From Desulfovibrio sp. (GTDB lineage Bacteria; Desulfobacterota; Desulfovibrionia; Desulfovibrionales; Desulfovibrionaceae): a stretch of DNA of 64,000 bases. Shown one piece after another: positions 1 through 64,000 of the stretch. The stretch is from NCBI GenBank assembly GCA_031279825.1, contig JAITHT010000090.1, positions 1 to 64,000 of the forward strand, given 5' to 3'. The notes beneath the pieces are model-generated. The model searched no databases, was not told the origin of the DNA, and worked only from the letters and a program-made list of their open reading frames with translations. How positions within the stretch are numbered: the stretch's first letter is position 1; the number at the start of each line of letters is the position of its first letter. Both the position numbers and the translations under genes were made by a program.

Positions 1-126
1 CCGAACATGGCGCATTTCACCCATTTGGAAGACGTCTTCATGACCTACAGAAAGGTCATCAAAACGCACGAAATCGCCAGCACGTCGGAAAGCGACGACT
101 GGCGCGCAATGTCCACCCAATCCTGA
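1..126 (+). CDS. C-terminal end of an unidentified protein (partial at window edge)
   Basis: The first frame is open from base 1 to a TGA at 124-126 and gives 41 residues, including the segment HLEDVFMTYRKVIKTHE. The start lies outside the window. I do not recognise the family. The frame could be coincidental, but the residue composition is ordinary for protein and no better frame exists here. Confidence 0.4.
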   Translation, partial: PNMAHFTHLEDVFMTYRKVIKTHEIASTSESDDWRAMSTQS

Positions 127-288
127 TCCCAACTGGGTGAAAACCATGGAGATTCAAGATGAGAAGAAAATAGATGATCTCGCCTTTCAGCCAACTTTCC
201 CTAATGCACCTCGTTTGATTGTTTTCCTCAAAAAGGAACAGCAATCATTACGAATTATAAAAATCGAAAATATTCAGTGATCATTTAT

Positions 289-337
289 GGAAACGCTGCA
301 TAATAAAGCTTGCTTGACTTCATTATTCAGCGTTTTC
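289..337. repeat. Inverted repeat resembling MITE end sequences, upstream of acyltransferase
   Basis: Left arm GGAAACGCTGCATAATAAAG (289-308) is nearly complementary to the right arm at 318-337 (17 of 20 positions). The arm core GGAAACGCTG also occurs in the terminal inverted repeats of the MITE-like element at 34403-34595, so this may be a collapsed copy of that element. It also contains TTGACT (315-320), which could serve as a -35 element for the next gene, but no convincing -10 is seen. Confidence 0.55.
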
Positions 338-355
338 TTAAAGTGAAAATGCTCT

Positions 356-937
356 ATGACCGTGACTGAACGCATGCTGTTGCAGTGGGAGGAATGCTGG
401 CGTTGCCTCTGGGGCTGGATACCCGGCGGTCTGGGCAGCCTTCTGCGGATGTTGCTGTACCGTCACCTCTTTGCCGGGGCCGGTCCTTTTCGTTCAGGCG
501 TGGGCGTTGTGGTACAGGGGTTCAGACATATCCGGCTGGGCAGGGGGGTAGGGCTTAACCGCTATTCTTCCCTATACGCGGCGCGTGGAAAGATATCGTT
601 GGGAGACAACGTTTTTTTGGGTGACTTTTCTTCCGTCAACGCCAATGACGCGGAAATCTCCATCGGCAGCAATGTGGCCATCGGCCCCATGAGCCTCATT
701 CAGGGGGCGAACCATACTTTCGATCGCCTGGATATTCCCATTGTGCGCCAGGGGCATCAGCCTTCACGCGTAATTATTGAGGATGACGTCTGGATCGCGG
801 CCCACTGCGTCATTCTTCCGGGCGCTCACATCCGTTCCGGCGCTGTTGTCGCCGCGGGCGCCGTGGTCACCGGCGAAGTGCCCGAAAATACCGTGGTCGG
901 CGGCGTTCCGGCCAAGGTGCTGCGGCATCGCGGTTGA
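356..937 (+). CDS. Hexapeptide-repeat (left-handed beta-helix) O-acyltransferase
   Basis: Predicted 193-residue acyltransferase of the maltose/galactoside O-acetyltransferase and WbbJ type, transferring an acyl (usually acetyl) group to a sugar. The N-terminal ~50 residues are hydrophobic and aromatic. From about residue 55 imperfect hexapeptide turns of the [LIV]G[DS]N form follow (LGDNVFLGD, IGSNVAIGP). The family's catalytic-loop His lies in GANHTFDRLDIPI, and the protein ends with the usual VVGGVPAKVLR. The start at 356 lacks a clear ribosome site; M7 (374) is an alternative. It converges on clpB. The substrate is unknown; surface polysaccharide modification is the likeliest role. Confidence 0.8.
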   Translation: MTVTERMLLQWEECWRCLWGWIPGGLGSLLRMLLYRHLFAGAGPFRSGVGVVVQGFRHIRLGRGVGLNRYSSLYAARGKISLGDNVFLGDFSSVNANDAEISIGSNVAIGPMSLIQGANHTFDRLDIPIVRQGHQPSRVIIEDDVWIAAHCVILPGAHIRSGAVVAAGAVVTGEVPENTVVGGVPAKVLRHRG

Positions 938-1027
938 CATAAAGTTCCAACAAGTCGGCAAGCGGGCTCATAGCCATTGCAGGAATGGGGAAAGACGGCT
1001 GTTCCCTGAAAAAAGCGGAACCTTTAT

Positions 1028-1264
1028 CATCAGAACTTCCTTTGTGGTCTGAAATCCCGGCCGCAAGGCCATATAGCCCCGACCCCGCCCTGAAGGGCTT
1101 CGGTTTTTTTCCCGGAAAGGACGCAGCCGGGCTTTTGCCCGGCGCGGACTGGGGGGCATGGGGGGCGCGAGTCCCACAGTCTGAGCTGAAAGCTCGGGAG
1201 GGGGCCAAACCCCTCCCAAGCGCGAGACGCGGAGGCCCGAAGGGCTTCGCTGCCTTATTTGGAT
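1028..1264 (-). repeat. Structured start/stop-codon repeat, copy 1 (long form)
   Basis: 237-bp copy on the minus strand. Its upstream end overlaps the 3' end of clpB: the final Ser-Lys codons and TAA stop of ClpB (1255-1263) fall in the repeat motif ATCCAAATGAGG, here ATCCAAATAAGG. Its downstream end is AAAGGAAGTTCTGATG (ATG at 1030-1028). It contains the CTTGGGAGGGG / CCCCTCCCGAG hairpin and the extra module with the GCCGGGC-AAAA-GCCCGGC hairpin shared only with copy 7. The gene beyond it is convergent, so only a 20-codon frame (1030 to 968) follows the ATG. Confidence 0.92.
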
Positions 1265-3867
1265 GCGCCCGTCTCAAAGATCAGTTGTCCCTCTTTAAGG
1301 ATGCATGCTATACTTTGGCCGTCTCGCACCTTGCCGGAGATCAAGGATTTTGCCAACGGAGTTTCCAGATGTTGCTGGATATAGCGGCGCAAGGGGCGCG
1401 CGCCGTATACCGGATCATAGGCGGCTTTGGCGATGCATTCCTTGGCCTCGCGACTGACGCTGACGGTGATTTTACGTTCCTCAAGACGCTTGTGCAGACG
1501 CTGGATAAGCAGCTCTACAATGCTGACGATCTGTTCAAGCATCAAGGGCTTGAAAATGACGATTTCATCCACGCGGTTCAGGAATTCCGGACGAAAATGC
1601 GCCCGTAGTTCCTGCATGGCCTGATCGAGCGCGCCGTCCTTGAATTCTCCAATATCGCTGATCCCCTCAAGCATGGCTGAGGAGCCGATGTTCGAAGTCA
1701 TGATGATAATGCTGTTGCGAAAATCCACCGTCCTGCCCTGGCTGTCAGTCAGGCGGCCGTCATCCAGGATTTGCAGCAGGGCGTTGAACACGTCCGGATG
1801 AGCTTTTTCCACCTCGTCAAAGAGCACGACGCTGTAAGGCTTGCGTCTGACAGCTTCGGTAAGCTGCCCTCCTTCGTCATACCCCACATAGCCGGGAGGG
1901 GCGCCTATGAGCCTGGATACGGCGTGTTTTTCCATGTATTCGCTCATGTCCAGGCGGACCATGTTGTCTTCCGTATCAAAGAGGGACTGGGCCAGAGCCT
2001 TGCATAATTCCGTCTTGCCGACTCCGGTGGGCCCCAAAAAAATAAAGGAGCCTATGGGACGCCCCTGATCGGACAAACCGGCGCGGGAACGGAGAACCGC
2101 CTCGGAGACGGCCGTGACGGCGCCGTCCTGTCCCACCACGCGCCTGTGCAGCATTTCGGGCAGGCGCAACAGTTTTTCCCGTTCCGACTCCAACAGCCGG
2201 GTAACGGGAATACCGGTCCAGCGGGCCACAACTTCCGCCACATCGTCGGGGCGCACCTCTTCCTTGAGGAGGCGGGAGGCATCTTCCGTATCGCCGTTCT
2301 TTTCCTCTTCCGCCAGTTCCTTTTCCAGCCGCTGCAGAACGCCGTATTTCAGTTCGGCAGCCTTGTTCAGGTCATAGGCTCGTTCGGCTTCTTCCATGTG
2401 GCGGCGAGTTCGTTCGATATTCTCTTTCAGGGCGCGGACACGGTTGATGCCGTTTTTTTCCTTTTCCCATTGTCCTTGCAGCGCGGCATGCTTGGCGCGC
2501 AGGCTTTCCAGCTCATTTTCCAATTTTTCAAGACGTTCGCGCGAGGCGGCGTCGTTTTCGCGGCGCAGAGCTTCGCGTTCAATTTCCAACTGCATTATCT
2601 TGCGGCCGGTTTCATCAAGATCTGTGGGCAGAGAATCTATTTCCGTACGGATCATGGCCGCCGCTTCGTCAATGAGGTCGATGGCCTTGTCGGGCAGTTG
2701 CCGATCGCTGATATAGCGGGCGGAAAGAGAAACGGCCTCGACGACGGCGGCATCGGTGATGCGCACCCCGTGGTGCAGTTCAAAACGTTCACGTAGTCCG
2801 CGAAGAATGGATATGGCGTCTTCCTGCGAGGGTTCTTCCACGAGCAGGGGTTGAAAGCGCCGTTCCAGGGCCGGATCTTTTTCAATATATTTCCGGTATT
2901 CATCCAGGGTAGTGGCTCCGATGCAGTGCAGTTCCCCTCTGGCCAGCATCGGCTTGAGCAGGTTGCCCGCATCCATGGCGCCGTCACCGCGGCCCGCGCC
3001 CACGATGGTGTGCAGTTCGTCAATAAACAGCAGAATCCGGCCGCTTGAGGTCTGCACTTCTTTGAGTACGGCCTTGAGGCGCTCTTCAAACTCGCCCCTG
3101 TATTTGGCGCCGGCGATAAGAGAGCCCATATCGAGGGCGTAAAGCATTTTGTCTTTGAGGCCTTCCGGTACGTCACCGTTCAGGATGCGGTGCGCCAACC
3201 CTTCAACGATGGCTGTTTTTCCCACTCCGGCTTCACCGATAAGTACCGGATTATTTTTGGTGCGTCGGGAGAGGATGCGAATGGAGCGCCGGATTTCGGC
3301 GTCGCGTCCGATGACCGGGTCCAGTTTTCCCCTGCGCGCTTCTTCTACCAAATCCCGACCGAATTTGTCCAAGGCTTCGTAGGTATCTTCAGGATGTTGC
3401 GAAGTGACGCGCTGCGAGCCGCGCAGTTGGTTCATGGCCGCGAGAACTTTATCTCTGGTCAAAGCAAACTGCCGGTTTACCCGGCCAAGAATGCAGGCAG
3501 GCAACTCCGCGGCCATTTCACAGAAAATATGTTCAACGCTGACGAAGTCGTCTTTCATGCGTACGGCCGCTTCATGCGCGCGGATCAGCATCTGGTGCAG
3601 CCGGGGACTGACCGCAAGCTGGGCGTTTTGCGCGCCGGGGCCGCTTACCGACGGCAATTTGCCGAGTTCCTGTTCAAGGGCGGCGGTGTAATCTTTGGGC
3701 GCTATTCCGGCTTTTTCCAGCAGGCGCGGAGCCAGACCTCCTTCCTGAGTGGCCAGGGCCAGGGCGAGATGCTCGGCGTCCACCTGCTGATGGCCCATGC
3801 GTAACGCCAGATCCTGAGCTGCCAGAACAGCCTGCTGCGATTTTTCCGTAAAGCGTTTCATATCCAT
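1255..3867 (-). CDS. clpB: ClpB protein disaggregase
   Basis: 870-residue hexameric AAA+ disaggregase that works with DnaK/DnaJ to resolubilise aggregated proteins in the cytoplasm. In order: Clp N domain (~1-145), AAA-1 with Walker A GEAGVGKT (~210), Glu/Arg-rich coiled M domain (~400-520), and AAA-2 with Walker A GPTGVGKT (~611) and Walker [11 protein letters not shown]. Length is normal. The start has GAGAGGTG upstream. It lies 84 bp downstream of the co-directional dnaJ-type gene and has its own heat-shock-like promoter at 3892-3918. The last codons (ASK-stop) come from repeat copy 1. Confidence 0.98.
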
Positions 3868-3891
3868 GATGCACCTCTCAACACGGGATTC

Positions 3892-3918
3892 TTTTTGGGG
3901 ATAATAGCGTTCCGCAAG
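3892..3918 (-). promoter_or_regulatory. Possible sigma-32 (heat-shock) promoter of clpB
   Basis: On the minus strand CTTGCGG is followed after 11 bp by CCCCAAAA, close to the RpoH pattern CTTGAAA-N11-16-CCCCATNT. It ends 25 bp before the clpB ATG, in the dnaJ-clpB gap, and fits a heat-shock chaperone gene. The -35 is imperfect; assignment is by eye. Confidence 0.5.
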
Positions 3919-3951
3919 TATTCATGCATTATTTCATATAGATATGCGCCG

Positions 3952-4902
3952 TCATTCCGCGCTTTTTTTCGCGGCGGATATGTCTCGCAGATTCTCCCAC
4001 AGGGATTTGGCTTCAGGGTCGGCGGGGGCGGTAATGTCTATGACAATGCGGACGAGTTGATCCCCTTTGTTTTTGCCGCTGCCCAGGCCTTTGTCACGAA
4101 GGCGCAGTTTTTTGCCGCTGCCTGTGCCCGGCGCGACGGCAAGCTCCACCTTGCCGGACAGGGTCGGAACAGTGGCTTTGCAGCCAAGGGCCGCATCCCA
4201 GGGGGCAAGATGCAGATCGTAAATGACGTCTTCATCATCCAGAAGAAAATCAGGGTGAGCCTGGATGCTCACTTTCAGATACATGTCGCCCGCCGGTCCG
4301 CCGCCCGCGCTGGATTCCCCCTGCCCGGAAAGGCGGATGCGCGCTCCGTTTTTCACTCCCGGCGGGATGTTCACTTCAAGCGAACGGGGCGGGGTTCCAT
4401 GTACGCCTGTAAGGCTCAGATTTTTTTTGCCGCCGAGAAACGCCTCTTCCAGAGAAAGGGAGAGGCTGGTTTCGATATCCCGCCCTTTACGGGGCTGCCG
4501 AGAAAAAGAATTGAACGCGCCGCTTTCAAAAGGAGAGCCGCCGAAGCCCCGGCCGCCGCCGAACAGGGTTTCAAAAAAATCGCTGAAACCGGAGGCGTTG
4601 CAATTCCCGCCGGAACCGCCGAATTCGAAGCGTACGTTATCGAATCCCGGCGGACGCTGGAAATTCTGCCCGTTTTGCCAGTTGGGGCCGAGTTGATCGT
4701 AAAGTTTGCGCTTTTCCGGATCTTTGAGCACTTCATGGGCTTCGTTGATGTCCTTGAAGCGCTCCTCGGCCTTTGCGTCATTCTGGTTCAAGTCGGGATG
4801 ATATTTTTTGGCCAGCTTTTTATAGGCCTTGCCGATTTCATCCGCGGAGGCGTCTTTGCCGACGCCCAGTGTTTTATAATAATCCTTATATTGCACGCTC
4901 AT
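3952..4902 (-). CDS. cbpA: DnaJ-class co-chaperone without zinc finger (CbpA type)
   Basis: 316 residues. The N-terminal J domain (~5-70) has the HPD tripeptide (KKYHPDLN) that stimulates DnaK ATPase. A Gly/Phe-rich linker follows (~75-130, [11 protein letters not shown]), then the two beta-sandwich C-terminal substrate-binding domains (~140-300). The CxxCxGxG zinc-finger repeats of canonical DnaJ are absent, which points to CbpA/DjlA-like class II. The start has AAGGAGAG nine bases upstream. It precedes clpB on the same strand, so the two likely form a disaggregation unit with DnaK encoded at 32122-34023. Confidence 0.92.
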
Positions 4903-4964
4903 GCCTTGTACTCTCCTTCGCGATCAGGCAGGGGAACGGGTCAGTTCCGATCCTGTCTGTTGCA

Positions 4965-4992
4965 AAAGTAATGCCCATTCGGTAAGAGTCAA
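4965..4992 (-). promoter_or_regulatory. Possible sigma-70 promoter of cbpA
   Basis: Minus-strand TTGACT (4992-4987) and TACTTT (4970-4965) are separated by 16 bp, about 60 bp before the cbpA start. Spacing and hexamers are near consensus; by-eye call. Confidence 0.45.
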
Positions 4993-5058
4993 GCACGCGC
5001 GGCGGTTGCCATGCGGCGCGATGACAATCACGATGAGAGCAAAGCGTACGGCAATTTT

Positions 5059-5227
5059 ATCCAAATGAGGTAGCGACGCCCTTCATGGCTTCGCGTCTCG
5101 CGCTCGGGAGGGGTCCCAACCCCTCCCGAGCTATTCCGCCCCGGAAAGAAACCGAAGCCCTTCAGGGCGGGGTCGGGGCTATATGGCCTTGCGGCCGGGG
5201 TTTCAGACCACAAAGGAAGTTCTGATG
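5059..5227 (+). repeat. Structured start-codon repeat, copy 2 (standard form)
   Basis: 169-bp plus-strand copy that runs from ATCCAAATGAGG to AAAGGAAGTTCTGATG. The terminal ATG (5225-5227) is the probable start codon of the deacetylase gene and AAGGAAG (5213-5219) its ribosome site. The central CTCGGGAGGGG / CCCCTCCCGAG 11-bp hairpin is perfect. The first hairpin (GCCCTTCATGGC) is degraded relative to other copies. It fills most of the 322-bp space between cbpA and the deacetylase. Confidence 0.93.
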
Positions 5228-6337
5228 ATGCAAGCCTCCGCGGCAAAGAGCCTCCCTGTGCTCATGCACCACTACGTCAATGACAGCCCCGGCGCCATAA
5301 CCGTTTCTCCGAGCCTCTTTGAAGAGCATTGCCGCATTATGGCGGAAGAAGGTTGGCGGGGAGTCGATCTGGCCGAAGCGGAGGAGTTTTTTCTGCACGG
5401 TCGCGCCTTGCCGGAAAAATCGCTGCTGGTAAGCTTTGATGACGGCTTTCTGGATAACTGTCTGTACGCTTTGCCCGTTTTGCGCGCGTACGGGCATAAG
5501 GCCGTGGTTTTCGCCGTTGCGAACAGGCTGGAAGCCGCTGATGCGCCGCGGGTGCCCATAGAGGACCTATTGGCGGGAAAATTGAAGGATATGCCGCAGG
5601 TGAGGAGGCCGATACGGGAGGATGCCCTTGGCTTCGCCATTCGTAAGGATATTTTTTGCAACCGGCCCGAAGTCCGGGCCATGGAAGAAAGCGGAGTCAT
5701 TGCCGTGGCCTCGCACTCGCGTGGGCATTTCGGCGTATTTGCGGGGCCGGAGTTCACCGGCTTCGCCGCGCCCGGCGATCAGAAACGCACCTTTTATCTG
5801 ACGGAACACGGCCATTTCTGGGGCTTGCCCGCTTTTCGGGTTGTTCCCGGCTTGCGGCACCGGGCCTTTCTGCCCAACCCGGATCTGCTGGAGGGCATCC
5901 GCCGTCTTGTGCCGCAATCCGATGCCGAGGCGCTGGCCTTTTTTGCCTCGGCTGGGAACCTGCGGGAATTGCAGGCGCTGGCAAAGAGTTTTGCCGGCAA
6001 TATGGGGCGTTTTGAGGACGATACCGAACGCCGCGATCGTATGTGGCGGGAAATAGCCGGGGGCAAAGAGGATCTTGAATCCGTTCTTGGCCACAGTCTG
6101 CGAAGTTTCGCCTGGCCTTGGGGAAAATATTGTCCGGAGGCCGAGGCCTTGGCTCGGGAAGCGGGGTTTTCCCTTCTCTTCACCACCGGGGAGGGCCCGA
6201 ACCCGCCGTTGCGGACCCCACGCATATGCCGCTTTAAAGCGAAAAGCAAGAGCGGCGCTTGGCTGATCAGCCGCCTGCGTGTGTATTCCCGCCCGTTGAT
6301 CGGAGCCGCTTATGCGCGTTTGCGCAATCTGTTTTAG
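5225..6337 (+). CDS. Polysaccharide deacetylase (NodB/CE4) family protein
   Basis: 370-residue carbohydrate esterase family 4 protein, predicted to remove N- or O-acetyl groups from a surface glycan. The metal-binding motif 1 is SFDDGFLDN (~70), motif 2 is HSRGH (~164), and a late WPWGKY motif (~296) matches the family. No signal peptide is visible, so it may act on a cytoplasmic or lipid-linked precursor. The ATG and ribosome site belong to repeat copy 2. Reading the frame further upstream would add 14 residues translated from the repeat (ending TTKEVL), which I judge an artefact. Acts alone; neighbours are convergent. Confidence 0.85.
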   Translation: MMQASAAKSLPVLMHHYVNDSPGAITVSPSLFEEHCRIMAEEGWRGVDLAEAEEFFLHGRALPEKSLLVSFDDGFLDNCLYALPVLRAYGHKAVVFAVANRLEAADAPRVPIEDLLAGKLKDMPQVRRPIREDALGFAIRKDIFCNRPEVRAMEESGVIAVASHSRGHFGVFAGPEFTGFAAPGDQKRTFYLTEHGHFWGLPAFRVVPGLRHRAFLPNPDLLEGIRRLVPQSDAEALAFFASAGNLRELQALAKSFAGNMGRFEDDTERRDRMWREIAGGKEDLESVLGHSLRSFAWPWGKYCPEAEALAREAGFSLLFTTGEGPNPPLRTPRICRFKAKSKSGAWLISRLRVYSRPLIGAAYARLRNLF

Positions 6338-6381
6338 CGCGTTTTCATTTCGGAACTTCCTTTTGCGGCGATGGCTCCGCG

Positions 6382-7041
6382 CTACGAGACGATCATCCCG
6401 TCCGCCATCCTGACCACGCGCTCCGAGCGTTGGGCAAACTCGTCATTATGCGTCACCATGACGACAGTCAGTCCGTCTTTGTTCAATTCATGCAGAAAAT
6501 CGATAATCGAGGTTCCCGTCGCGAAATCAAGGCTGCCGGTCGGTTCGTCGGCGAACAGCACGTTTGCGCCGCGCGCCAGCGCGCGGGCGATGGCCACGCG
6601 CTGCTGTTCCCCGCCCGACAGCCTGCCCGGACGCGAATCCTCCTTATGCTCCAGTCCGACCCGTTTGAGCATATTCCTTGCGGCGGAGATTTGCCGCGCG
6701 TTTACCGGAGACAGACGGTTGCAGAACGGCAGCAGCACGTTTTCCAGGGCGGACAGATGGGGTAGGAGGTGATGCTGCTGGAACACCACGGCGAAATCGT
6801 TGCCGCGCAGACTGTTTCGCCGACTTTCAGAGGCGGCGCGTATGTCCAGGCCGCGGAACATGATCGATCCGGAATCCGCTTTGATGAGAGAAGAAAGGAT
6901 GTGCAGCAGGGTGGATTTTCCTGAACCCGAACGGCCGACTATGCTTAAAAATTCGCCGTCGCGCACATCCAGATCAAGATGGTCCACGGCGGGTTTTTCA
7001 GTGCCGGCATAGCGTTTGATGATGGATCTGGCCTCAATCAT
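6382..7041 (-). CDS. ABC transporter ATP-binding protein (LolD/MacB type)
   Basis: 219-residue ATPase with Walker A GRSGSGKST (~36-44), Q-loop in VFQQHHLLP, signature LSGGEQQRV (~140), Walker B VLFADEPTGSLD, and the switch His in MVTHNDE. The TGSLD following Walker B is typical of the LolD/MacB/FtsE group that partners FtsX-fold permeases. GAGGT precedes the start. It lies 24 bp after the permease gene on the same strand and certainly forms a transporter with it. Substrate not deducible. Confidence 0.93.
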   Translation of the reverse strand: MIEARSIIKRYAGTEKPAVDHLDLDVRDGEFLSIVGRSGSGKSTLLHILSSLIKADSGSIMFRGLDIRAASESRRNSLRGNDFAVVFQQHHLLPHLSALENVLLPFCNRLSPVNARQISAARNMLKRVGLEHKEDSRPGRLSGGEQQRVAIARALARGANVLFADEPTGSLDFATGTSIIDFLHELNKDGLTVVMVTHNDEFAQRSERVVRMADGMIVS

Positions 7042-7065
7042 GGCCGTACCTCATGGGTATGAAAA

Positions 7066-8235
7066 TTACAGGGAGACAAGGGCTTCAGCCGGTTCGACAA
7101 GGGTAGCCCGCCATGCCGGAAAAGCGGCGGAAACCCCCGCCGTCGCGGATGAAAGCAGAATGAGCGCGGCAAGGGGCGCGGCCTCAAAGGCCAATGTCGC
7201 GCCGTTCGCCAGTTGCAGGGCGCGCAGGATATACTCGGTCATCATCTGTCCCAGGGCGTAGCCCAGCAGGCCGGCGAAAAAGCCTATCCCGACGGCCTCG
7301 GAGGAGAAGATCACGAATATGTTCGTTCTGGAAAAGCCTGTCGCGCGCATAATGCCGATTTCATGGCGGCGTTCCGCCACGGAAGAGAGCATGGACATGA
7401 CCAGCATGGCGCAGGCCGTTATCAGAATCACCAGGCTGACGGAAAAAGCGAGCGTCTGGACGAAATGCACGGTATACATGCGGCTTGCCGCGACCTGGGC
7501 CAGCGCCCGAACCTCGGTGTCCGGCATACCCGCCTGCAGTTGTTGCACGATATCGTCAATGGGGCAGCCCGAGCATAGAGCGGCGACTTCCAAAAAAGAG
7601 ATAAGCCCCTTTTTTCCGGCTATACTCTGGGCAAGATTCAGAGGGACAAAGAGCACCGCGTCGTCGTCGTTGCCGGTCGTACGGAGTACGCCGCTCAGAT
7701 GCGTCTCTTTGCCGTCCAGGGAGAGTATCTGCCCCGGAACCAGGCCGAGTTCGCGGGCGGCGGCGCTGCCGGCGATGATGTCGTCCGTGCTGCCGGGTTC
7801 GGGAAAAGCGCCTTCTATTTCCCAATAGCTTTTCAACTGAAGTTCCTGCTCCCAATCCACGCCCACCAGCGCGACGGCCCGGCCGAATATGCGGGTCATG
7901 ACGAGCAGTTTGGGGGCGACAATGGCGACGTTGGCGCGCAACGGCATCCTGTCGATGGCTCCGAGCGCTTCGTCAAGCCTGATCGGGTGTTCTTCCATCG
8001 CCACATTGCCGAGAGAGTATCCTCCATAGCTTACCTGCAATGTTTCCTGACGGGGGGTCACCAGGATATTGGCTCCATAGCTGATCAGTTTTTTTTCCAT
8101 GGAGTCGGCGATAATGCCGGACAGTTGGTAAAGCCCGTGCATGGAGGCGAGGCCGATGGTAAAAACGGCCGTGAGCGAAAGCGAACGGAGCCATTTCGCC
8201 TGTATCGCGCGAACGGGCAGGGTGAGAATGTTCAT
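7066..8235 (-). CDS. FtsX/MacB-type ABC transporter permease
   Basis: 389 residues. One N-terminal transmembrane segment (~18-38) is followed by a large periplasmic domain (~40-260). Three C-terminal transmembrane segments follow (~268-290, 315-340, 350-375), the FtsX topology. RRHEIGIMRATGFSR is the conserved coupling segment. The periplasmic domain contains ALCSGCPIDDIV, a CxxC pair unusual for MacB and reminiscent of permeases in FTR1/P19-type iron uptake loci; no iron permease lies nearby, so that link is weak. AAGGAG precedes the start. First gene of the pair with the ATPase. Confidence 0.85.
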   Translation of the reverse strand: MNILTLPVRAIQAKWLRSLSLTAVFTIGLASMHGLYQLSGIIADSMEKKLISYGANILVTPRQETLQVSYGGYSLGNVAMEEHPIRLDEALGAIDRMPLRANVAIVAPKLLVMTRIFGRAVALVGVDWEQELQLKSYWEIEGAFPEPGSTDDIIAGSAAARELGLVPGQILSLDGKETHLSGVLRTTGNDDDAVLFVPLNLAQSIAGKKGLISFLEVAALCSGCPIDDIVQQLQAGMPDTEVRALAQVAASRMYTVHFVQTLAFSVSLVILITACAMLVMSMLSSVAERRHEIGIMRATGFSRTNIFVIFSSEAVGIGFFAGLLGYALGQMMTEYILRALQLANGATLAFEAAPLAALILLSSATAGVSAAFPAWRATLVEPAEALVSL

Positions 8236-8295
8236 TTTACGCTCCTTGTGGTCGGATGCATGGGGCCTCCAGGCCGGATACAGCCCGACAACTCC

Positions 8296-8424
8296 CTACT
8301 GGCTACCACGATCCGAGTGCAGGAGCAGTCCGACAGCCGGACGTTGAAAGCGTACGGCCTTTGTCAGCGCGCTCAACACCAGTTGGGTATCCATACGCGA
8401 ATAAGTATGAACTATGGCGTCCAT
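8296..8424 (-). pseudogene. Remnant of an IS3-family transposase (OrfB, rve integrase core)
   Basis: The minus-strand frame from 8424 encodes 42 residues that include MDTQLVLSALTKAVRFQRP and end in HSDRGSQ-stop. HSDRGSQY around the second catalytic Asp is a hallmark of IS3-family DDE transposases, and the preceding segment aligns with the same region. A stop replaces the expected Tyr, and the upstream part (TYSRM directly before MDTQ) appears internally deleted. No terminal repeats or OrfA are visible. It lies in the 285-bp gap between the permease gene and fliI. Confidence 0.7.
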
Positions 8425-8520
8425 TTTTTCCAGCCTACCTCAATGCAACTCGGATACATGGCCGCATAACAAACTCCTTGTCTGGAGTCCACTATATGTA
8501 TTTATTTCAAGGACGCAACA

Positions 8521-9864
8521 CTAGGAGCGGGCGAGCAGGGAGAGTTGCGTGAGGCTGTCCTGTAAAGAATGCCTGTCTTCAATGTTCTGGCGAAGAAAGG
8601 CGTTGATGAGGGGGAGAGCGGATATGGCCTTGTCTATGTCGGGATTGGAGCCCGGGGCATAGGCGCCGATATTGACCATATCTTCAACGCGTTTGAAGGT
8701 GGCCAGGCGGGAGATGACGACGCGTCCGTTCTCCATGGCATCCTGAGGGCAGACGTCGGTGCGCAGGCGGCTGACGGAGCGCAGAACGTCGATGGCCGGA
8801 AAGTGCCCCTGGTCGGCCAGTTCCCTTGTAAGGACGATGTGCCCGTCGAGTATGGAGCGCGCGGCGTCGGCAACGGGTTCGTTAAAGTCGTCGCCGTCCA
8901 CAAGCACGGTGTAAATGCCGGTAATGGAACCGCGTTCGTTCCTCCCCGCGCGCTCAAGGAGTTTGGGGAGTTGCGCGAATACGGAAGGCGTATAGCCTTT
9001 GGTGGTGGGCGGCTCGCCTACGGCCAGGCCTATTTCGCGCGCGGCCATGGCGAAACGGGTGATGGAGTCCATCATAAGCAGGACGTCCTTGCCCTGATCC
9101 CGGTAGTATTCGGCTACGGCCGTAGCCGCGTGGGCGGCGCGCATGCGGATAAGGGCGGACTGATCCGAGGTGGCGACGATAAGGACAGAACGGGCCATGC
9201 CTTCAGCGCCGAGATCCTTTTCCATAAATTCCAGAACTTCCCTGCCTCGCTCGCCCACAAGGGCTATGACGTTGACGTCGGCCCTGGTATAGCGGGCCAT
9301 CATGCCCATAAGAGTGGATTTGCCCACGCCAGATCCGGACATGATGCCCACGCGCTGTCCCTTGCCCAGAGTAAGCAGGGAGTTAATCGCGCGCACGCCC
9401 ACATCGAGCGGGTCGCTGATTCGCGGCCGCAGCAGGGGCGGAGGAGGGTCAGCATACAGGGGGGCGGCGTCAGGGAGCGGCGGGCAGGAGTTTTTGTCCA
9501 GCGGGACGCCGAAGGCGTCAAAGGCATGCCCCAGCATGTTCGACCCCACAGGGAAGATCGGGGGCAGGCTTGAGTTGCGCACCAGGCTGCCCGGCCGCAC
9601 GCCGCGCAAATCTCCGTAAGGCATGAACAACAGATTGCCGTCACGGAAACCGACCACCTCGACGGGCACGGCCCCGTCGTCCTGTTCGTTTCCAAGGCCG
9701 TCACCGCGGACGGATTCGGGCAGAATATGACAGAGGGAACCGAGAGGGGCCTTAATGCCGCTGCCTTCGGCCACCAGGCCGACTATTTTGCCCACCTTGC
9801 CGTATGCCGTGATCGGACGCAGAGCGGAGAGCATTCGCGCGGCGTCTTGCGGGTCAGGACTCAT
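8521..9864 (-). CDS. fliI: Flagellum-specific ATPase FliI
   Basis: 447-residue cytoplasmic ATPase of the flagellar type III export apparatus, an F1-beta homologue working with FliH and FliJ. Walker A is SGSGVGKST (~175), Walker B VLLMMDSITRF, and the C-terminal helical domain is intact. I chose the ATG at 9864 (MSPDPQD), which overlaps the fliH end by 11 bp; a longer frame to 9927 lies wholly inside fliH. Last gene of the flgB-fliI operon; fliJ is not present downstream. Confidence 0.96.
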   Translation of the reverse strand: MSPDPQDAARMLSALRPITAYGKVGKIVGLVAEGSGIKAPLGSLCHILPESVRGDGLGNEQDDGAVPVEVVGFRDGNLLFMPYGDLRGVRPGSLVRNSSLPPIFPVGSNMLGHAFDAFGVPLDKNSCPPLPDAAPLYADPPPPLLRPRISDPLDVGVRAINSLLTLGKGQRVGIMSGSGVGKSTLMGMMARYTRADVNVIALVGERGREVLEFMEKDLGAEGMARSVLIVATSDQSALIRMRAAHAATAVAEYYRDQGKDVLLMMDSITRFAMAAREIGLAVGEPPTTKGYTPSVFAQLPKLLERAGRNERGSITGIYTVLVDGDDFNEPVADAARSILDGHIVLTRELADQGHFPAIDVLRSVSRLRTDVCPQDAMENGRVVISRLATFKRVEDMVNIGAYAPGSNPDIDKAISALPLINAFLRQNIEDRHSLQDSLTQLSLLARS

Positions 9865-10630
9865 GATCGTTGCCGCCGGCAGGGACGCCGGCATCCTGCG
9901 AGACAGGGGCGGGGATACATTCGGCAAGACTCAGACGGCCCAACACTTCCTCCACGGCGGCGCGTCTGCTCTCCAGACGGCCTTCGGCCAGAGAGGATTC
10001 GCTTTCAACCACCATGCCTCCGGCGGAAACATTGTCGTCGCTCCGGACCCTCCAGCTTTTGACGTCAGGATAGCGCGACTGCGTGATGGCGAGGATATCG
10101 GCGATGACAGGCTCGTCTTCGGCGTTAACGCGGATGAGTATTTCGCGCCGTTTCTCCAAAAGGCTCACGGCCTCGACAAGGAGAGACTCCAGAACGGCCC
10201 GGCGTTCGGCCGTAAGCTGGATGGCGGTGATTTTTTCGACCGCCAGACGAGAGACGTTGACGATATCGTCGCGCCACTGATCGAAGATATGCGAACATTG
10301 GCCTTCAATGGCGCCGAGTACGGAAGAGACGGATTCGGCCATGGTGTTCCGGAAATTGTCAAGTTCGGCCTGAGCGTTGTCCATGCCGGCCTGGAATCCT
10401 TCCTGTTTGGCGGCTTCCTGGAGGCGCGTCGCTTCGGCTCTGGCTTCGGCGATGATGCTCGCGGCCAGGTGTTCGGCTTTTTCTTTCACCCTGTCCAAAT
10501 AGGCGCTTTCGTCGGCGGCCGTCCAAGAAGCGGCGCGGTTGCGCTCCAGACCGCTGAGAAGGCGTTCCCGCCCCTGGGAGAAAAGGGTGCCCCACTTGCC
10601 GTCGTCTTTTTTGGAATCAGACAAAGACAT
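9854..10630 (-). CDS. fliH: Flagellar assembly protein FliH
   Basis: 258 residues. Ala/Glu/Lys-rich N-terminal helix with coiled-coil character (~25-110), then the FliH/V-ATPase E-like C-terminal domain (~115-240). FliH is the peripheral stator-like regulator of FliI. The start MSLSDSKK at 10630 is preceded by GGTGGAGG and overlaps the 3' end of fliG by 14 bp, implying translational coupling. Identity rests on composition and position between fliG and fliI. Confidence 0.9.
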   Translation of the reverse strand: MSLSDSKKDDGKWGTLFSQGRERLLSGLERNRAASWTAADESAYLDRVKEKAEHLAASIIAEARAEATRLQEAAKQEGFQAGMDNAQAELDNFRNTMAESVSSVLGAIEGQCSHIFDQWRDDIVNVSRLAVEKITAIQLTAERRAVLESLLVEAVSLLEKRREILIRVNAEDEPVIADILAITQSRYPDVKSWRVRSDDNVSAGGMVVESESSLAEGRLESRRAAVEEVLGRLSLAECIPAPVSQDAGVPAGGNDHES

Positions 10631-11630
10631 CGCCTCCACCCCTGCTGATGACGACGCGGCCTTCGCCTTCCAGACGGCGTACGATCTTGACGATATTCTG
10701 CTGGGCCGCTTCCACGTCGGCAAGACGGGTCGGCCCCATGATTTCCAGATCTTCGCGAATCATGTTGCCGGCGCGTTCGGACATATTTTTGAAGAACAGT
10801 TCTTTCATATCGTCGGAGGCACCGCGCAGGGCCATGGTGAGGTCCTCGTTGGAAATTTCTTTAAGAAGCTCGCGGATGGAACGATCTTCAAGGGTTTTGA
10901 CGTCGTCGAACACGAACATGAGATTGCGGATTTCCTCGGCCATGGTCGGGGATTCTTCTTCGATTTCCGCCAGGACTTCTTCCTCGGTGGAGCGATCGAC
11001 GGCGTTGAGGATTTCCGCCACGGAGGCGACCCCGCCCACCTTTCTGCCTTCTTTGCCGCCCATGGCGATAAGCTGGCTTTGCAACACCTTGTCAACAGCC
11101 ATAAGCATTTCCTCCGGCACCGCCTCAAGTTTCGCCAGACGCATGAGTATTTCCGTGCGCGCGCCCGCGGGTAAATTGGTCAGCAGGTCCGCCGCGTGAT
11201 CGCTGGCCAGATTGCCGATAATAAGAGCGAGGGTTTGCGGGTGTTCGTTGCGCAGAATTTGGGCCAGCAGTTTGGGGCTGACCTTGCCGATTTCGCGGAA
11301 AGGCTGCGGTCCGGTGTCCAGATTCAGGAAGTCGGTGACATATTTAGCCGTATCGCTGTCAACATTGGGCAGAAGCAGTCGTTTGACGGCGTCCTGGCCG
11401 CCCCGGATCATTTCCCTTCCGGTAATCAGGGCGTGGTAATACTCCCGCAGGACCTCCTCCACGGTTTCTTTGGGCACGGTGTCCAGATCAACCATAGCCC
11501 TGGAGACGGCGGCCAATTCTTCCCGCTCCATGCGCTTGAACACTTCCGCGGCGAATTGTTCGCCGAGAGTGAGAAGAAGGACCGCTGTTTTTTTCGCGCC
11601 TTCAACGGACAGGGGAGAATCTGTTGCCAT
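10617..11630 (-). CDS. fliG: Flagellar motor switch protein FliG
   Basis: 337-residue C-ring protein that couples stator torque to the rotor. It shows the N-terminal FliF-binding domain, the middle EHPQ motif (NEHPQTLALIIGNL, ~130), and the C-terminal charged torque helix region (MFVFDDVKTLEDRSIRELLKEI) whose conserved Arg/Asp/Glu residues are present. The start MATDSPLS at 11630 has GGAGCAG upstream; the frame stays open a further 38 codons but without a ribosome site. Length is normal. Confidence 0.97.
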   Translation of the reverse strand: MATDSPLSVEGAKKTAVLLLTLGEQFAAEVFKRMEREELAAVSRAMVDLDTVPKETVEEVLREYYHALITGREMIRGGQDAVKRLLLPNVDSDTAKYVTDFLNLDTGPQPFREIGKVSPKLLAQILRNEHPQTLALIIGNLASDHAADLLTNLPAGARTEILMRLAKLEAVPEEMLMAVDKVLQSQLIAMGGKEGRKVGGVASVAEILNAVDRSTEEEVLAEIEEESPTMAEEIRNLMFVFDDVKTLEDRSIRELLKEISNEDLTMALRGASDDMKELFFKNMSERAGNMIREDLEIMGPTRLADVEAAQQNIVKIVRRLEGEGRVVISRGGGDVFV

Positions 11631-11971
11631 ACTGCTGCTCCTTGATAGCAGGTAACGCTTCAACCAGTCGTGTAACGGCGGGCAAAGCCCGCCTGCGACT
11701 ATTTCCGGCGGCAAGGGCCTTTCAGTATAGCCTTTGCCGGGCATTTTTACGCGACGCCCCGGATCGCGCGCCGGCTTTTTCTATACGCGAGTACGGGGTC
11801 CGTGTCGAGTAAGGGCGGGGAGCCCCGCATCCGGTCGAGTCCCGGCCGGGAATGGCGCGCGGACATACGTAATCGTTACGGATCTCAAAAAAGTATGAAG
11901 TGCGGAGGCGGGAGAAAGGAAGGAGCCTTTCACAAAAGCTCCCGCCCTTTCTCTCGGGGCGGCGTTTTCGC
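11631..11971. other. Intergenic spacer fliF-fliG (341 bp)
   Basis: No gene is supported here. It holds a perfect short hairpin GGCGGGC-AAA-GCCCGCC (11677-11693) near the fliG start and a GC-rich purine tract (11900-11960). Such a long gap inside an otherwise overlapping operon is unusual; it could hold an internal promoter or an mRNA structure that tunes fliG levels, but no clear promoter is visible. Confidence 0.5.
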
Positions 11972-13606
11972 TTACGCCGCCCGTGCCGGTACGGAACCGC
12001 TCTTGGCGGGCTCTTTGAGCCAGCTTCTGATGATACCGATGGCCTGCTCGATATTCTGTTCGCTCAACTGCAGGGAATGAGCCTTGATATCTTCAATTTT
12101 TTCCAGCATGGCGGTGGCGGCCACGGCTTCATCGTCCTCTTCCACGAGGGCGAGGCGTTCATCCGACTGGGGCAGTCCCTCAAGCCCTTCCAGCATACGA
12201 CCTTCCACCTTGGGCCGGATGAGCGCCAGCACCACCGGCCGCACTATCATGATCAGGAAGAGAAAGACCAGGAGGGCGTTGAGCAGGGGTTTGCCGAGGC
12301 GCATCGCGTATTCGGTGATGATGGAGGCCGTGCTGGGCGCGCTGTCCATATCCACGGCGCCGAAGGCGATGTTGCTTACCTCAAGGGTATCGCCGCGCGC
12401 GGAGTCCAGGCCGACGGCATTGGACACGAGCTGGCGGATGCGCTTGAGTTCCTCGTCGCTTCTCGGCTTGAAAGCCGTGACGCCGTCGGCGTTCTTTTCA
12501 TAGGTGCCGTCCACGATGACGGCTACGGTCAGGCGATCGATGATGCCCACCGTACCGACGATACTGTGCTCTTCCTTGTTGATTTCAAAGTTGGTGGTGC
12601 GCTGTTCCCGTGTGGCTTGCTGGTTGGACGTGGTGCCGCTGGGTCCGTCGCCGCGAAAATTGGGGTCGGGCACGCCGCCTTCAAGGGAGGCCCGGCCCTG
12701 CGTACTCTCTTCACTGCGCATTTCCGAGCGGACAACGGTTTTTTCCGGATCGTAAATTTCCTTGCGGACGGTTTTCTGGCTGAAATCCAGTTCGGCGTTG
12801 ACCCTGGCGATGACCCTGCCGGCACCCACCACGGGCATGAGCAATTCTTCAATACGGCGTTCGATATTCTGCTGGGTAAGCAGCTTGTGATCGAACTGGG
12901 TGCGGGTAAGGCCGTTGAGGGAGCCCTCTTCGTCGGGCTGGTACAAAACCTTGCCGTTGCTGTCGGCAATGGACACCCGGGTTTTATCCAGCCCTTCCAC
13001 TGCCATGGTCACCAGGTTGACGACGGCCTGAACATCCCTGGCTTCCATGTTTTTGCCGCCAGCGAGCTTTACAAGCACGGAAGCGGAAGGTTTTTGCTGC
13101 TCTTCAATAAACAGGCTGCGGTTGGGGATCACCAGATGGACCCGGGCGCTTTCCACGGAGGGAAATTCGCCCATGGTCCGGGCCAGTTCTCCCTCAAGGG
13201 CGCGACGATACGATATCTTTTGCACGAATTCCGGCAGCCCCATCTTCACGTCGTCAAAAATTTCGAAACCGACGCCCTGGCCGGTAACCAGTTTTTCTCC
13301 GGCGATCTTGATACGCTGGCTTTGCACTTTATCCTGGGGTATCAGGATGATAGTCCCTCTGCCGTCCTGTTCAAGACGATGGGAGATTTTTTGGGCTTCC
13401 AGCGACTTGACGATACGGTCGGCATCTTCAGGACTCAGATTGCTGTAGAGAGTGGCAAACTCGGGTCGGCTGAACCAGACGATGAGGCCGACGAATACCG
13501 CAATCACGAAAGTCGAGAGGGCACCGATGAACACACGCTGCGACATGGTGGCACCGGACCAGAAATTGCGGATGTAGTCGCTCGCAGTGGCGAAGATGGC
13601 AGGCAT
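11972..13606 (-). CDS. fliF: Flagellar MS-ring protein FliF
   Basis: 544-residue inner-membrane ring protein on which the basal body is built. The first transmembrane segment is at ~22-45 (VFIGALSTFVIAVFVGLIVW). The YscJ-like ring-building motif domain (~45-220) and the periplasmic beta-collar region (~230-420) follow. The second transmembrane segment is at ~435-455 (LLNALLVFLFLIMIVRPVVL), and the C-terminal cytoplasmic tail binds FliG. GGAGGAAAGG precedes the start. Length matches the family. Confidence 0.97.
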   Translation of the reverse strand: MPAIFATASDYIRNFWSGATMSQRVFIGALSTFVIAVFVGLIVWFSRPEFATLYSNLSPEDADRIVKSLEAQKISHRLEQDGRGTIILIPQDKVQSQRIKIAGEKLVTGQGVGFEIFDDVKMGLPEFVQKISYRRALEGELARTMGEFPSVESARVHLVIPNRSLFIEEQQKPSASVLVKLAGGKNMEARDVQAVVNLVTMAVEGLDKTRVSIADSNGKVLYQPDEEGSLNGLTRTQFDHKLLTQQNIERRIEELLMPVVGAGRVIARVNAELDFSQKTVRKEIYDPEKTVVRSEMRSEESTQGRASLEGGVPDPNFRGDGPSGTTSNQQATREQRTTNFEINKEEHSIVGTVGIIDRLTVAVIVDGTYEKNADGVTAFKPRSDEELKRIRQLVSNAVGLDSARGDTLEVSNIAFGAVDMDSAPSTASIITEYAMRLGKPLLNALLVFLFLIMIVRPVVLALIRPKVEGRMLEGLEGLPQSDERLALVEEDDEAVAATAMLEKIEDIKAHSLQLSEQNIEQAIGIIRSWLKEPAKSGSVPARAA

Positions 13607-13654
13607 GGACCTTTCCTCCGGAATATGACGTGATCGTTATAGTGAAAAAATGCC

Positions 13655-13984
13655 CTAAAACTGGAGACGCGTCAGTTCTTTATACGCTTCCATAATCTTA
13701 TTGCGCACGGCTGCCGTCATGTTCATCGCCAGACCGGCTTTTTGCATGGTGATCATGAGTTCATGCACGTTCTGGCTCTGGCCCGAGGCAAAGGCGTCAG
13801 TCATGACGGAACGTTCCGCCTGCAAACTGTTCACCTTTTCGAGCGAATGGGCCAGCACGTCGGCGAAATTGTTCGCCGACGCCTTTTCCGGCGAGAGGCC
13901 GCCGGATTGTATTTTCTTTTCCGCCTGGGCAAAGTTGCGCAGAGCGTTACCGTACGCCTGCAGGGCTGTCGTTTGAATAGTCAT
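13655..13984 (-). CDS. fliE: Flagellar hook-basal body protein FliE
   Basis: 109 residues. FliE joins the MS ring to the rod. The C-terminal half shows the family pattern (VHELMITMQKAGLAMNMTAAVRNKIMEAYKEL). GGAGCGCGAG lies upstream of the ATG. Placed between flgC and fliF as is standard. Confidence 0.96.
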   Translation of the reverse strand: MTIQTTALQAYGNALRNFAQAEKKIQSGGLSPEKASANNFADVLAHSLEKVNSLQAERSVMTDAFASGQSQNVHELMITMQKAGLAMNMTAAVRNKIMEAYKELTRLQF

Positions 13985-14005
13985 ACACTCGCGCTCCGGT
14001 CATTA

Positions 14006-14443
14006 TTAGCGGTTGATTTCAAGAGCTTTGTTATACATCTGCTTGATGGAATCCACGGTGGTGACGTTGGCTTCATAACCGCGCTGAGCCGTCATGAGGG
14101 CCGCCATCTCCTCCACGACGTTAACGTCGGGATACGCCACAAAGCCGTTTTCATCGGCATCGGGATGCCCGGGCTCGTATACCATCTTGGCGGGGCGGTT
14201 ATCGACGGCCACGGACTGCACGCGTACGCCGCGCATTTCACGATCAAGGGCGCTTTCCATATGTTTTTTGAAAGGCGCGTCGACTTCCACGGATTCCATG
14301 ACGACGCTCCGCCGGCGATAGGGGCCGCCGTCAGGCGTACGCGTCGTTTTAGCGTTGGCAAGGTTCATGGAGATGATGTTGATATGCGTCCGTTCCGCGC
14401 TTAAGGCGGAGGCGCTCATGTCAAGTGCGGTGATGAAGTCCAT
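14006..14443 (-). CDS. flgC: Flagellar basal-body rod protein FlgC
   Basis: 145-residue proximal rod protein. The N-terminal helix includes the rod/hook consensus (NIISMNLANAKTTRTPDGGPYRR in two parts), and the C-terminal signature region is EEMAALMTAQRGYEANV. Its ATG shares one base with the flgB stop (TAATG), so the two are translationally coupled; GGAAGGG lies upstream inside flgB. Confidence 0.97.
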   Translation of the reverse strand: MDFITALDMSASALSAERTHINIISMNLANAKTTRTPDGGPYRRRSVVMESVEVDAPFKKHMESALDREMRGVRVQSVAVDNRPAKMVYEPGHPDADENGFVAYPDVNVVEEMAALMTAQRGYEANVTTVDSIKQMYNKALEINR

Positions 14444-14853
14444 TATTTCTGCCCTTCCGTAATAATCTGTTTCAATCCTTCAAACCTGCTGCGCAGGGCT
14501 GAGGCCAGCGCCGAATAGTGCAGATTCGTCTTGGCCATGACGGCCATTTCCTTATCAATATCCACCCGGTCTTCGCCGTGCACTACGCGGGGTTTGAACG
14601 CTTTTTCCCATTCCGGACCGAATCCCTCGGCATTAAAGACCGCGGGCATGTGCTTTGCGTCCGTGCGGGCCATCTTGCCTCTGGCGTCAATACCCAGAGC
14701 GGCCTGCAACTCGTCCTCGAAGCTGAGCGAGCGGGCTTTGTAGCCGGGGGTTTTGACGTTCGCCATATTACTGGAGATCACGTTTTGACGTTGCAACTGC
14801 ATGTCAAGGACTTTGCCCATGAGGTTCAGGTCCGATTCAAACAGGCCTTTCAC
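14443..14853 (-). CDS. flgB: Flagellar basal-body rod protein FlgB
   Basis: 136-residue proximal rod protein with the N-terminal motif NVISSNMANVKTPGYKA. I favour the GTG at 14853 (MKGLFESDLNLMGKV). GGAGGG sits 7 bp before it and the product then begins as FlgB proteins usually do; a TTG five codons upstream lacks any ribosome site. First gene of the operon, about 60 bp downstream of a sigma-54 promoter. Confidence 0.95.
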   Translation of the reverse strand: MKGLFESDLNLMGKVLDMQLQRQNVISSNMANVKTPGYKARSLSFEDELQAALGIDARGKMARTDAKHMPAVFNAEGFGPEWEKAFKPRVVHGEDRVDIDKEMAVMAKTNLHYSALASALRSRFEGLKQIITEGQK

Positions 14854-14915
14854 ACCGGTTCCCTCCAAAGTTTGTGCGGAGCGGGAAAATATTTCCCAGC
14901 CAAATGCGAAATTGT

Positions 14916-14932
14916 AAGCAATAATTGTTCCA
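14916..14932 (-). promoter_or_regulatory. Sigma-54 (RpoN) promoter of the flgB-fliI operon
   Basis: Minus strand reads TGGAACAATTATTGCTT. The invariant GG (-24) and GC (-12) are separated by exactly 10 bp and TTGC matches the -12 element. The transcription start would fall near 14904, about 50 bp before the flgB GTG. Sigma-54 control of flagellar rod genes is well known in several proteobacteria. Confidence 0.8.
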
Positions 14933-15290
14933 TTTATATAACATATTGAATTATATCTATAATTATATCATAAAGCATGGAGAGAGCGTCGGTTTTTTGG
15001 AAGCGGGGGAGTATTCCTGATGAGGCCGGCGGGGCGGCAAAATATTCCCTCAGTCTTGGATAACGACTGAGCTGTACCGGTAAGAGCGCGATCCCGTCCG
15101 CTATTGCCCGGTGAAGGAAATCGTTGCGGGCACAGTGGCAACAAGGGCGGCTCGTTTCAATATATTGTTTTAATACAATATGTTATATTGCATTAACGAT
15201 GCCTTTGCCTCCATAATATGCGGTATGGCGCAGAGCGCTTCGCGCCGGGCGTAAAAAAAATGACGCGGGGGAAATATCCGGTAAATCCAT

Positions 15291-15308
15291 TTGGCATGAT
15301 AGTTGCTC
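15291..15308 (+). promoter_or_regulatory. Sigma-54 (RpoN) promoter of the TPR-protein gene
   Basis: TTGGCATGATAGTTGCTC matches the RpoN consensus TGGCACG-N4-TTGCW at all but one position, with GG-N10-GC spacing. Predicted start about 15320, 80 bp before the gene's ATG. Confidence 0.82.
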
Positions 15309-15399
15309 AAACAGAATCGTCGCCGCCGTGCGCCGGAAAAAATCACCGCGGCTTGATTTGTCTGAACAGGGAACCATATATTACTTAGAGGAGGGGATC

Positions 15400-15957
15400 A
15401 TGAATAACCCGGATTACGAAATCAATAAGGAACTGGGCGAATGCTATCTGTTCATGGGCGAATATGATAAAGCCCACAGCTATTACACCAAGGCCGTCAC
15501 CTGCAACGACAGCGTGGCCGAACCTTACATGGGCCTTGCCGCCATTGCCGTGAGCCAGGGCAGGCTTGACGATGCCCATACCCTCTACGCTAAGGCCAAT
15601 GCCCTTGAGCCGGGCGAAAAGCCCTTGACCGGCCTCGGCATGATCGAGGTGGAACAGGGCAAGTATGCCGAGGCTTTCGCGAATTTCTCCGCCGCCCTGG
15701 ACTATAACCCCGGCAATATGATGGTGGTGAACAGCCTGTTGCAGTTGGCCCATGTGCTGGGCCGTCTGCCGGAGATCATCCCGTATCTGGAAGCGGCCCT
15801 TGATCTCGGCGACACGGAGGCCGTCCGTTTCGCCCTGTCCGCCTGCCTGTTGGCCGTGGGGCGCGAAGATGAAGCGAAAACGCATCTGGAAATTTTGATT
15901 GGCGAATACCCGTCCAACGACAACGCCAAACAACTTTACGCGCAACTAGCCGCGTAA
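15400..15957 (+). CDS. TPR-repeat protein under sigma-54 control
   Basis: 185 residues made almost wholly of tetratricopeptide repeats (about five 34-residue units, e.g. ELGECYLFMGEYDKAHSYYTKA and GLGMIEVEQGKYAEAFANFSAA). The role is a protein-protein scaffold; no catalytic motif and no signal peptide. The start at 15400 has GGAGGGG 6 bp upstream; the frame extends 24 codons further but without support. The perfect sigma-54 promoter and the divergent flagellar operon suggest a motility or chemotaxis role, but this is inference. Confidence 0.85.
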   Translation: MNNPDYEINKELGECYLFMGEYDKAHSYYTKAVTCNDSVAEPYMGLAAIAVSQGRLDDAHTLYAKANALEPGEKPLTGLGMIEVEQGKYAEAFANFSAALDYNPGNMMVVNSLLQLAHVLGRLPEIIPYLEAALDLGDTEAVRFALSACLLAVGREDEAKTHLEILIGEYPSNDNAKQLYAQLAA

Positions 15958-16009
15958 AACCGTGATTGACGGGAACACACTCCCCTCGTCACACTGATCC
16001 CCCCCGTAC

Positions 16010-16049
16010 GATTTCCCGGCCTCACGCTGGCGCGAGAGGCCGGGAAATC
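16010..16049 (+). terminator. Long hairpin after the TPR gene (possible terminator)
   Basis: GATTTCCCGGCCTC (16010-16023) pairs perfectly over 14 bp with GAGGCCGGGAAATC (16036-16049) across a 12-base loop. No U-run follows on the plus strand, so it may be a mRNA-stabilising structure or a Rho-independent terminator lacking a tail. The remaining 375 bases up to the next gene show no other gene. Confidence 0.55.
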
Positions 16050-16425
16050 AAGAAGCAAGGGGGAAGACGCAACGCGCGGACGCCGGCATGTGTTCATCCG
16101 CGCCTATTCCCTTCGCGCAGGAAAAAAGAGTTTCTTTACATAAGTCGTATAGGTGAAGTACATACGCTTGTGCGCGGAAATTCTTTTTGCGCCGCAAGGG
16201 AGTTTTTTCCGGACGGCAGGAGCGGAAGAACGGCTATGCGTGTCCCTTGCGCGGCTTGAGCGCGTTATTGCCATCTTGCATAAGCGGATATCCGCAATGA
16301 GCATACGGATCTTTCTTTTCTGTTGCCGCTCCCCTGAAGCTTTCAGGGAGCGGGCGGGCCGCCCGGGATATGGAGCCGTATTCGGCTTGTGCCGGCGCTT
16401 GCGCCTTTTGCCGGAGAAATGCCGC

Positions 16426-17571
16426 GTGTTTCCGCTTTCTCTTCTCCTTTGTGCATTTTTTCCGCTCGTTTTTCTGGCCGCCTGCGATAATGTCGCCAAA
16501 GGCCCCGCGCAGGAGGGGCCGGTGATTCCCGTCCGCATCGGCGTTGCGAAAACACAGGATATGCCCCGCATTCTCGAGGCGGTGGGTAATGTCGAAGCCT
16601 TTTCTTCCGTTCAGGTTAAACCGCAGGTCAGCGGACAGATTATTGACGTGCCGGTGACCGCCGGTCAGGAAGTGCAGCAGGGAGACGTTCTTTTCCGTCT
16701 GGATCCGCGTCCCTTTGACGCGGCGGTGGCCGAAGCCGAGGCCCTTCTGGCCCGTAACCGCGCCTTGCTTGATAAAGCGAAGCAGGATGTCGTCCGTTAT
16801 TCCAGTCTCCTCAAGCAGGGGGTGATCAGCCGGGAATCCTTTGATCAGCTTGCCACCGCCGAAAAAACCGTACACGCGGATATTGAACGGGATAAGGCCG
16901 CCGTCCAGAGCGCAAAGCTTAACCGCGAATACTCCGTGATGCGCGCGCCGGTCGCCGGAAAACTCGGCGATATTCTCGTGCGTCTGGGCAACGTCATCAA
17001 AGCGAACGACGAGCGTACGCTTGTGGTCATCAACTCCCTGCGGCCCGCTGAAGTGCACTTCAGCGTGGCCGAGCGTTTTCTTCCCGCCATTCTCAAGCGT
17101 CTTAAAGAGGGCGTGCTGCATGTGGACGTTTTGCCTGAGGGGGACGGCGGTTCCGCTATCCGCGGCGCCCTTACCGCAGTGAACAACGAAGTGGACCGCA
17201 CCACGGGCAGCATACGCCTGCAGGCCTTGTTTTCCAATGAAGACAACCGGCTTTGGCCGGGACAGTTCGTTCGCGTTTCTCTCGTTATGGAAACGCTTCA
17301 AAACGCCGTGGTCGTGCCGGAAAAAGCCGTCCAGGAGGGAATATCGGGCCGCTACGTTTACGTGGCCGTTCCCGAAGGCAAGGATCGCTACCGCGTTTCG
17401 CTGGTCAACGTATCCACGGAAAACGCGTCCGGCGATCTTGTCGTTGTCACCTCCGGCCTTGCCGACGGCGATATTATCATCACTGAAGGGCAGTTGGGTC
17501 TTTCTCCCGGCGCTCTCGCCATGGACATGGGAAACCGGCCCCCCGCGGACGGCGGTAAAAAAAGCGAGTGA
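16426..17571 (+). CDS. RND efflux periplasmic adaptor (membrane fusion) lipoprotein
   Basis: 381-residue adaptor of an RND tripartite pump. A signal peptide rich in Leu/Phe ends in a lipobox LAAC, so the mature protein is lipid-anchored at Cys ~20. The lipoyl/barrel-sandwich motif VKPQVSGQIIDVPVTAGQ, an alpha-helical hairpin (~100-160), the MRAPVAGKLGD half-motif and a beta-barrel follow. I favour a GTG start at 16426 (GGAG 9 bp upstream), which places the signal peptide at the N-terminus; an ATG at 16297 in the same frame would add 43 residues. Co-directional with the pump gene 104 bp downstream. Confidence 0.9.
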   Translation: MFPLSLLLCAFFPLVFLAACDNVAKGPAQEGPVIPVRIGVAKTQDMPRILEAVGNVEAFSSVQVKPQVSGQIIDVPVTAGQEVQQGDVLFRLDPRPFDAAVAEAEALLARNRALLDKAKQDVVRYSSLLKQGVISRESFDQLATAEKTVHADIERDKAAVQSAKLNREYSVMRAPVAGKLGDILVRLGNVIKANDERTLVVINSLRPAEVHFSVAERFLPAILKRLKEGVLHVDVLPEGDGGSAIRGALTAVNNEVDRTTGSIRLQALFSNEDNRLWPGQFVRVSLVMETLQNAVVVPEKAVQEGISGRYVYVAVPEGKDRYRVSLVNVSTENASGDLVVVTSGLADGDIIITEGQLGLSPGALAMDMGNRPPADGGKKSE

Positions 17572-17620
17572 CGCGGATGCCTCGGCGTTCGCGACGGCCC
17601 TTTTCCATGGTACGGGGATA

Positions 17621-17647
17621 GAGCATGTTCACTCTGAAAATGCTCTA
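17621..17647. repeat. Short palindromic intergenic repeat
   Basis: GAGCATGTTCA and TGAAAATGCTC flank a 3-base loop with one mismatch. It belongs to the same family as the palindromes at 41195 and 48304 and lies between the adaptor and pump genes, where the hairpin could affect relative expression. Confidence 0.75.
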
Positions 17648-17675
17648 AGGTCTTGCCGAGGCATATTGACGCGCT

Positions 17676-20600
17676 ATGAACACATCCGCGATATTCATCC
17701 GCCGGCCGGTGGCGACCACTCTGGTTATGGTCGGCATTCTGCTGGCCGGGCTCATGGGGTACCGGCTGCTGCCGACGGCGGCCCTGCCCACGGTGGATTT
17801 TCCCACCATCCAGGTGTCTGTCGGCTATCCGGGCGCCAGTCCGGAAACCATGGCATCTTCGGTCGCCACGCCTCTGGAGAAGCAGTTCTCCACGATTGCC
17901 GGCCTGGAATCCATGATTTCCTCAAGCAACCTTGGCAATACGCGCATTACGCTGCAATTCGCCCTGGAAAGGAGTATCGACGCGGCGGCTCTGGACGTGC
18001 AGACGGCCATTTCGGCGGCCATGCGCCGGCTGCCCGCGGATCTGCCCGCGCCCCCCAGTTTCCGCAAGGTCAATCCGGCGGATTTGCCGGTATTCTATTT
18101 GTCCATGAGCTCGTCGACCATGCGACTTTCCGACGTTAATGAATATGCGGAAAATCTGGTGGCGCAGCGCCTTTCCACGATTAACGGCGTATCGCAGGTG
18201 CAGGTGTACGGATCGCAGAAGTTCGCCGTGCGCGTGCAGGTCGATCCCGAGGCGGTGGCGGCCCGCGGCATAGGTATTGATGAAATCGCCACGGCGCTGG
18301 AGGAGGGTAATTCCAACCTGCCGGTAGGCTCCCTGAGCGGCAAGGTGCGGGAATATACATTGCAGAGTTCGGGCGGTCTGATGCGGGCCGAGGAATACAA
18401 ACCCCTGATAGTGGCGTGGCGCGGGGGCGCGCCGGTGCGTCTGCAGGAGGTGGCCAAGGTCATCGACAGTGTGGAGAACGACCGCCGGGCGGCCTGGTTC
18501 GACGGGCAAAGGGCCTTTACTCTGGCTGTCGAACGCCAGCCCGGCGCCAATACGGTGCGTCTGGTGGACGAGATCAGAAAGGTGCTGCCCGAACTGCGCA
18601 AGCAGGTGCCCGCTTCCATACAGTTCACCGTGCTGTACGATCGTTCCGAAAGCATACGCGATTCCGTGGAAGATGTGCAATTCACCATGGGTTTGACCAT
18701 CGCCCTGGTCATCATGGTGATTTTCGTCTTTCTCCGCAATATTTCGGCGACGATCATCCCCAGTCTGGCCGTGCCGCTGTCCGTCATCGGCACCTTTGCC
18801 ATGATGTACCTGGCCGGTTTTTCCCTGAACAACCTTTCCCTCATGGCCCTGACGCTGTCCGTCGGCTTTGTGGTGGACGACGCCGTCGTCATGCTGGAAA
18901 ATATCGTCCGCCATATGGAAATGGGTAAAAAGCCCATGCAGGCGGCTTTTGACGGCGCGCAGGAGGTGGGGTTCACGATTGTATCCATGACGATATCCCT
19001 GGTGGCGGTATTTCTTCCGGTGCTGTTCATGGGCGGTGTCGTGGGCCGCCTCTTCCACGAGTTCGCCGTCACCATCGCCGTGTCCATCCTGTTTTCCGGC
19101 TTCGTCTCCTTGAGTCTGACCCCGATGATGTGCAGCCGTTTTCTGCGGCCGCCGGATCACGGCAAGCGTCAGGCGGGGCTCTACGGCGCGACCGAGCGGC
19201 TGTTTGACGCCTCCGTGCGTTTGTACGAACGGACCTTGCGGGCGGCCATGCGTCATACATTCGCGTGCCTGCTGTTTTCTTTCGCGGTGCTTGGGGCCAC
19301 GTCCATCATGTTTGTTTCGACGCCCAAGGGATTTTTGCCCATAGAAGACACCGGCCAGATCATCGTGCGCACCGAGGGGCAGCAGGGGAGTTCCTTTGCG
19401 AATATGGAAGCGCATCAGCGCCAGCTTGTGGATATCGTCAAGACCGATCCGGACGTGGAGCACTACATGTCGGTTGTCGGCGGAGGCGGCGGGCAGAGCT
19501 TCACGCATGAAGGCTTCATCATGTTGCGCCTGACGGACAGAAAGAAGCGCCCCCACGCCTCCCGGATCGTCACGCGCCTGCGCGTCCGCTTCGCCGAGGT
19601 GCCGGGCATACGTACCTACGCGTCCTTGCCGCCGCCCATCCGTATCGGAGGCGCCTCCACGAAAAGCCTGTATCAGTTTACCATGCAAAGCCCGGAAATG
19701 GGTCTGCTGTACCGGGATGCCGCCGCCCTTTACCGGAAAATGGCCGCCCTGCCTATCCTGCAGAACGTGGCCACCGATCTGCTGCTTTCCAATCCGGAGG
19801 TAAAGGTGAATATTCTGCGCGACAAGGCGTCCGCGCTCGGGATCACGGCCACACAGATAGAACGCGCCTTGTCTCTGGCTTACGGCACCCGCGAGGTTTC
19901 GACTATTCTCGCGCCTACCAACGATTTTCAGGTTATCCTGGAGCTTGAGCCGAAATTCCGGGAGCAGCCCGGGACGCTTGATTTACTGCGCGTGCGATCA
20001 CCCGCCGGTCAGCTCATCCCCTTATCCACCCTGGTGGATACCTCCACCGGGGTCGGTCCCATGGTGGTCAATCACCTGGGGCAGATGCCGTCGGTAACCA
20101 TCTCGTTTGATTTGCGCGAAGGCGCCGCTCTCGGAGAGGCTGTGGAGCGGGTGCAGGCTCTGGCGGCCGAGACGCTGTCGGATTCCGTCAGCACGAGCTT
20201 TCAGGGCACGGCCCAGGCCTTCCGCTCCTCCTTTGAGGGCATGTGGCTTTTGCTGGCTATGTCCGTCGCCGTCATCTACATTGTGCTGGGCATATTGTAC
20301 GAGAGCTTCATCCATCCGGTGACCATTCTTTCCGGTCTGCCCGCGGCCGGAGTGGGCGCCATGGCCACCTTGCTCCTTTTCGGCAAGGAACTGGATATCT
20401 ATGGCTTTGTGGGCATTATCATGCTTATAGGCATCGTCAAGAAAAACGCCATCATGATGATTGATTTCGCCCTGGAGGCGCAACGCAAACAGAAGACGGA
20501 CCCCCTTGATTCCATCATCCGGGGAGCCCTTGTGCGTTTTCGACCGATTATGATGACCACCATGGCCGCCATCATGGGCACCCTGCCCATTGCCATAGGG

Positions 20601-20771
20601 CACGGCGCCGGAGCGGAGGCGCGCAAGCCTCTCGGCCTGGCCGTCGTGGGCGGGCTCATGCTCTCGCAGGTGCTTACCCTGTATTTCACCCCGGTGTATT
20701 ATTACTATCTGGACATGCTGCAAAAGCGTCTGGAAAAGATGGGGAGAAAGACGACGCCCAATGGCGGATAA
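17676..20771 (+). CDS. RND multidrug efflux pump, AcrB/MdtB-MdtC type
   Basis: 1031-residue inner-membrane proton-driven exporter. It starts with the classic SAIFIRRPVATTLVMVGILL segment, carries the RND motif GYPGASPE, two large periplasmic loops and 12 predicted transmembrane segments. The proton-relay Asp pair is in VGFVVDDAVVMLEN, and GIVKKNAIMMIDFA lies in the second half. The PTAALPTVDFPTIQV stretch is more like MdtB/MdtC than AcrB. No outer-membrane factor follows; the NodT-type gene at 36440-37846 is a possible partner. Confidence 0.95.
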   Translation: MNTSAIFIRRPVATTLVMVGILLAGLMGYRLLPTAALPTVDFPTIQVSVGYPGASPETMASSVATPLEKQFSTIAGLESMISSSNLGNTRITLQFALERSIDAAALDVQTAISAAMRRLPADLPAPPSFRKVNPADLPVFYLSMSSSTMRLSDVNEYAENLVAQRLSTINGVSQVQVYGSQKFAVRVQVDPEAVAARGIGIDEIATALEEGNSNLPVGSLSGKVREYTLQSSGGLMRAEEYKPLIVAWRGGAPVRLQEVAKVIDSVENDRRAAWFDGQRAFTLAVERQPGANTVRLVDEIRKVLPELRKQVPASIQFTVLYDRSESIRDSVEDVQFTMGLTIALVIMVIFVFLRNISATIIPSLAVPLSVIGTFAMMYLAGFSLNNLSLMALTLSVGFVVDDAVVMLENIVRHMEMGKKPMQAAFDGAQEVGFTIVSMTISLVAVFLPVLFMGGVVGRLFHEFAVTIAVSILFSGFVSLSLTPMMCSRFLRPPDHGKRQAGLYGATERLFDASVRLYERTLRAAMRHTFACLLFSFAVLGATSIMFVSTPKGFLPIEDTGQIIVRTEGQQGSSFANMEAHQRQLVDIVKTDPDVEHYMSVVGGGGGQSFTHEGFIMLRLTDRKKRPHASRIVTRLRVRFAEVPGIRTYASLPPPIRIGGASTKSLYQFTMQSPEMGLLYRDAAALYRKMAALPILQNVATDLLLSNPEVKVNILRDKASALGITATQIERALSLAYGTREVSTILAPTNDFQVILELEPKFREQPGTLDLLRVRSPAGQLIPLSTLVDTSTGVGPMVVNHLGQMPSVTISFDLREGAALGEAVERVQALAAETLSDSVSTSFQGTAQAFRSSFEGMWLLLAMSVAVIYIVLGILYESFIHPVTILSGLPAAGVGAMATLLLFGKELDIYGFVGIIMLIGIVKKNAIMMIDFALEAQRKQKTDPLDSIIRGALVRFRPIMMTTMAAIMGTLPIAIGHGAGAEARKPLGLAVVGGLMLSQVLTLYFTPVYYYYLDMLQKRLEKMGRKTTPNGG

Positions 20772-20848
20772 TCTTCAGGAGGAGCCGGACGCGTCCGTTT
20801 TCACGGCGCGGCGCGGCGGCCCGAGGAGGCGGTCATGCGCGGAGCGCG

Positions 20849-21547
20849 TTAATCGTCAAGCACGTGCACCAGATCAAGATAGCCGGCCAGAGCGTCAATG
20901 AAATTTTTGTTGTTTGCATCAAAGGACAAGCCGAGCGACATGCGGCTGCCGGCGATTGCCACGCTGCGGATGATTCCGATGCCCCGTACGGGCTGGCCGT
21001 CGGCGGAAAGTGCCGCTTGCAGCACGATGGTGTCGTTGGCGGCGAGCTGACGCACGTTGGACTGGCCTTTAAGTTCAACGGCGATGCGGCATCCGCCCAT
21101 GCTCAGGTCCCAGATGACGCCGACAGCGTTGCCCTGGGGAGAAATCAGGGTGATGGGCAATGCGCAGGAAACGCGCTGATCTCTGCGCGTTTCGAGAATG
21201 TTCATCCGATCCGGATAGGTGGTATAGAGGAGCAGGGTGGGTTTGAACGAGTGGGTGATGATTTCCGTGGTAAAGGTATTGACCGCGCCTTCCATCAGAT
21301 AGCGGATTTCAACCCGGGTATGGGGCAGCAGTTTTTTTACCAGTCCGGGAACGGAAGGCAGGCGCAGAATTAAAAAGTCATAATGGGAGATGCCGAGAAA
21401 CTCTCCCTGGAGGGGGACACTGCGGCGGCTCAGAGGGTTAAGCCTGACAAATACCCGGGTGTTCAATTCAAGCCCGAGTTTCGGCATGGTTTCCTGATAC
21501 TGTTTGGGGGCAAACGCGGTATCACTGCTTTTGAAAAAAGGATTCAT
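20849..21547 (-). CDS. PilZ-domain protein (probable c-di-GMP receptor)
   Basis: 232 residues. N-terminal YcgR-like beta domain (~20-115), then a PilZ domain whose c-di-GMP-binding RxxxR (RRDQRVSC, ~120) and [DN]xSxxG (DLSMGGCRI, ~147) motifs are both present. Such proteins commonly act as flagellar brakes or regulate polysaccharide output. The ATG at 21547 is preferred over an adjacent TTG; the ribosome site GGGAGAG is rather far upstream (11-12 bp). It converges on the RND pump gene and stands alone. Confidence 0.85.
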   Translation of the reverse strand: MNPFFKSSDTAFAPKQYQETMPKLGLELNTRVFVRLNPLSRRSVPLQGEFLGISHYDFLILRLPSVPGLVKKLLPHTRVEIRYLMEGAVNTFTTEIITHSFKPTLLLYTTYPDRMNILETRRDQRVSCALPITLISPQGNAVGVIWDLSMGGCRIAVELKGQSNVRQLAANDTIVLQAALSADGQPVRGIGIIRSVAIAGSRMSLGLSFDANNKNFIDALAGYLDLVHVLDD

Positions 21548-21724
21548 CAACGATCATTCTCTCCCTGACTTGCCGTTTTTCCGCGCAGTCTGGAAAAAAC
21601 AGCGATTACTCAGTCTGTAAAGACGGCCCGTTCGAGATACGTATAGCAATATATGCAAGAAAGCAACTCCTTATGTTTTTTTCCAAAGACATTGGAGCAT
21701 TGCGGCATTCGGTCTGCAATTGCC

Positions 21725-22663
21725 CTACCCTGTTTTTGCATCGCCCCTTCCCGCTTCCGGCGCGTCCGGACGCTCCGTCGCATACCACCAACGGGCGCGC
21801 CGGAGCACATCGGACAATCCTCCTCCTTCCACCAGATCCAGAAACAGGCGGAAGGTGTGTATCGCGTCTCCCGTCATGGGATTGGCCGCGGTAACTCCTT
21901 GAAACATATCGCCGTCTTCCGTCAGGAGCTTGCGCGCGCCTTCCAGCCTGCGCCGGAATGACGGAGTGAGAAAGGGGAGCACATCGTCGCGCCGGGCCAG
22001 GGAGGCAAGGTAGGCCGCGCTGGAAATAAAATTCAGCCCCTGGACAAAAGCGACGCCGCGATCGTGTTCTTCCGCCGTGGTGCGGAAGACGCGACAGCCG
22101 AAACCGGCGTACAGGTCTTCCACCAGCCGGATATGCGCTTCGCCGGCCCGACGGCCGGGAGTGACGGCTACCGCCAGATCTTCCGGCGCCGGATTGGGGC
22201 CGAACAGAGGGTGCGTGCCCACTACAGGCCCGCGGTGCGCCGCTTCCATCGCTTCCATGGGCAGCATCTTTACCGAAGTGATGTCAAAAAGAATCTGCCC
22301 GGGGTCAAGGGCGGAGGCCAGGTCATCCAGCAGTCCGGACAGCGCTTTGGCCGGCACGCACAAGGCCACGGCATGAGCGCCGCGCACGGCTTCCGCCAGG
22401 GTATGCGGGGAAGGGGCGGAGCCGCGTAGTGTCGTATGCCCGACGAACGGCGCCGCATGAGACAAGGGGGGAGGGCATGGTCGGGCAGCCTCCCGATCCG
22501 CTCCGCGCACCTCGTATCCGGCGTTACGCCAGCGTTGAGCAAGCATGGCGCCCATACGCCCGAGGTGACCGATCAGGGTGATACGCAAAGGAGAAGGCCC
22601 CGCGCCCCCCCCGTCCGGAAGCGGCGTATCTTTTTTCGTATCCCCGGCGTATCGGCCGTTCAT
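21725..22663 (-). CDS. tyrA: Prephenate dehydrogenase (tyrosine biosynthesis)
   Basis: 312-residue NAD(P)-dependent enzyme converting prephenate to 4-hydroxyphenylpyruvate. The Rossmann motif is IGHLGRMGAM with GHLGRMG as the dinucleotide loop. The prephenate-binding region shows VVGTHPLFGPNP, and the helical C-terminal dimerisation domain follows. There is no chorismate mutase domain. Start codon and ribosome site (AAAGGAAG) lie in repeat copy 3; an upstream in-frame ATG would only add repeat-encoded residues. It directly follows aroA, with the repeat as the entire spacer. Confidence 0.88.
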   Translation of the reverse strand: MNGRYAGDTKKDTPLPDGGGAGPSPLRITLIGHLGRMGAMLAQRWRNAGYEVRGADREAARPCPPPLSHAAPFVGHTTLRGSAPSPHTLAEAVRGAHAVALCVPAKALSGLLDDLASALDPGQILFDITSVKMLPMEAMEAAHRGPVVGTHPLFGPNPAPEDLAVAVTPGRRAGEAHIRLVEDLYAGFGCRVFRTTAEEHDRGVAFVQGLNFISSAAYLASLARRDDVLPFLTPSFRRRLEGARKLLTEDGDMFQGVTAANPMTGDAIHTFRLFLDLVEGGGLSDVLRRARWWYATERPDAPEAGRGDAKTG

Positions 22664-22829
22664 CAGAACTTCCTTTGTGGTCTGAGACCCCGGCCGAAAG
22701 GCCGGATATAGCCCCGACCCCGCCATGAAGGGCGGGGTTTCTTTCCGGGGCGGAAAGCTGGGGAGGGGTAAAAAAACCTCCCGAGCGCGAGACGCGAAGC
22801 CCTGAAGGGCTTCGCTACCTCATTTGGAT
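22661..22829 (-). repeat. Structured start/stop-codon repeat, copy 3 (standard form)
   Basis: 169-bp minus-strand copy that forms the whole aroA-tyrA junction. Its first bases (ATCCAAATGAGG) encode the end of AroA (Ser-Lys and the TGA stop, 22820-22828). Its last bases are the tyrA ribosome site and ATG (22663-22661). It keeps the CTCGGGAGG hairpin (one mismatch) and the GGCC-TTTC-GGCC hairpin. This is the clearest case of the element acting as a complete intercistronic unit. Confidence 0.95.
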
Positions 22830-24208
22830 GCCCGCACTTGTTCCCATAGCCGCCAGAAAGACGGAAAAGATTTGGCCACGCAGGAAGGTTCATCCAAAGG
22901 CACGGCAAAACCTCCCGAGCCGTCCATGCCGGCAAGGCCGAGCAGGCTCGCGCTCATGGCAATGCGATGATCGTTGTGGGCCGAGAAGAGTTCGGAGCCG
23001 TCCGGAGCCCGCGGACCGCCGCCGGGCGGATCAATCGTCAGGCCGTCGCTGCCGACGGCGACCACACAGCCGACTTTACGCAACGCTTCCGCCGGCGCCT
23101 GCAGGCGGTCGCTTTCCTTAATCTTCAGATGCGCCGCGTTGCGGATGACGGTCCTTCCCCTGGCGTGGGCCGCCAGAGCCGCGACCGTGGGCACAAGGTC
23201 GGGGCAGTGCCCCATATCCGCATCAATGCCGCGCAGGGGGGAGGGAAAGGCGGTGACATGCCGGGTTCCCTCTTCCCTTGTCCACGCTATACGGGCGCCC
23301 ATGCGTTCCAGGATGCCGATCAGGGAGGCGTCCGCCTGCAGCGAATCCCGGTTCAGGCCGCTCACGCGCACGGCCTTGGGGCCGACAGCTCCGGCCGCGA
23401 GAAAATAGGACGCTCCGCTCCAATCGCCTTCCACGGCGTACTCGCCCGCACGGTAGCCGCCGGACCGGATACAGAAGCGCAACGTGTACGGCTCAGCCCG
23501 GGTTATCGTCCTCCAGTCGGCGTCGTCCCATGTCTCGCCGCGTAAGGTCTGCACGGTAAAGGCTATGCCGAAACGTTCCAGCGTATCCAGGGTCAGACTG
23601 ACGTATGGCCAGGATACCGCCTTGCGGCCGATCAAGCGCAGGGTGAGCCCCCGGCCCAGAGGAGCGGCCAAGAGCAGACCGGAAAGATACTGGCTGGACT
23701 CATCGCTGCTTACGTCCGCCATTTCGCCGGGCAGGGCCGAGGAATCCAATCCGCGGGCGTCGATAACCAGGGGAGGGCAACCCGCTTTGCCCTCATACCG
23801 TACGCTTGCTCCGAGAGAGGTCAGGGTTGCGGCCAAATCCGCCAAGGGGCGCTCGTGCATGCGCCCGGCTCCGTGAATGCGGAAACTCCCCAGACCCGCC
23901 GCCAGAATGGCCGTCGCCAGGCGGCAGGTGGTGCCGGATTCTCCCACATAGCAGGAAAGAGGGGACGCGGCGCTTCTTTCCTGGGAAAGGAAGCGCGGAG
24001 GACCGCCGATGCCGGTAACGGAGAACTCCCCCGGGCCGATCCGCTCAAAACGCGCGCCGAGGGCCGTGAAAAGCTCGCGGGTTCTGGCGGTGTCGTCGCT
24101 TTCCAGCACGTGGCTGAGCCGGCTGGCGCCTCCGGCCAGAGCGGCGGCCATGAGAAATCGGTGGGAAAGGGATTTGGAGGCGGGTGCGGCAATGCTCACG
24201 GTCTGCAT
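22820..24208 (-). CDS. aroA: 3-phosphoshikimate 1-carboxyvinyltransferase (EPSP synthase)
   Basis: 462 residues, the sixth shikimate-pathway step. It has the N-terminal substrate motif PASKSLSHRFLMAAALAGG, the LYVGESGTTCRLATA-like region (CYVGESGTTCRLA), and the C-terminal ATIKESDRLQ-type motif (HLKIKESDRLQAPAEAL). The last residues RASK-stop come from repeat copy 3. Upstream operon partners are absent; hldE is divergent. With tyrA it forms an aromatic amino-acid unit. Confidence 0.96.
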   Translation of the reverse strand: MQTVSIAAPASKSLSHRFLMAAALAGGASRLSHVLESDDTARTRELFTALGARFERIGPGEFSVTGIGGPPRFLSQERSAASPLSCYVGESGTTCRLATAILAAGLGSFRIHGAGRMHERPLADLAATLTSLGASVRYEGKAGCPPLVIDARGLDSSALPGEMADVSSDESSQYLSGLLLAAPLGRGLTLRLIGRKAVSWPYVSLTLDTLERFGIAFTVQTLRGETWDDADWRTITRAEPYTLRFCIRSGGYRAGEYAVEGDWSGASYFLAAGAVGPKAVRVSGLNRDSLQADASLIGILERMGARIAWTREEGTRHVTAFPSPLRGIDADMGHCPDLVPTVAALAAHARGRTVIRNAAHLKIKESDRLQAPAEALRKVGCVVAVGSDGLTIDPPGGGPRAPDGSELFSAHNDHRIAMSASLLGLAGMDGSGGFAVPLDEPSCVAKSFPSFWRLWEQVRASK

Positions 24209-24382
24209 GATCAGGTCTCGCGTATGGGGTCCGTGCCGTCATTCAGGCATGGGTATCCCGTAAGATATATCTCTCCGACGGCGATTTGGCAAGACTCGGA
24301 CGGCATGTTCCGGCAGGCTTCGAGACTGTCCCGTCTCTCAGGTTTCCGCGCTCTGAACGCTCTCCCTTCAGGGAGATTCCCG

Positions 24383-24412
24383 CTTGACGTCCGGCGTGAC
24401 CTTCGCCTACCT
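24383..24412 (+). promoter_or_regulatory. Possible sigma-70 promoter of hldE
   Basis: TTGACG (24383-24388) and TACCTT (24407-24412) with 18-bp spacing lie about 70 bp before the hldE start in the aroA-hldE divergent spacer (276 bp). By-eye call; nothing else is recognisable in the spacer. Confidence 0.35.
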
Positions 24413-24484
24413 TTCCGGTGATCCCGTATCGTTTGCGGAGTGAACCGTCGACAAACAAGATACCCGCTATGCAAGGAAGATGCG

Positions 24485-25948
24485 ATGCACGATTCTTCAC
24501 GCAGGCCGCGCCTGGACTTTGCCGCGACACAGATACTGGTGCTCGGCGACGTCATGTTGGATGAATACATAGAAGTCTCGGTCAGCCGTATTTCTCCGGA
24601 AGCTCCGGTGCCGGTGGCCGTCGTCCGCGACCGCCGGCACGTGCCCGGCGGCGCCGCCAATGTGGCGCGCAATCTCGCCCGGCTCGGTTGCCGGGTCATA
24701 TTGGCCGGCTTGTGCGGGAGGGACGCGGCCGGAGCGATTCTGACGGAGTTGCTTGACAGGGAAGGCGTATGCCACCGCCTGCATGCCGCGGACGGCGGCC
24801 TTACCATCCGAAAGACGCGCATCATCGCCCAGGGCCAGCAGATGCTGCGTCTGGATCAGGAAAAACCGGCCGAACTCACGCAAGAACTCTACGCCGCGCT
24901 GGCGTCCGTGCTGCGCGATACCGTTCCGCAATGCCGGGCGATTATACTTTCCGACTATGCCAAGGGAGTTTTGCGCCGTATGCCGGGCGAACGCTGTCTC
25001 GCGCAGGAAGTCATCGCCCTGGCGGCGATCAGCGGCATTCCCGTGTGCGTCGATCCTAAAGGCGACGATTGGCGGCGCTATGCCGGGGCGGCCTGCGTCA
25101 CCCCCAACGCGCAGGAATTCGAGGCGGAGGCCGGGGTCTTTTCCGGACGCGCCGAAATGGAGGCCAAGGCCGCCGGTCTGCGCGCGCGCTATCAGTTCGA
25201 GCGACTGCTGGTCACCCGCGGCGGCAAGGGTATGGCCCTTTTTGAAAACGGCGTCCCCCCTTTGCACATCAAGGCCAAAGCCAGGGAAGTGATTGACGTT
25301 TCCGGCGCGGGCGACACTGTCGTCGCGGTGCTTGCCGCATGCCTCGCCGCCGGCCTCGGTTGGGCCGAGGCCGCGGATTTCGCCAACATGGCGGCGGGCG
25401 TCGTGGTAAGCAAGGCGGGCACAAGCCCCATCACCAGGGAAGAATTCGACGCGCTCCTTGCGCCCGGCGAAAGCAGCCCGAAAATTATGCGGGAGGCATG
25501 CCTGTTCGACATGCTCGCCTCCTGGCGCAATGCCGGCGACAGCATCGTTTTTACCAACGGCTGCTTTGATCTTCTACACAGGGGCCATGTGCGCCTTATC
25601 AACGAAGCGGCGGCCCAGGGCGACCGTCTTGTCGTGGCTTTGAACAGCGACGCTTCCGCGCGCCGCCTGAAAGGACCGGGCAGGCCGGTACAGGACGCGC
25701 AAAGCCGCGCCCTGCTTATTGCGGCCATGGAAAAAGTGGATGCCGTCGTATTCTTTGACGATGATACGCCGTGCGCCCTTATCGGGAAGATTATGCCCGA
25801 GGTGCTGGTCAAGGGCGGCAATTACACTCCGCAGACGGTCGAAGGCGCGGAAACCGTCGTTGCCGGCGGCGGGCGGGTGCACCTTGTCGAACTTGTCGAG
25901 GATGCCGGCGCCATGGGGCTGATTTCCCGGATCAGACAGGATATGTAA
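24485..25948 (+). CDS. hldE: Bifunctional heptose-7-phosphate kinase / heptose-1-phosphate adenylyltransferase
   Basis: 487 residues that supply ADP-heptose for the LPS inner core. The N-terminal ribokinase/PfkB domain (~1-320) carries VPGGAANVARNLARLG and the catalytic DVSGAGDTV motif. The C-terminal cytidylyltransferase-fold domain (~350-487) carries FTNGCFDLLHRGHV (~355) with the HxGH-type nucleotide loop. AAGGAAG precedes the ATG at 24485. Presence of this gene and kdsB shows a heptose/Kdo-containing LPS. Confidence 0.96.
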   Translation: MHDSSRRPRLDFAATQILVLGDVMLDEYIEVSVSRISPEAPVPVAVVRDRRHVPGGAANVARNLARLGCRVILAGLCGRDAAGAILTELLDREGVCHRLHAADGGLTIRKTRIIAQGQQMLRLDQEKPAELTQELYAALASVLRDTVPQCRAIILSDYAKGVLRRMPGERCLAQEVIALAAISGIPVCVDPKGDDWRRYAGAACVTPNAQEFEAEAGVFSGRAEMEAKAAGLRARYQFERLLVTRGGKGMALFENGVPPLHIKAKAREVIDVSGAGDTVVAVLAACLAAGLGWAEAADFANMAAGVVVSKAGTSPITREEFDALLAPGESSPKIMREACLFDMLASWRNAGDSIVFTNGCFDLLHRGHVRLINEAAAQGDRLVVALNSDASARRLKGPGRPVQDAQSRALLIAAMEKVDAVVFFDDDTPCALIGKIMPEVLVKGGNYTPQTVEGAETVVAGGGRVHLVELVEDAGAMGLISRIRQDM

Positions 25949-26035
25949 GCGATGTAAGCGTCTGGACGCATCTTTCCGCCGTAAACGACGGATGTGGCGT
26001 TTCACGTCACTCCACTCTGGGTGTTTCAAAGGTAA

Positions 26036-26051
26036 CATGAAAATGCTCTAA
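26036..26051 (+). repeat. Half copy of the short palindromic repeat
   Basis: TGAAAATGCTCTAAAG repeats the right arm seen at 17636 and 41210; the left arm is degenerate. It lies between hldE and the chemoreceptor gene. Confidence 0.45.
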
Positions 26052-26175
26052 AGTCGTCGCGCCATGGTTGCATAGTCTTTTCATTCAGAGTAATCATGGA
26101 AAAAATGTTGAGAGCAAACGCCGGAGCGATTAAGGCATCAAACCGTCGTTTAACATGCCTCGACAGGAGTCCGTT

Positions 26176-27915
26176 ATGCATATGAAATATTGGCTGCCGC
26201 TTTGTCTGATCCTTCTGGCCGTCAGTTGTCTGTTGCCCCAGATCGGACAGTTGAACGCCCTTCCTCCCCTGTTGTGCTCCATAGTGGCGTGTCTCGCCGC
26301 TCTGGCCTGCTCTTTGCTGCTGGTGCTGGAGCAAAACGCCCGCAAACGTCGGCAGATTGTTTTAGCGGAACGTCTACTGACCCTGCGCCAAAGATCGGAG
26401 CAAACGGCGGGAGGCTCTTTCCCGGAGGACACGGACCCTTCGCTGCATGAGGCGTTGGCGCGTCTGAATGATTTCGTGCAGGAAAAAGATTCCGCGATCC
26501 GGACGGCGGACGCGAATATGAAGCTTCTGGAACAAACTCTGGAGAAAAACCGCGTCGCTGAGACGCAATCCCGGGAAAACGCCGCCCGGATGAGAGCGCA
26601 AGAGCAAAATCGGGCGGATACGTTCTCTAAAATACTCGTACCCCTGACCAAGGAGATCCGCTCTCTTTCCTGCATGGTCGCGGCTGTGGGCGAAGGGGCG
26701 GAAGATCAGCGTTTTAACCTTAAGGACACCGCCGATGCGATGGAAAAAATCACGGACAGCGTGCAGGATGTAGCGCAAAGCATACATATCGCCTCGGGCA
26801 AAGCCGACGAATCCCGCACCAAAGTGTTGGCGGGCACGCAGCAACTGGGCGAAGCGGTAAACGACATCGTCCATGTCAAGGACATCACCTTATCCCTGCG
26901 TGACGCCATGGTGAAAATGGATGAAAAGACGCATAACATCCACAGGGTCATGGGCGTAATCAGCGAGGTCGCCGATCAGACCAATCTGCTCGCGTTGAAC
27001 GCGGCCATTGAAGCCGCCAGGGCTGGAGAGGCCGGAAGGGGATTCGCGGTGGTTGCCGACGAGGTGCGCAAGCTGGCGGAAAAGACCATGCAGGCGACGG
27101 CGGAAGTGCATCAGGCGGTGGGCGACATTCAGGACACCGCCAACACCAACAAGCAGGTCGTCTCGGAAGCGGCGGAGATCATCGTGAACAGCGCGGAAAA
27201 AGCCAATTCCGCAGGCGAAACCATAAGGCAAATCGTAGCGGATGTGGATGCCCTGGTCGTTCAATTCGACAGTATCGTCAAAGCGGTGGAAGAGGAGAAA
27301 GGCTACAGCACGCGTACCAGCGAGACGTTGGGGAAGATTTCCCTGGTGGCGGGAAACACTGCGGATCAAATGCAGTATTTTACCGCTGACCTGGTGAAGA
27401 TCTCGAGCGATATGGAGATCATGGATGATTTGCGCCTGGCCGTGAAAAAAGGAACCCCCGTCGAACAACGCCCCCCTCTGATCCTGTGGACGCCCGATCT
27501 CAATACAGGCATTTCGCTCATTGACGATCAGCACAAGATGCTCTGCACCTATATCAACGCCCTCCACCGCGTCCTTGAGCAACAGACCATCAAGGAATTC
27601 GGCAAGGACCTTATCTCCAACCTCAAGTGCTATACCGTCAGCCACTTCAATACGGAAGAAAAGTATTTTACCCGTAGCGGCTATCCGGACGCGACGCAGC
27701 ACAAACAGGTGCATAAAAAGTTTGTGGAGAAAATCGACGCGGCGGAAAAGCAGTTTGCCGTCGATCAAACCCAGGTGGGCGAAGAGTTGCTGGAATTTTT
27801 AAAAAGCTGGCTGCTCAACCATATTCGGGTGACGGATCACCAGTATGTGCCTTTTGTCAAAAGTTTCATGGATAAAGAACAACGCGCGCGGACTCCCGAA
27901 AGGACCGAAAGATAA
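26176..27915 (+). CDS. Methyl-accepting chemotaxis protein with C-terminal hemerythrin domain (DcrH-like)
   Basis: 579 residues. Two closely spaced N-terminal hydrophobic segments (~3-24, ~32-54) leave almost no periplasmic sensor domain. A coiled-coil region follows, then the MCP signalling hairpin ([19 protein letters not shown], ~258). The C-terminal bacteriohemerythrin domain (~435-560) has the diiron ligand pattern: [25 protein letters not shown] and HIRVTDHQY. It therefore probably senses O2 cytoplasmically and signals to CheA, as DcrH of Desulfovibrio vulgaris does. Ribosome site AGGAG 7 bp before ATG 26176. Confidence 0.93.
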
Positions 27916-27929
27916 CCCGCGCCGCATCT

Positions 27930-28019
27930 CATCAGAACTTCCTTTGTGGTCTGAAACCCCGGCCGCAAGGCCATATAGCCCCGACCCCGCCCTGAAGGGC
28001 TTTGCTACCTCATTTGGAT
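27930..28019 (-). repeat. Structured repeat, copy 4 (90-bp deletion form)
   Basis: It keeps both ends (ATCCAAATGAGG and AAAGGAAGTTCTGATG) but lacks the central hairpin. The junction lies at GCCCTTCAGGG, which occurs twice in full-length copies, so it looks like a simple deletion between direct repeats. It lies tail to tail between the chemoreceptor and DUF4130 genes and no gene starts at its ATG. Confidence 0.9.
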
Positions 28020-28037
28020 TGTCGCTCTGACAATGCT

Positions 28038-28781
28038 CTATTCCTGTTTTTCCGTCAGATGGCACCAGTACCGGCGGGGCATGCAGCGGCGTTGCAATGC
28101 CGGGTTGAGGCGTTCTTGAACGGCGATCGCCTTAAAATAGCTTTTCCAGAGAGTCTGAACACGTTTTTCATCTTCGGCCGGCGAGACATTATGAAGTTGT
28201 CCATCCCGCAGATGTTCCGGATTCAGAAAAAGCTCCTGAAATTCCCGGCCGTTAAAAAACGCGCCGTAAGCTCTTGCCGTATCGTACAGTATCCATTGCT
28301 GACCGCCGAAGCGGTCGGCGAAATGCTGCAGCAACAAGGGCAGTACATTATATTTCGGCGCAAGGGAAGAAAAGTAGACGCCTTCGGCGGTCTTTTGAAA
28401 GCGGGCGAAGCCGTACATGCGATGCCGTTCTCCAGCGACCTTTGCCGCCAGGCCGGCAGCGGCGGCCGCGGTATCGTCGGCGTGGTCGTCATTGAAGATC
28501 GCGCAGATATGGCGGAAGAGCAGGGTGTCGCTGCCGGGCTGTTCCGACAGCCAAACCAGCATCAGATTGTCCCGGCCCCGAGGCGACAGCCTTTTCCGCA
28601 GACCCTGAAAGACCCTGCCCGCCTTGTCCGCGCCGGTAATCACCGTATGGGCGTAATGGAGCGGCAGAAGCGGGATGTCTCCGGAAACGGCGAGCCTCCC
28701 GGGAAAACGTTTCAGGGCGAAGGCGTCGAATACCGCGCTCAGCAATCCCTCAAAGCTTTTGTCGTACAGAAAGACATCCAT
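28038..28781 (-). CDS. DUF4130-type putative DNA metabolism protein (TIGR03915-like), partner of radical SAM
   Basis: 247 residues that match the family found alone or fused to a uracil-DNA-glycosylase-like domain and nearly always next to the radical SAM protein encoded just upstream. Visible family features are the start MDVFLYDKSFEGLLSAVFDAF, the central ERHRMYGFARFQ, and the late region WILYDTARAYGAFFNGREFQE. The glycosylase domain is absent here. AAGGGG precedes the start; the gap to the radical SAM gene is 12 bp. Function is not experimentally settled. Confidence 0.85.
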   Translation of the reverse strand: MDVFLYDKSFEGLLSAVFDAFALKRFPGRLAVSGDIPLLPLHYAHTVITGADKAGRVFQGLRKRLSPRGRDNLMLVWLSEQPGSDTLLFRHICAIFNDDHADDTAAAAAGLAAKVAGERHRMYGFARFQKTAEGVYFSSLAPKYNVLPLLLQHFADRFGGQQWILYDTARAYGAFFNGREFQELFLNPEHLRDGQLHNVSPAEDEKRVQTLWKSYFKAIAVQERLNPALQRRCMPRRYWCHLTEKQE

Positions 28782-28793
28782 GGATTTTCCCCT

Positions 28794-30071
28794 TCAGTGG
28801 GCGGCGGCGGTCTCCCCTGCGGCGAACAGGGAGAACTGGCACGGCCGTTTCAGGTTTTTTTTTCCGTCGCGGAGAATATTCCTGATTGTTGCCGGTCCGG
28901 CTTCCTGTATGCCGGGCGCGTCTGTCCCGTTGCAGCGCAAAAAGTATTTCGCCCTCTTCATGACCACCCCCATACGCGCTAATTCGCGGGCATCCAGCCG
29001 GCAATGACGCCGCGCGGCGATAATGCGTTGCGCCGACCGCAGGCCGACGCCGGGGATGCGTAAAAGCCGGCTGTAGTCGGCCGTATTTGCGTCACAGGGA
29101 AAATATTCCGGGTGGCGCAGGGCCCATGCCAGTTTGGGATCGATTTCCGGATCAAGATACGGGTGCGCGTCGTCGGCGAGTTCGTCGGCGCTGAAGTGAT
29201 ACAGGCGCATCAGCCAGTCCGCCTGATACAGCCGGTTTTCCCGTGCCAGGGGGGCGGCGGATACGGCGGGCAGGCGCGTATCGTAGGCGTTGACCGGTAT
29301 AAAAGCCGAATAATATACTCGTTTCAGGCCGAGACCGCTGTACAGCAGGGAGGATGTCTTCAAAATGTCCGTATCGCGCTCGTCGCTGGCGCCGATGATC
29401 ATTTGGGTGCTTTGCCCGGCAGGGACGAAGCGCGGGGCATGGCGGGATTTTTTGCGTTCTTCGAAGTTTTCGATTTGCCCCTGCTGAATATGGCGCATGG
29501 GTTCGTATATCTGTTTATGGTCTTTTTCCGGCGCCAGACGTTTGAGGTTCCTTTCCGAAGGGATTTCGACATTCACGCTCAGCCGGTCGGCATAGAGACC
29601 CGCTTGCAGCACCAGTTCCCGGCTTGCGCCGGGAATACTCTTCATATGAATGTATCCGTTGAATGCATGCGTCGCGCGCAGGAGTTGCACCACCCGGATC
29701 ATACGCTCCATGGTGTGATCCGGGCTGACGGCGACGGCGGAACTCAGGAACAGGCCTTCAATGTAATTGCGGCGGTAAAATTCCAGCGTCAGTTCCACCA
29801 ATTCCCGGACAGTGAAGGACGTTCTCGGCAGATCGTTGCTCCGGCGATTGACGCAGTACGCGCAATCAAACAGGCAATGATTGGTGTACAGAATTTTCAG
29901 TAAGGATACGCATCTGCCGTCGTCGGTGAAGGAATGGCAGATACCGGCGGCGGCGGCGTTGCCGATGCCGCCCGGAGTGTTCCTCCGATCCGTTCCGCTG
30001 GAGGCGCAGGACGCGTCGTATTTGGCGGATGCCGCGAGAATGCGGAGTTTCGTCAGGAGTTTTTCGTTCAT
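28794..30071 (-). CDS. Putative DNA modification/repair radical SAM protein (TIGR03916-like)
   Basis: 425 residues. The CxxxCxxC cluster motif is CLFDCAYC (~68-75), preceded by FTDDGRCVSLLKILYTNHC. The radical SAM barrel spans to ~300. A C-terminal helix-hairpin-helix (LLRIPGVGLRSAQRIIAARR, ~330) suggests nucleic-acid contact. It forms a two-gene operon with the DUF4130 protein; the pair is thought to act on DNA bases, but no substrate is proven. Repeat copy 5 lies 140 bp upstream. Confidence 0.92.
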   Translation of the reverse strand: MNEKLLTKLRILAASAKYDASCASSGTDRRNTPGGIGNAAAAGICHSFTDDGRCVSLLKILYTNHCLFDCAYCVNRRSNDLPRTSFTVRELVELTLEFYRRNYIEGLFLSSAVAVSPDHTMERMIRVVQLLRATHAFNGYIHMKSIPGASRELVLQAGLYADRLSVNVEIPSERNLKRLAPEKDHKQIYEPMRHIQQGQIENFEERKKSRHAPRFVPAGQSTQMIIGASDERDTDILKTSSLLYSGLGLKRVYYSAFIPVNAYDTRLPAVSAAPLARENRLYQADWLMRLYHFSADELADDAHPYLDPEIDPKLAWALRHPEYFPCDANTADYSRLLRIPGVGLRSAQRIIAARRHCRLDARELARMGVVMKRAKYFLRCNGTDAPGIQEAGPATIRNILRDGKKNLKRPCQFSLFAAGETAAAH

Positions 30072-30209
30072 GCATGGGCTCCCCGGGTTGCGAGCGAAAA
30101 GGTGCCGGCGCTTGTTCCTTTTCGCCTGGACGACAATGATCGTTTATATTTATAAACACCCTAGGGCAAAGTCCGATACAGGTCAAGCGGCCGGGCGGGC
30201 GCGTCCTTT

Positions 30210-30376
30210 TATCAGAACTTTCTTTGTGGTCTGAGACCCCGGCCGAAAGGCCATATAGCCCCGACCCAGCCATGAAGGGCTTCGGTTTCTTTCCGGGGAG
30301 GAAGCTTGGGAGGGGTTTGGACCCCACCCAAGCGCGAGACGCGAAACCCTGAAGGGCTTCGCTACCTCATTTGGAT
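30210..30376 (-). repeat. Structured repeat, copy 5 (start codon mutated)
   Basis: 167-bp minus-strand copy. The terminal ATG is ATA here and the ribosome motif is AAAGAAAG, so translation initiation at the end is probably lost. It keeps the hairpin as CTTGGGTGGGG / CCCCTCCCAAG: relative to copy 2 both arms changed C-G to T-A, a compensatory pair. It sits upstream of the radical SAM gene in a 487-bp gap that holds nothing else recognisable except AT-rich sequence at 30425-30540. Confidence 0.9.
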
Positions 30377-30558
30377 GCGCCGTACAATCGGACGGCGGCC
30401 GGAAGCTCCGGCGCACTTCCTCTTCTTTAAAAAATAGGATATACGTATCAGCATAGTAGTATGCCGTAACACTAAAATATGAATTACCAGAGAAGGTTGT
30501 ACGGCTTCGGTTAGTTTATTTTATGGAATGTATAAATACGCTCTCAAGAGGAGGCGGT

Positions 30559-30867
30559 ATGTCCATCACAAAAAATTTTTTGAAGACTCGCGCATCGTGC
30601 AAGGTACGTTTTTCTCTTTCGGCGCAGGAGGCGTTTGATGCGGAAGGCGTTTTTCTGGCGGGTGATTTTAACGACTGGAACCTGGCCTCCCATCCCATGA
30701 AACGGGTCAAGGGCAACGGCTTCAATCTGGAGATAGAACTGCCGCTGGGCATCGATTACCGGTTTCGCTACCTGACCGACACGGGGACATGGTTTAATGA
30801 TCCGGAGGCTGACGCGTACGTTGTTTGCGTCTTTACCGGCGAAGAAAATTTTCTGGTCAAGCTTTGA
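30559..30867 (+). CDS. Small stand-alone CBM48 / isoamylase early-set (glycogen-binding) domain protein
   Basis: 102 residues composed of one E-set domain: KVRFSLSAQEAFDAEGVFLAGDFNDWN, MKRVKGNGF, LPLGIDYRFRYLTD. The FNDWN and YRFRY stretches are the CBM48/AMPK glycogen-binding signatures. No catalytic domain is attached. The start at 30559 has GAGGAGG 7 bp upstream; a 12-codon upstream extension has no support. It could be a glycogen-targeting or regulatory subunit; no glycogen gene is nearby. Confidence 0.88.
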   Translation: MSITKNFLKTRASCKVRFSLSAQEAFDAEGVFLAGDFNDWNLASHPMKRVKGNGFNLEIELPLGIDYRFRYLTDTGTWFNDPEADAYVVCVFTGEENFLVKL

Positions 30868-31037
30868 CGGCTGCCGGTGCCCGGCGCGTTTCACTCGGCG
30901 GCGCTTTGCCCGGGGATTGCGGCAACAGAGGGTTTTGCCCGTCGCTCGTAAGTTCGGCAGCGCTTTTGCCGATCCGGGGGCACGAGCGGGGCAAGGCGCA
31001 AGCGCTTTATGGAGCCGCGTCGTCGGGAGGGGCGGTA

Positions 31038-31856
31038 TCAGGAGATGTCCAATTCTCCGAATTCGGCCAGTATCCGTTCCACCCGGGTGACGTCCTCAGG
31101 CGAATCCACGCCGCTGCAGGATTCCCGGCCGAAGTAGTCCACATCGACCGTTTTCACGCGCAGCCCGTTTTCCAGAAAGCGCATCTGTTCCAGGCCTTCA
31201 AGGTATGGTTGTTCGCCAAGAGAAGGAGGAAGGGCAAAATAGGCGTGAAGGGCGGATTGGCTATATCCGTAAAGGCCGATATGCCGCCGCACGGGGCTCC
31301 GCTGCATGTGTCGTTTCGCTTCGGATACGTTGCGCACGTGCGGCAGGATCTCCTTGGAAAAGGTCAGGGCAAAGCCCTGCCTGTCGATCAGAACGGTGGT
31401 TCCCGAATGCGGAGATGCCGCCTTGTCGCGCAGGAGGCCTTCGTACTCGGCCCAGCTCAGACGCACGCACGGCGTGACCACATCGGCCCCCGAACGCCGC
31501 CACGCATCGATCAAAGCCTGGATGACATGGGGCGGGCACAGGGGATTGTCCCCTTGCAGGTTGATGACCAGATCCGCGTGCGTTTCCTGACGCGCCATAA
31601 CATCCCGGCAGCGTTCGGTGCCGCTGCGGCAGCTTGCCGAGGTCATGAGCGCGGGGATGGATTCGGCGGCGCAAAAATCCAGGATGCGGAGATCATCGGT
31701 GGCCACCACATGGCGGCAGGCGGCGTTTTTCCGGCAGACGCTCTCGGCAATGGCCGCAACCCGCTTAATCATTTCCGTGCCGGCTATCCTGACCAGGGGT
31801 TTCCCCGGAAAGCGGCTTGAAGCGTAACGCGCGGGAATAACAATCAAAATATCCAT
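31038..31856 (-). CDS. kdsB: 3-deoxy-manno-octulosonate cytidylyltransferase (CMP-Kdo synthetase)
   Basis: 272 residues. It activates Kdo with CTP for LPS inner-core assembly. The N-terminal nucleotide loop is IPARYASSRFPGKPL; the catalytic region VINLQGDNPL and the substrate region RHIGLYGYS are conserved. DNP replaces the usual DEP in QGDEP, a conservative change at a position that normally helps to bind metal. Stands between the CBM48 gene (convergent) and dnaK. Confidence 0.93.
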   Translation of the reverse strand: MDILIVIPARYASSRFPGKPLVRIAGTEMIKRVAAIAESVCRKNAACRHVVATDDLRILDFCAAESIPALMTSASCRSGTERCRDVMARQETHADLVINLQGDNPLCPPHVIQALIDAWRRSGADVVTPCVRLSWAEYEGLLRDKAASPHSGTTVLIDRQGFALTFSKEILPHVRNVSEAKRHMQRSPVRRHIGLYGYSQSALHAYFALPPSLGEQPYLEGLEQMRFLENGLRVKTVDVDYFGRESCSGVDSPEDVTRVERILAEFGELDIS

Positions 31857-31959
31857 CGCTGCTGCGGATTCCCTGAGAGCGGATCAACATCGCAACGCCG
31901 CACTCGCCGGTTGCCGAAACAATAAAGCCGACTCGGGCGCTTCCTGCCCTCGCCCCTTC

Positions 31960-31989
31960 GGGACGTGAACGCAAACGCCTTCACGTCCC
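31960..31989. terminator. Perfect 10-bp hairpin upstream of kdsB
   Basis: GGGACGTGAA (31960-31969) pairs perfectly with TTCACGTCCC (31980-31989) over a 10-base loop, between dnaK and kdsB on the minus strand. It lacks a T-run; it could be a dnaK transcript 3' structure or lie in the kdsB leader. Confidence 0.45.
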
Positions 31990-32048
31990 GCTTCCGCTAT
32001 TTCGCGGCCGCGCCTCACGGGAGCAGGGCGCATGTCGCTTCGCGCCGG

Positions 32049-32079
32049 GGGAGCGCTTTCAAAGTGAAAAGGCTCCCCT
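32049..32079 (-). terminator. GC-rich hairpin after dnaK (member of short palindrome family)
   Basis: GGGGAGC at one end pairs with GCTCCCC at the other; the inner part CTTTCA-AAG-TGAAAAG matches the short palindromic repeat family. It lies 43-73 bp beyond the dnaK stop and is the likeliest place for dnaK transcripts to end. Confidence 0.55.
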
Positions 32080-32121
32080 TGCGACCTTATTTGCCATAAC
32101 AGCGGTCGGGCGGCCGGATAC

Positions 32122-34023
32122 TTACTTCACTTCAGTGAAATCAGCATCTACCACGTCGTCGTCTTCTTTTTTCCTTGCGCCCGCGCCGCCGGAATCAGCC
32201 GTCCCCGTCCCTCCCGGTTGCGATTTCTGGGCGTAAAGCTGTTCGGCCAGCTTGTGCGACGCCTTGGACAAGACGTCCATAGCCTCCTTGATGCTTTCCA
32301 CATTGTCGCCTTCCATGGCTTTTTTCAAGGCGGTCTTCTTGTCTTCAATATCGGCTTTCAGAGAATTTTCCACCTTATCGCCCAAGTCGTGCAAGGATTT
32401 TTCCGTGGCATAGACGAGCGAATCCGCCTGATTGCGAATCTCTATCAGTTCAAGCTTTTTCTTATCTTCATCAGCGTGGGATTCGGCTTCTTTAATAAGC
32501 CGCTGAATTTCCGATTCGGATAAACCGGAAGAAGCCGTGATTCTGATGGTCTGCTCCTTGCCTGTTCCCAGATCTTTGGCAGAAACGTTCACTATGCCGT
32601 TGGCGTCTATGTCGAAGGAGACCTCTATCTGGGGCAGCCCGCGCGGTGCCGGCGGTATGCCCGTCAGTTCGAAACGCCCGAGAGTCATGTTGTCGGCCGC
32701 CATATTGCGCTCTCCCTGGAGCACGTGAATGGAGACCGAAGGCTGATTTTCCGCCGCAGTGGTAAACACCTGGCTTTTGCGCGTGGGGATGGTGGTGTTG
32801 CGATCAATCAGCCTCGTCATGACGCCTCCGAGGGTCTCGATGCCAAGAGACAGCGGGGTGACGTCGAGCAACAGCACGTCCTTTACGTCGCCTGCCAGGA
32901 TGCCGCCCTGTATGGCCGCGCCCATGGCCACGACCTCATCGGGATTGACCGAACGGTTGGGCTCCTTGCCGAAGAGTTCCTGTACTTTCTTCTGCACCAG
33001 CGGCATGCGCGTCATGCCGCCCACCAGCACGATTTCGTTGATGTCGGAGGTGGAGAGCCCGGCGTCGGACAAAGCCTTCTTACAGGGGGCCATGGTGCGC
33101 TCCACCAGATCCTGCACGAGAGACTCAAGCTTGGCGCGCGAGAGCTTCATGAGCAGATGCTTCGGACCGTTTTGATCCGCCGTGATAAAGGGCAGGTTGA
33201 TTTCGGTTTCCATGGAGGAGGAAAGGTCTTTTTTGGCTTTTTCTGACGCTTCTTTCAAACGCTGCAAAGCCAGCCGGTCTTTGGACAAATCGACGCCGTG
33301 CTCCTTTTTGAACTCGTCCACCAGCCAGTTGATCACCCGCTGGTCGAAATCTTCGCCTCCGAGAAAGGTATCGCCGTTGGTGGCCCTGACTTCCACCACG
33401 TTGTCTCCCACTTCCAGAACGGAAATATCAAAGGTGCCGCCGCCGAGATCGAAGACGGCGATTTTTTCGTTCATCTTGCGGTCTATCCCGTAGGCCAGGG
33501 AGGCCGCCGTGGGTTCGTTGATGATGCGCTTGACGTCAAGGCCGGCGATACGACCGGCGTCCTTGGTGGCTTGGCGTTGCGAGTCGTTGAAATACGCGGG
33601 CACGGTAATGACCGCTTCGGTCACGCTTTCGCCCAGGTAGGCTTCGGCGTCGGCCTTGAGCTTACCGAGAATCATGGCGGAAATCTCCGCGGCCGTGTAA
33701 GCGCGGCCTTCTATTTCCACCGCCGCGTCCCCGTTTTTGTCCGCTGTCACGCGATACGGACAATGCTTCTTCCATTCCTGAATTTCCGTAGCGTCGATTT
33801 TTCTGCCCATCAGGCGCTTGATGCCGAAAATAGTGCGTTCAGGATTAGTCACGGACTGGCGTTTGGCAATGTCGCCCACCAGACGTTCCTTGCCGGTAAA
33901 GCCCACGATGGAAGGCGTGGTGCGTCCTCCTTCGGGATTGGTGATGCATTTGGCATCCTTGCCTTCCATGACGAAGACGCAGGAGTTGGTCGTGCCGAGA
34001 TCTATTCCGATGATTTTACCCAT
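32122..34023 (-). CDS. dnaK: Chaperone protein DnaK (Hsp70)
   Basis: 633 residues. It has the nucleotide-binding domain with [14 protein letters not shown] at the N-terminus and [16 protein letters not shown] (~195). The linker is [15 protein letters not shown] and the substrate-binding beta domain follows. The helical lid ends with the usual [24 protein letters not shown] gives a strong ribosome site. grpE and dnaJ are not adjacent; a DnaJ-class protein is at 3952-4902. Upstream lie repeat copy 6 and a MITE-like element. Confidence 0.98.
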
Positions 34024-34199
34024 GAGTTCTCCTCCCTCCTGAAAAAAAAACTGCCGCCGGCGCTGCCGCTGCGCATCGCTTTCGGCGATCCAGGAGGCGT
34101 TTCGGGATATTGTATTCTTTGCAAGAATAAGATCATTTCTCCACGCGTCCAGAGGCGGAATTGAAAAAAAACTAAATTTTTTTTCGCCGCAAACCGCGT

Positions 34200-34368
34200 C
34201 ATCAGAACTTCCTTTGTGGTCTGAAACCCTGGCCGAAAGGGCATATAGCCCCGACTTAAGCCCTGAAGGGCTTCGGTTTCTTTCCGGGGCGGAAAGCTCG
34301 GGAGGGGTAAAAAATCCTCCCGAGCGCGAGACGCGAAGCCCTAAGGGGATTCGCTACCTCATTTGGAT
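34200..34368 (-). repeat. Structured repeat, copy 6 (standard form), upstream of dnaK
   Basis: 169-bp minus-strand copy with intact ends. Its ATG (34202-34200) opens a 66-codon frame that ends at 34002, overlapping the dnaK start codon by 22 bp. The CTCGGGAGGATTTTTTACCC hairpin is retained. Located 177 bp upstream of dnaK, so it probably sits in the dnaK leader or promoter region. Confidence 0.92.
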
Positions 34369-34402
34369 TATTTCGTATGTGAGACGCTCCATTCGGCCCA
34401 TG

Positions 34403-34595
34403 CTAGGGAAGCACTGATTAATTCGGGGCTCCGCCCCGAACCCCGCCGGGTGGAATAATTCCCCCCAGACCCCCTTACTATTTTTCAGCCGCAAAGCGGC
34501 TGAACACGTACGCGGGGTGCAGGGGGCTCAGCCCCCTGCCGGGGGAGTTTGAGGGGGTAGCTCCCCCTCAAGAGAATAAATCAGCGTTTCCCTAG
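34403..34595. mobile_element. MITE-like non-autonomous element
   Basis: 193 bp bounded by ~22-bp terminal inverted repeats: CTAGGGAAGCACTGATTAATTC at the left is complementary to the right end (34574-34595) except at 3 positions. The interior is a series of GC-rich hairpins (around GGGGCTCCGCCCC, CAGCCGCAAAGCGGCTG, GGGGGCTCAGCCCCC) and has no coding capacity. Ends start with CTAG, which may be part of the repeat or of the target. The related core GGAAACGCTG is found at 289-337. Confidence 0.8.
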
Positions 34596-34721
34596 CTTTT
34601 GGTATCGTCCTCTGGCGGAAAGAAGGTATGTGGCGCCCTGTTCAAAAAACCGACATTCCCGCAGGGGCTTTGTGCAGGCATATGAAATTATTTTATTGAT
34701 TTTATTAACTACTATAGAATA

Positions 34722-34738
34722 TGGCATTTTTTTTGCTT
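34722..34738 (+). promoter_or_regulatory. Sigma-54 (RpoN) promoter of the lysozyme-like gene
   Basis: TGGCATTTTTTTTGCTT shows GG-N10-GC spacing and a good match to TGGCAC-N5-TTGC. The predicted start is near 34748, 60 bp before the ATG at 34809. It lies in otherwise AT-rich sequence. Confidence 0.75.
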
Positions 34739-34808
34739 TTATAAGGCCGCAATCTTTAACATACTTTTTAACAAGGCGCATAACGACTGAGACAGCGGGA
34801 GATTTGCC

Positions 34809-36431
34809 ATGGTGAGCGGTAAGCCTATTTTGACCTTTGGCGATAACCGGTACGAGGTTTCTTCACAAAACCAGCAACGATCCGGCGGCGCGAAAATCCG
34901 TAAGGATCAGCCCCTGAGTACTTTCGCGTCATATTTGTCTGCTATGGACTATGGGGGAAAGGCCGAGGCGCAACAGAACAATCGCAAGTCCACGGGCGCG
35001 CAGGCAGGCGCCCAGGCGCGTCAATATACGCCTGTTCCGCAGCCGGCGAACACGGGGGGCGCGACAGGGCATGCCCTGAAAAGCGCCGAATCTTTCGCGC
35101 GGCGGGCTGCGGCGGGCTATCCTGAATTGAGCCGTGCCGGCATGGCGGAAAGGCATCGCGGCGATTCCCCCGGTGTTTCCCCATCCCGCCGGAATACCCC
35201 GGCGATTGGCGGCAACAGCAAGGTTGAGGCGGGGGCGTACGCCCGATCCGGCATGGAAGCATTCAATGGCGGCGGCAATATGGGGACGGCCCTTGCCCGG
35301 AAGCATATGCCGCGTATTTCCGGGCAAACGACTCTCGGCCGTTACGGTTTCGGCATGGTTGACACCCGTAAGGCGGATGCCGGCGTAAGCGCCGCGCAAC
35401 CGCGCGGCGCGGGACAAAAGTTTGACGGCGACTATGCGGGCTACGGCGGAAAATTGAAAAACGGCCAAAGTTTTCTCACGCACGGCTTCGGCGGAGGGAA
35501 TGCGGAACTGGCGTTGCGTAGCGTCGGCTACGATATGCGGGAAATGCAGCCCGATGTCACCTATGCCAGACGTCTGGATTCGGGCGCGGGCGTCGCCGTG
35601 CGTTCCGGAAAGACCGATTCCGGCGATGTCCGGCCGGCCGCCGCGGCCTATAGCGAAGGCGGCAAGGGCGCTCGCGCCGCCGATATGCCCGGCGGGTACG
35701 GGAAAACATCCGAGGGTCGGGCGGCGGTCGTTCCTTCCAGCCGTTCTTTGGCGCAATCTTTCTACACCATGGTCGATAAAGGGTTGGGGGCTCTGGCCGC
35801 GAAGTTCGAATCAGGTTCTGAGGGCATTTCCGCTATCGGTTTCGACCGTGTGGGAGGCACCTCGTACGGCAAGTATCAGATCGCTTCCCGTGTGGGCACC
35901 ATGGCGGCTTTTATCGAATACCTGGGAGAAAAGGCTCCGGACATCGCAAAACGGCTTCAGGCGGCCGGCCCGGCGAATACCGGCGGCCGTTCCGGCAAAA
36001 TGCCCGCCGAGTGGAAAAACATTGCCGGCGAAGAACCCGCCCGTTTCGAAAAGCTGCAGGAAGACTTCATCCTCGCCAGTCATTTCGAGCCGGCCATGCG
36101 CAGCATCAGCGAGAGCACGGGAATCGGCTTCGCCCACATGCCTGAGGCGCTGCAAGAGGTGCTTTTCAGTACCGCCGTACAGCACGGACCCTTGGGAGCG
36201 GTGCGTATTTTCAATCAGGCCATGAACAGCGTGGGCGTCAATAAACTGCGGAGCGGCAACGGCGTGGGCACTATAGTCTCGGAATCGTTCAAACGGGCGG
36301 GCAGGCAGCTTATCAAGCAGATCTACGCGCTGCGCGCCGGGCAGTTCAGTCTTTCCAGTTCGGAAGTGCAGACGGCGGTGAAAAAACGCCTGAGCCAGGA
36401 AATGAAAGAAGCGCTGGGGATGATGGTGTGA
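34809..36431 (+). CDS. Large protein with C-terminal lysozyme-like domain, unknown function
   Basis: 540 residues in two parts. Residues ~1-310 are low-complexity, Gly/Ala/Arg/Gln-rich, probably disordered. Residues ~320-540 form a conserved globular domain: AAKFESGSEGISAIGFDRVGG, TSYGKYQIASRVG, PANTGGRSGKMPAEWK, EVLFSTAVQHGPLGA. It resembles muramidase/chitosanase-like lysozyme folds, with the Glu of KFESG a candidate catalytic residue. No signal peptide is seen, so export would need another route, such as the flagellar apparatus. GGGAG precedes the ATG and a sigma-54 promoter lies upstream. The role is inferred only: perhaps peptidoglycan remodelling for flagella. Confidence 0.6.
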   Translation: MVSGKPILTFGDNRYEVSSQNQQRSGGAKIRKDQPLSTFASYLSAMDYGGKAEAQQNNRKSTGAQAGAQARQYTPVPQPANTGGATGHALKSAESFARRAAAGYPELSRAGMAERHRGDSPGVSPSRRNTPAIGGNSKVEAGAYARSGMEAFNGGGNMGTALARKHMPRISGQTTLGRYGFGMVDTRKADAGVSAAQPRGAGQKFDGDYAGYGGKLKNGQSFLTHGFGGGNAELALRSVGYDMREMQPDVTYARRLDSGAGVAVRSGKTDSGDVRPAAAAYSEGGKGARAADMPGGYGKTSEGRAAVVPSSRSLAQSFYTMVDKGLGALAAKFESGSEGISAIGFDRVGGTSYGKYQIASRVGTMAAFIEYLGEKAPDIAKRLQAAGPANTGGRSGKMPAEWKNIAGEEPARFEKLQEDFILASHFEPAMRSISESTGIGFAHMPEALQEVLFSTAVQHGPLGAVRIFNQAMNSVGVNKLRSGNGVGTIVSESFKRAGRQLIKQIYALRAGQFSLSSSEVQTAVKKRLSQEMKEALGMMV

Positions 36432-36439
36432 TGCCGGGT

Positions 36440-37846
36440 TTATCTGCCTTTTACGAGTTCCCGCATGTCGGAGGCCCGCCAGCCGCCGCCCAGCGCTTTT
36501 ATGAGATTTACCGCCGCGATCAGACTTTGCCCGCGCGTCCTGATGGCGTTGCTTTCGTTGGTTAACGCGGCTGTCTGGGTGCTTACCACCTGCAGGTAGG
36601 TGATCATCCCTCCCCGGTACTGGGAAAGGGACAGGCGCAGGGCAGTTTGCGAAGACAAGACCGCCCGCTCCTGAGCTTCTCTTTCCTTTTCGAGCAGCCG
36701 TAAGGCGGAAAGATTGTCTTCAACCTCCTTGAAAGCCTGCAGGCAGGTCCGGCGGTAGTTCGCCACCTGGGATTCATACGCGGCCCAAGCGACATCAGAT
36801 TCGGCCAGATGTCTGCCGCCCTGAAACAGGGAAAGGGCGGCGCTTGGTCCCACTGACCATGCAAAGAGAGGCGCGGCATGCCAGGCGGTGCCTTGCGCGG
36901 TTCTTTCCGCGTTGAGGGACAGCGTCGGGAACCAGGCTGCCCTGGCTTGCCCGATTTGTTCGTTGGCCGCTGCCATCTGGCGTTCCGCCGAGGCGATATC
37001 CGGTCGACGTTCCAGAAGCGCAGAGGGCAGACCTGTGGGGATGCGCGGCAGGTGCGCGTCCAGAGCGGCGCCCGGCAGGGAAAAGGAAGAAGGCATTTGT
37101 CCTGTGAGTATGGCGATTCCGTGCTCAAGTTCGCTGCGCTGTCTCTCTATGCCGGTAAGCTGGGCCTCGGCTGAAGCCAGTTGCGCCTCGGCCTGGGCCA
37201 CGTCCGTCAGTGTGACCATGCCCCCCCGGTATTGGCTGCGCGTTAATTGTACGGATTTGGCGTAGGCGGCAATGGACGAGTCGTACAGCTTGCACTGCGC
37301 GTCCAGACTTCGCAGTTGGAAATAGCTTTGAGCCAGATTCGCTTGCACGGACAGACGCATGGCCGCGTAATCGGCGGCCGAGGCCTCGGCCTGGGCTTTT
37401 GTCATTTCAAAAAAGGGCAGCGCGTTCCAGAAACTGATTTCCCACTGGGTATGCAGTCCCACGGAATACCTCGTCTGCGGGACCGTTCCTTCGACGCCGG
37501 ATCTCGCGCTTGAAGCCGGCAGGGAGACGCCGGGAAAAAAGGCTGATTGCGCCACGGAAATCTGCGCTATCGCCCTGCGCAGATTGGCTGCCGCCACGGC
37601 GATATCCTGGTTGGCGTTGCCGGCTTTGGCCATGAGCGCGTTGAGCGCCGGATCGCCGAACATCTCCCACCATGGTCCGCGTTCGAGAGACTCTCCGGGC
37701 GTGGCCGTTTTCCAACCTTTTTCCTCCTTGTATTGCAGGGGAGGCATATCCGCTATCGGCGCGGGCGCATACCGGGGGCTCAAGTTGAGGCATCCGCTGA
37801 GCAGCAGGGCAGGTATCAGGCATGCTGCCGAATAATACGATTTCAT
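36440..37846 (-). CDS. NodT/TolC-family outer-membrane efflux lipoprotein
   Basis: 468 residues. Signal peptide with lipobox LLSGC (Cys ~18), followed by the NodT start region LSPRYAPAP. Two TolC-like repeats each contain the helix signature (ISVAQSAFFPGVSLPAS; IGQARAAWFPTLSLNAE) and the RPDIASAERQMAAANEQIG motif. It forms the trimeric outer-membrane channel for tripartite efflux. I placed the start at 37846 (MKSYYSAA); upstream in-frame sequence overlaps the divergent HD gene. No pump gene is adjacent; the RND pair at 16426-20771 lacks an outer-membrane factor and may use this one. Confidence 0.93.
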   Translation of the reverse strand: MKSYYSAACLIPALLLSGCLNLSPRYAPAPIADMPPLQYKEEKGWKTATPGESLERGPWWEMFGDPALNALMAKAGNANQDIAVAAANLRRAIAQISVAQSAFFPGVSLPASSARSGVEGTVPQTRYSVGLHTQWEISFWNALPFFEMTKAQAEASAADYAAMRLSVQANLAQSYFQLRSLDAQCKLYDSSIAAYAKSVQLTRSQYRGGMVTLTDVAQAEAQLASAEAQLTGIERQRSELEHGIAILTGQMPSSFSLPGAALDAHLPRIPTGLPSALLERRPDIASAERQMAAANEQIGQARAAWFPTLSLNAERTAQGTAWHAAPLFAWSVGPSAALSLFQGGRHLAESDVAWAAYESQVANYRRTCLQAFKEVEDNLSALRLLEKEREAQERAVLSSQTALRLSLSQYRGGMITYLQVVSTQTAALTNESNAIRTRGQSLIAAVNLIKALGGGWRASDMRELVKGR

Positions 37847-37931
37847 GGCGTTGACCTTGTGCTGAAGATGCGGGGCACGCTTGATGGTATACCGCTGTTG
37901 CCGGAAAAAGCAAACACGGAAAGGGGAATCC

Positions 37932-38630
37932 ATGAAGGATACGGAAAGCGCTTCGTGTGACGCGCGGCCTGAAGGCAGCGACGAAACGGCGCGAAAACAG
38001 GGAAGTCCGGGGGACGGGTGCGCCCCCGTACGGAATTTGTCCGGGCGATCTCCCTTGATGCGCGTGACGGATTTTTTATTTGAGGCGGGCATGCTGCGAA
38101 AAACTCCGCGCAGCGGCTATCAGTTTTTGGGCAGCGGAAAAGAGAGCGTGGCCGAGCATTCCTTTCGGGCCGCGTTTATAGGCTATGTGTTGGCCCATAT
38201 GGCCGGCGTCGATCCGGAACATACGGCCATGCTCTGCCTGATTCATGATTTCCACGAAGCCAGGACGGGCGATTTCAATTATGTCAATAGCATGTATAAC
38301 GTCAGCCGTCAGCGTCCGGCCATGGAGCACGCGCTTCAGGGCACGGGCCTTGCCGACGCCCTGCTGCCTCTCTGGGACGAGCAGGATGCCGGACACACGC
38401 GCGAGGCGCAACTGGCCGGGGACGCCGATCAATTGGATCTTCTGCTGAATCTGGTGGAAGAGCGCAACCTGGGCAATCCTTACGCGGCCAGGTGGCTGGA
38501 GGCGGCCACGATGCGCGTCGTTACGGAGCAGGGAAAAGAACTGGCCCGGCAGATCCTTGAAGCGGATCATACCGACTGGTGGTTCAAAGGCCCGGATGCG
38601 GACTGGTGGGTGCATAAGAACAAAAAATAG
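37932..38630 (+). CDS. HD-domain phosphohydrolase (YfbR/HDDC2-like)
   Basis: 232 residues. The metal-binding HD residues are in SVAEHSFRAAF, LCLIHDFHEARTGD and the distal GDADQLDLLL Asp. This arrangement is that of YfbR/HDDC2 5'-deoxynucleotidases, which hydrolyse deoxyribonucleoside monophosphates. The N-terminal ~45 residues are charged and probably flexible. AAGGGG precedes the ATG at 37932. Divergent from the NodT gene (85-bp gap). Confidence 0.85.
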   Translation: MKDTESASCDARPEGSDETARKQGSPGDGCAPVRNLSGRSPLMRVTDFLFEAGMLRKTPRSGYQFLGSGKESVAEHSFRAAFIGYVLAHMAGVDPEHTAMLCLIHDFHEARTGDFNYVNSMYNVSRQRPAMEHALQGTGLADALLPLWDEQDAGHTREAQLAGDADQLDLLLNLVEERNLGNPYAARWLEAATMRVVTEQGKELARQILEADHTDWWFKGPDADWWVHKNKK

Positions 38631-38645
38631 GGGAGGAAGCGTGGC

Positions 38646-40298
38646 TTACCCGTCCGTTGCGGCGATGGGGAACCTCCAGTCGCCGCCGAAGCCGCGTTTG
38701 GAGAGGTGCAGGATGGGCGGGGCTTGGCGGCGCTTGAATTCCGCCCGCCGCATGAGGTCTTTGACCCGGGTCACCATATCGGGGGCATACCCTGTCGCGG
38801 CAAGCTCGGCGGCGCCGCATCCGTTTTCAATAATGTCATGAAGCAGGGGCTCCAGTTGTTCATAAGGCGGCAGCGCGCTTGAGACGTGCTCCGAGCGCAG
38901 TCCGGCCGAGGGGGGCTTGTTCAGAACGGCTTCAGGTATGCTTTTGGGTTTGACGCCGTTGTACCAGCGGCACAGACTGTATACCTGCCGTTTGTACAGG
39001 TCTCCGATGGGGCTGAGCCCGCCCGTCATATCGCCGTACAGGGTGCCGTAGCCCACCGCCGCCTCCGACTTGTTGCCCGTATTCAACAACAAGGCATTGA
39101 AGCGGTTGGCCCATGTCATGAGCAGGCTTCCCCGGATGCGGGTCAGGATGTTTTCTTCGGCGGGGCCGGTCAGGCCGCCGGTAAAAGACGAGGAGAACAC
39201 CTCATGAAAAGATTGCAGCAGGGAACTGATCGGCAGCATCTGGACGCGCATGCCCAGGGAAGCGGCCAGGGTCAGGCTGGCGTCTATACTGCCCGCGGGG
39301 GAATACGGCGAAGGCATGATCAGCCCGGTCACCTTGTCCGGGCCGAGCGCTTCGACGGCGACAGCGGCCACGAGAGCGGAATCCACTCCGCTTGACAGGC
39401 CGAGTACGATGGAACTGAAATGACATTTGCGGACGAAATCGCGTGTGCCGAGGACAAGGGCCTGCCAGAGTTCTTCTTCCGCCGACAAATCCGCCGCTAT
39501 GCTGCCTCCTTTTTTACTGGCGATATCCGTCATGAGCGTAGCCTCTTCAAAGGCGGGAGCCCTGGCCAGCAGCCTGCCGCCGCCGTCCAGGACGAGGCTG
39601 CCCCCGTAATACACCAGAGAGTCGTTGCCGCCTACCATGTTGACCGCCAGCACCGGCAGACGGTACTGCACGGCCAGCCATCTGAGCATGTTGTGATGCA
39701 GGGCGGCCAGCCCCTGTTCAAAGGGAAGGGCCGTCAGGTTGATGAGGCCGTCGGCGCCGCCGGAGGCAATGAATTCGGCCACGGGATCAGTGGTGAACAG
39801 ATAGCGGGATTGCCAGAAGGTACGGTCGTTCCAGACATCTTCGCCCACGGTGACGACAAGCCTCCAGCCCTTGTGGTGCAGCACCCCGCACGCTACTCCC
39901 GGCTCGAAGTAGCGCGTGTCCTCATGAATGCCGAAAGAAGGAAGCAATACCTTGCGGCCGATAACGCTCACCTTTCCTTCCTTCAGCAGCACGGCGCAAT
40001 TCTGGGTTTTTTTTCCCTGCGGAATGGGGTTGGCCACGGGAGCGCCGAGGAGGAGGGGTGGGAAGGAATTCTCCCGCCCAAGGCTCTCGGCCGTGGCGTG
40101 CAGGACGGTGCGGCAATCCTCCACAAAACCGGACTGCAGCAGCATATCGCCCGCATTGTGGCCGCACAGGGCCAGTTCAGGCGCCACGCATAATTCAGCC
40201 CCCTGTTCCGCGGCCCTTGCCACGGCCAAGGCAAGGGCCGCGGCGTTCGTCCGCAGATCACCCGTGACGGGGTTGCTCTGGATGAGCGCGATTTTCAT
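38646..40298 (-). CDS. nadE: Glutamine-dependent NAD+ synthetase
   Basis: 550 residues. The N-terminal nitrilase-type glutaminase (~1-260) has catalytic Glu in LCVAPELALCGH and Lys in GRKVLLPSFGIHEDTRYFEPG. At the usual Cys position the sequence is TVGEDVWND instead of CEDxW, so the glutaminase nucleophile appears to be Gly/Glu rather than Cys. The C-terminal ATP pyrophosphatase has LGLSSGVDSALVAAVA (SGGxDS type) and NKSEAAVGYGTLYGDM. The start overlaps the dapB stop by one base (TGATG), so the two are coupled. Confidence 0.93.
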   Translation of the reverse strand: MKIALIQSNPVTGDLRTNAAALALAVARAAEQGAELCVAPELALCGHNAGDMLLQSGFVEDCRTVLHATAESLGRENSFPPLLLGAPVANPIPQGKKTQNCAVLLKEGKVSVIGRKVLLPSFGIHEDTRYFEPGVACGVLHHKGWRLVVTVGEDVWNDRTFWQSRYLFTTDPVAEFIASGGADGLINLTALPFEQGLAALHHNMLRWLAVQYRLPVLAVNMVGGNDSLVYYGGSLVLDGGGRLLARAPAFEEATLMTDIASKKGGSIAADLSAEEELWQALVLGTRDFVRKCHFSSIVLGLSSGVDSALVAAVAVEALGPDKVTGLIMPSPYSPAGSIDASLTLAASLGMRVQMLPISSLLQSFHEVFSSSFTGGLTGPAEENILTRIRGSLLMTWANRFNALLLNTGNKSEAAVGYGTLYGDMTGGLSPIGDLYKRQVYSLCRWYNGVKPKSIPEAVLNKPPSAGLRSEHVSSALPPYEQLEPLLHDIIENGCGAAELAATGYAPDMVTRVKDLMRRAEFKRRQAPPILHLSKRGFGGDWRFPIAATDG

Positions 40299-41077
40299 CA
40301 GAGGATGTCTTGCATGGTGTAGAGTCTGCCGGGAGATCGACCGTACAGCCAACGCGCGGCGCGCAGCGCGCCGTTTGCGAAATTTTCCCGGGAGTGGGCA
40401 TGATGCGTTATTTCAATACGTTCACCGTGCCCCAGAAAATATACGGTATGCACGCCCGCCACATCTCCGCCGCGCAGGGTCTGTATGCCGATTTCCTTTA
40501 CCGGGCGTTCTCCCGTTATACCTTCCCGGTGATAGCAGGCGCTTTCCGCCAGCGTCCAGTTTTTCGCCGCGGCCAGACATTCCGCCAGACGTAAGGCCGT
40601 GCCGCTGGGAGCGTCTTTTTTTTGGCCGTGATGTATTTCCGCCACTTCAAGATCGTACTCCCCGCCAAGCAGGCGGGTCAGTTCCGGCAGCGTTTTGAGC
40701 AACGCGTTAATGCCGACGCTCATGTTCGGAGACCAGAGCAAGGGCGTTGTTTTCGCAATTTCGCTCAGTTCGTTTTTTTCCGCATCGGAAAAGCCCGTGG
40801 TGCCCACGACAAGCGCGGCGCCGATCCGGGCGGCCGCGCGCGCCGTGGACAGGGAAGCTGACGGAGCGGTAAAATCAATGACAAGCGCTCGAGCGTCTTC
40901 CTGCAAAAATATATTCACGTCTGTTTCCGCACGGCAGCCGCAGGAGGCGATGGCGGCTTTTTTTTCCTCCCGCTCGACAATGCCCGTCAGCGTGAAGTCG
41001 GCATCTTGCCGGATCAGCCGGATCAGGGTTTGCCCCATTCTGCCTGCTGCGCCCATGACTATTACCGGAATGCTCAT
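40298..41077 (-). CDS. dapB: 4-hydroxy-tetrahydrodipicolinate reductase
   Basis: 259 residues of the lysine/diaminopimelate pathway. NAD(P)-binding motif VMGAAGRMGQTLIRLI at the N-terminus, VVGTTGFSDAEKNEL in the middle, and the catalytic His-Lys motif EIHHGQKKDAPSGTALRLAE (~155). AGAGGAA precedes the ATG. It is coupled to nadE downstream. Confidence 0.97.
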   Translation of the reverse strand: MSIPVIVMGAAGRMGQTLIRLIRQDADFTLTGIVEREEKKAAIASCGCRAETDVNIFLQEDARALVIDFTAPSASLSTARAAARIGAALVVGTTGFSDAEKNELSEIAKTTPLLWSPNMSVGINALLKTLPELTRLLGGEYDLEVAEIHHGQKKDAPSGTALRLAECLAAAKNWTLAESACYHREGITGERPVKEIGIQTLRGGDVAGVHTVYFLGHGERIEITHHAHSRENFANGALRAARWLYGRSPGRLYTMQDIL

Positions 41078-41194
41078 AGAATTTCCTCTTTCGGCTACAA
41101 ATGACGTTGAGCGATACGGAGAAGACCTTTTTCGCGTACGGAAGCGGTGTGGAGGATTCCCGGGCGAGTATATCCTATAGCGTTTCGGGGCACC

Positions 41195-41221
41195 AGAGCC
41201 TTTTCAAAGTGAAAATGCCCT
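41195..41221. repeat. Short palindromic repeat at the moeB stop codon
   Basis: AGAGCCTTTTCA and TGAAAATGCCCT flank AAG. The right arm reaches into the stop codon of the MoeB gene (41220-41222). Same family as 17621, 32049 and 48304. Confidence 0.7.
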
Positions 41222-42392
41222 AATATTCCGGCATGGAGGGATCCACCTCTCTGGCCCAGGCGTTCATGCCGCCTTCCAGGTTCAGAAGCGGGCCGGGGTA
41301 GCCGTTTTCCAGGAGGCCGTAAATGGCGTTTGCGCTGTTTTCCCCTTTTTTGCAGACGATCACCACATCGCGTCCCGTATCCAGTTCGTGCGCGCGCTTG
41401 AAGATCTGGGCCACAGGAATGGAGAGGGCGCCCGGCAGCATCCCCAGTTCCAGTTCATGCGGCAGGCGCACGTCAATTATTTGCGGCGCATCTTTCCGCG
41501 TAAGGCGTTTATGGAGTTCCCGGGCGCTGATGCCGCGCACCGCATGCGCGTCCTCGTCTTTGACAAGCCCGCAAAAATCTTCATAGTCAATAAGTTCGAC
41601 GATTTCGGGATATTCGCCGCAGAGAGGGCAGCGCGGGTTTTTTTGCAAGCGGAATTCATGAAAACGCATGTTCCAGGCGTCAAAGGACAGCAGGCGATCG
41701 ACAAGAGGCCGGCCGCCGTCCAGAAGCAGTTTGATGGCTTCATTGGCCTGGATGCTGCCTATGATGCCCGGAAGCACCCCCAGCACGCCGCCTTCGCCGC
41801 AGGAGGGAATCGTGCCCGGGGCGGGCGGCTCGGGAAACAGACAACGCAGGCAGCCGCCCCTGCGGGCGTCAAAGACGCTGACCTGGCCTTCAAAACGGAA
41901 GATGGAACCGTAGACGTCGGGCTTGCCGAGAAGCGCGCAGGCGTCGTTGATTAAGTAGCGGGTGGGAAAGTTGTCGGCGCCGTCCACGATGACGTCGAAG
42001 TTCTGAAAAATGTCCAGGGCATTGCCGCTGCCGAGCCTGGTGTTGAATTCCAGTACCCGGATATGGGGATTGAGGCCGTGCATGCGTTCGCGGGCGGAGG
42101 CGGTTTTATGCCTGCCCAGAGATTCCGTGCCGTGGATGATCTGCCGCTGCAGATTGCTCGACTCCACAAGGTCGTCGTCCAGCAGCCCGATGGTTCCCAC
42201 TCCGGCGGCGGCCAGATACAACGCCAGGGGCGAGCCCAGTCCGCCGGCTCCCACCAGCAGCACCCTGGCCGCCTTGAGTCTTCTTTGCCCCTGCGGACCG
42301 ACCTGCGGCAGTATCAGGTGCCTGCTGTACAGGCTCATTTCCTCTTTGGAAAGAACCGGCAGATCCCCGCCGTTGCTGCTGTTTGCGGCCAT
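41220..42392 (-). CDS. moeB: MoeB/ThiF-type adenylyltransferase fused to rhodanese domain
   Basis: 390 residues. E1-like domain (~1-250) with the ATP loop LLVGAGGLGSPLALYLAAAG, zinc cysteines CLRC (~175) and CPLC (~248), and the crossover region IPSCGEGGVLG. The C-terminal rhodanese domain (~285-385) has VIVCKKGENS with a Cys in the active loop. It activates a MoaD/ThiS-type sulfur carrier and supplies sulfur. The start at 42392 follows the stop of a JAMM gene by one base; a longer open frame is that gene out of register. Confidence 0.93.
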   Translation of the reverse strand: MAANSSNGGDLPVLSKEEMSLYSRHLILPQVGPQGQRRLKAARVLLVGAGGLGSPLALYLAAAGVGTIGLLDDDLVESSNLQRQIIHGTESLGRHKTASARERMHGLNPHIRVLEFNTRLGSGNALDIFQNFDVIVDGADNFPTRYLINDACALLGKPDVYGSIFRFEGQVSVFDARRGGCLRCLFPEPPAPGTIPSCGEGGVLGVLPGIIGSIQANEAIKLLLDGGRPLVDRLLSFDAWNMRFHEFRLQKNPRCPLCGEYPEIVELIDYEDFCGLVKDEDAHAVRGISARELHKRLTRKDAPQIIDVRLPHELELGMLPGALSIPVAQIFKRAHELDTGRDVVIVCKKGENSANAIYGLLENGYPGPLLNLEGGMNAWAREVDPSMPEY

Positions 42393-42393
42393 G

Positions 42394-42720
42394 TCAGACT
42401 CCTTCGATAAAAGATTCGGGCACAAAGCGGGAACGATCGTCGGCGAGCACCCGGGAGAGCATTTCCCCGGCATTTCCCTTGACGATGGAAACAATGACGT
42501 AGGAATAAAAGGGCCAGGCATGTTCCAGATCATAGGCTGACGGCAGGGCAGGATGATCCGGATGGGAATGGTAATAGCCGAGAACCTCCAGGCCGCGCTT
42601 CAGGCCTTTTTGAATAGTAAGTCTACCGAAAAAGTAGTAATTTAGATTCTCGTTTTTGGCAAGATCCCCGAAAACAAAAGGCCCTTTACAAAGACCGCCG
42701 TGTGAGCTACAGGAGTAGCG
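42394..42720 (-). pseudogene. 5'-truncated JAMM/MPN (Mov34) metalloprotease
   Basis: The minus-strand frame 42720-42394 gives ~108 residues whose second half is clearly JAMM: LEVLGYYHSHPDHPALPSAYD, the HxHx7Sxx(D) zinc motif, followed by HAWPFYSYVIVSI. Such proteins beside MoeB/ThiF usually process ubiquitin-like sulfur carriers. The frame has no ATG, GTG or TTG start, a stop (42721-42723) precedes it, and the N-terminal region with the catalytic Glu is missing. I judge it truncated; a sequencing frameshift is the alternative. It ends 1 bp before moeB. Confidence 0.7.
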
Positions 42721-42749
42721 CTACGATCATAAGCAAGGAGTGCCCGAAT

Positions 42750-42857
42750 ATGGCTCACAAAAAAATTGAACGTCACAAAGAACTGCGGCGTAAACGCCAC
42801 CGCAGAGAACAGCGTCTGAAGCAGCGCATCCGCGAAGCCAGGACGGCCAAGGCATAG
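42750..42857 (+). CDS. Very small basic protein (35 residues)
   Basis: MAHKKIERHKELRRKRHRRE begins a 35-residue protein that is over half Lys/Arg/His with periodic charges, probably one helix. AAGGAG lies 10 bp before the ATG. I recall similar tiny basic proteins in Desulfovibrio genomes, which supports a real gene, but the function is unknown; RNA or ribosome binding is plausible. It lies head to head with the truncated JAMM gene. Confidence 0.7.
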   Translation: MAHKKIERHKELRRKRHRREQRLKQRIREARTAKA

Positions 42858-43212
42858 GCTGATTCTCTCCCGGAAGTGACCTGACGATATTTCCTCAGAA
42901 GTCATTCCATAATTCACTATGAAATGAAATCACCTGCAGGACGTGTTAACACTATAGAATTTTTGTTCTCCGGCAAGGAAGATGAGTCTGCCATGAGGGA
43001 ATATACTTTTACGGTATTTGACCGGGATGGCGGACACAATCTGACGCGGCCGGAGGGCAAAAAGGCATAGCGTTAACATGCCTTGGCCCTGGCGTAAAAT
43101 GTGCTGGCGAGACGGCTTGCGCAAATCATTTCAAAAGCGTATGGTAATCGCGCTCCCGACGCCGCACCTGAACGCGGCGCGAGTTGCGCGGAGCAAGTTC
43201 AAGGAGAGAGGT
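42858..43212. other. Intergenic region before the FmdB-type gene
   Basis: 355 bp. A 25-codon frame (42993-43070, beginning MREYTFTVFDRDGG) has a distant AAGGAAG but no recognisable homology; I do not call it. No clear promoter or terminator is visible. Confidence 0.4.
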
Positions 43213-43518
43213 ATGCCTATTTACGAGTATCGCTGTAGGGAATGTCATCAGGTTTTTGAAGAATGGAGCAAACAGGTCAACGACGGCAGCTTGTCGCGCA
43301 ACTGTCCTATTTGCAAGGGGCAAGCGAACCGTCTCATTTCCAACACGACTTTTGCCCTGAAGGGCGGCGGTTGGTACGTTACGGAATACGGCACGCATAA
43401 AAAGCAGGCCGCTGACGGCGGAGCGGAGCCGTCCGCCGGCAATGCCGCGACGGCGCCTGTGACGCCCGTGGAAGGAGGGGGCAAGCAAAGTTCCCCTTCT
43501 GCGGAGGCCAGAAGCTGA
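43213..43518 (+). CDS. FmdB-family zinc-ribbon protein
   Basis: 101 residues. The N-terminal zinc ribbon MPIYEYRCRECHQVFEE...CPIC has two CxxC knuckles (CREC, CPIC), the FmdB/putative regulatory signature. It continues with the usual FALKGGGWYVTEYG and a low-complexity Ala/Gly tail. AAGGAGAG precedes the ATG. The biochemical role of this widespread family is not settled. Upstream of purB, 46 bp, same strand. Confidence 0.93.
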   Translation: MPIYEYRCRECHQVFEEWSKQVNDGSLSRNCPICKGQANRLISNTTFALKGGGWYVTEYGTHKKQAADGGAEPSAGNAATAPVTPVEGGGKQSSPSAEARS

Positions 43519-43564
43519 CTCTTTTTTCACGCCTTTCGCCAAGGCGAGCGCGATGTGGTGATTT

Positions 43565-44860
43565 ATGATAGAGCGCTATACTCGCCCGGAGATGGGCGCG
43601 ATTTGGACCCTGCGTCGCCGTTTCGAAACATGGCTTGCGGTGGAAATCGCCGTCTGTGAGGCATGGAGCCGCCTTGGCGTCATCAGCGGTGCCGACATGG
43701 CGCGTATCCGCGAAAAAGCGGAGGTTGACCCGGATCGCATTCTGGCCATTGAAGAAGAAACCCGCCACGATGTCATCGCCTTTCTTACGGCGTTGGAGGA
43801 GAAGGTCGGCCCTGAAGCCCGTTTTATCCATCTCGGCTGCACGTCCTCCGACATTGTGGATACGGCGGGCGCCATGTTATTGGTGCAGGCCGGCAGAGTG
43901 ATTCTGGGAGGTTTCGACACGCTCCTCCTGACCCTGAAAGAACTCGCCCTCCTCCACAAAGGCTGCCTATGCATGGGCAGGACGCACGGCATTCATGCCG
44001 AACCCACCAGTTTCGGTTTAAAGATGGCGGGATTCTATGCGGAATTCATGCGTCACCGAGAACGTTTTTTTCAGGCGGTGGAAGGCGTGCGCGTGGGTAA
44101 AATTTCCGGAGCCGTGGGAACGTACACCATGCTGACGCCGGAAGTGGAGCGTATCGCTTGCGAGCTTCTCGGGCTTGAGGTGGATCCGGTTTCCACGCAG
44201 ATTGTCCAGCGGGACCGTCATGCCCATTATTTCACCGCGCTGGCTCTGGCGGCCGGCGGGGTGGAGCGGCTGTGCGTGGAGCTTCGGCATTTGCAGCGCA
44301 CCGAGGTGCTGGAAGTTGAAGAAGGCTTCGCCAAAGGGCAGAAAGGTTCTTCCGCCATGCCTCACAAAAAAAATCCCGTTTCCGCGGAAAATATGACCGG
44401 CCTTGCCCGCCTCATCCGCAGCAACTCCCTGGCCGCCATGGAAAATATGGCCCTCTGGCACGAACGGGATATCAGTCACTCGTCTGTTGAGCGCATCATC
44501 ATGCCCGATTCCACCATCCTTATGGATTATATGCTGCACCGGCTGACCGCGCTGCTTGGCGGGTTGCGGGTCATTCCCGAGAATATGCGGCGCAATCTCA
44601 TGGCTTCGTACGGTCTGTTTTTTTCCCAGCGGGTGCTTCTGGCCCTGGTGGAAGAGGCGCATCTTCCCCGGCAACAGGCTTACGAACATGTGCAGCGTCT
44701 GGCCATGCGGAGTTGGGAGAGCCGCAGTTCCTTTCCGGATATCGTGCGCGGCGATGCTTTCATGAGCGGGCATCTGAGCGCGTCCGTCCTGGACAGGCTG
44801 TTTGATTGCGACAGTTATCTTCAGTATGAAGACAGCATTTTTAGGCGGGTGTTCTCCTGA
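43565..44860 (+). CDS. purB: Adenylosuccinate lyase
   Basis: 431 residues of the fumarase/aspartase superfamily, catalysing two steps of purine synthesis. Conserved region 1 is HLGCTSSDIVDTA, region 2 is CMGRTHGIHAEPTSFGLK, and the signature loop SSAMPHKKNPVSAENM (~262) carries the catalytic Ser. Length is normal. The stop overlaps the pyrE start (TGATG). Confidence 0.97.
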   Translation: MIERYTRPEMGAIWTLRRRFETWLAVEIAVCEAWSRLGVISGADMARIREKAEVDPDRILAIEEETRHDVIAFLTALEEKVGPEARFIHLGCTSSDIVDTAGAMLLVQAGRVILGGFDTLLLTLKELALLHKGCLCMGRTHGIHAEPTSFGLKMAGFYAEFMRHRERFFQAVEGVRVGKISGAVGTYTMLTPEVERIACELLGLEVDPVSTQIVQRDRHAHYFTALALAAGGVERLCVELRHLQRTEVLEVEEGFAKGQKGSSAMPHKKNPVSAENMTGLARLIRSNSLAAMENMALWHERDISHSSVERIIMPDSTILMDYMLHRLTALLGGLRVIPENMRRNLMASYGLFFSQRVLLALVEEAHLPRQQAYEHVQRLAMRSWESRSSFPDIVRGDAFMSGHLSASVLDRLFDCDSYLQYEDSIFRRVFS

Positions 44861-45468
44861 TGTCCCCTTCAGAAATATGCGGGACCGATGTCCACGCCCT
44901 TAAGGTCAGGCTGGCCGGCATCCTCTGCGAAAAATCGTATATGGAAGGGGATTTTACCCTCTCTTCCGGCAGGAAAAGCGAGTACTATTTCGATTGCCGC
45001 CAAACCTCCCTGCATCCGGAAGGCGCTTGGCTGATCGGCTCCATTTTTGTGTATATGCTGCGCGGAGTGGATGTTCAGGCGGTCGCCGGCATGACCATGG
45101 GAGCCGATCCGCTGGTTACGGCCACGTCTATGGTAGCCCGCGGCGAAGGCATGTACCTGCCCGCCCTGATAGTGCGCAAGGAGCCGAAAGGGCACGGCGC
45201 CGGCCGCACGGTGGAGGGATTGGCCAATGTTCCCCGGGGATCCGGCGTTGTCATGCTGGAAGATGTTGTCAGCACCGGGGGTTCCGTGCTAAAGGCTTGC
45301 AGACAGGTAGAGGCGGCCGGCCTGCGCGTTCTTTCCGTCATGTGTATCCTGAACCGGCGGGAACCGGGCTGCGCCGAGGCTTTTGCCGGAGAAGGCCGTC
45401 ATTTGCAGGCCATGTATACCCGTGAGGACTTGCTTTCCCTGGCCGGGGGGGCTGGTTCGCCGGCATAG
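44860..45468 (+). CDS. pyrE: Orotate phosphoribosyltransferase
   Basis: 202 residues. The PRPP-binding motif is VVMLEDVVSTGGSVLKA (~129) and the N-terminal region TLSSGRKSEYYFDCR is typical. It converts orotate to OMP. ATG overlaps the purB stop codon, so purB-pyrE form a coupled nucleotide unit. Confidence 0.97.
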   Translation: MSPSEICGTDVHALKVRLAGILCEKSYMEGDFTLSSGRKSEYYFDCRQTSLHPEGAWLIGSIFVYMLRGVDVQAVAGMTMGADPLVTATSMVARGEGMYLPALIVRKEPKGHGAGRTVEGLANVPRGSGVVMLEDVVSTGGSVLKACRQVEAAGLRVLSVMCILNRREPGCAEAFAGEGRHLQAMYTREDLLSLAGGAGSPA

Positions 45469-45642
45469 CGCGCCTTGCGTCGCATATTGCGAAAACGCTT
45501 GCCTCCGCGATGCCCTGCGGCGGGCATCTCCGTCTTGCGGCGGTAAACGCACCCCTGCGGCGCGATATTCTCCGTTTGTCCATGCGTGTCTCTTTTTTGC
45601 CGGAGTCATCACCATGCGGCGGGCGCCTTTCTGGTAAAAAAT

Positions 45643-47424
45643 ATGCAAATCTCGAATGCCATGCCCGATTTTTGCTTTTCGCTTGTTCGCGTCTCTCGTT
45701 GTGTTTCGTTTTTCCGGCCTGCGGCCGTTCTTTTTTTTTACGTATCGTGCGCGGCGTTCTTTGCCTGTGCTTTTCCCGCGCGGGCGGCGGACAATGAAAA
45801 AAGCTCCTGGCGGACGTCCATTGAGGAGCACCATGCCATCCCGGGATACCTGATTGCCGTTGACAAGTCGCGCCAGAGACTGTCTTTGTTCGAGCGGCGC
45901 AGTCCCCTGATGCAGACCCGGTTGCTTTCCTGCACCACCGGGCAGGTTGAGGGAGATAAAGAAAAAGAAGGGGATCTCAAGACGCCCGAAGGCATTTATT
46001 TTGTGGTGCAGCGTATTGAATCCGGCCTTGAATACCTTAAATACGGCAATGAGGCATATACCCTTAATTACCCCAATCCGGTGGACAGAATTCGAAAAAA
46101 GACCGGATACGGCATCTGGATTCACGGCCGGGGGGAACCTCTCGCTCCTTTACAGACGCAAGGGTGCATTTCTCTCAACAATGAGGATCTCGCCTCCATA
46201 AGGGATACGCTGTATCCGGGCGCGCCCGTGGCCCTTACGGAATCCTTTTCCTTTCCTCCGGATGAAGGCGGGCGGGATGTCGCCTCGGCCAGTGTTTTAG
46301 AGAAGCAGGTGCGGGCCTGGGCCAAGGCATGGAGCCAGCGCTCGCCGCTTATGTTCGATTTTTATGACAAGCAGGCGTACAGCATCGCCCAGGGAGAGGA
46401 ATTCTCCCGTTTCCGGGCGCACAAGGAAAGTCTGTTCAAACGGCTTCCCTGGATTCGCAACAGCATTCGCGACATCCAGATACTACGGGGGCCGGGTTAT
46501 TGGGTCACATGGTTCCATCAGGATTACCGGGCGCCCAATTTAAGCACGAGCGGCGTGCGCCGTTTATACTGGGCTCAGGACAGCAAGGGCGATTTTAAAA
46601 TTTTAGGCATGGAGTGGATGCCCGGCATGAGCGCGGGCACACTTCTCGCCTCCGCCGATCCCGCATTGCCCCCCCTGGAGACCCAGGCGCGCGCCGGGCT
46701 GCGGGCGCAGGCATCGCCCTCTTCCACAGGAGAGGGCGGCAGAGACGCCCTTTCGGCCTCCAAGACTGTGGCCGCCCCCGCGGTCGTCGCGGAAGCCGGT
46801 TCCCGGGAAAATCCGGTTGCGGACGGTACCCGGCCGGAAAGCGACGCCGCCGCGCTCACCTCCGCCAAATCGGCGCTTCTGACGCGCTTTGTCGACAGCG
46901 CGCCCGCTTCCGCGGAGACTCTTTCCTCGACGCGCGAGAAGAGCGGCGAAAGCGGCGCGGCTGCGGAGGCGGAAAGCGCATCCGCCGATCGTGGCGGCGA
47001 CGATGCCGCCGCCAAGGGTGACGATCCCGGCAAGGGTGTTGCCGGGGCTTCTTCCGAGGATATCGCGGGTCTTGTTTCCGGTCGGATAGAAGCGTGGCGC
47101 GCGGCTTGGGAAAGCGGGGATATGGATGCCTATCTCGCCTTTTACGCTCCCGGGGCCCGGCAGGGTTCTCGCGCAGGGATTGCCGCGATTCGCGCGCACA
47201 AGCGCGCTTTGTGGAATACAGTCGTCCCCGTGAGCGTCACTCTGGATGATATGCGCATTGCGCTGCTCGACTCCGGCGTTGAGGCGGTCATGCGTCAGGA
47301 CTACAGAGACAGCGGAAGAGGCGGGGATACGGGCGTCAAGACGCTGGTTTTTGAAAATAGCAACGGCCTTTGGCTGATTACGCAAGAAAAATGGAGTCCT
47401 TTGTCTCATGAAGCCCGTCGTTAA
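45643..47424 (+). CDS. Csd6-like L,D-transpeptidase/carboxypeptidase with two NTF2-like domains
   Basis: 593 residues. A long N-terminal hydrophobic signal ends near AFPARAAD. The YkuD domain (~65-215) carries the catalytic HGRGEP...QGCISL with His ~163 and Cys ~175. A first NTF2/SnoaL-like domain follows (~225-330, VRAWAKAWSQRSPLMFDFYD). Then comes an Ala/Ser/Glu-rich linker (~335-480) and a second NTF2-like domain (~485-590, RIEAWRAAWESGDMDAYLAFY). Helicobacter/Campylobacter Csd6 proteins with the same architecture trim peptidoglycan peptides and set curved cell shape. The start is uncertain (45643 or 45661). The next gene overlaps by 17 bp. Confidence 0.85.
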   Translation: MQISNAMPDFCFSLVRVSRCVSFFRPAAVLFFYVSCAAFFACAFPARAADNEKSSWRTSIEEHHAIPGYLIAVDKSRQRLSLFERRSPLMQTRLLSCTTGQVEGDKEKEGDLKTPEGIYFVVQRIESGLEYLKYGNEAYTLNYPNPVDRIRKKTGYGIWIHGRGEPLAPLQTQGCISLNNEDLASIRDTLYPGAPVALTESFSFPPDEGGRDVASASVLEKQVRAWAKAWSQRSPLMFDFYDKQAYSIAQGEEFSRFRAHKESLFKRLPWIRNSIRDIQILRGPGYWVTWFHQDYRAPNLSTSGVRRLYWAQDSKGDFKILGMEWMPGMSAGTLLASADPALPPLETQARAGLRAQASPSSTGEGGRDALSASKTVAAPAVVAEAGSRENPVADGTRPESDAAALTSAKSALLTRFVDSAPASAETLSSTREKSGESGAAAEAESASADRGGDDAAAKGDDPGKGVAGASSEDIAGLVSGRIEAWRAAWESGDMDAYLAFYAPGARQGSRAGIAAIRAHKRALWNTVVPVSVTLDDMRIALLDSGVEAVMRQDYRDSGRGGDTGVKTLVFENSNGLWLITQEKWSPLSHEARR

Positions 47425-48256
47425 AAAGCAGCCTTACAGCATATTGTTCATGCGGGATGATACACCCGTGCGGAGTCTGTCCGTCAGGGGAGGTTGCATT
47501 ACCGCTTTTTTTGTTTTTTTACTTTTGTTGATTGCGGGCGGCGCATTAGGCGTCTGGGGGGGCATACGTTACTGGAAAAAATATAATGTCCTGTCCGATC
47601 TTCATAAACAGCAGGAACGCGAACTGTTGGAAGCCAAGCTGCAACTGGAGCGCTACGTCAATTATGAAATCCTGTTGGAGGCCTCCAACAACGCCGCTCC
47701 GGTCGCTAAAAACGAAGAAATCGGAACAGCCGCTCCCCTTGTCCGACCGCATAACGCCACGCAGGAATCTTCCTCTTTTGCCGCGCGCAACGGTACCCGC
47801 CCGTCCGCGGGCCTCCATGCGAAAAACGGCGGCAATGCCACGATGCCTCTATACAACGCGAGTCTGCCCGTCACACCGGAGGCGTCCGTTGACGCCTCTT
47901 CCCTGCCGCTTGTTTCGAGCGAAACAAGCCCGTTGCGGATTAACGGCTTTGTCGGGCGCGTCGTCAGTTCGCAACGTCTGCGTGTGCGCTATGAGCTTTC
48001 TGCCATTCCTGCCGAGGAGCAAAGGGCTGTTTCCGGCACGGCAAGCTATGTCGCCGTGTTGCATGACGGCACGGAAGCGGAGCTTGCCGTGCAGGATGTC
48101 GGAGACTCCCGTTTTGCCCTATTGCGCATGAAGCCCATGGAGGGCAGCCTGCGTATCCCCCCTCAGACTGCCGTCAATGATATCAACAAGATACAGGTTA
48201 TTCTCAAAATTGACGGGGGAAAGGCGTTTAAAGAAAATTTTCCGCTTACACGTTGA
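47408..48256 (+). CDS. Membrane-anchored periplasmic protein of unknown function
   Basis: 282 residues. One transmembrane segment (~28-53, CITAFFVFLLLLIAGGALGVW), a short coiled coil (~58-85, KQQERELLEAKLQLERY), a Ser/Ala/Thr-rich linker, and a C-terminal beta-rich domain (~175-280). The layout recalls the N-terminal half of M23 peptidase/MreC-like scaffold proteins, but no peptidase motif is present. Overlap with the L,D-transpeptidase gene suggests they act together in the envelope. Family not recognised. Confidence 0.8.
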   Translation: MKPVVKKQPYSILFMRDDTPVRSLSVRGGCITAFFVFLLLLIAGGALGVWGGIRYWKKYNVLSDLHKQQERELLEAKLQLERYVNYEILLEASNNAAPVAKNEEIGTAAPLVRPHNATQESSSFAARNGTRPSAGLHAKNGGNATMPLYNASLPVTPEASVDASSLPLVSSETSPLRINGFVGRVVSSQRLRVRYELSAIPAEEQRAVSGTASYVAVLHDGTEAELAVQDVGDSRFALLRMKPMEGSLRIPPQTAVNDINKIQVILKIDGGKAFKENFPLTR

Positions 48257-48303
48257 CGGGAAATCTGTGGCGTTCAGGGCATTTTTGTGCCTGCCCGGAG
48301 TAT

Positions 48304-48330
48304 AGGGCATTTTCATTGTGAAAATGCCCT
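48304..48330. repeat. Perfect short palindromic repeat
   Basis: AGGGCATTTTCA and TGAAAATGCCCT flank a TTG loop, a perfect 12-bp stem. It lies between the membrane-protein gene and glnS and is followed directly by a second repeated motif (48333-48366). Confidence 0.85.
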
Positions 48331-48332
48331 GA

Positions 48333-48366
48333 GACCGGCAGCGTAAGCGCTGACTTACGTGCACGA
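48333..48366 (+). repeat. Repeat GCGTAAGCGCTGACTT motif, copy 1
   Basis: The sequence around GCGTAAGCGCTGACTTACGT followed by GCACG recurs at 58743-58774 with few differences. Both lie just after a gene end and after a GCCCT arm of the short palindrome, so palindrome plus motif may form one composite element. Confidence 0.7.
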
Positions 48367-48442
48367 GGAGCGGGCGAAACGTGTTTTCGCCGAGGGCGAC
48401 GAGTGCGACGTTTCAAAGTTAATCTGCTCCAGGTGCCGCACC

Positions 48443-50158
48443 ATGATCGATCACGATACAGACACAGCCGCCTCTTCCTCCTCCGATGCTCCGGCAAAGG
48501 ATTTCATCCGCGCCATGGTTGAACGCGACCTGAGCGCGGGGCGTCTCGGACGCACAGTGCATACCCGTTTTCCTCCGGAACCGAACGGCTATCTTCACCT
48601 CGGCCACGCCAAATCCATCTGTCTTAATTTCGGCCTTGCCCGGGAATATAACGGGCTTTGCAATCTGCGTTTTGACGATACCAATCCGCTTAAAGAAAGC
48701 CGGGAGTACGTTGACGCCATCCGCGAGGACGTGCGTTGGCTCGGTTTTGACTGGGAGGATCGCGAATATTACGCTTCCGACTATTTTGAACAACTTTACG
48801 AGTTTGCCGAAAAACTTATCCGCATGGGCAAGGCCTATGTCGATAGTCTTACGGCGGACGAGATTCGCGAATTCCGGGGGACGCTTACCAGACCCGGTAG
48901 AAACAGCCCTTACCGGGAGCGCGGCGTTGAGGAAAATCTCGATCTGTTTCGTCGTATGCGCGCGGGGGAATTTGCCGACGGCGCCCATGTGCTGCGGGCC
49001 AGGATCAATATGGCCTCTCCAAATCTCATCATGCGCGATCCCGCTCTCTACCGCATTCGTAAGGCGCGCCACCACCGTACCGACGAGCGCTGGTGCATTT
49101 ATCCCATGTATGATTATACCCATTGTATTTCCGATTCCCTCGAGGGCGTCACCCATTCCCTGTGTACCCTGGAATTCGTTAACAACCGGGAACTATACGA
49201 CTGGATACTCGAAACATTGGGCATCTACCACCCGGAACAGACGGAATTCGCCCGTTTGAGCATTACCTGTACGGTTCTTTCCAAACGCAAGCTCATTCAG
49301 CTTGTGGAAGAAAAGCGGGTTGCCGGCTGGGACGATCCGCGCATGCCCACGCTTTCGGGGTTGCGCCGCCGGGGAGTGCCGCCGGAGGCTTTGCGCGATT
49401 TTTGCAGTCGTATCGGCGTGGCCCGGGCCGATAATACCGTGGAATACGGCCTGCTGGAATTTTGCGTTCGCGAACGCCTCAACGCCACCGCGCCCAGAGC
49501 CATGGCCGTTCTTAATCCTCTTAAGGTAATCGTCGAGAATTATCCGGAAGATCAGGTGGAATGGTTTGCCTTGCCGCTGATGCCGGATTGTCCGGAAAAA
49601 GGAGTCCGCCGGATCCCATTTTCCCGCGAAATCTGGATTGAACGGGAGGATTTTCGCGAGGATGCGCCCAAAAAATTCTTCCGCCTTGCCCCCGGCAGGG
49701 AGGTTCGCCTGCGCTGCGCCTACTATATTACGTGCAAAGAGGTGCTCAAGGACGCGTCCGGTAATATCACGGGCCTGATATGCACCTACGATCCGCAGAG
49801 CCGGGGCGGCGGCACTCCGGATAACCGGAAGATCAAGGGCACGTTGCACTGGGTGGCCGCTTCCCATTGCCGGAGCATGGAGGTCAGGCTGTACGAACAC
49901 CTGTTCTGCCGGGAAGATCCGGAAAATGTCGAGCCGGATACCAGTTTTCTCGACCTCCTCAACCCGGACTCGCTCAGGATTGTCGAAGGGCTTGCCGATC
50001 CGAGCGTGATTGGCCTTGCGCCCGGCCAATGCCTGCAATTCGAACGGCTTGGTTACTTTACCGTTGATGCGGACTCCACTCCCGAGCATCCCGTGTTTAA
50101 TCGTACGGTAAGCTTGAAGGATACCTGGACCAAGCTCGAAAAAAGAAACGAAGAATAG
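48443..50158 (+). CDS. glnS: Glutaminyl-tRNA synthetase
   Basis: 571-residue class I synthetase. HIGH-type motif PEPNGYLHLGHAKS (~47-60) and KMSKS-type VLSKRKL (~280), with the GlnRS-specific RFDDTNP and the C-terminal beta-barrel anticodon domain. GlnRS presence means that Gln-tRNA can be charged directly. Start at 48443 (MIDHDTDT) is preferred; an open frame extends to 48359 with no better ribosome site. Confidence 0.96.
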   Translation: MIDHDTDTAASSSSDAPAKDFIRAMVERDLSAGRLGRTVHTRFPPEPNGYLHLGHAKSICLNFGLAREYNGLCNLRFDDTNPLKESREYVDAIREDVRWLGFDWEDREYYASDYFEQLYEFAEKLIRMGKAYVDSLTADEIREFRGTLTRPGRNSPYRERGVEENLDLFRRMRAGEFADGAHVLRARINMASPNLIMRDPALYRIRKARHHRTDERWCIYPMYDYTHCISDSLEGVTHSLCTLEFVNNRELYDWILETLGIYHPEQTEFARLSITCTVLSKRKLIQLVEEKRVAGWDDPRMPTLSGLRRRGVPPEALRDFCSRIGVARADNTVEYGLLEFCVRERLNATAPRAMAVLNPLKVIVENYPEDQVEWFALPLMPDCPEKGVRRIPFSREIWIEREDFREDAPKKFFRLAPGREVRLRCAYYITCKEVLKDASGNITGLICTYDPQSRGGGTPDNRKIKGTLHWVAASHCRSMEVRLYEHLFCREDPENVEPDTSFLDLLNPDSLRIVEGLADPSVIGLAPGQCLQFERLGYFTVDADSTPEHPVFNRTVSLKDTWTKLEKRNEE

Positions 50159-50232
50159 GCTTTCCGAAAAAAACAGCGCGTCGCCTTGTCCCGCGCGTTC
50201 GCCTGCACCCTATCGCCGCCGGGGGCGGCATT

Positions 50233-50467
50233 ATCCAAATGAGGTGGCGAAGCCCTTCAGGACTTCGCGTCTCGCGTTTGGGAGGGTTTTTTACCCCTCC
50301 CGAGCTTTCCGCTCAGACTGTGGGGCTAGCGCCCCCATGCCCCCGGTCCGCGCCGGGCAAAAGCCCGGCTGCGTCCTTCCCGGAAAGAAACCGGAGTCCT
50401 TCAGGGCTTAAGTCGGGGCTATATGGCCTTGCGGCCGGGGTTTCAAACCACAAAGGAAGTTCTGATG
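50233..50467 (+). repeat. Structured start-codon repeat, copy 7 (long form)
   Basis: 235-bp plus-strand copy that begins ATCCAAATGAGG and ends AAAGGAAGTTCTGATG. Its ATG (50465-50467) is the argJ start. It carries the same extra module as copy 1 (hairpins GGGGCTAGCGCCCC and GCCGGGC-AAAA-GCCCGGC). It fills the glnS-argJ gap except for 74 bp. Confidence 0.94.
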
Positions 50468-51652
50468 AGAACAGTCATTCCTCAGGGATTTCGTCTGGCG
50501 GTGAGCACGGCCGGCTTTAAAAGAAGCGATCGGCCGGATTTGGCTCTGGCCGTGAGCGATGCGCCCGCGGCCGCGGCCGGGGTGTTCACCTCCAACCTGT
50601 TCAGGGCCGCGCCCGTGCAGGTGGGGCAGGAGATGCTCAGGGAGAGCAAAAGCGCCAGGGCGGTCGTCATCAATACCGGTCAGGCCAACGCCTGCACGGG
50701 TCAACAGGGTCTTGCCGACTGCCGCCGCGCCCGGGAGCTTACGGCCGCGGCCGTGGGCCTGCGCCCCGAAGATATTTTGCCCGCTTCCACAGGCGTTATA
50801 GGCGTGCGTCTGAATATGGAGGCATGGGGGCGCGGCATGTCCGGCCTTGATGACGCGCTCGGTAAAGCCGGCCTTGAAGAATTCGCCGCCGCCATTATGA
50901 CCACGGACGCCTTTCCCAAATATGCCGGCGAGGTTCTCGAGATTCCGGACGGAAAGGTCGTTTTGGCGGGTGTGGCCAAAGGCGCGGGCATGATCTGTCC
51001 CAATATGGCTACGATGCTTTCCCTGGTGCTGTGCGACGCCGCGGTTGATCCCGCCGTCTGGCAGGCCATGTTCGCGCGCGTCGCGGATGCCACGTTCAAT
51101 CGCGCCACTGTGGACGGCGACACCAGCACCAATGATACGCTGTATGGACTGGCCAACGGCGCTTCCGGCATACGTGTGGACAATCCCGCGGATTGCGGGC
51201 GTCTGGAGGCCGCGCTTACCCGTATTCTGTCCGATTTGGCGTACAAGCTCGTGCAGGACGGCGAAGGGGCCACCAAGGTCATGCGCATCCGGGTGACGGG
51301 CGCGCGTCACGATAAGGATGCCGAGTTGGCGGCGCGCGCGGTGGGACATTCACAGCTTGTGAAAACAGCCATGTACGGCAAGGACGCCAACTGGGGACGC
51401 ATCGTCTGCGCTCTGGGCCGCTCGGGCGCCGTTTTTGAGCCGGAACGGGCTCGTGTCAGCGTCTGCGGTCTGGAGATTTTCTCCCATGAGCAGCCCGCCT
51501 CCCGGGATTATGACGCTTTGCTGCGAGAGCCTTTGCAAAAACGCGATATAGAGCTGGACATATCCCTGGGAGACGGTCCGGGTCGCTATATCCTCCTTGC
51601 GTCGGATCTCACCCACGAATACGTCACCATCAACGCCGATTATCGCAGTTAA
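50465..51652 (+). CDS. argJ: Bifunctional glutamate N-acetyltransferase / ornithine acetyltransferase
   Basis: 395 residues of the arginine pathway. The precursor self-cleaves before the Thr in CPNMATMLS (~181), which becomes the nucleophile. KGAGMICPN and NGASGIRV-type regions and the C-terminal ATKVMRIRVTGA are conserved. The start codon and ribosome site are from repeat copy 7; in-frame extension upstream would only add TTKEVL-type repeat translation. Confidence 0.96.
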   Translation: MRTVIPQGFRLAVSTAGFKRSDRPDLALAVSDAPAAAAGVFTSNLFRAAPVQVGQEMLRESKSARAVVINTGQANACTGQQGLADCRRARELTAAAVGLRPEDILPASTGVIGVRLNMEAWGRGMSGLDDALGKAGLEEFAAAIMTTDAFPKYAGEVLEIPDGKVVLAGVAKGAGMICPNMATMLSLVLCDAAVDPAVWQAMFARVADATFNRATVDGDTSTNDTLYGLANGASGIRVDNPADCGRLEAALTRILSDLAYKLVQDGEGATKVMRIRVTGARHDKDAELAARAVGHSQLVKTAMYGKDANWGRIVCALGRSGAVFEPERARVSVCGLEIFSHEQPASRDYDALLREPLQKRDIELDISLGDGPGRYILLASDLTHEYVTINADYRS

Positions 51653-51768
51653 CGCGACGTACGCTCAATATGCGCCCTGTTTTGCCCCCGCCCGCGGCCA
51701 TGCCGTAAACCGTGCCGCTTCGGCATATATGAAATGCTCCAAGCCTGACCCGCTCTGAACATTACCCC

Positions 51769-51797
51769 TTGCTTTGCGGACGCTTTGCGCTTATTCT
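51769..51797 (+). promoter_or_regulatory. Sigma-70 promoter giving a probably leaderless zapB mRNA
   Basis: TTGCTT (51769-51774) and TATTCT (51792-51797) are 17 bp apart. The start site expected about 7 bp downstream coincides with the zapB ATG at 51805, and no ribosome site precedes that ATG. Confidence 0.55.
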
Positions 51798-51804
51798 AGC
51801 TCCT

Positions 51805-52035
51805 ATGGAACTACTCGATCTTCTCGAACAACGCGTAAGCGTGCTTCTCGCCAGGGTGGAAAGCTTGTCCGCCGAGAACGCTTCCTTACAACGGGGCAGG
51901 GCTGAAGAACTCTCCGCCCTGGCAGACGAGAACGCGTCCTTGCGAAATGAACTGGAAAAGGAACAGGCGCGGAATAACGCCGCTCTCAAGCGTGTTGCGG
52001 CGCTTGTAGAACGCATTAAAGAGCAAACGGACTGA
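51805..52035 (+). CDS. zapB: ZapB-like coiled-coil cell-division protein
   Basis: 76 residues, a single continuous heptad coiled coil (LLDLLEQRVSVLLARVESLSAEN and following). The DUF904/ZapB type next to zapA supports a role in FtsZ-ring bundling. No Shine-Dalgarno is present; see the promoter at 51769. Followed after 11 bp by zapA. Confidence 0.8.
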   Translation: MELLDLLEQRVSVLLARVESLSAENASLQRGRAEELSALADENASLRNELEKEQARNNAALKRVAALVERIKEQTD

Positions 52036-52046
52036 ATAGTAATGCC

Positions 52047-52313
52047 ATGCGCAGCCACACCCTTGAAGTGCTGGGGCTTGAAGTCTCTTTTAAGGCTGAA
52101 GCCGACCCCAGACGGATTGAGCGCGCGCGGGCGTTGCTTGAAGAGCGGTGTGCAAGACTGTCGCGGCACGGCAAACCGTTAAGCAAAGAAAAGCTGCTTA
52201 CCTTTCTTGCCCTCTCTCTCGCCGATGACGTCTTGTTGTTGCAGGATGAAAGGGGCGAATACACAAAGCGTATGCAAAAACTTTTAGCCAATATGGAAAC
52301 ATTGACGGAATAA
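52047..52313 (+). CDS. zapA: Cell division protein ZapA
   Basis: 88 residues with the FtsZ-binding N-terminal beta-hairpin region (LEVLGLEVSFKAEADPRRI) and a C-terminal coiled coil. It promotes FtsZ protofilament bundling. No strong ribosome site, so translation may be coupled to zapB. 6S RNA follows 23 bp downstream, as in many proteobacteria. Confidence 0.88.
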   Translation: MRSHTLEVLGLEVSFKAEADPRRIERARALLEERCARLSRHGKPLSKEKLLTFLALSLADDVLLLQDERGEYTKRMQKLLANMETLTE

Positions 52314-52336
52314 CCGTTATCAGGAGAAAGGCAGCT

Positions 52337-52513
52337 TACCCTGGAGCGCACGTGGCGGCTGTCGTCGCTGGCCTCACAAGTATCAAGTCAAGGGATATGT
52401 CCGCAATTCGGTGTGCAAGCCCGGCATGACCGGGAAGCCTTAAGGTTGTCCAATATCCCACCGTAGGAGATAGAGGTCCTGCGGGAGGATAGCCGCACGG
52501 CCCGTCCGGGGTA
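52337..52513 (+). ncRNA. ssrS: 6S RNA (RNA polymerase regulator)
   Basis: The ~177-nt segment starts TACCCTGGA and ends TCCGGGGTA, which pair as a closing stem. Internal complementary stretches give the long, bulged rod typical of 6S RNA. A T-run (CTTTTTT) follows for termination. Position between zapA and a division/RNA gene (here rny) is the conserved genomic place of ssrS. The RNA binds sigma-70 holoenzyme as a promoter mimic. There is no coding potential in the region. Confidence 0.78.
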
Positions 52514-52764
52514 CTTTCTCTTTTTTCATACGCTCCCAGAATGATAGTCATTTCCGGGGACCATCGCTCTCTGCTTTTCCCTGCGATGCCTTGCGTTGTC
52601 CGGGAAAAAGCGGGCATTTTTATTGTGTCTTGCGGCGCAACGCGTTGATCGCGTACCGCGTTTTACGGGTTCGAACGCCGAAAGGCCGGCGGGCGGTCCA
52701 CATCGCGACAGAGCGTTTCTTCACAGGCGCGTCGGCACACCTGGTTGTCCTTTTTGAGGTTATC

Positions 52765-54324
52765 ATGCAACCCATGCTTGTCATATATATTCTTTGCGCC
52801 GTTTCGGCAGGGGGCATTCTCGGTTACGGCATTCCGCGCCTTATCGACAAAAAACGCATGGAATCCGCCAACGAGCTGGCTAAACGCATTATCGAGGAAG
52901 CGCGCAAGGAGGCTCAGGCCCAAAAGAAGGAAATCATCCTGCAAGGTAAAGACGAAATCCTTGAAGCCCGGCGCGGTATGGAGCAGGAACACAGGGAGCA
53001 GGAACGAGAAATACGGAACAAAGAAAAAAAGATTCAGGAACAGGGGGAAAAACTTGAGGTAAAGCTTGAAAACGCCGGGAAAAAAGAACAGGAATGCCTC
53101 CTGATGGAAAAGAAGTTCACCCTTAAGGAAAAAGAACTTCACGAGATGCAGGAAACGCTCAGGCATCGACTGCAGGAACAGGACATCCGCATTCAGGAAA
53201 TAGCCGGACTTACTCCGGAAGAAGCCAAAGCCAGGCTTTTCGCCGATGTTGAAGCCCGTACCCGCCATGAAGTCGCCCGCATGATGCGCCTTATTGAAAC
53301 CGAGGCCAAAGAGAGCGCCGACAGAAAGGCCAAAGAAATTCTTTCCACGGCTATCCAGCGTTACGCCGGCGACTATGTTGCCGAGCAGACCGTCACCACG
53401 GTCACCTTGCCGAGCGAAGACATGAAAGGCCGGATCATCGGCAGGGAAGGTCGCAATATCCGCGCCCTGGAAACTGCCACCGGCGTTGATTTGATTATCG
53501 ACGACACGCCGGAGGCCATTATTCTCTCGTCCTACAGCCCCCTGCGCCGCCAGGTAGCCAAAATGTCTCTCGAACGTCTTATCCAGGACGGGCGCATTCA
53601 CCCAGCCCGCATTGAAGACATTGTCGGCAAGGTGGAGCAGGAACTTGAAGTGCATATCCGCGAGGTGGGCGAACAGGCGACCTTTGACGCCGGCGTGCAC
53701 GGCATCCATCCCGATATTGTCCGTACGCTCGGGCAACTCAAGTTCCGCACCAGTTTTTCCCAGAACGTTCTGCAGCATTCCCTTGAAGTCGCCTCTTTAT
53801 GCGGGATCATGGCCGCGGAACTGAACCTTGACATTAAAAAAGCCAAACGCGCCGGATTGCTGCACGATCTGGGTAAGGCCCTTGATCACGAAATAGAAGG
53901 ATCGCACGCCACCATCGGTGCCGATATGGCCAAGCGCTACGGCGAAAGCAAAGATATTATCCATGCCATTGCCGCCCATCACGAAGATATCCCTCCGAAA
54001 TCCGCCATCGCCGTGCTCGTTCAGGCGGCGGACAGCCTTTCGGGGGCGCGGCCGGGAGCGCGCAAGGAACTTTTGAAAAATTACGTCAAGCGCCTGGAGG
54101 ATCTGGAGAACATCGCCACCTCCTTTGACGGCATTGCCAAAGCCTATGCCATCCAGGCTGGACGCGAAGTGCGCGTCATGGTCAACTCCGATGACGTCAA
54201 CGATGACGCCGCGTACCTGCTCTGCAAAGACATAGCGGAAAAAATCGAACGCAATCTCACCTATCCCGGGCAGATCCGCGTAACCGTCATTCGTGAACGG
54301 CGCGCCGTCGGTTTTGCCAAGTAG
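52765..54324 (+). CDS. rny: Ribonuclease Y
   Basis: 519 residues. N-terminal transmembrane anchor (~4-22), long charged coiled coil (~25-200), KH domain with GRIIGREGRNIRAL (~221), HD domain with HSLEVASLCG (~336) and AGLLHDLGKA (~368). It is the membrane-bound endoribonuclease that starts mRNA decay. GAGG precedes ATG 52765; normal length. Confidence 0.97.
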   Translation: MQPMLVIYILCAVSAGGILGYGIPRLIDKKRMESANELAKRIIEEARKEAQAQKKEIILQGKDEILEARRGMEQEHREQEREIRNKEKKIQEQGEKLEVKLENAGKKEQECLLMEKKFTLKEKELHEMQETLRHRLQEQDIRIQEIAGLTPEEAKARLFADVEARTRHEVARMMRLIETEAKESADRKAKEILSTAIQRYAGDYVAEQTVTTVTLPSEDMKGRIIGREGRNIRALETATGVDLIIDDTPEAIILSSYSPLRRQVAKMSLERLIQDGRIHPARIEDIVGKVEQELEVHIREVGEQATFDAGVHGIHPDIVRTLGQLKFRTSFSQNVLQHSLEVASLCGIMAAELNLDIKKAKRAGLLHDLGKALDHEIEGSHATIGADMAKRYGESKDIIHAIAAHHEDIPPKSAIAVLVQAADSLSGARPGARKELLKNYVKRLEDLENIATSFDGIAKAYAIQAGREVRVMVNSDDVNDDAAYLLCKDIAEKIERNLTYPGQIRVTVIRERRAVGFAK

Positions 54325-54447
54325 CGGAGCCTTGCGCCATGCCGCCCTTGCAATGCCCGCAGAAACGAGTGTCGCCTTTTCGTGCGCCCGGCAGGGAAAG
54401 GTCCCGTAGCCGAGGTTCATGACTCGTCGCGCAAGCCGAAAAATCCC

Positions 54448-55467
54448 ATGCCCACATTTTCGTTCAGCAAACTTGTTCCCGGCGGCAACCCCACCCTGAT
54501 TCTCCTTGAGCCGGAAGTCGCCCCCGAAGGTCTGCCCGCCCTTTCCTCAAGGCTCATGGATCCCATGCACATCCAGGCCGAGCAGGTAGGCGCGTTGTAC
54601 GGCCCCGCGCAAGCTCCGCCGTCATTGTCCGGTACGCGGCCGCATCTGCCGCATCTGCAGATGATGGGCGGCGAATTCTGCGTCAACGCCACCCGTTGCG
54701 CCGCCCTGCTTCTGGCCGGACAGGGACGGCTCCGTCGCGCGTCCGCCTCGGGAGGCGCTTGCGACGTCCTGACAGGCGCGCTCACCGTTTCCGGCATGGA
54801 TCGGCCGGTACCCGTGCTGACCGCGCCGACTCAGACGGATATTGAAACGGCGCTTGCCTCAGTATCCGTCTGGACTGAAGCGAACGACGCGGGCCGTTTT
54901 CCCTCAAGGCCCGACAGTACCCGGGCGGCGCAGGTTTCGTCCGCCTGTTGCGCCGCCCGTATCGCCTGCGCCGCGCCGGAAGTCCGCTGCATTGCCCTGC
55001 GGCAGGGCGTCACCCTGGTCGCCATGCCCGGCATACGGCATCTGCTCGTGGACACCGCCTTGCATCCGCTGCCGGATCTGCGTTCTTCGTCGTGGAAGGA
55101 GGCCGGCGCGCTCTGGCGCGCCTCCTGCGGCATTACGGACGCCCCCGCGTCGGGAGTGGTCTGGTACGAACGCCGGGGTAAGGGTTACGGCATCTGGCCG
55201 GCCGTGCATGTGGCCGCCACAGGCTCGGAATGTCTGGAAAGCGCCTGCGGTTCCGCCTCTCTGGCGATGGCCCTTATGCACCATCTTACTGGCCGCGAAG
55301 GGTGGGGGCATCGAAAAAAGTCCCTGTCCGTCATTGAGATTATGCAGCCCAGCGGAGAGAGCTTACGGGTGCTTTGCGCACCTTCCCCGTCTTCTCCGGA
55401 AGAGGCGTGGATATCCGGCGTGGTGCGTCTGGTGGCCCGGGGAACGGCGTACGTCTCCGGGGAATAA
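54448..55467 (+). CDS. DapF-like amino-acid racemase/epimerase (CntK-like)
   Basis: 339 residues. It has the two-cysteine active-site pattern of the PLP-independent DapF/proline-racemase fold: MMGGEFCVNATRCAALLL (~67) and ESACGSASLAMALM (~270). The GGEFCxNATR form is closer to CntK-type histidine racemases than to DapF (ECGNGARC). It may make a D-amino acid or a D-His-type metallophore precursor, but no metallophore gene is adjacent. No ribosome site is obvious at 54448; the frame extends to 54382. Confidence 0.65.
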   Translation: MPTFSFSKLVPGGNPTLILLEPEVAPEGLPALSSRLMDPMHIQAEQVGALYGPAQAPPSLSGTRPHLPHLQMMGGEFCVNATRCAALLLAGQGRLRRASASGGACDVLTGALTVSGMDRPVPVLTAPTQTDIETALASVSVWTEANDAGRFPSRPDSTRAAQVSSACCAARIACAAPEVRCIALRQGVTLVAMPGIRHLLVDTALHPLPDLRSSSWKEAGALWRASCGITDAPASGVVWYERRGKGYGIWPAVHVAATGSECLESACGSASLAMALMHHLTGREGWGHRKKSLSVIEIMQPSGESLRVLCAPSPSSPEEAWISGVVRLVARGTAYVSGE

Positions 55468-55562
55468 CGGAGTCATGGGGCTTTCCTTACGAAATGTGGG
55501 GTGTAGCCCGTAAGCGTAACAGATCGTAACCCTCATTTTTGAGTCACCCGCAAGGAGACGAC

Positions 55563-58500
55563 ATGCTCCATTCCATTGAGGTTCGCCTTCGCCCCGATCT
55601 TGCGGATTACGTGGGGCGGCGGCTTGCCGAACGCGTACGCGTCGCCCTGGGCTTTGCCGTGGAATCCGTCCGCGTGGTCAAGGTATTTATCGTGGAAGGC
55701 CTGGAGCAGGAGGAGGCGCGGAAGGCTGTTGACGAAGCGGCCCTGCACGATCCCGTCCTGCAGGAAGCTTCTCTTCTGCCTTTTGCGTCGGATGCCGACT
55801 GGATTCTGGAAGTCGGCTTCCGTCCCGGCGTGACGGATAATGAAGGCCGCACGGCCCGCGACACCCTCGCCCTCGTCCTTGGGAAACAACGGGATTTTTC
55901 CGTCTATACGGCCGTCCGATACCACATGCGGGCTCGTCTGAGCCGGCAGGATGTCGAGCGTATCGCCTCGGATTTACTGGCAAATGACCTTATTCAACGC
56001 AGTGCCGTCAAAGAAGGAGCGGCCTGGCGAAAAAAGCCGGGCTTTCCTCTCCAGGCCGCCAGAGTAACCGGCGCCGCCGACAACGAGGTGAGCGTCATCC
56101 CCTTGTCCTCCATGAACGACGAGGAACTCGTCTCGTTCAGCAAAGCCAATACCCTGGCTCTTTCCCTGGAAGAGATGCGCGCCGTTGCGGCCCATTACGC
56201 CGACCCAGGAGTACTCGCGGCGAGAGCGTCCGCGGGTTTTCCGGCCGATCCCACGGACGCGGAAATGGAAGTTCTGGCCCAGACATGGTCGGAGCACTGC
56301 AAACATAAAATTTTCGCCGCGGCCATTGACTACGAAAATACGGAAACCGGATGCAGGGAGCATATAGACGGCCTGTATTCCAGCTGCATTCAAAACACGA
56401 CGGAAATATTGCGGCAAAAAATGGGCGATCGGGATTTTTGCCGTTCGGTCTTCACGGACAACGCCGGAGTGGTGGCCTTTACGGACAGCCATGATATCTG
56501 CATCAAAGTGGAGACGCACAACAGTCCGTCGGCCCTTGACCCCTACGGCGGCGCGCTCACGGGCATTGTCGGCGTCAACCGGGATCCCATGGGCACCGGT
56601 CTCGGCGCCGAACTTGTCTGCAACACGGATGTTTTCTGTTTTGCCTCGCCCTTTTATGACGGGCAGCTTCCCCCTCGTTTGCTGCATCCGCGCAGGATAA
56701 TGGAAGGAGTACGCGAAGGAGTGGAGCATGGAGGCAATAAATCAGGCGTGCCGACGGTGAACGGGTCCGTTGTTTTTGATGAACGCTATTTGGGTAAACC
56801 CCTTGTCTATTGCGGCACTGTAGGCATATTGCCGCGCGTCGCGCGCCGGCGCGCGCCGGATGCGACAGGACGCGGCCGCTCGGACAAAGACTTGCCGGGA
56901 TATTATAAAAAAGCCAATGTGGGAGATGTGGTGGTCATGGCCGGAGGCCGTATCGGCAAGGACGGCATTCACGGCGCCACCTTTTCCTCCGAGGCGCTGC
57001 ATGAAGGATCTCCCGCCACAGCCGTGCAGATAGGCGACCCCATCACCCAGCGCAAGTTGTACGACTGTATCATTAAAGCGCGCGATCTCGGGTTATACAC
57101 GGCCATTACGGACAACGGCGCGGGGGGATTGTCCTCGTCCGTGGGAGAAATGGCCGGAGATACCGGCGGTTGCCGCATCGATCTGGCGAAAGCCCCGCTC
57201 AAATACGACGGCCTGCGTCCATGGGAAATACTTTTGTCCGAGGCGCAGGAACGCATGACCCTGGCAGTGCCCGAAGAGCATGTGTCCGCGTTCCTGCAAC
57301 TGGCGGAAGAGATGGATGTGGAGGCGGCTGCCTTGGGAGAATTTACCGATTCGGGCTATTTCCACGTTACGTACGCGGATGCGCCCGTCGCCTGCCTGCC
57401 CATGGATTTCATGCATGACGGAGTGCCCCGGATGCGCCTTGAAGCCCGCTGGGAGCGGCCGTTGCCCCATCTCTCCGAAACGCCTCTTCCCGGGCGGATG
57501 CAAAGCGCGCCGGGCAGGCCGGAGGCAGAAGCCGCAAGCTTGGAATCCCGCGTCAACGCCAGAGGCTTTGATCAGGCATCGCTCCTTCTGACCATGCTTG
57601 GGCGTTTAAACATTTGCAGCAAGGAATACCTGATCCGCCAGTATGATCACGAAGTCAAAGGCGGAAGCGTGATTAAACCCCTGGTGGGGGCGCTTCGCGA
57701 CGGCCCGGGCGATGCGGCGGTACTGCGCCCGCTCCTGGACAGCCGGGCAGGCATCGTGCTTTCCCACGGCATCTGCCCCAAATTCAGCGATGCCGACACA
57801 TATTGGATGGCGGCCAACGCCATAGATGAAGCCGTGCGCAACGCCGTGGCGGTGGGAGCGGATCCTGCGCGTCTGGCGGGAGTGGATAACTTTTGCTGGT
57901 GCGATCCGGTACAGTCGGAGAACACCCCGGACGGGCGCTACAAACTGGCCCAACTGGTGCGAGCCTGCAAGGCTCTGCGGCATTTCTGTCTCGGCTACGG
58001 CATTCCCTGCGTCTCCGGCAAAGACTCCATGAAAAACGACTACACCGGCGGCGGAGCTAAAATCTCCATTCCTCCCACCCTGCTCTTTTCCGTTCTCGGC
58101 GTTATTCCAGACGTGACCCTGGCTGTCAGCAGCGATTTCAAACGGGCGGGAGACGCCGTCTATCTGCTCGGCCTGACGGGCGATGCACTGGCCGGCAGCG
58201 AAATAGCTTCGGAACTCGGCCTGACAGGCGGAACGCTTCCCCAGCCCGATGTGCTCAGCGCCGGGAAACGCTACGCCCTTGTTCATAAGGCGATAACGAT
58301 GCGGCTGCTCAGCGCCTGCCACGATCTGTCCGACGGCGGCCTGGCGGTGGCTCTTGCGGAAATGGCTCTCGGCGGAAGATTGGGCGCGCGCGTCAATCTG
58401 GATCGTGTGCCCTGGCGCGGTCCCGGCTTTCATGCGGCGGCACGAGGAGAATCGCGGGCGGCCGCCCTTACCGGCCTTCTGTACGCGGAATCGGCCGGCC

Positions 58501-58697
58501 GTCTTCTCGTCACGGTACCGCGCGACCATATTCCCGCCTTCCAGGATCTGTTCAAGGACAGCCTGGGTTTTGACGCGGCGCTTATCGGCAACGTATCGGA
58601 CCTACGATCGCTGATTGTCACCGCCAACGACACTCCCGTACTGGAATTGCCGGTGGATGCCCTGGCCGGGGCCTTCAAAGCCACTCTCGACTGGTAA
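55563..58697 (+). CDS. purL: Phosphoribosylformylglycinamidine synthase, PurS-PurL fusion
   Basis: 1044 residues. Residues ~1-90 form a PurS-like domain (MLHSIEVRLRPDLADYVGRR), and another PurS-like or linker region extends to ~190. The PurL part starts at LAQTWSEHCKHKIFAAAIDY (~240) with VETHNSPSALDPYGGALTG (~316) for FGAR/ATP binding and a second AIR-synthase repeat containing GIPCVSGKDSMKND (~815). The PurQ glutaminase domain is missing, so a separate PurQ is needed. AAGGAG precedes ATG 55563. Confidence 0.95.
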   Translation: MLHSIEVRLRPDLADYVGRRLAERVRVALGFAVESVRVVKVFIVEGLEQEEARKAVDEAALHDPVLQEASLLPFASDADWILEVGFRPGVTDNEGRTARDTLALVLGKQRDFSVYTAVRYHMRARLSRQDVERIASDLLANDLIQRSAVKEGAAWRKKPGFPLQAARVTGAADNEVSVIPLSSMNDEELVSFSKANTLALSLEEMRAVAAHYADPGVLAARASAGFPADPTDAEMEVLAQTWSEHCKHKIFAAAIDYENTETGCREHIDGLYSSCIQNTTEILRQKMGDRDFCRSVFTDNAGVVAFTDSHDICIKVETHNSPSALDPYGGALTGIVGVNRDPMGTGLGAELVCNTDVFCFASPFYDGQLPPRLLHPRRIMEGVREGVEHGGNKSGVPTVNGSVVFDERYLGKPLVYCGTVGILPRVARRRAPDATGRGRSDKDLPGYYKKANVGDVVVMAGGRIGKDGIHGATFSSEALHEGSPATAVQIGDPITQRKLYDCIIKARDLGLYTAITDNGAGGLSSSVGEMAGDTGGCRIDLAKAPLKYDGLRPWEILLSEAQERMTLAVPEEHVSAFLQLAEEMDVEAAALGEFTDSGYFHVTYADAPVACLPMDFMHDGVPRMRLEARWERPLPHLSETPLPGRMQSAPGRPEAEAASLESRVNARGFDQASLLLTMLGRLNICSKEYLIRQYDHEVKGGSVIKPLVGALRDGPGDAAVLRPLLDSRAGIVLSHGICPKFSDADTYWMAANAIDEAVRNAVAVGADPARLAGVDNFCWCDPVQSENTPDGRYKLAQLVRACKALRHFCLGYGIPCVSGKDSMKNDYTGGGAKISIPPTLLFSVLGVIPDVTLAVSSDFKRAGDAVYLLGLTGDALAGSEIASELGLTGGTLPQPDVLSAGKRYALVHKAITMRLLSACHDLSDGGLAVALAEMALGGRLGARVNLDRVPWRGPGFHAAARGESRAAALTGLLYAESAGRLLVTVPRDHIPAFQDLFKDSLGFDAALIGNVSDLRSLIVTANDTPVLELPVDALAGAFKATLDW

Positions 58698-58742
58698 AAC
58701 AAGGGGCGCCGGAGGCGTAAGCACATTGCAAAGGCCCTGTCG

Positions 58743-58774
58743 GACGGCGGCGTAAGCGCTGACTTTCGTGCACG
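58743..58774 (+). repeat. Repeat GCGTAAGCGCTGACTT motif, copy 2
   Basis: GCGTAAGCGCTGACTTTCGT followed by GCACG matches 48333-48366. A degraded palindrome arm (ATTGCAAAGGCCCT) precedes it at 58724-58737. It marks the border between purL and the polysaccharide island. Confidence 0.65.
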
Positions 58775-58840
58775 GAAATACATCTCAATACCCACCCCGG
58801 CGGACTTTCTGGAACATACGCAAGCCAGACAACTTATGAA

Positions 58841-58990
58841 TTGACCCACAACCAAGTACTCAGGCCGGATTTACTTTATCAAGATCGCTATGGCCGAAAC
58901 GTTGCCATTGTGTGGCTCCCAGACAACGCAACCCTTCAAGAGCAATTGCTAAAAGCTGGCGCAGCCTGGGTGTATCCGCCAACATCACTG
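58841..58990 (+). pseudogene. Fragment of a staphylococcal-nuclease-like (thermonuclease) gene
   Basis: The frame encodes DLLYQDRYGRNVAIVWLPDN and LQEQLLKAGAAWVYPP, the DRYGR...LQxxL...G.AWVYP signature of the SNase fold. The catalytic N-terminal part and the region after VYP (usually YCxxxxC) are absent; beyond 58993 the DNA is the 3' end of a glycosyltransferase gene on the other strand. It looks like a leftover cut at the edge of the glycan island. The frame is open upstream to 58775 without family similarity. Confidence 0.65.
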
Positions 58991-58992
58991 CA

Positions 58993-60087
58993 TCAGGGCT
59001 TAGATGCAGGAAAGCCCATGTTTTTGCAAAGGCCATCCCAGGCTGCGCGCACTATGGTTGGCAAGCGATTTGCCTGCCCACGGCGAAGCCTGTTGCAAAA
59101 AACCCCGCACAGGCTTGCCACCGTGACCGGCAAAGACCAGGGATAAAAAATCCGTAGCAAATACAATCTGTTGCGGATGGAAAGGTAATCCATAAGAAGG
59201 CTGCGTACCGGAAGGGTCGCGCCTTGCCGGCTTTTTGCGCCGGTGCTGCCGCCCTCTTTATGATACACGATGCTTTCGCCAGCCCATCCCAACTGAAAGC
59301 CTCTGCGGCGGGCCAGGCAGGAATACGCGACATCCTCATAATACAAAAAATATTCTTCGGGCAGCAGGCCGATTGCTTGTACGGCAGAGCGCCGGATAAA
59401 AAGCGAACAGCCCAATATCCAGTCTAATGCAACAGCAGGAGCGGCCTTGGCGTGGGCGGCAAGTTCCGCAAGTGGCATATTTTCGTGAATAAAGCTGGTT
59501 TTTCCTGTAAGGGGGCACAGCTTCCCTCCTGCCGCGCACTGCAAACGATACGGCTTGGCAGCGTAAACAACCGTTGAGCCGCAAAGGCCCATGCCCTGCT
59601 CCGCATTCATGGCGGCACAAAGCGCGTCCAGAGCAAAGGGGTCAACGGTTGTGTCGTTATTGAGCAACCAAAAAGCCTGGCAGGAAGAAACCAACAGAAG
59701 CGACAATGCCTTGTTATTACCCCCTGAAAAGCCAAGATTCTCTTGTTGTGGCAAGAGCGCGAAGCGTGGCACAGAATCAGCGGCAGGGATTGATGCAGCA
59801 GAAGCCGCCGCGTCAGCATCCGCTATGGCGGGGTGTGCCGACACGCCGGCGCTGGGGGCGCTTATACACTCTGGAGTCTGCAAGCCCCGCGCGGCGCACA
59901 AGTGCGCCCAACCGTCATAAAGCTCGCCCATGGACTCCGCTGTTGAAGCATTGTCCACAACAAAAATATGCGCAGGAAGATGATGTAAGCCGAACAAACT
60001 TTCAAGACACTGCAAGGTGTCTTCTGTATTTTTGTAATTGACAAGAATAACCGCGCAATTACTGGCGTTCAAAATATCATTTTCCAT
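58993..60087 (-). CDS. Family 2 glycosyltransferase (rhamnosyltransferase-like)
   Basis: 364 residues. GT-A fold: NCAVILVNYKNTEDTLQCLESL at the N-terminus, FVVDNASTAES, and the DxD-like region FWLLNNDTTVDPFALDAL (~140). The C-terminal part has EEYFLYYEDVAYSCLARRRGFQLGW, typical of rhamnosyltransferase-like GT2 enzymes. It adds a sugar in O-antigen or capsule assembly. Last gene of the minus-strand cluster in the window. ATG 60087 preferred to a GTG three codons upstream. Confidence 0.9.
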   Translation of the reverse strand: MENDILNASNCAVILVNYKNTEDTLQCLESLFGLHHLPAHIFVVDNASTAESMGELYDGWAHLCAARGLQTPECISAPSAGVSAHPAIADADAAASAASIPAADSVPRFALLPQQENLGFSGGNNKALSLLLVSSCQAFWLLNNDTTVDPFALDALCAAMNAEQGMGLCGSTVVYAAKPYRLQCAAGGKLCPLTGKTSFIHENMPLAELAAHAKAAPAVALDWILGCSLFIRRSAVQAIGLLPEEYFLYYEDVAYSCLARRRGFQLGWAGESIVYHKEGGSTGAKSRQGATLPVRSLLMDYLSIRNRLYLLRIFYPWSLPVTVASLCGVFCNRLRRGQANRLPTIVRAAWDGLCKNMGFPASKP

Positions 60088-60250
60088 GCGTCTCACTGTT
60101 TATCATAGGGTTTTGGGCACTGCGCGGATGCCCTGACCCTGCGCTGTTTGCCCTCAAAAACCGGGCTTTGCTGGTGAAGTATCGTTACAGGCGCAACAAG
60201 CGGATATCTTGTTCAATAAGGCTATTCCTTGATAAAGGCGTTTCTTACTG

Positions 60251-61543
60251 TCAAAAGCTGTTTGACCAGGGCATCGCACCACCGAGCCGCCGACGTTCCA
60301 GCGCTTCAATGGCAGTCAAGGCCGACCGGGCGTCAACGCCGCCGGCAAGCGTACCGTGCGCATACTGGCCCACGCAATCGCCTTGCGCCCCCAAGGGAAA
60401 AGCAACCAGGGGCAGTTTAAGAGCCATCAATTCATGGCACACATAGCTGAATGTTTCCGGGCAGATAGAAGGGAAAAGCCCCACAGTGACCTGATGCGCC
60501 GCCAAAAGTTGCGGCAAATCCCCGCTCCGATAGCTGCCGGTAACCAGAATGTTGGGATGCGGTCTATATGGCGTCAGCGTGCCTATGACCACAATCCGGG
60601 CAACAAGCCCTTGCGTCTTGTGCAAGATATCAGCCAGTTCATATACGAGCAAAGAGCCTTTATGAAGGCCTATGGAACCAACAATAGCAATAACCGTAGT
60701 CGCTGTTTGCGGCAAGGCGTAGGCCGCGGCGCTTTGCGCCGTATGAGGCTTTACCTGACCGCGGGCCTCGATACCCGGATAGATCTTACGCAACAGCGCG
60801 AGCATACTCTGATGCGGCACCGTAATGGAATTCGCGCTGTGCAGCACCCTGCCCCACACACTGCGCCACTGAGTTATGTTGTTTGCGGTATACGGAGCGC
60901 GAAAAAAGTTTTTTTCAAGGCATCTGTCGCACGCAGCCGCATCCGTTACAACACCGCAAAAGCGAAAGGCTTGATTGAGCATGACCACTGTGGGGCACAG
61001 AAAGAAAAAATCGTGTAAAAAAATATCCAGTGGCACATGTTCGGCCTTTTTTCGCACCATCCAGTCCGCTACGGCAAAGGCATGTTCCCATGCGTACAGG
61101 CTGTTATGCAAAAGGCGCGAAGGCCGGGACGCATCCAAGGCGCACAAAAGCTCTTCAACAGAATCAAAAGTATGGTTACTCGTGCCGAAAGTGCTTTCCC
61201 CACGCAACACATAACGCAGGGTTGTATTGTCAAAGGTCGCCACAAGCACCGTGGTGCGTTGCACAAGGCCCTGGACAAGCTCCGCGCAATAGTGATTGGC
61301 CCCGCCACCAACAGAGTGATCAAAAACCACAACACTGCCCTGCCAATCCTGAGGCTCAAAACGCTGAAAGGCGGTTTGTGGTTTCGCCGGGGTAACGGCA
61401 CGAAACAACGAGCCTTTCAAATCCGGGTGGGTCAAAAGGGTGTAGAGCCGCCACAGGCCAAAGCGGAGTCCATACTTGCGAAAATGGCGCTGCAACGTTG
61501 CAAGTGCGGAAAAAATACGTTGCGGCAAGGAGGCTTTCACCAT
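60251..61543 (-). CDS. Family 4/1 glycosyltransferase
   Basis: 430 residues. GT-B fold: N-terminal donor-independent half with DHSVGGGANHYCAELVQGL, and a C-terminal half with VIAIVGSIGLHKGS and the EX7E-like SICPETFSYVCHELMALKLPLV motif. A cysteine-rich insert FRFCGVVTDAAACDRCLEKNFF (~205) is seen in some large surface-glycan transferases and may bind a metal. The start MVKASLPQ at 61543 is chosen. A 163-bp gap separates it from the downstream GT2 gene. Confidence 0.85.
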   Translation of the reverse strand: MVKASLPQRIFSALATLQRHFRKYGLRFGLWRLYTLLTHPDLKGSLFRAVTPAKPQTAFQRFEPQDWQGSVVVFDHSVGGGANHYCAELVQGLVQRTTVLVATFDNTTLRYVLRGESTFGTSNHTFDSVEELLCALDASRPSRLLHNSLYAWEHAFAVADWMVRKKAEHVPLDIFLHDFFFLCPTVVMLNQAFRFCGVVTDAAACDRCLEKNFFRAPYTANNITQWRSVWGRVLHSANSITVPHQSMLALLRKIYPGIEARGQVKPHTAQSAAAYALPQTATTVIAIVGSIGLHKGSLLVYELADILHKTQGLVARIVVIGTLTPYRPHPNILVTGSYRSGDLPQLLAAHQVTVGLFPSICPETFSYVCHELMALKLPLVAFPLGAQGDCVGQYAHGTLAGGVDARSALTAIEALERRRLGGAMPWSNSF

Positions 61544-61612
61544 AAAAACGCCACGCGCGCCGCCCATGAAGAACGACCCACAGGTTTATGCGGCCGAGAC
61601 TGTTTGCCCCGG

Positions 61613-63184
61613 CTATTCTTCGCGCTTCCAGAACGTGCGGTATACGCCCCGAAGCTTTTGGTACATCGTTTCGGGCAGATGCTTTTTGCAGAGCAAGACC
61701 AGTGAATGGGCAGCGCGTGCCCCCCCGCTTTTGAGCCGCCGCAGGGTACCGCGTATATCCGGCGCACTCAAAAAAAGCGGGCTATGGCGGTTTTTCAGCA
61801 AAAAGACATCCCGATTGTCTTTGGAGCGAGTTCGACGGCTTTTTACAAACTGCACGATATCCGCACACAGAAACTTGACGCCGTTTTTATAAAAATGATT
61901 ACGCGGATCATGAATGAGCAAATCCAGGCGCAAGGGGGCTTCCACATAAAGCCAGTTGTGGGGATTGATCATCATTTCCATATCTTCAATATCGGGAGCG
62001 CCCTGATCGAATACATAGTCTATATCCGAAACATCGCGCAGGCCGTAAGCCGCAAGAACGCTGCCATAGTCCAGCGCAAACAGATGCTCGTGCGCCGGGT
62101 TTTGCTGTACAAGCTCCTTATAACGGGCAAAGCGCGCATCAAAAACAGGCGTATGCCCTTTTTTAGCGTAATTAAGGCAGTCCAGGCTGTTGGCATTGTA
62201 CACGAGGCGCGCAAGGTTCACGGCTTCCCAATGTGCATCCGTTGTGTGGATGGAATCGTTGGCCTGCTGCAAAACGTCACGCACCTGATCTTTAAACTCC
62301 TGCATATCGTCCAGATTTTGCCTGAAAAAGACCACGGTAACCGGAACGCCCTTTTTATAGCGCCGCGCGGCAAAGCTTTTTTCCTGATACTCGTCCCACC
62401 AGTCAAGATTGCCGTAAAGCTCGGTCACAAAATTTTCCATGCCGCGCCTGGTCACATGCACAGAGGCGGTATACACGACCTCGTTGCGGGACGAAAACAA
62501 GGCCAGCCCTTCTTCCAGCTTGGTTTGCGCGCAAGGAAAAAAGACCGCCGCCCGCAAGCGGGGATCAAGCTCAACATGCTGCTGAATACAATAGTCCACA
62601 ATCTGTGGGCTTATGCCAATGGAGCGCAAGGTTTGCGCATTCTGAACCTGCGGCACACCCTGGAGCGTCACGCAGGGCATTTTTTCAATGCCAAGAGCCA
62701 GCGCGGCGGCAACGCGGTGCGCGCCGTCCACAATACTGCCGTCTACCAGCGGAATAACGGACTGTTCTTCGTCAAAGCCACTGTTGCCAAGGTTGTCTAT
62801 AAGCGCGCGAAATTGATGCACATAGTCATCAAGGGAGCGCTTGCCCGGATCAAAACCCTTGGTGCGCTCATGCCAGGCGCGAATAAGCCCGGTATACACA
62901 TCCTGCCCCAGGTCGACACAGCGCTTGGCAAGATAGTTTTTGGCAAACAGATACCGCGCCGGAATGTCCAGGCGATTGGGCGTAAGCAGCTCGATCGGGG
63001 CACGCCATGCAATCTCGGCATTTTCCGGCAGGCTTTGATACCGCAGGGTTTGCTCATGAAGCAACGCGCGTATATCTTTAGGCATACTGTAACCAGCCAT
63101 ACGGATCAAACCGGGAAAAAGGCGGACATTGCACAGCAGACGCCTTACTGCCTGCGGCAACGATCGGGCGGCGAGAACGTGCAA
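61613..63184 (-). CDS. ParB/Srx-fold domain fused to nucleotidyltransferase-like domain, unknown function
   Basis: 523 residues. Around residue 150 SVIPLVDGSIVDGAHRVAAAL is the ParB/sulfiredoxin-like DGxHR motif, a fold that also includes small-molecule serine kinases such as SbnI. Around residue 370 DYGSVLAAYGLRDVSDIDYV fits the pol-beta nucleotidyltransferase pattern G[GS]...D-h-[DE]. No DNA-binding helix-turn-helix is evident. It lies 6 bp after wzt and before two glycosyltransferase genes, so it probably modifies a glycan, lipid carrier or sugar precursor. Function unknown. Confidence 0.75.
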   Translation of the reverse strand: MHVLAARSLPQAVRRLLCNVRLFPGLIRMAGYSMPKDIRALLHEQTLRYQSLPENAEIAWRAPIELLTPNRLDIPARYLFAKNYLAKRCVDLGQDVYTGLIRAWHERTKGFDPGKRSLDDYVHQFRALIDNLGNSGFDEEQSVIPLVDGSIVDGAHRVAAALALGIEKMPCVTLQGVPQVQNAQTLRSIGISPQIVDYCIQQHVELDPRLRAAVFFPCAQTKLEEGLALFSSRNEVVYTASVHVTRRGMENFVTELYGNLDWWDEYQEKSFAARRYKKGVPVTVVFFRQNLDDMQEFKDQVRDVLQQANDSIHTTDAHWEAVNLARLVYNANSLDCLNYAKKGHTPVFDARFARYKELVQQNPAHEHLFALDYGSVLAAYGLRDVSDIDYVFDQGAPDIEDMEMMINPHNWLYVEAPLRLDLLIHDPRNHFYKNGVKFLCADIVQFVKSRRTRSKDNRDVFLLKNRHSPLFLSAPDIRGTLRRLKSGGARAAHSLVLLCKKHLPETMYQKLRGVYRTFWKREE

Positions 63185-63190
63185 ATCCCA

Positions 63191-64000
63191 TCAGTTTGCC
63201 TCCCTCCAATACAAAATTGGCGCAATAATACTTGCGCGGCGCTGCCCCAGGTGTGTTGCCCGTTGCTTGTTGCCTTCGACCTCAAGTCGTAGCTTGATAG
63301 TGCTTTCCCTAACGGGAAGGAGACTCCTCTGTCCATGAATGCCCGCCACCAGCGTGAGGGTGTATTCGCCACTGTTAAGGCAGTTTACAGGAAGCGTTGT
63401 GTATTCGTGCCGCTCTTCCAGATTGGCGGTTTGCGCAAACCTGTAATCGTCGCTGTTATACGACCAAAAAATCACATTGCCCACAGCGTCCGACACTTCA
63501 AAACCAGCGGCGACATTGCTGCCGGCTTGCTCGTGATATTCCAGATGCACCTGGATTTCTTCATCCGCAAAGGCCGGGCGATCCAAAACATTCCCGTCCG
63601 CATCCGCAAGATAAAAAGCGCGTGGCGTAAAACAGTCAAAGCTGACCGGTTCAGGCTCACTATGCCATTGGGCAGCCAGTTCCGTAGCGCCGCTGTGCAT
63701 GTACTGAAAAACCGCCTCATCAATATCAGGGCTGTCCAGCAGCAGTTCCCCCTGCTTCAAATACAGCCCCCTGGTGCAGAGCTGGCGCACAGAGCCTATG
63801 TTGTGCGACACAAAAAGAACCGTGCGCCCCTCGGAGGTCACGTCTTTCATCTTTCCCAGGCATTTTTTTTGAAAGGCCACATCCCCAACAGCCAAAACCT
63901 CATCCACAATAAGGATTTCAGGCTCAAGGTTTGCCGCCACGGCAAAAGCCAGGCGAGTAACCATGCCGCTGGAATAGCGTTTGACGGGGGTGTCAAGAAA
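63191..64000 (-). CDS. wzt: O-antigen/polysaccharide ABC exporter ATPase Wzt with C-terminal glycan-binding domain (5' end outside window)
   Basis: 269 residues visible. It begins in the signature region LDTPVKRYSSGMVTRLAFA, then Walker B PEILIVDEVLAVGD and the switch His VSHNIGSV. The ATPase part ends near visible residue 110. The beta-sandwich C-terminal domain (~125-265) typical of Wzt follows; it recognises the capped glycan chain before export through Wzm. The N-terminal Walker A part lies beyond 64000. It heads the polysaccharide cluster on the minus strand. Confidence 0.92.
   Translation of the reverse strand, partial: FLDTPVKRYSSGMVTRLAFAVAANLEPEILIVDEVLAVGDVAFQKKCLGKMKDVTSEGRTVLFVSHNIGSVRQLCTRGLYLKQGELLLDSPDIDEAVFQYMHSGATELAAQWHSEPEPVSFDCFTPRAFYLADADGNVLDRPAFADEEIQVHLEYHEQAGSNVAAGFEVSDAVGNVIFWSYNSDDYRFAQTANLEERHEYTTLPVNCLNSGEYTLTLVAGIHGQRSLLPVRESTIKLRLEVEGNKQRATHLGQRRASIIAPILYWREAN

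Follow-up and report, generated by a model that had tools for sequence, protein, structure and literature searches.

Why a repeat should lie exactly between two genes, with the stop codon of the first in one of its ends and the start codon of the second directly beside the other, is the question raised by the aroA-tyrA junction of a gut Desulfovibrio genome. The original prediction was made from the window, which is the whole stretch of DNA analyzed and 64 kb in length. It described seven near-identical copies of the repeat and proposed that they supply the stop codon of one gene as well as the ribosome site and the start codon of the next. Both end motifs and all seven copies were found where they had been predicted (237, 169, 169, 90, 167, 169 and 235 bp) and far above chance expectation. 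In the window, the AAAGGAAGTTCTGATG end gave 9 matches with at most 3 mismatches, where 0.43 would be expected by chance; for the ATCCAAATGAGG end there were 7 with at most 1 mismatch (0.32 expected). Not all copies are alike in length, and size classes of about 62, 90, 165-169 and 232-237 bp differ by internal hairpin modules.

The copy between aroA and tyrA occupies 22664..22829 on the minus strand, with the left (A) end at 22829, the right (B) end at 22664 and the target ATG(A) at 22663-22660. The TGA stop codon of aroA comes from the A end (22820..22822, minus strand; ..R-A-Ser-Lys-stop), and the aroA genes of relatives end a few residues past the point where this stop sits. A Shine-Dalgarno sequence of the B end, AAAGGAAG (22669..22676, minus strand), is located 5 nt 5' of the tyrA ATG. 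The ATG itself (22661..22663, minus strand) is native to tyrA; it is the insertion target and lies outside the element. Of what had been ascribed to this copy, the stop and the ribosome site are its own, but the start codon is not.

A second gene is closed by the copy at 1031..1264 (minus strand, 237-bp class, a length taken over from the predicted coordinates with the ATG counted in). Its A end provides the TAA stop of clpB (1255-1257), preceded by Ser-Lys as in aroA, and its ATG starts no gene. On the plus strand, the copy at 5059..5224 (169-bp class) precedes a polysaccharide-deacetylase-type gene (ATG 5225) and the copy at 50233..50464 (235-bp class) precedes argJ (ATG 50465). A gene for 6S RNA is located at 52335-52516 of the window. 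The remaining three copies, all on the minus strand, start no gene: 27933..28019 (90-bp class), 30213..30376 (167-bp class, with its ends altered to AAAGAAAG..ATA) and 34203..34368 (169-bp class). In total, three of the seven right ends start genes (the deacetylase at 5225, tyrA at 22663 and argJ at 50465) and two of the seven left ends close them (clpB and aroA); the gene identities were confirmed by NCBIfam. The predicted C-terminal Ser-Lys and stop were seen in both clpB and aroA, and the repeat thus does supply a stop codon in some of its copies.

The genome as a whole (a 2.2-Mb assembly of 94 contigs, approximately 83% complete, in which many contigs terminate within the repeat) contained at least 72 left ends and at least 72 right ends, and about 70 copies of the repeat. 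The consensus is ATCCAAATGAGGTAGCGAAGC for the left end (A) and CAGACCACAAAGGAAGTTCTG for the right end (B). Fifty-six copies were paired from A to B with full sequence and fell into classes of ~62, 88-94, 154-169 and 232-237 bp, which differ by entire internal hairpin modules. Nearly all copies carry GTAG at the 5' foot of the hairpin of the A end (..GGTAG-CGAAGCCC TTCA GGGCTTCG), as do those of the relative G009. The same repeat is present in the Desulfovibrio MAG record JAITGC01 (Pc512_bin104), where one copy shares the right flank. We consider it quite probable that the repeat is mobile: a short element without coding capacity, built of several hairpins, that inserts directly 5' of ATGA (TCAT on the opposite strand), leaves no target duplication and carries its own Shine-Dalgarno sequence. 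An identity as integron attC is unlikely, because the copies are dispersed singly.

To which side of the border the ATG belongs could be decided from the flanks. An ATG was present at 65 of the 72 right ends, which would also be found if the ATG were part of the element and the element had made new start codons at random places. However, the next base, outside such an element, is fixed as well: in the 72 copies it is either A (93%) or C (7%), and G or T do not occur there. We looked for unoccupied sites by joining the left and right flanks of copies and searching the joined sequence against the genome and the DNA of relatives. In all eight comparisons obtained, the left flank runs straight into a pre-existing ATG(A/C), and no base is duplicated or lost. 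For copy L048:3015, the unoccupied version of the site lies in a second repeat of palindromic form and matches at 97.6% along 84 nt that span the joint (CATAATTCACT/ATGCAATGACTTCT; here and below a slash without spaces marks the joint). The occupied site L037:13952-14118 has an unoccupied paralogue in the window (42938..43055, plus strand), with 94% over 118 nt and the joint GTCTGCC/ATGAGGGAA (GATGAGTCTGCC/ATGAGGGAATA), and a further one in L039 (93%). An unoccupied tusA site was found in two related species (G008 and G012, AAGGAGAGCGCC/ATGAGC), and relatives also have unoccupied sites at dnaE and at the gene of an ACT-domain protein. Two more lie inside a third repeat, and one copy of the element is nested in another copy (GCC/ATGAAGGGC). 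Since the relatives share 60-80% protein identity, most unoccupied sites at gene starts were compared at the protein level only.

Judged from these eight comparisons, ATG(A/C) is the insertion target and not part of the element, and insertion appears to leave no target duplication. This refutes the predicted role of the repeat's own ATG as a start codon and, together with orthologues that start at the same ATG, makes an element that brings its ATG along virtually untenable. The left flank shows no conserved position among the copies of the genome. Targets of the type ATGC and ATCA are rare, and the latter show that a DNA tetranucleotide is recognized rather than a start codon. As the first two bases of the element are AT, which is common to both of its ends, a duplication of 2 bp (AT) is indistinguishable from none in this species; the left end of G009 starts with ACC, which speaks against it.

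The second repeat (AGAAGTCATTTCATAATTCACTATGAAATGACTTCT with CCGGACG hairpins) is a near-palindrome and is itself a target of the ATGA element. It was located at L014:258-293, L055:354-388 and L037:6675-6709, and its core has 19 matches in the genome. The third repeat (CATACATAGGCCAATGGCCTATGTATGAGG.. with hairpins) was found at L037:6555-6630, at L016:14162-14227 and in the flanks of L010 and L027, and the ATGA element is inserted exactly at its ATGA. The copies at L059:2980-3130 and L037:13952 occupy a related target (ATGAGGGAATA..), and the right end of the former is without its last six bases.

If the target is a tetranucleotide, how often does it coincide with a gene start? With a simple home-made codon-pair model, trained on 290 kb and applied to 429 kb, the ATG at the right end opened a convincing gene in 18 of 72 copies, or in 19 when a 49-residue lipoprotein-like ORF is included. 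For ATGA sites that interrupt no gene (93 starts and 475 intergenic sites) the expectation is 16% (p about 0.003). At about 26-30% versus 16%, the enrichment is a modest one for this genome. The borders of the repeat match translation signals beyond chance, as had been predicted. For dnaE, the ACT gene, ispG, hisC, cstA, argB, argJ and tusA, the alignments with element-free orthologues of the genus begin at the same methionine. None of these eight genes starts elsewhere in the orthologues, and the ATGs are therefore start codons that were present before the element inserted next to them. That the repeat created gene starts can thus be discarded. Nor was insertion found to be directed at gene junctions, since approximately 70% of the copies are located at an ATGA that is no start and some at ATCA. 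In another species, G006 (L138), the start of argB is likewise directly preceded by a diverged right end (CAGACCGCAAAGGAAAAAAG/ATGAAC), which may reflect an independent insertion at this gene.

Several stable hairpins 5' of a ribosome site are also what a regulatory RNA leader or attenuator common to a regulon would show, and an attenuation module had been suggested for the repeat. Our data lend it no support: the genes downstream of the repeat are unrelated and the majority of copies precede no gene at all. Furthermore, no Rfam family was found above its gathering score, compensatory changes were few (2 of 50 pairs) and G-U variants were no commoner than A-C variants (16 vs 21), so that RNA pairing on the strand of the element is not specially kept. 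A common leader is accordingly regarded as very improbable.

What the right end does bring is a ribosome site. The Shine-Dalgarno sequence AAAGGAAG is conserved 5 nt before the target ATG, in agreement with this part of the original prediction. All 19 start copies have it intact, as against 44 of the remaining 53 (about p = 0.05, calculated by hand from the counts). Upon insertion at a start codon, the gene's own ribosome site would be moved ~165 bp away and the Shine-Dalgarno sequence of the element would take its place. At tusA the displaced native sequence (TAAGGAGAGCGCC) is still found left of the element. A displaced native site left of every start copy was considered as well; it was clear in three and weaker in three more of 15 and is not general. 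We infer that ribosomes use the Shine-Dalgarno sequence of the element because of its position, its spacing and the lack of an alternative at essential genes. The genes hit by the element, even the essential dnaE, are apparently still translated, and dnaE, ispG and others would now depend on a ribosome site derived from a transposon. Copies inserted at start codons would be retained by selection for the ribosome site that they carry.

Alternatively, the resemblance to a Shine-Dalgarno sequence might be coincidental, the right end being kept for the mobilizing enzyme and the genes surviving by another start, by reinitiation or by leaderless initiation. The right end is indeed conserved where no gene starts, as the 44 intact of 53 copies show and as a recognition site of an enzyme would be, and such recognition could account for part of the conservation. 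Against coincidence, the native ATG has no other Shine-Dalgarno sequence in reach, and the right end persists in start copies whose left part is gone (cstA, hisC and a cystathionine-type lyase).

Diverged elements of relatives bear on the same point. Within the genus, a degenerate pattern of the right end matched in 11 of 15 genomes, with 2-106 copies in each (reversed control 0), and interiors and left ends differ among these relatives. For elements of the G009 type, with the GTAG hairpin, a gene start lies at 12 of 39 right ends. For a type-2 element (TTTCAATCC..hairpins..CTCCCTGAAGGGAG) this was the case in 24 of 29. The type-2 element is ~175 bp in size, has the same right end and is present in G014, G013, G003 and other members of the genus (e.g. 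L196 and L201). In G015, which belongs to another genus, 53 copies were found with the right end CAGAGGAA-GATAG/ATGA (AGAGGAA-GATAG/ATGA). Among 42 sampled right ends, 40 from G015 and two older ones from the genome studied here, 34 had an ATG at the fixed distance, versus 19% in shuffles, and 29 had A as the next base. The spacer between the Shine-Dalgarno sequence and the ATG varies, being GTTCTG, GCTCAG or ATTTTG in the genus and GATAG in the other genus. Thus, across two genera the Shine-Dalgarno sequence and the ATGA rule persist longer than the sequence that separates them. This retention of site and spacing while the spacer letters change, and the survival of old type-2 elements mainly at gene starts, are hard to reconcile with a coincidental sequence, which we hold to be improbable.

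At the left end, ten genes were found to read into the element, seven of them in the frame A/TCC AAA TGA, stopping at its TGA or TAA. It corresponds to that of a gene with A-TGA as its end at the target. An upstream gene ending within the target ATGA would hence be closed by the left end ATCCAAATGA after two extra codons. Before insertion, aroA-tyrA read GTG CGG GCA TGA / ATG AAC and phoU-phoB read GGC GGA GAA TGA / ATG AAC, each with an ATGA stop/start overlap. In each pair both genes remain complete, the first being extended by Ser-Lys. By means of the Shine-Dalgarno sequence and the left-end stop, insertion would be tolerated even at sites where it would otherwise be lethal. In G009, the stop codon of the left end is not kept (ACCAAGAAGGTAGC), so that the stop function may be fortuitous.

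Based on these findings we lean towards a transposable family that has evolved to be neutral for translation: it would integrate at ATGA, rebuild a Shine-Dalgarno sequence and an in-frame stop with its ends, and could end up as the only ribosome site that an essential gene has. If this is true, such an element can colonize start codons and the stop/start overlaps of operons. Start codons are among the worst landing sites for a transposon, and the combination of an ATGA target with a carried ribosome site would turn them into safe harbours. A natural set of ~19 host genes results within a single genome, all probably translated from one and the same ribosome site of transposon origin, and the old copies are a clear case of retention where an element serves as a ribosome site. 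The coupled pairs aroA-tyrA and phoU-phoB would be split, and genes of operons may be decoupled. For annotation, the element accounts for a class of repeats that lie flush with genes.

Regarding its movement, the element lacks terminal inverted repeats and, apart from the ambiguity of 2 nt, shows no target duplication; only one of its ends is flanked by a conserved 4-nt target. This layout, with its subterminal hairpins and GTAG, matches that of IS200/IS605 elements and REPs (PMC6006769), and the GTAG-tagged hairpin suggests a single-strand transposition like that of REP and IS200. On the bottom strand the element would then read TCAT/CAGAACTTCC...GGAT, and the enzyme would now be absent or unrecognized. 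Unlike IS200/IS605, the repeat is without tnpA or a cognate enzyme (tnpA was in no copy), its target coincides with start codons and it repairs the translation signals that it disrupts. No transposase was located between A and B ends when the unpaired ends and the two Y1 loci of the genome were inspected. Subclass-2.1 Y1 genes are known to be flanked by GGGGACA-like sequence (PMC6006769). The sole intact Y1 gene of the genome (L098:1210-1870, C53; 220 aa) is flanked by GGGGACAT... and GGGGACA-type sequence and by no A or B end. In this it resembles the TIRYT class, and it is unrelated to the repeat.

Movement by other chemistry, that is by a DDE, a DEDD/IS110 or another enzyme with a 2-bp AT duplication and not by a Y1 HUH enzyme, is a possibility that we regard as real though somewhat doubtful. 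The AT at both ends would allow such a duplication, and Y1 genes do not track the copy number: G009 had no Y1 match despite >100 copies. In addition, ATG or GTG precedes the type-2 left end TTTCAATCC in 13 of 17 copies. At this junction a native start may be read into the element and yield a short leader peptide, or 3 bp may have been duplicated. On the other hand, the lack of terminal inverted repeats, the 4-nt target at a single end, and the subterminal hairpins with the GTAG tag at the hairpin foot all follow the IS200/REP layout (PMC6006769), and the left end of G009 is ACC and not AT. IS110 showed no correlation with the copy number of the element among the genomes, and the Y2/IS91 search gave no better match, but carries no weight because its control also matched nowhere. 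With no Y1 in the copy-rich G009 and no better fit of IS110, the enzyme is therefore assigned to neither, and the single-strand mechanism remains the reading suggested by the layout.

ERIC, BOX/RUP, Correia and Rickettsia palindromic elements are likewise short, structured, mobile and present in multiple copies, and they sometimes alter the expression or coding of their neighbours. To our knowledge, none of them combines a start-codon tetranucleotide as target with a ribosome site of its own; their sequences were compared with the repeat by the Rfam scan alone. No report of a bacterial repeat with an ATGA target or its own Shine-Dalgarno sequence was found in the open-access literature. According to Di Nocera 2013 (PMC3733652), ORFs next to REP sequences frequently take their TAG stop from the GTAG termini; starts, initiation and ribosomes are not mentioned there. 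The repeat resembles GTAG REPs and REPINs in the GTAG at the 5' foot of its left-end hairpin, in its many dispersed copies and in two 50-bp A/A dimers, the right end of the main element being unrelated to the left. In its standard form it differs from them as a composite of 90-235 bp that has the GTAG hairpin only once and whose right end is distinct and bears the Shine-Dalgarno sequence, in its fixed ATGA target, in a stop that is mostly a TGA before the GTAG, and in that no RAYT (Y1) gene is linked to it. The two REPIN-like dimers consist of left ends only, arranged head-to-head, and are located at L012:3045-3094 and L052:6054-6103 (C7:37644-37693 and C78:16453-16502). Neither of them lies at an ATGA, and one provides the stop of a MiaB-like gene.

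Follow-up and report, generated by a model that had tools for sequence, protein, structure and literature searches.

A gene in the genome of a Desulfovibrio sp. encodes a 540-residue protein (P0001) that, in our assessment, is likely to be a stand-alone muramidase dedicated to the flagellum, exported as an early substrate of the flagellar type III system and opening the peptidoglycan for the rod. Export, timing, activity and role are inferred; the domain, its fold, the putative catalytic residues, the conservation of an N-terminal motif and of a promoter, the co-occurrence with flagella, the synteny and the state of FlgJ were computed. The initial annotation of this DNA had already inferred flagellar export and a role in the passage of the rod, and this inference gains support here from an FxxxPhi motif, from co-occurrence with flagella and from flagellar synteny in distant relatives.

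How the flagellum crosses the wall where FlgJ lacks a muramidase has been only partly answered, and the protein described here is a concrete candidate. To our knowledge, a muramidase split off in trans would, if that reading is true, be the first wall hydrolase outside the rod cap to use a flagellar early-substrate signal. In open-access PMC, subscription papers not being covered, we found nothing that describes this enzyme as flagellar; separate peptidoglycan enzymes for flagella have been proposed for delta-proteobacteria (PMC8517470). If our proposal is correct, the flagellar export channel transports a free-standing wall-cutting enzyme, a weapon-type domain like that of VgrG3 can be put to work in a housekeeping machine, and further flagellar cargo should be findable by motif searches. 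Cultured carriers exist, for example, Desulfovibrio cuneatus.

Genomic context of the muramidase gene

The genome assembly comprises 2.2 Mb and is 83% complete; the window, that is, the whole stretch of DNA that was analyzed, 64,000 nucleotides long, corresponds to bases 1-64000 of contig C86. The nearest named relatives of this genome are Desulfovibrio MAGs and isolates, D. cuneatus DSM 11391 (G007) among them. The muramidase gene, flanked by dnaK and an outer-membrane efflux gene that are both encoded on the opposite strand, is a lone cistron in the 64-kb window, where no flagellar gene lies directly beside it; the same window carries a flagellar operon (Table 1).

Table 1 Coordinates of the muramidase gene, its parts and the flagellar operon in the 64-kb window
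Feature	Position	Strand	Remarks and basis
Sigma-54-type (-24/-12) promoter-like site TGGCATTTTTTTTGCT	34722..34737	+	GG-N10-GC spacing; kept upstream of orthologs
RBS-like GGGAG	34797..34801	+	7 bases ahead of the muramidase ATG; sequence
Muramidase gene, 540 aa (P0001)	34809..36431	+	ATG at 34809, stop ends 36431; sequence, ORF
Residues 3-10, SGKPILTF	34815..34838	+	Short non-polar patch, possible first export signal; genus consensus KPxLxF
Residues 39-43, FASYL	34923..34937	+	Gate-recognition-type FxxxPhi motif; conserved in relatives
Residues 44-325, Gly/Ala-rich linker	34938..35783	+	Mostly predicted disordered; structure prediction
Residues 326-531, PF21277 muramidase domain	35784..36401	+	Profile match, fold, invariant residues
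E334	35808-35810	+	Invariant putative catalytic residue of P0001
D346	35844-35846	+	Invariant putative catalytic residue of P0001
T351	35859-35861	+	Invariant putative catalytic residue of P0001
Flagellar operon flgB, flgC, fliE, fliF, fliG	10617..14868	-	In the window that carries the muramidase gene
Sigma-54-type site, one mismatch	14917..14932	-	Upstream of the flgB-flgC-fliE-fliF-fliG operon

A C-terminal muramidase domain with a lysozyme-like fold

The last ~220 residues of P0001 had been annotated as resembling a muramidase, with the suggestion that their predicted structure be compared with lysozyme and chitosanase folds; both the profile search and the fold comparison agree with this reading. 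P0001 matches PF21277 at 103.4 bits (cut-off 27) over profile positions 1-182 of 183, and no other domain was found in it; the same region also matches the VgrG3 domain of Vibrio cholerae, whose structure has been solved. The structure predicted for the last 230 residues has a mean pLDDT of 91.3 and a lysozyme/chitosanase-like fold. The best fold match is the VgrG3 muramidase (4nso/4noo, Z 18.7; rmsd 3.1 over 189 aligned residues for 4nso; Foldseek E of 1e-7 for 4noo), followed by GH46 chitosanases (Z ~11-14), Brucella SagA (10.6), pesticin (9.4) and T4 lysozyme entries (7-8); families absent from the match list are not excluded by this comparison. Profile searches of P0001 yielded no match to the VgrG spike domain, the SLT domain, PF10135, PF01832 or Flg_hook, and NCBIfam holds no family for the protein.

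Three residues of the domain, E334, D346 and T351 (full-length numbering), are unchanged in all 32 aligned relatives. By analogy, they would form a GH24/pesticin-like Glu-Asp-Thr set, from which activity is inferred; the comparison is with the catalytic residues of GH24 lysozyme and pesticin. Those of pesticin are named in the literature (PMC9927483).

An N-terminal motif of the rod/hook export type

The annotation of the N-terminal portion as long and disordered is borne out by the full-length structure prediction, where pLDDT falls below 50 at 319 of the 540 residues and is low throughout residues 1-37 and 47-217. The sole helix predicted within the first 60 residues (40-47) starts inside FASYL, which conforms to the FxxxPhi motif, defined in our comparison of N-termini as Phe with Leu, Met, Ile or Val four residues on, some 30-50 residues from the N-terminus. 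FxxxPhi is the published gate-recognition motif of rod and hook subunits and of FliK, and binds FlhB (PMC4183434, PMC10965912); in Salmonella, at least 30 residues separate the motif from the N-terminus, where a non-polar patch is required as well (PMC8983047). The mean hydropathy of the N-termini in our comparison is 0.03 at residues 2-12 versus -1.01 at residues 13-24, with no formal control.

The motif was counted in two sets of relatives, with N-terminal starts picked by eye in the first and by a fixed rule in the second. The 43 carriers of the muramidase include G028, which has a Sec/TM-type copy only, G032, with a missing N-terminus, and G055, with one internal TAG; given the limits of the first two, 41 N-termini, that of G055 among them, entered the first test. 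FxxxPhi was present at residues 28-50 in 38 of these 41, compared to a mean of 4.4 and a maximum of 12 in 2000 runs with shuffled N-termini, and whereas the spacing of four between Phe and the hydrophobic residue gave this count, other spacings gave 4-10. The second set comprised 67 loci (80 named loci kept, minus 13 duplicates of the first set), D. vulgaris Hildenborough not being represented among the 80; of these 67, 65 had the motif at residues 25-60 and 61 at residues 28-50; shuffling gave means of 10.0 and 6.5, respectively, with a maximum of 20 in 1000 runs for residues 25-60. In this set, spacing 3 was also frequent (50/67) because many of the motifs read like FAxLM. The start of one locus counted as a match (L157) looks wrong, as do those of both misses (L189 and L197).

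Windows of equal width from the rest of the linker contained FxxxPhi in only 20 of 130 cases, and when the N-termini were clustered such that no similarity was detectable between clusters, 28 of the 29 clusters had the motif. The 104 proteins behind the cluster and hydropathy counts leave out L157, L189, L197 and L073. None of these 104 N-termini contains a Sec/TM-like hydrophobic stretch, defined as a 13-residue window with a mean hydropathy of at least 1.9 within the first 60 residues, and P0001 thus lacks a signal peptide, as had been proposed; by the same criterion, a Sec/TM segment was found in 4/4 selected paralogs.

In the Desulfovibrio genome itself, the fixed rule places FxxxPhi at residue 39 of the muramidase, 45 of FlgB (FEDEL), 40 of FliE (FADVL), 31 of FlgD, 43 of FlgE and 48 of FliK; FlgJ and FlgC have it only at 56 and 58, respectively. 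FxxxPhi on its own is a short motif and no proof of export.

The linker is not featureless because two blocks within it are conserved in a genus-level alignment, one at 35313-35372 (RISGxPxTGRxGIGMxDTRK) and the other, which contains a short predicted helix, at 35469-35534 (SFLxxGFAxxxAExALRxLGY).

Distribution and gene neighborhoods

With the single protein as the query, no match was obtained in named genomes; an alignment-based scan succeeded. In the sample of relatives, the muramidase is found in 43 of 59 genomes including its own (42 of the 58 others). The last ~215 residues of the orthologs are mostly 43-60% identical, and the first 300 vary in both length and sequence. All carriers are among the flagellin-positive relatives (43/55 versus 0/4 flagellin-negative ones), and all 43 have FlgJ, the enzyme being present in none of the 6 FlgJ-negative relatives. 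Among 148 genomes sampled across the phylum, the source genome included, 13 of 85 FlgI-positive genomes encode the enzyme compared to 0 of 63 FlgI-negative ones (Fisher p 6e-4, not corrected for relatedness). Because 10 of the 53 FlgJ-positive relatives lack the muramidase, it is not universally needed and other solutions exist.

In four distant relatives, MAGs named Desulfarculales, Desulfobacteraceae, Syntrophobacterales and Syntrophobacteraceae (L140, L143, L147 and L193), the next gene 3' of the muramidase is fliK (PF02120), 219-354 bases away, and in L143 and L147, fliK is followed by a gene of the FlgE/F/G family. In D. cuneatus, flgI-flgJ-flgN-flgK starts ~2 kb 3' of the muramidase gene, past one unrelated gene. 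Clustering of the neighbors at 109 loci revealed no other recurrent flagellar neighbor among annotated families. A glycosyltransferase family 9 gene lies near the muramidase in 23 of the 109 loci, mostly directly downstream (for example, L180:4657-6465).

Most genomes contain a single copy of the gene, and one (G019) contains three in all. Copies of the muramidase domain with a Sec or TM-like N-terminus were observed as well, namely, L079, L087, the first copy of L074, and L065, the sole copy of G028. Given the existence of such paralogs, no single export route can be assigned to the PF21277 domain; their N-termini fit, by inference, with a periplasmic site of action. Two relatives (L086 and L089) have an extra phage-like frame of 778-998 aa with the muramidase domain. 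In G055 (L080, G055:C16:37140-37748), the muramidase frame contains an internal TAG, which reflects either a broken gene or a sequencing error.

FlgJ and other wall enzymes of the genome

The initial annotation would have been refuted by a structure without a lysozyme fold or by a canonical FlgJ muramidase, and neither was observed: a search for the PF01832 glucosaminidase gave no match in this 83% complete genome; its FlgJ (L090:10392-11939) consists of the rod-binding domain PF10135 and an M23 domain. The canonical M23 metal site is made up of the motifs HxGxD and HxHFE. In this FlgJ, they read WNSGID and VLHFE, so that the first His is replaced by Asn, and the M23 domain lacks a metal ligand and probably does not cut.

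Among the 35 FlgJ proteins that were read, from the 53 genomes that have FlgJ, the M23 metal site is canonical in 8 and degenerate in 15, and the M23 domain is absent in 12, among which are short FlgJs and one that is truncated where its contig ends. The muramidase accompanies all 15 degenerate M23 domains and 6 of the 8 canonical ones, a link that is suggestive, not significant. It is possible, although we consider it somewhat unlikely, that the job of FlgJ is split in trans, with the decayed peptidase persisting as a peptidoglycan-binding or docking module that recruits the co-exported FxxxPhi muramidase at the rod tip.

Other glycan-cleaving enzymes of the genome are an SLT_2 (MltB-like) transglycosylase encoded next to flgI, a LysM-SLT MltD-like protein and an MltC-like protein, all with Sec/TM-type N-termini as judged by eye; any of these might open the wall for the rod. 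The SLT_2 gene (L090:7764-9002, minus strand) is divergent from the flgI-flgJ operon.

A conserved sigma-54-type promoter site

The GG-N10-GC site and the 540-residue frame behind it, as first annotated, are both read directly from the sequence: TGGCATTTTTTTTGCT begins 87 bases 5' of the muramidase ATG. The window contains only two perfect matches to TGGCAYNNNNNTTGCW, at 15292 and 34722, and 8 with at most one mismatch versus 4.5 expected, so that a single site of this type proves little. Conservation is more informative. With weights following the consensus TGGCACG-N4-TTGCW, a site scoring at least 22 was detected within 220 bp upstream of 28 of the 41 first-set orthologs, compared to 0.5 expected from dinucleotide shuffles and to 23 of 382 control ORF starts in the same loci (from which the muramidase ORFs were not removed); in the second set, the site was found upstream in 44 of 67 loci, with 1.2 expected in shuffles.

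The initial annotation also took sigma-54 control to be shared with the flagellar operon. The flgB operon is preceded by a sigma-54-type site with one mismatch; a site of the known flagellar activator near the muramidase promoter was not confirmed. The D. vulgaris flagellar activator DVU1063 binds GGCA-N4-TGCC (PMC3333781), and its regulon is tabulated (PMC4641369). Upstream of the muramidase, this sequence occurs with at most one mismatch in 6 of 40 regions (L073 left out) versus 4.7 expected, one of the matches being exact. Because the promoter site is conserved and GGCA-N4-TGCC is not enriched, control of the muramidase by sigma-54 is well supported and control by DVU1063 is not demonstrated. 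The second perfect sigma-54-type site (15292-15307) precedes a small TPR protein gene (15388-15957, plus strand) that is divergent from the flgB operon.

Proposed mechanism and alternatives

Under the scenario that we favor, the muramidase would be made from the sigma-54 promoter, dock unchaperoned at the export gate protein FlhB via FASYL, and, as is the case for FlgB, FliE, FlgD and FliK, cross the export channel unfolded during the rod/hook stage. On reaching the periplasm, it would refold, and the VgrG3-type lysozyme-fold domain would cut glycan strands near the rod tip, allowing the rod to pass through the peptidoglycan. The disordered linker would set the enzyme apart from its export signal and may hold the enzyme to the nascent rod, for which FlgJ would provide the cap.

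The same export route could instead deliver the muramidase outside the cell, where it would act, for example, on neighboring bacteria or surfaces rather than on the wall of the cell itself to admit the rod. Among solved structures, its nearest relative is the domain of a T6SS effector with antibacterial action, the gene stands in the window as a lone cistron, and one Escherichia strain has a pesticin orthologue in a variable part of its flag-2 flagellar locus (PMC6993521). However, the motif belongs to the rod/hook class, the gene is usually present in a single copy and kept across the order and beyond with the putative catalytic residues invariant in 32/32 relatives, and no immunity-like partner is evident among the recurrent neighbors, although no family-specific search was made; we therefore regard extracellular use as unlikely. 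The lack of the enzyme in every one of the 63 FlgI-negative genomes sampled across the phylum, the presence of FxxxPhi in nearly all N-termini and the adjacency of fliK in distant relatives speak against a general envelope autolysin or turnover enzyme that reaches the periplasm by an unrecognized route and is linked to the flagellum by co-regulation only. Such an enzyme would account for a sigma-54 site that is conserved without a demonstrated flagellar activator site and for the clustering of glycosyltransferase family 9 genes nearby in 23 of the 109 loci, and still appears quite unlikely to us.

That the wall is opened for the rod by the SLT_2 transglycosylase, with the muramidase redundant or minor, is suggested by the divergent arrangement of the SLT_2 gene and the flgI-flgJ operon and has a precedent in SltF and Borrelia BB0259, which are separate flagellar transglycosylases (PMC8517470); we nevertheless consider this very unlikely, given that it is the muramidase that has the flagellar export motif, whereas N-termini of the Sec/TM type were recognized by eye in the SLT enzymes. 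We find it hardly credible that the protein acts as a T6SS effector or descends from a phage lysin: the Pfam domain is named after a T6SS spike protein, the matches in PHROGs belong to large phage proteins, of which they form parts, and two relatives have the additional frame of 778-998 aa bearing the domain, but the gene is chromosomal and kept across the family and the order. The T6SS link was rejected, with no match to a sheath gene (VipB) in the 83% complete source genome (G000), T6SS in 15 of 43 carriers versus 7 of 16 non-carriers and no VgrG domain in P0001. A phage origin of the source genome's own copy was rejected as well, the long phage-like frames sitting beside an ordinary copy in two genomes.

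Relationship to known systems

The flagellum-dedicated muramidase that we propose resembles FlgJ of beta- and gamma-proteobacteria, which combines the rod cap with a GH73 domain, in that a peptidoglycan-cleaving domain passes through the flagellar type III system, which is a prediction in the case of the muramidase. It differs in lacking a rod-binding domain, in having PF21277 instead of PF01832, and in being encoded by a gene of its own in a genome that also has FlgJ. FliK is likewise a rod/hook-type substrate with an N-terminal FxxxPhi motif, and its gene is the neighbor in four distant relatives; the muramidase, however, has no Flg_hook domain and contains a C-terminal enzyme in its place.

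SltF of Rhodobacter sphaeroides is exported via the Sec pathway. Together with BB0259 of Borrelia, it is comparable to the muramidase as a separate enzyme beside a hydrolase-less FlgJ (PMC8517470). Both of these enzymes are of the SLT type, whereas the muramidase combines a lysozyme/chitosanase fold with a flagellar gate motif and lacks a Sec signal. The C-terminal muramidase of VgrG3 from Vibrio cholerae (4NOO, 4NSO) belongs to the same family and has the same fold (Z 18.7, 24% identity), but is borne on a T6SS spike and targets rival cells, in contrast to the muramidase described here, which stands alone with a flagellar-type N-terminus. GH46 chitosanases and pesticin have related folds (Z 11-14 and ~9, respectively) but only 10-17% identity and another substrate or mode of delivery.

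A dispersed repeat in the window

Apart from the features listed above, the window contains a dispersed repeat, TTTCAGACCACAAAGGAAGTTCTGATG, at 34200-34226 and in six other places. Allowing for at most 3 mismatches, there are 7 copies in the window, with 0 expected, and 37 exact copies in the genome. The repeat terminates in a GGAAG-ATG-like start signal.
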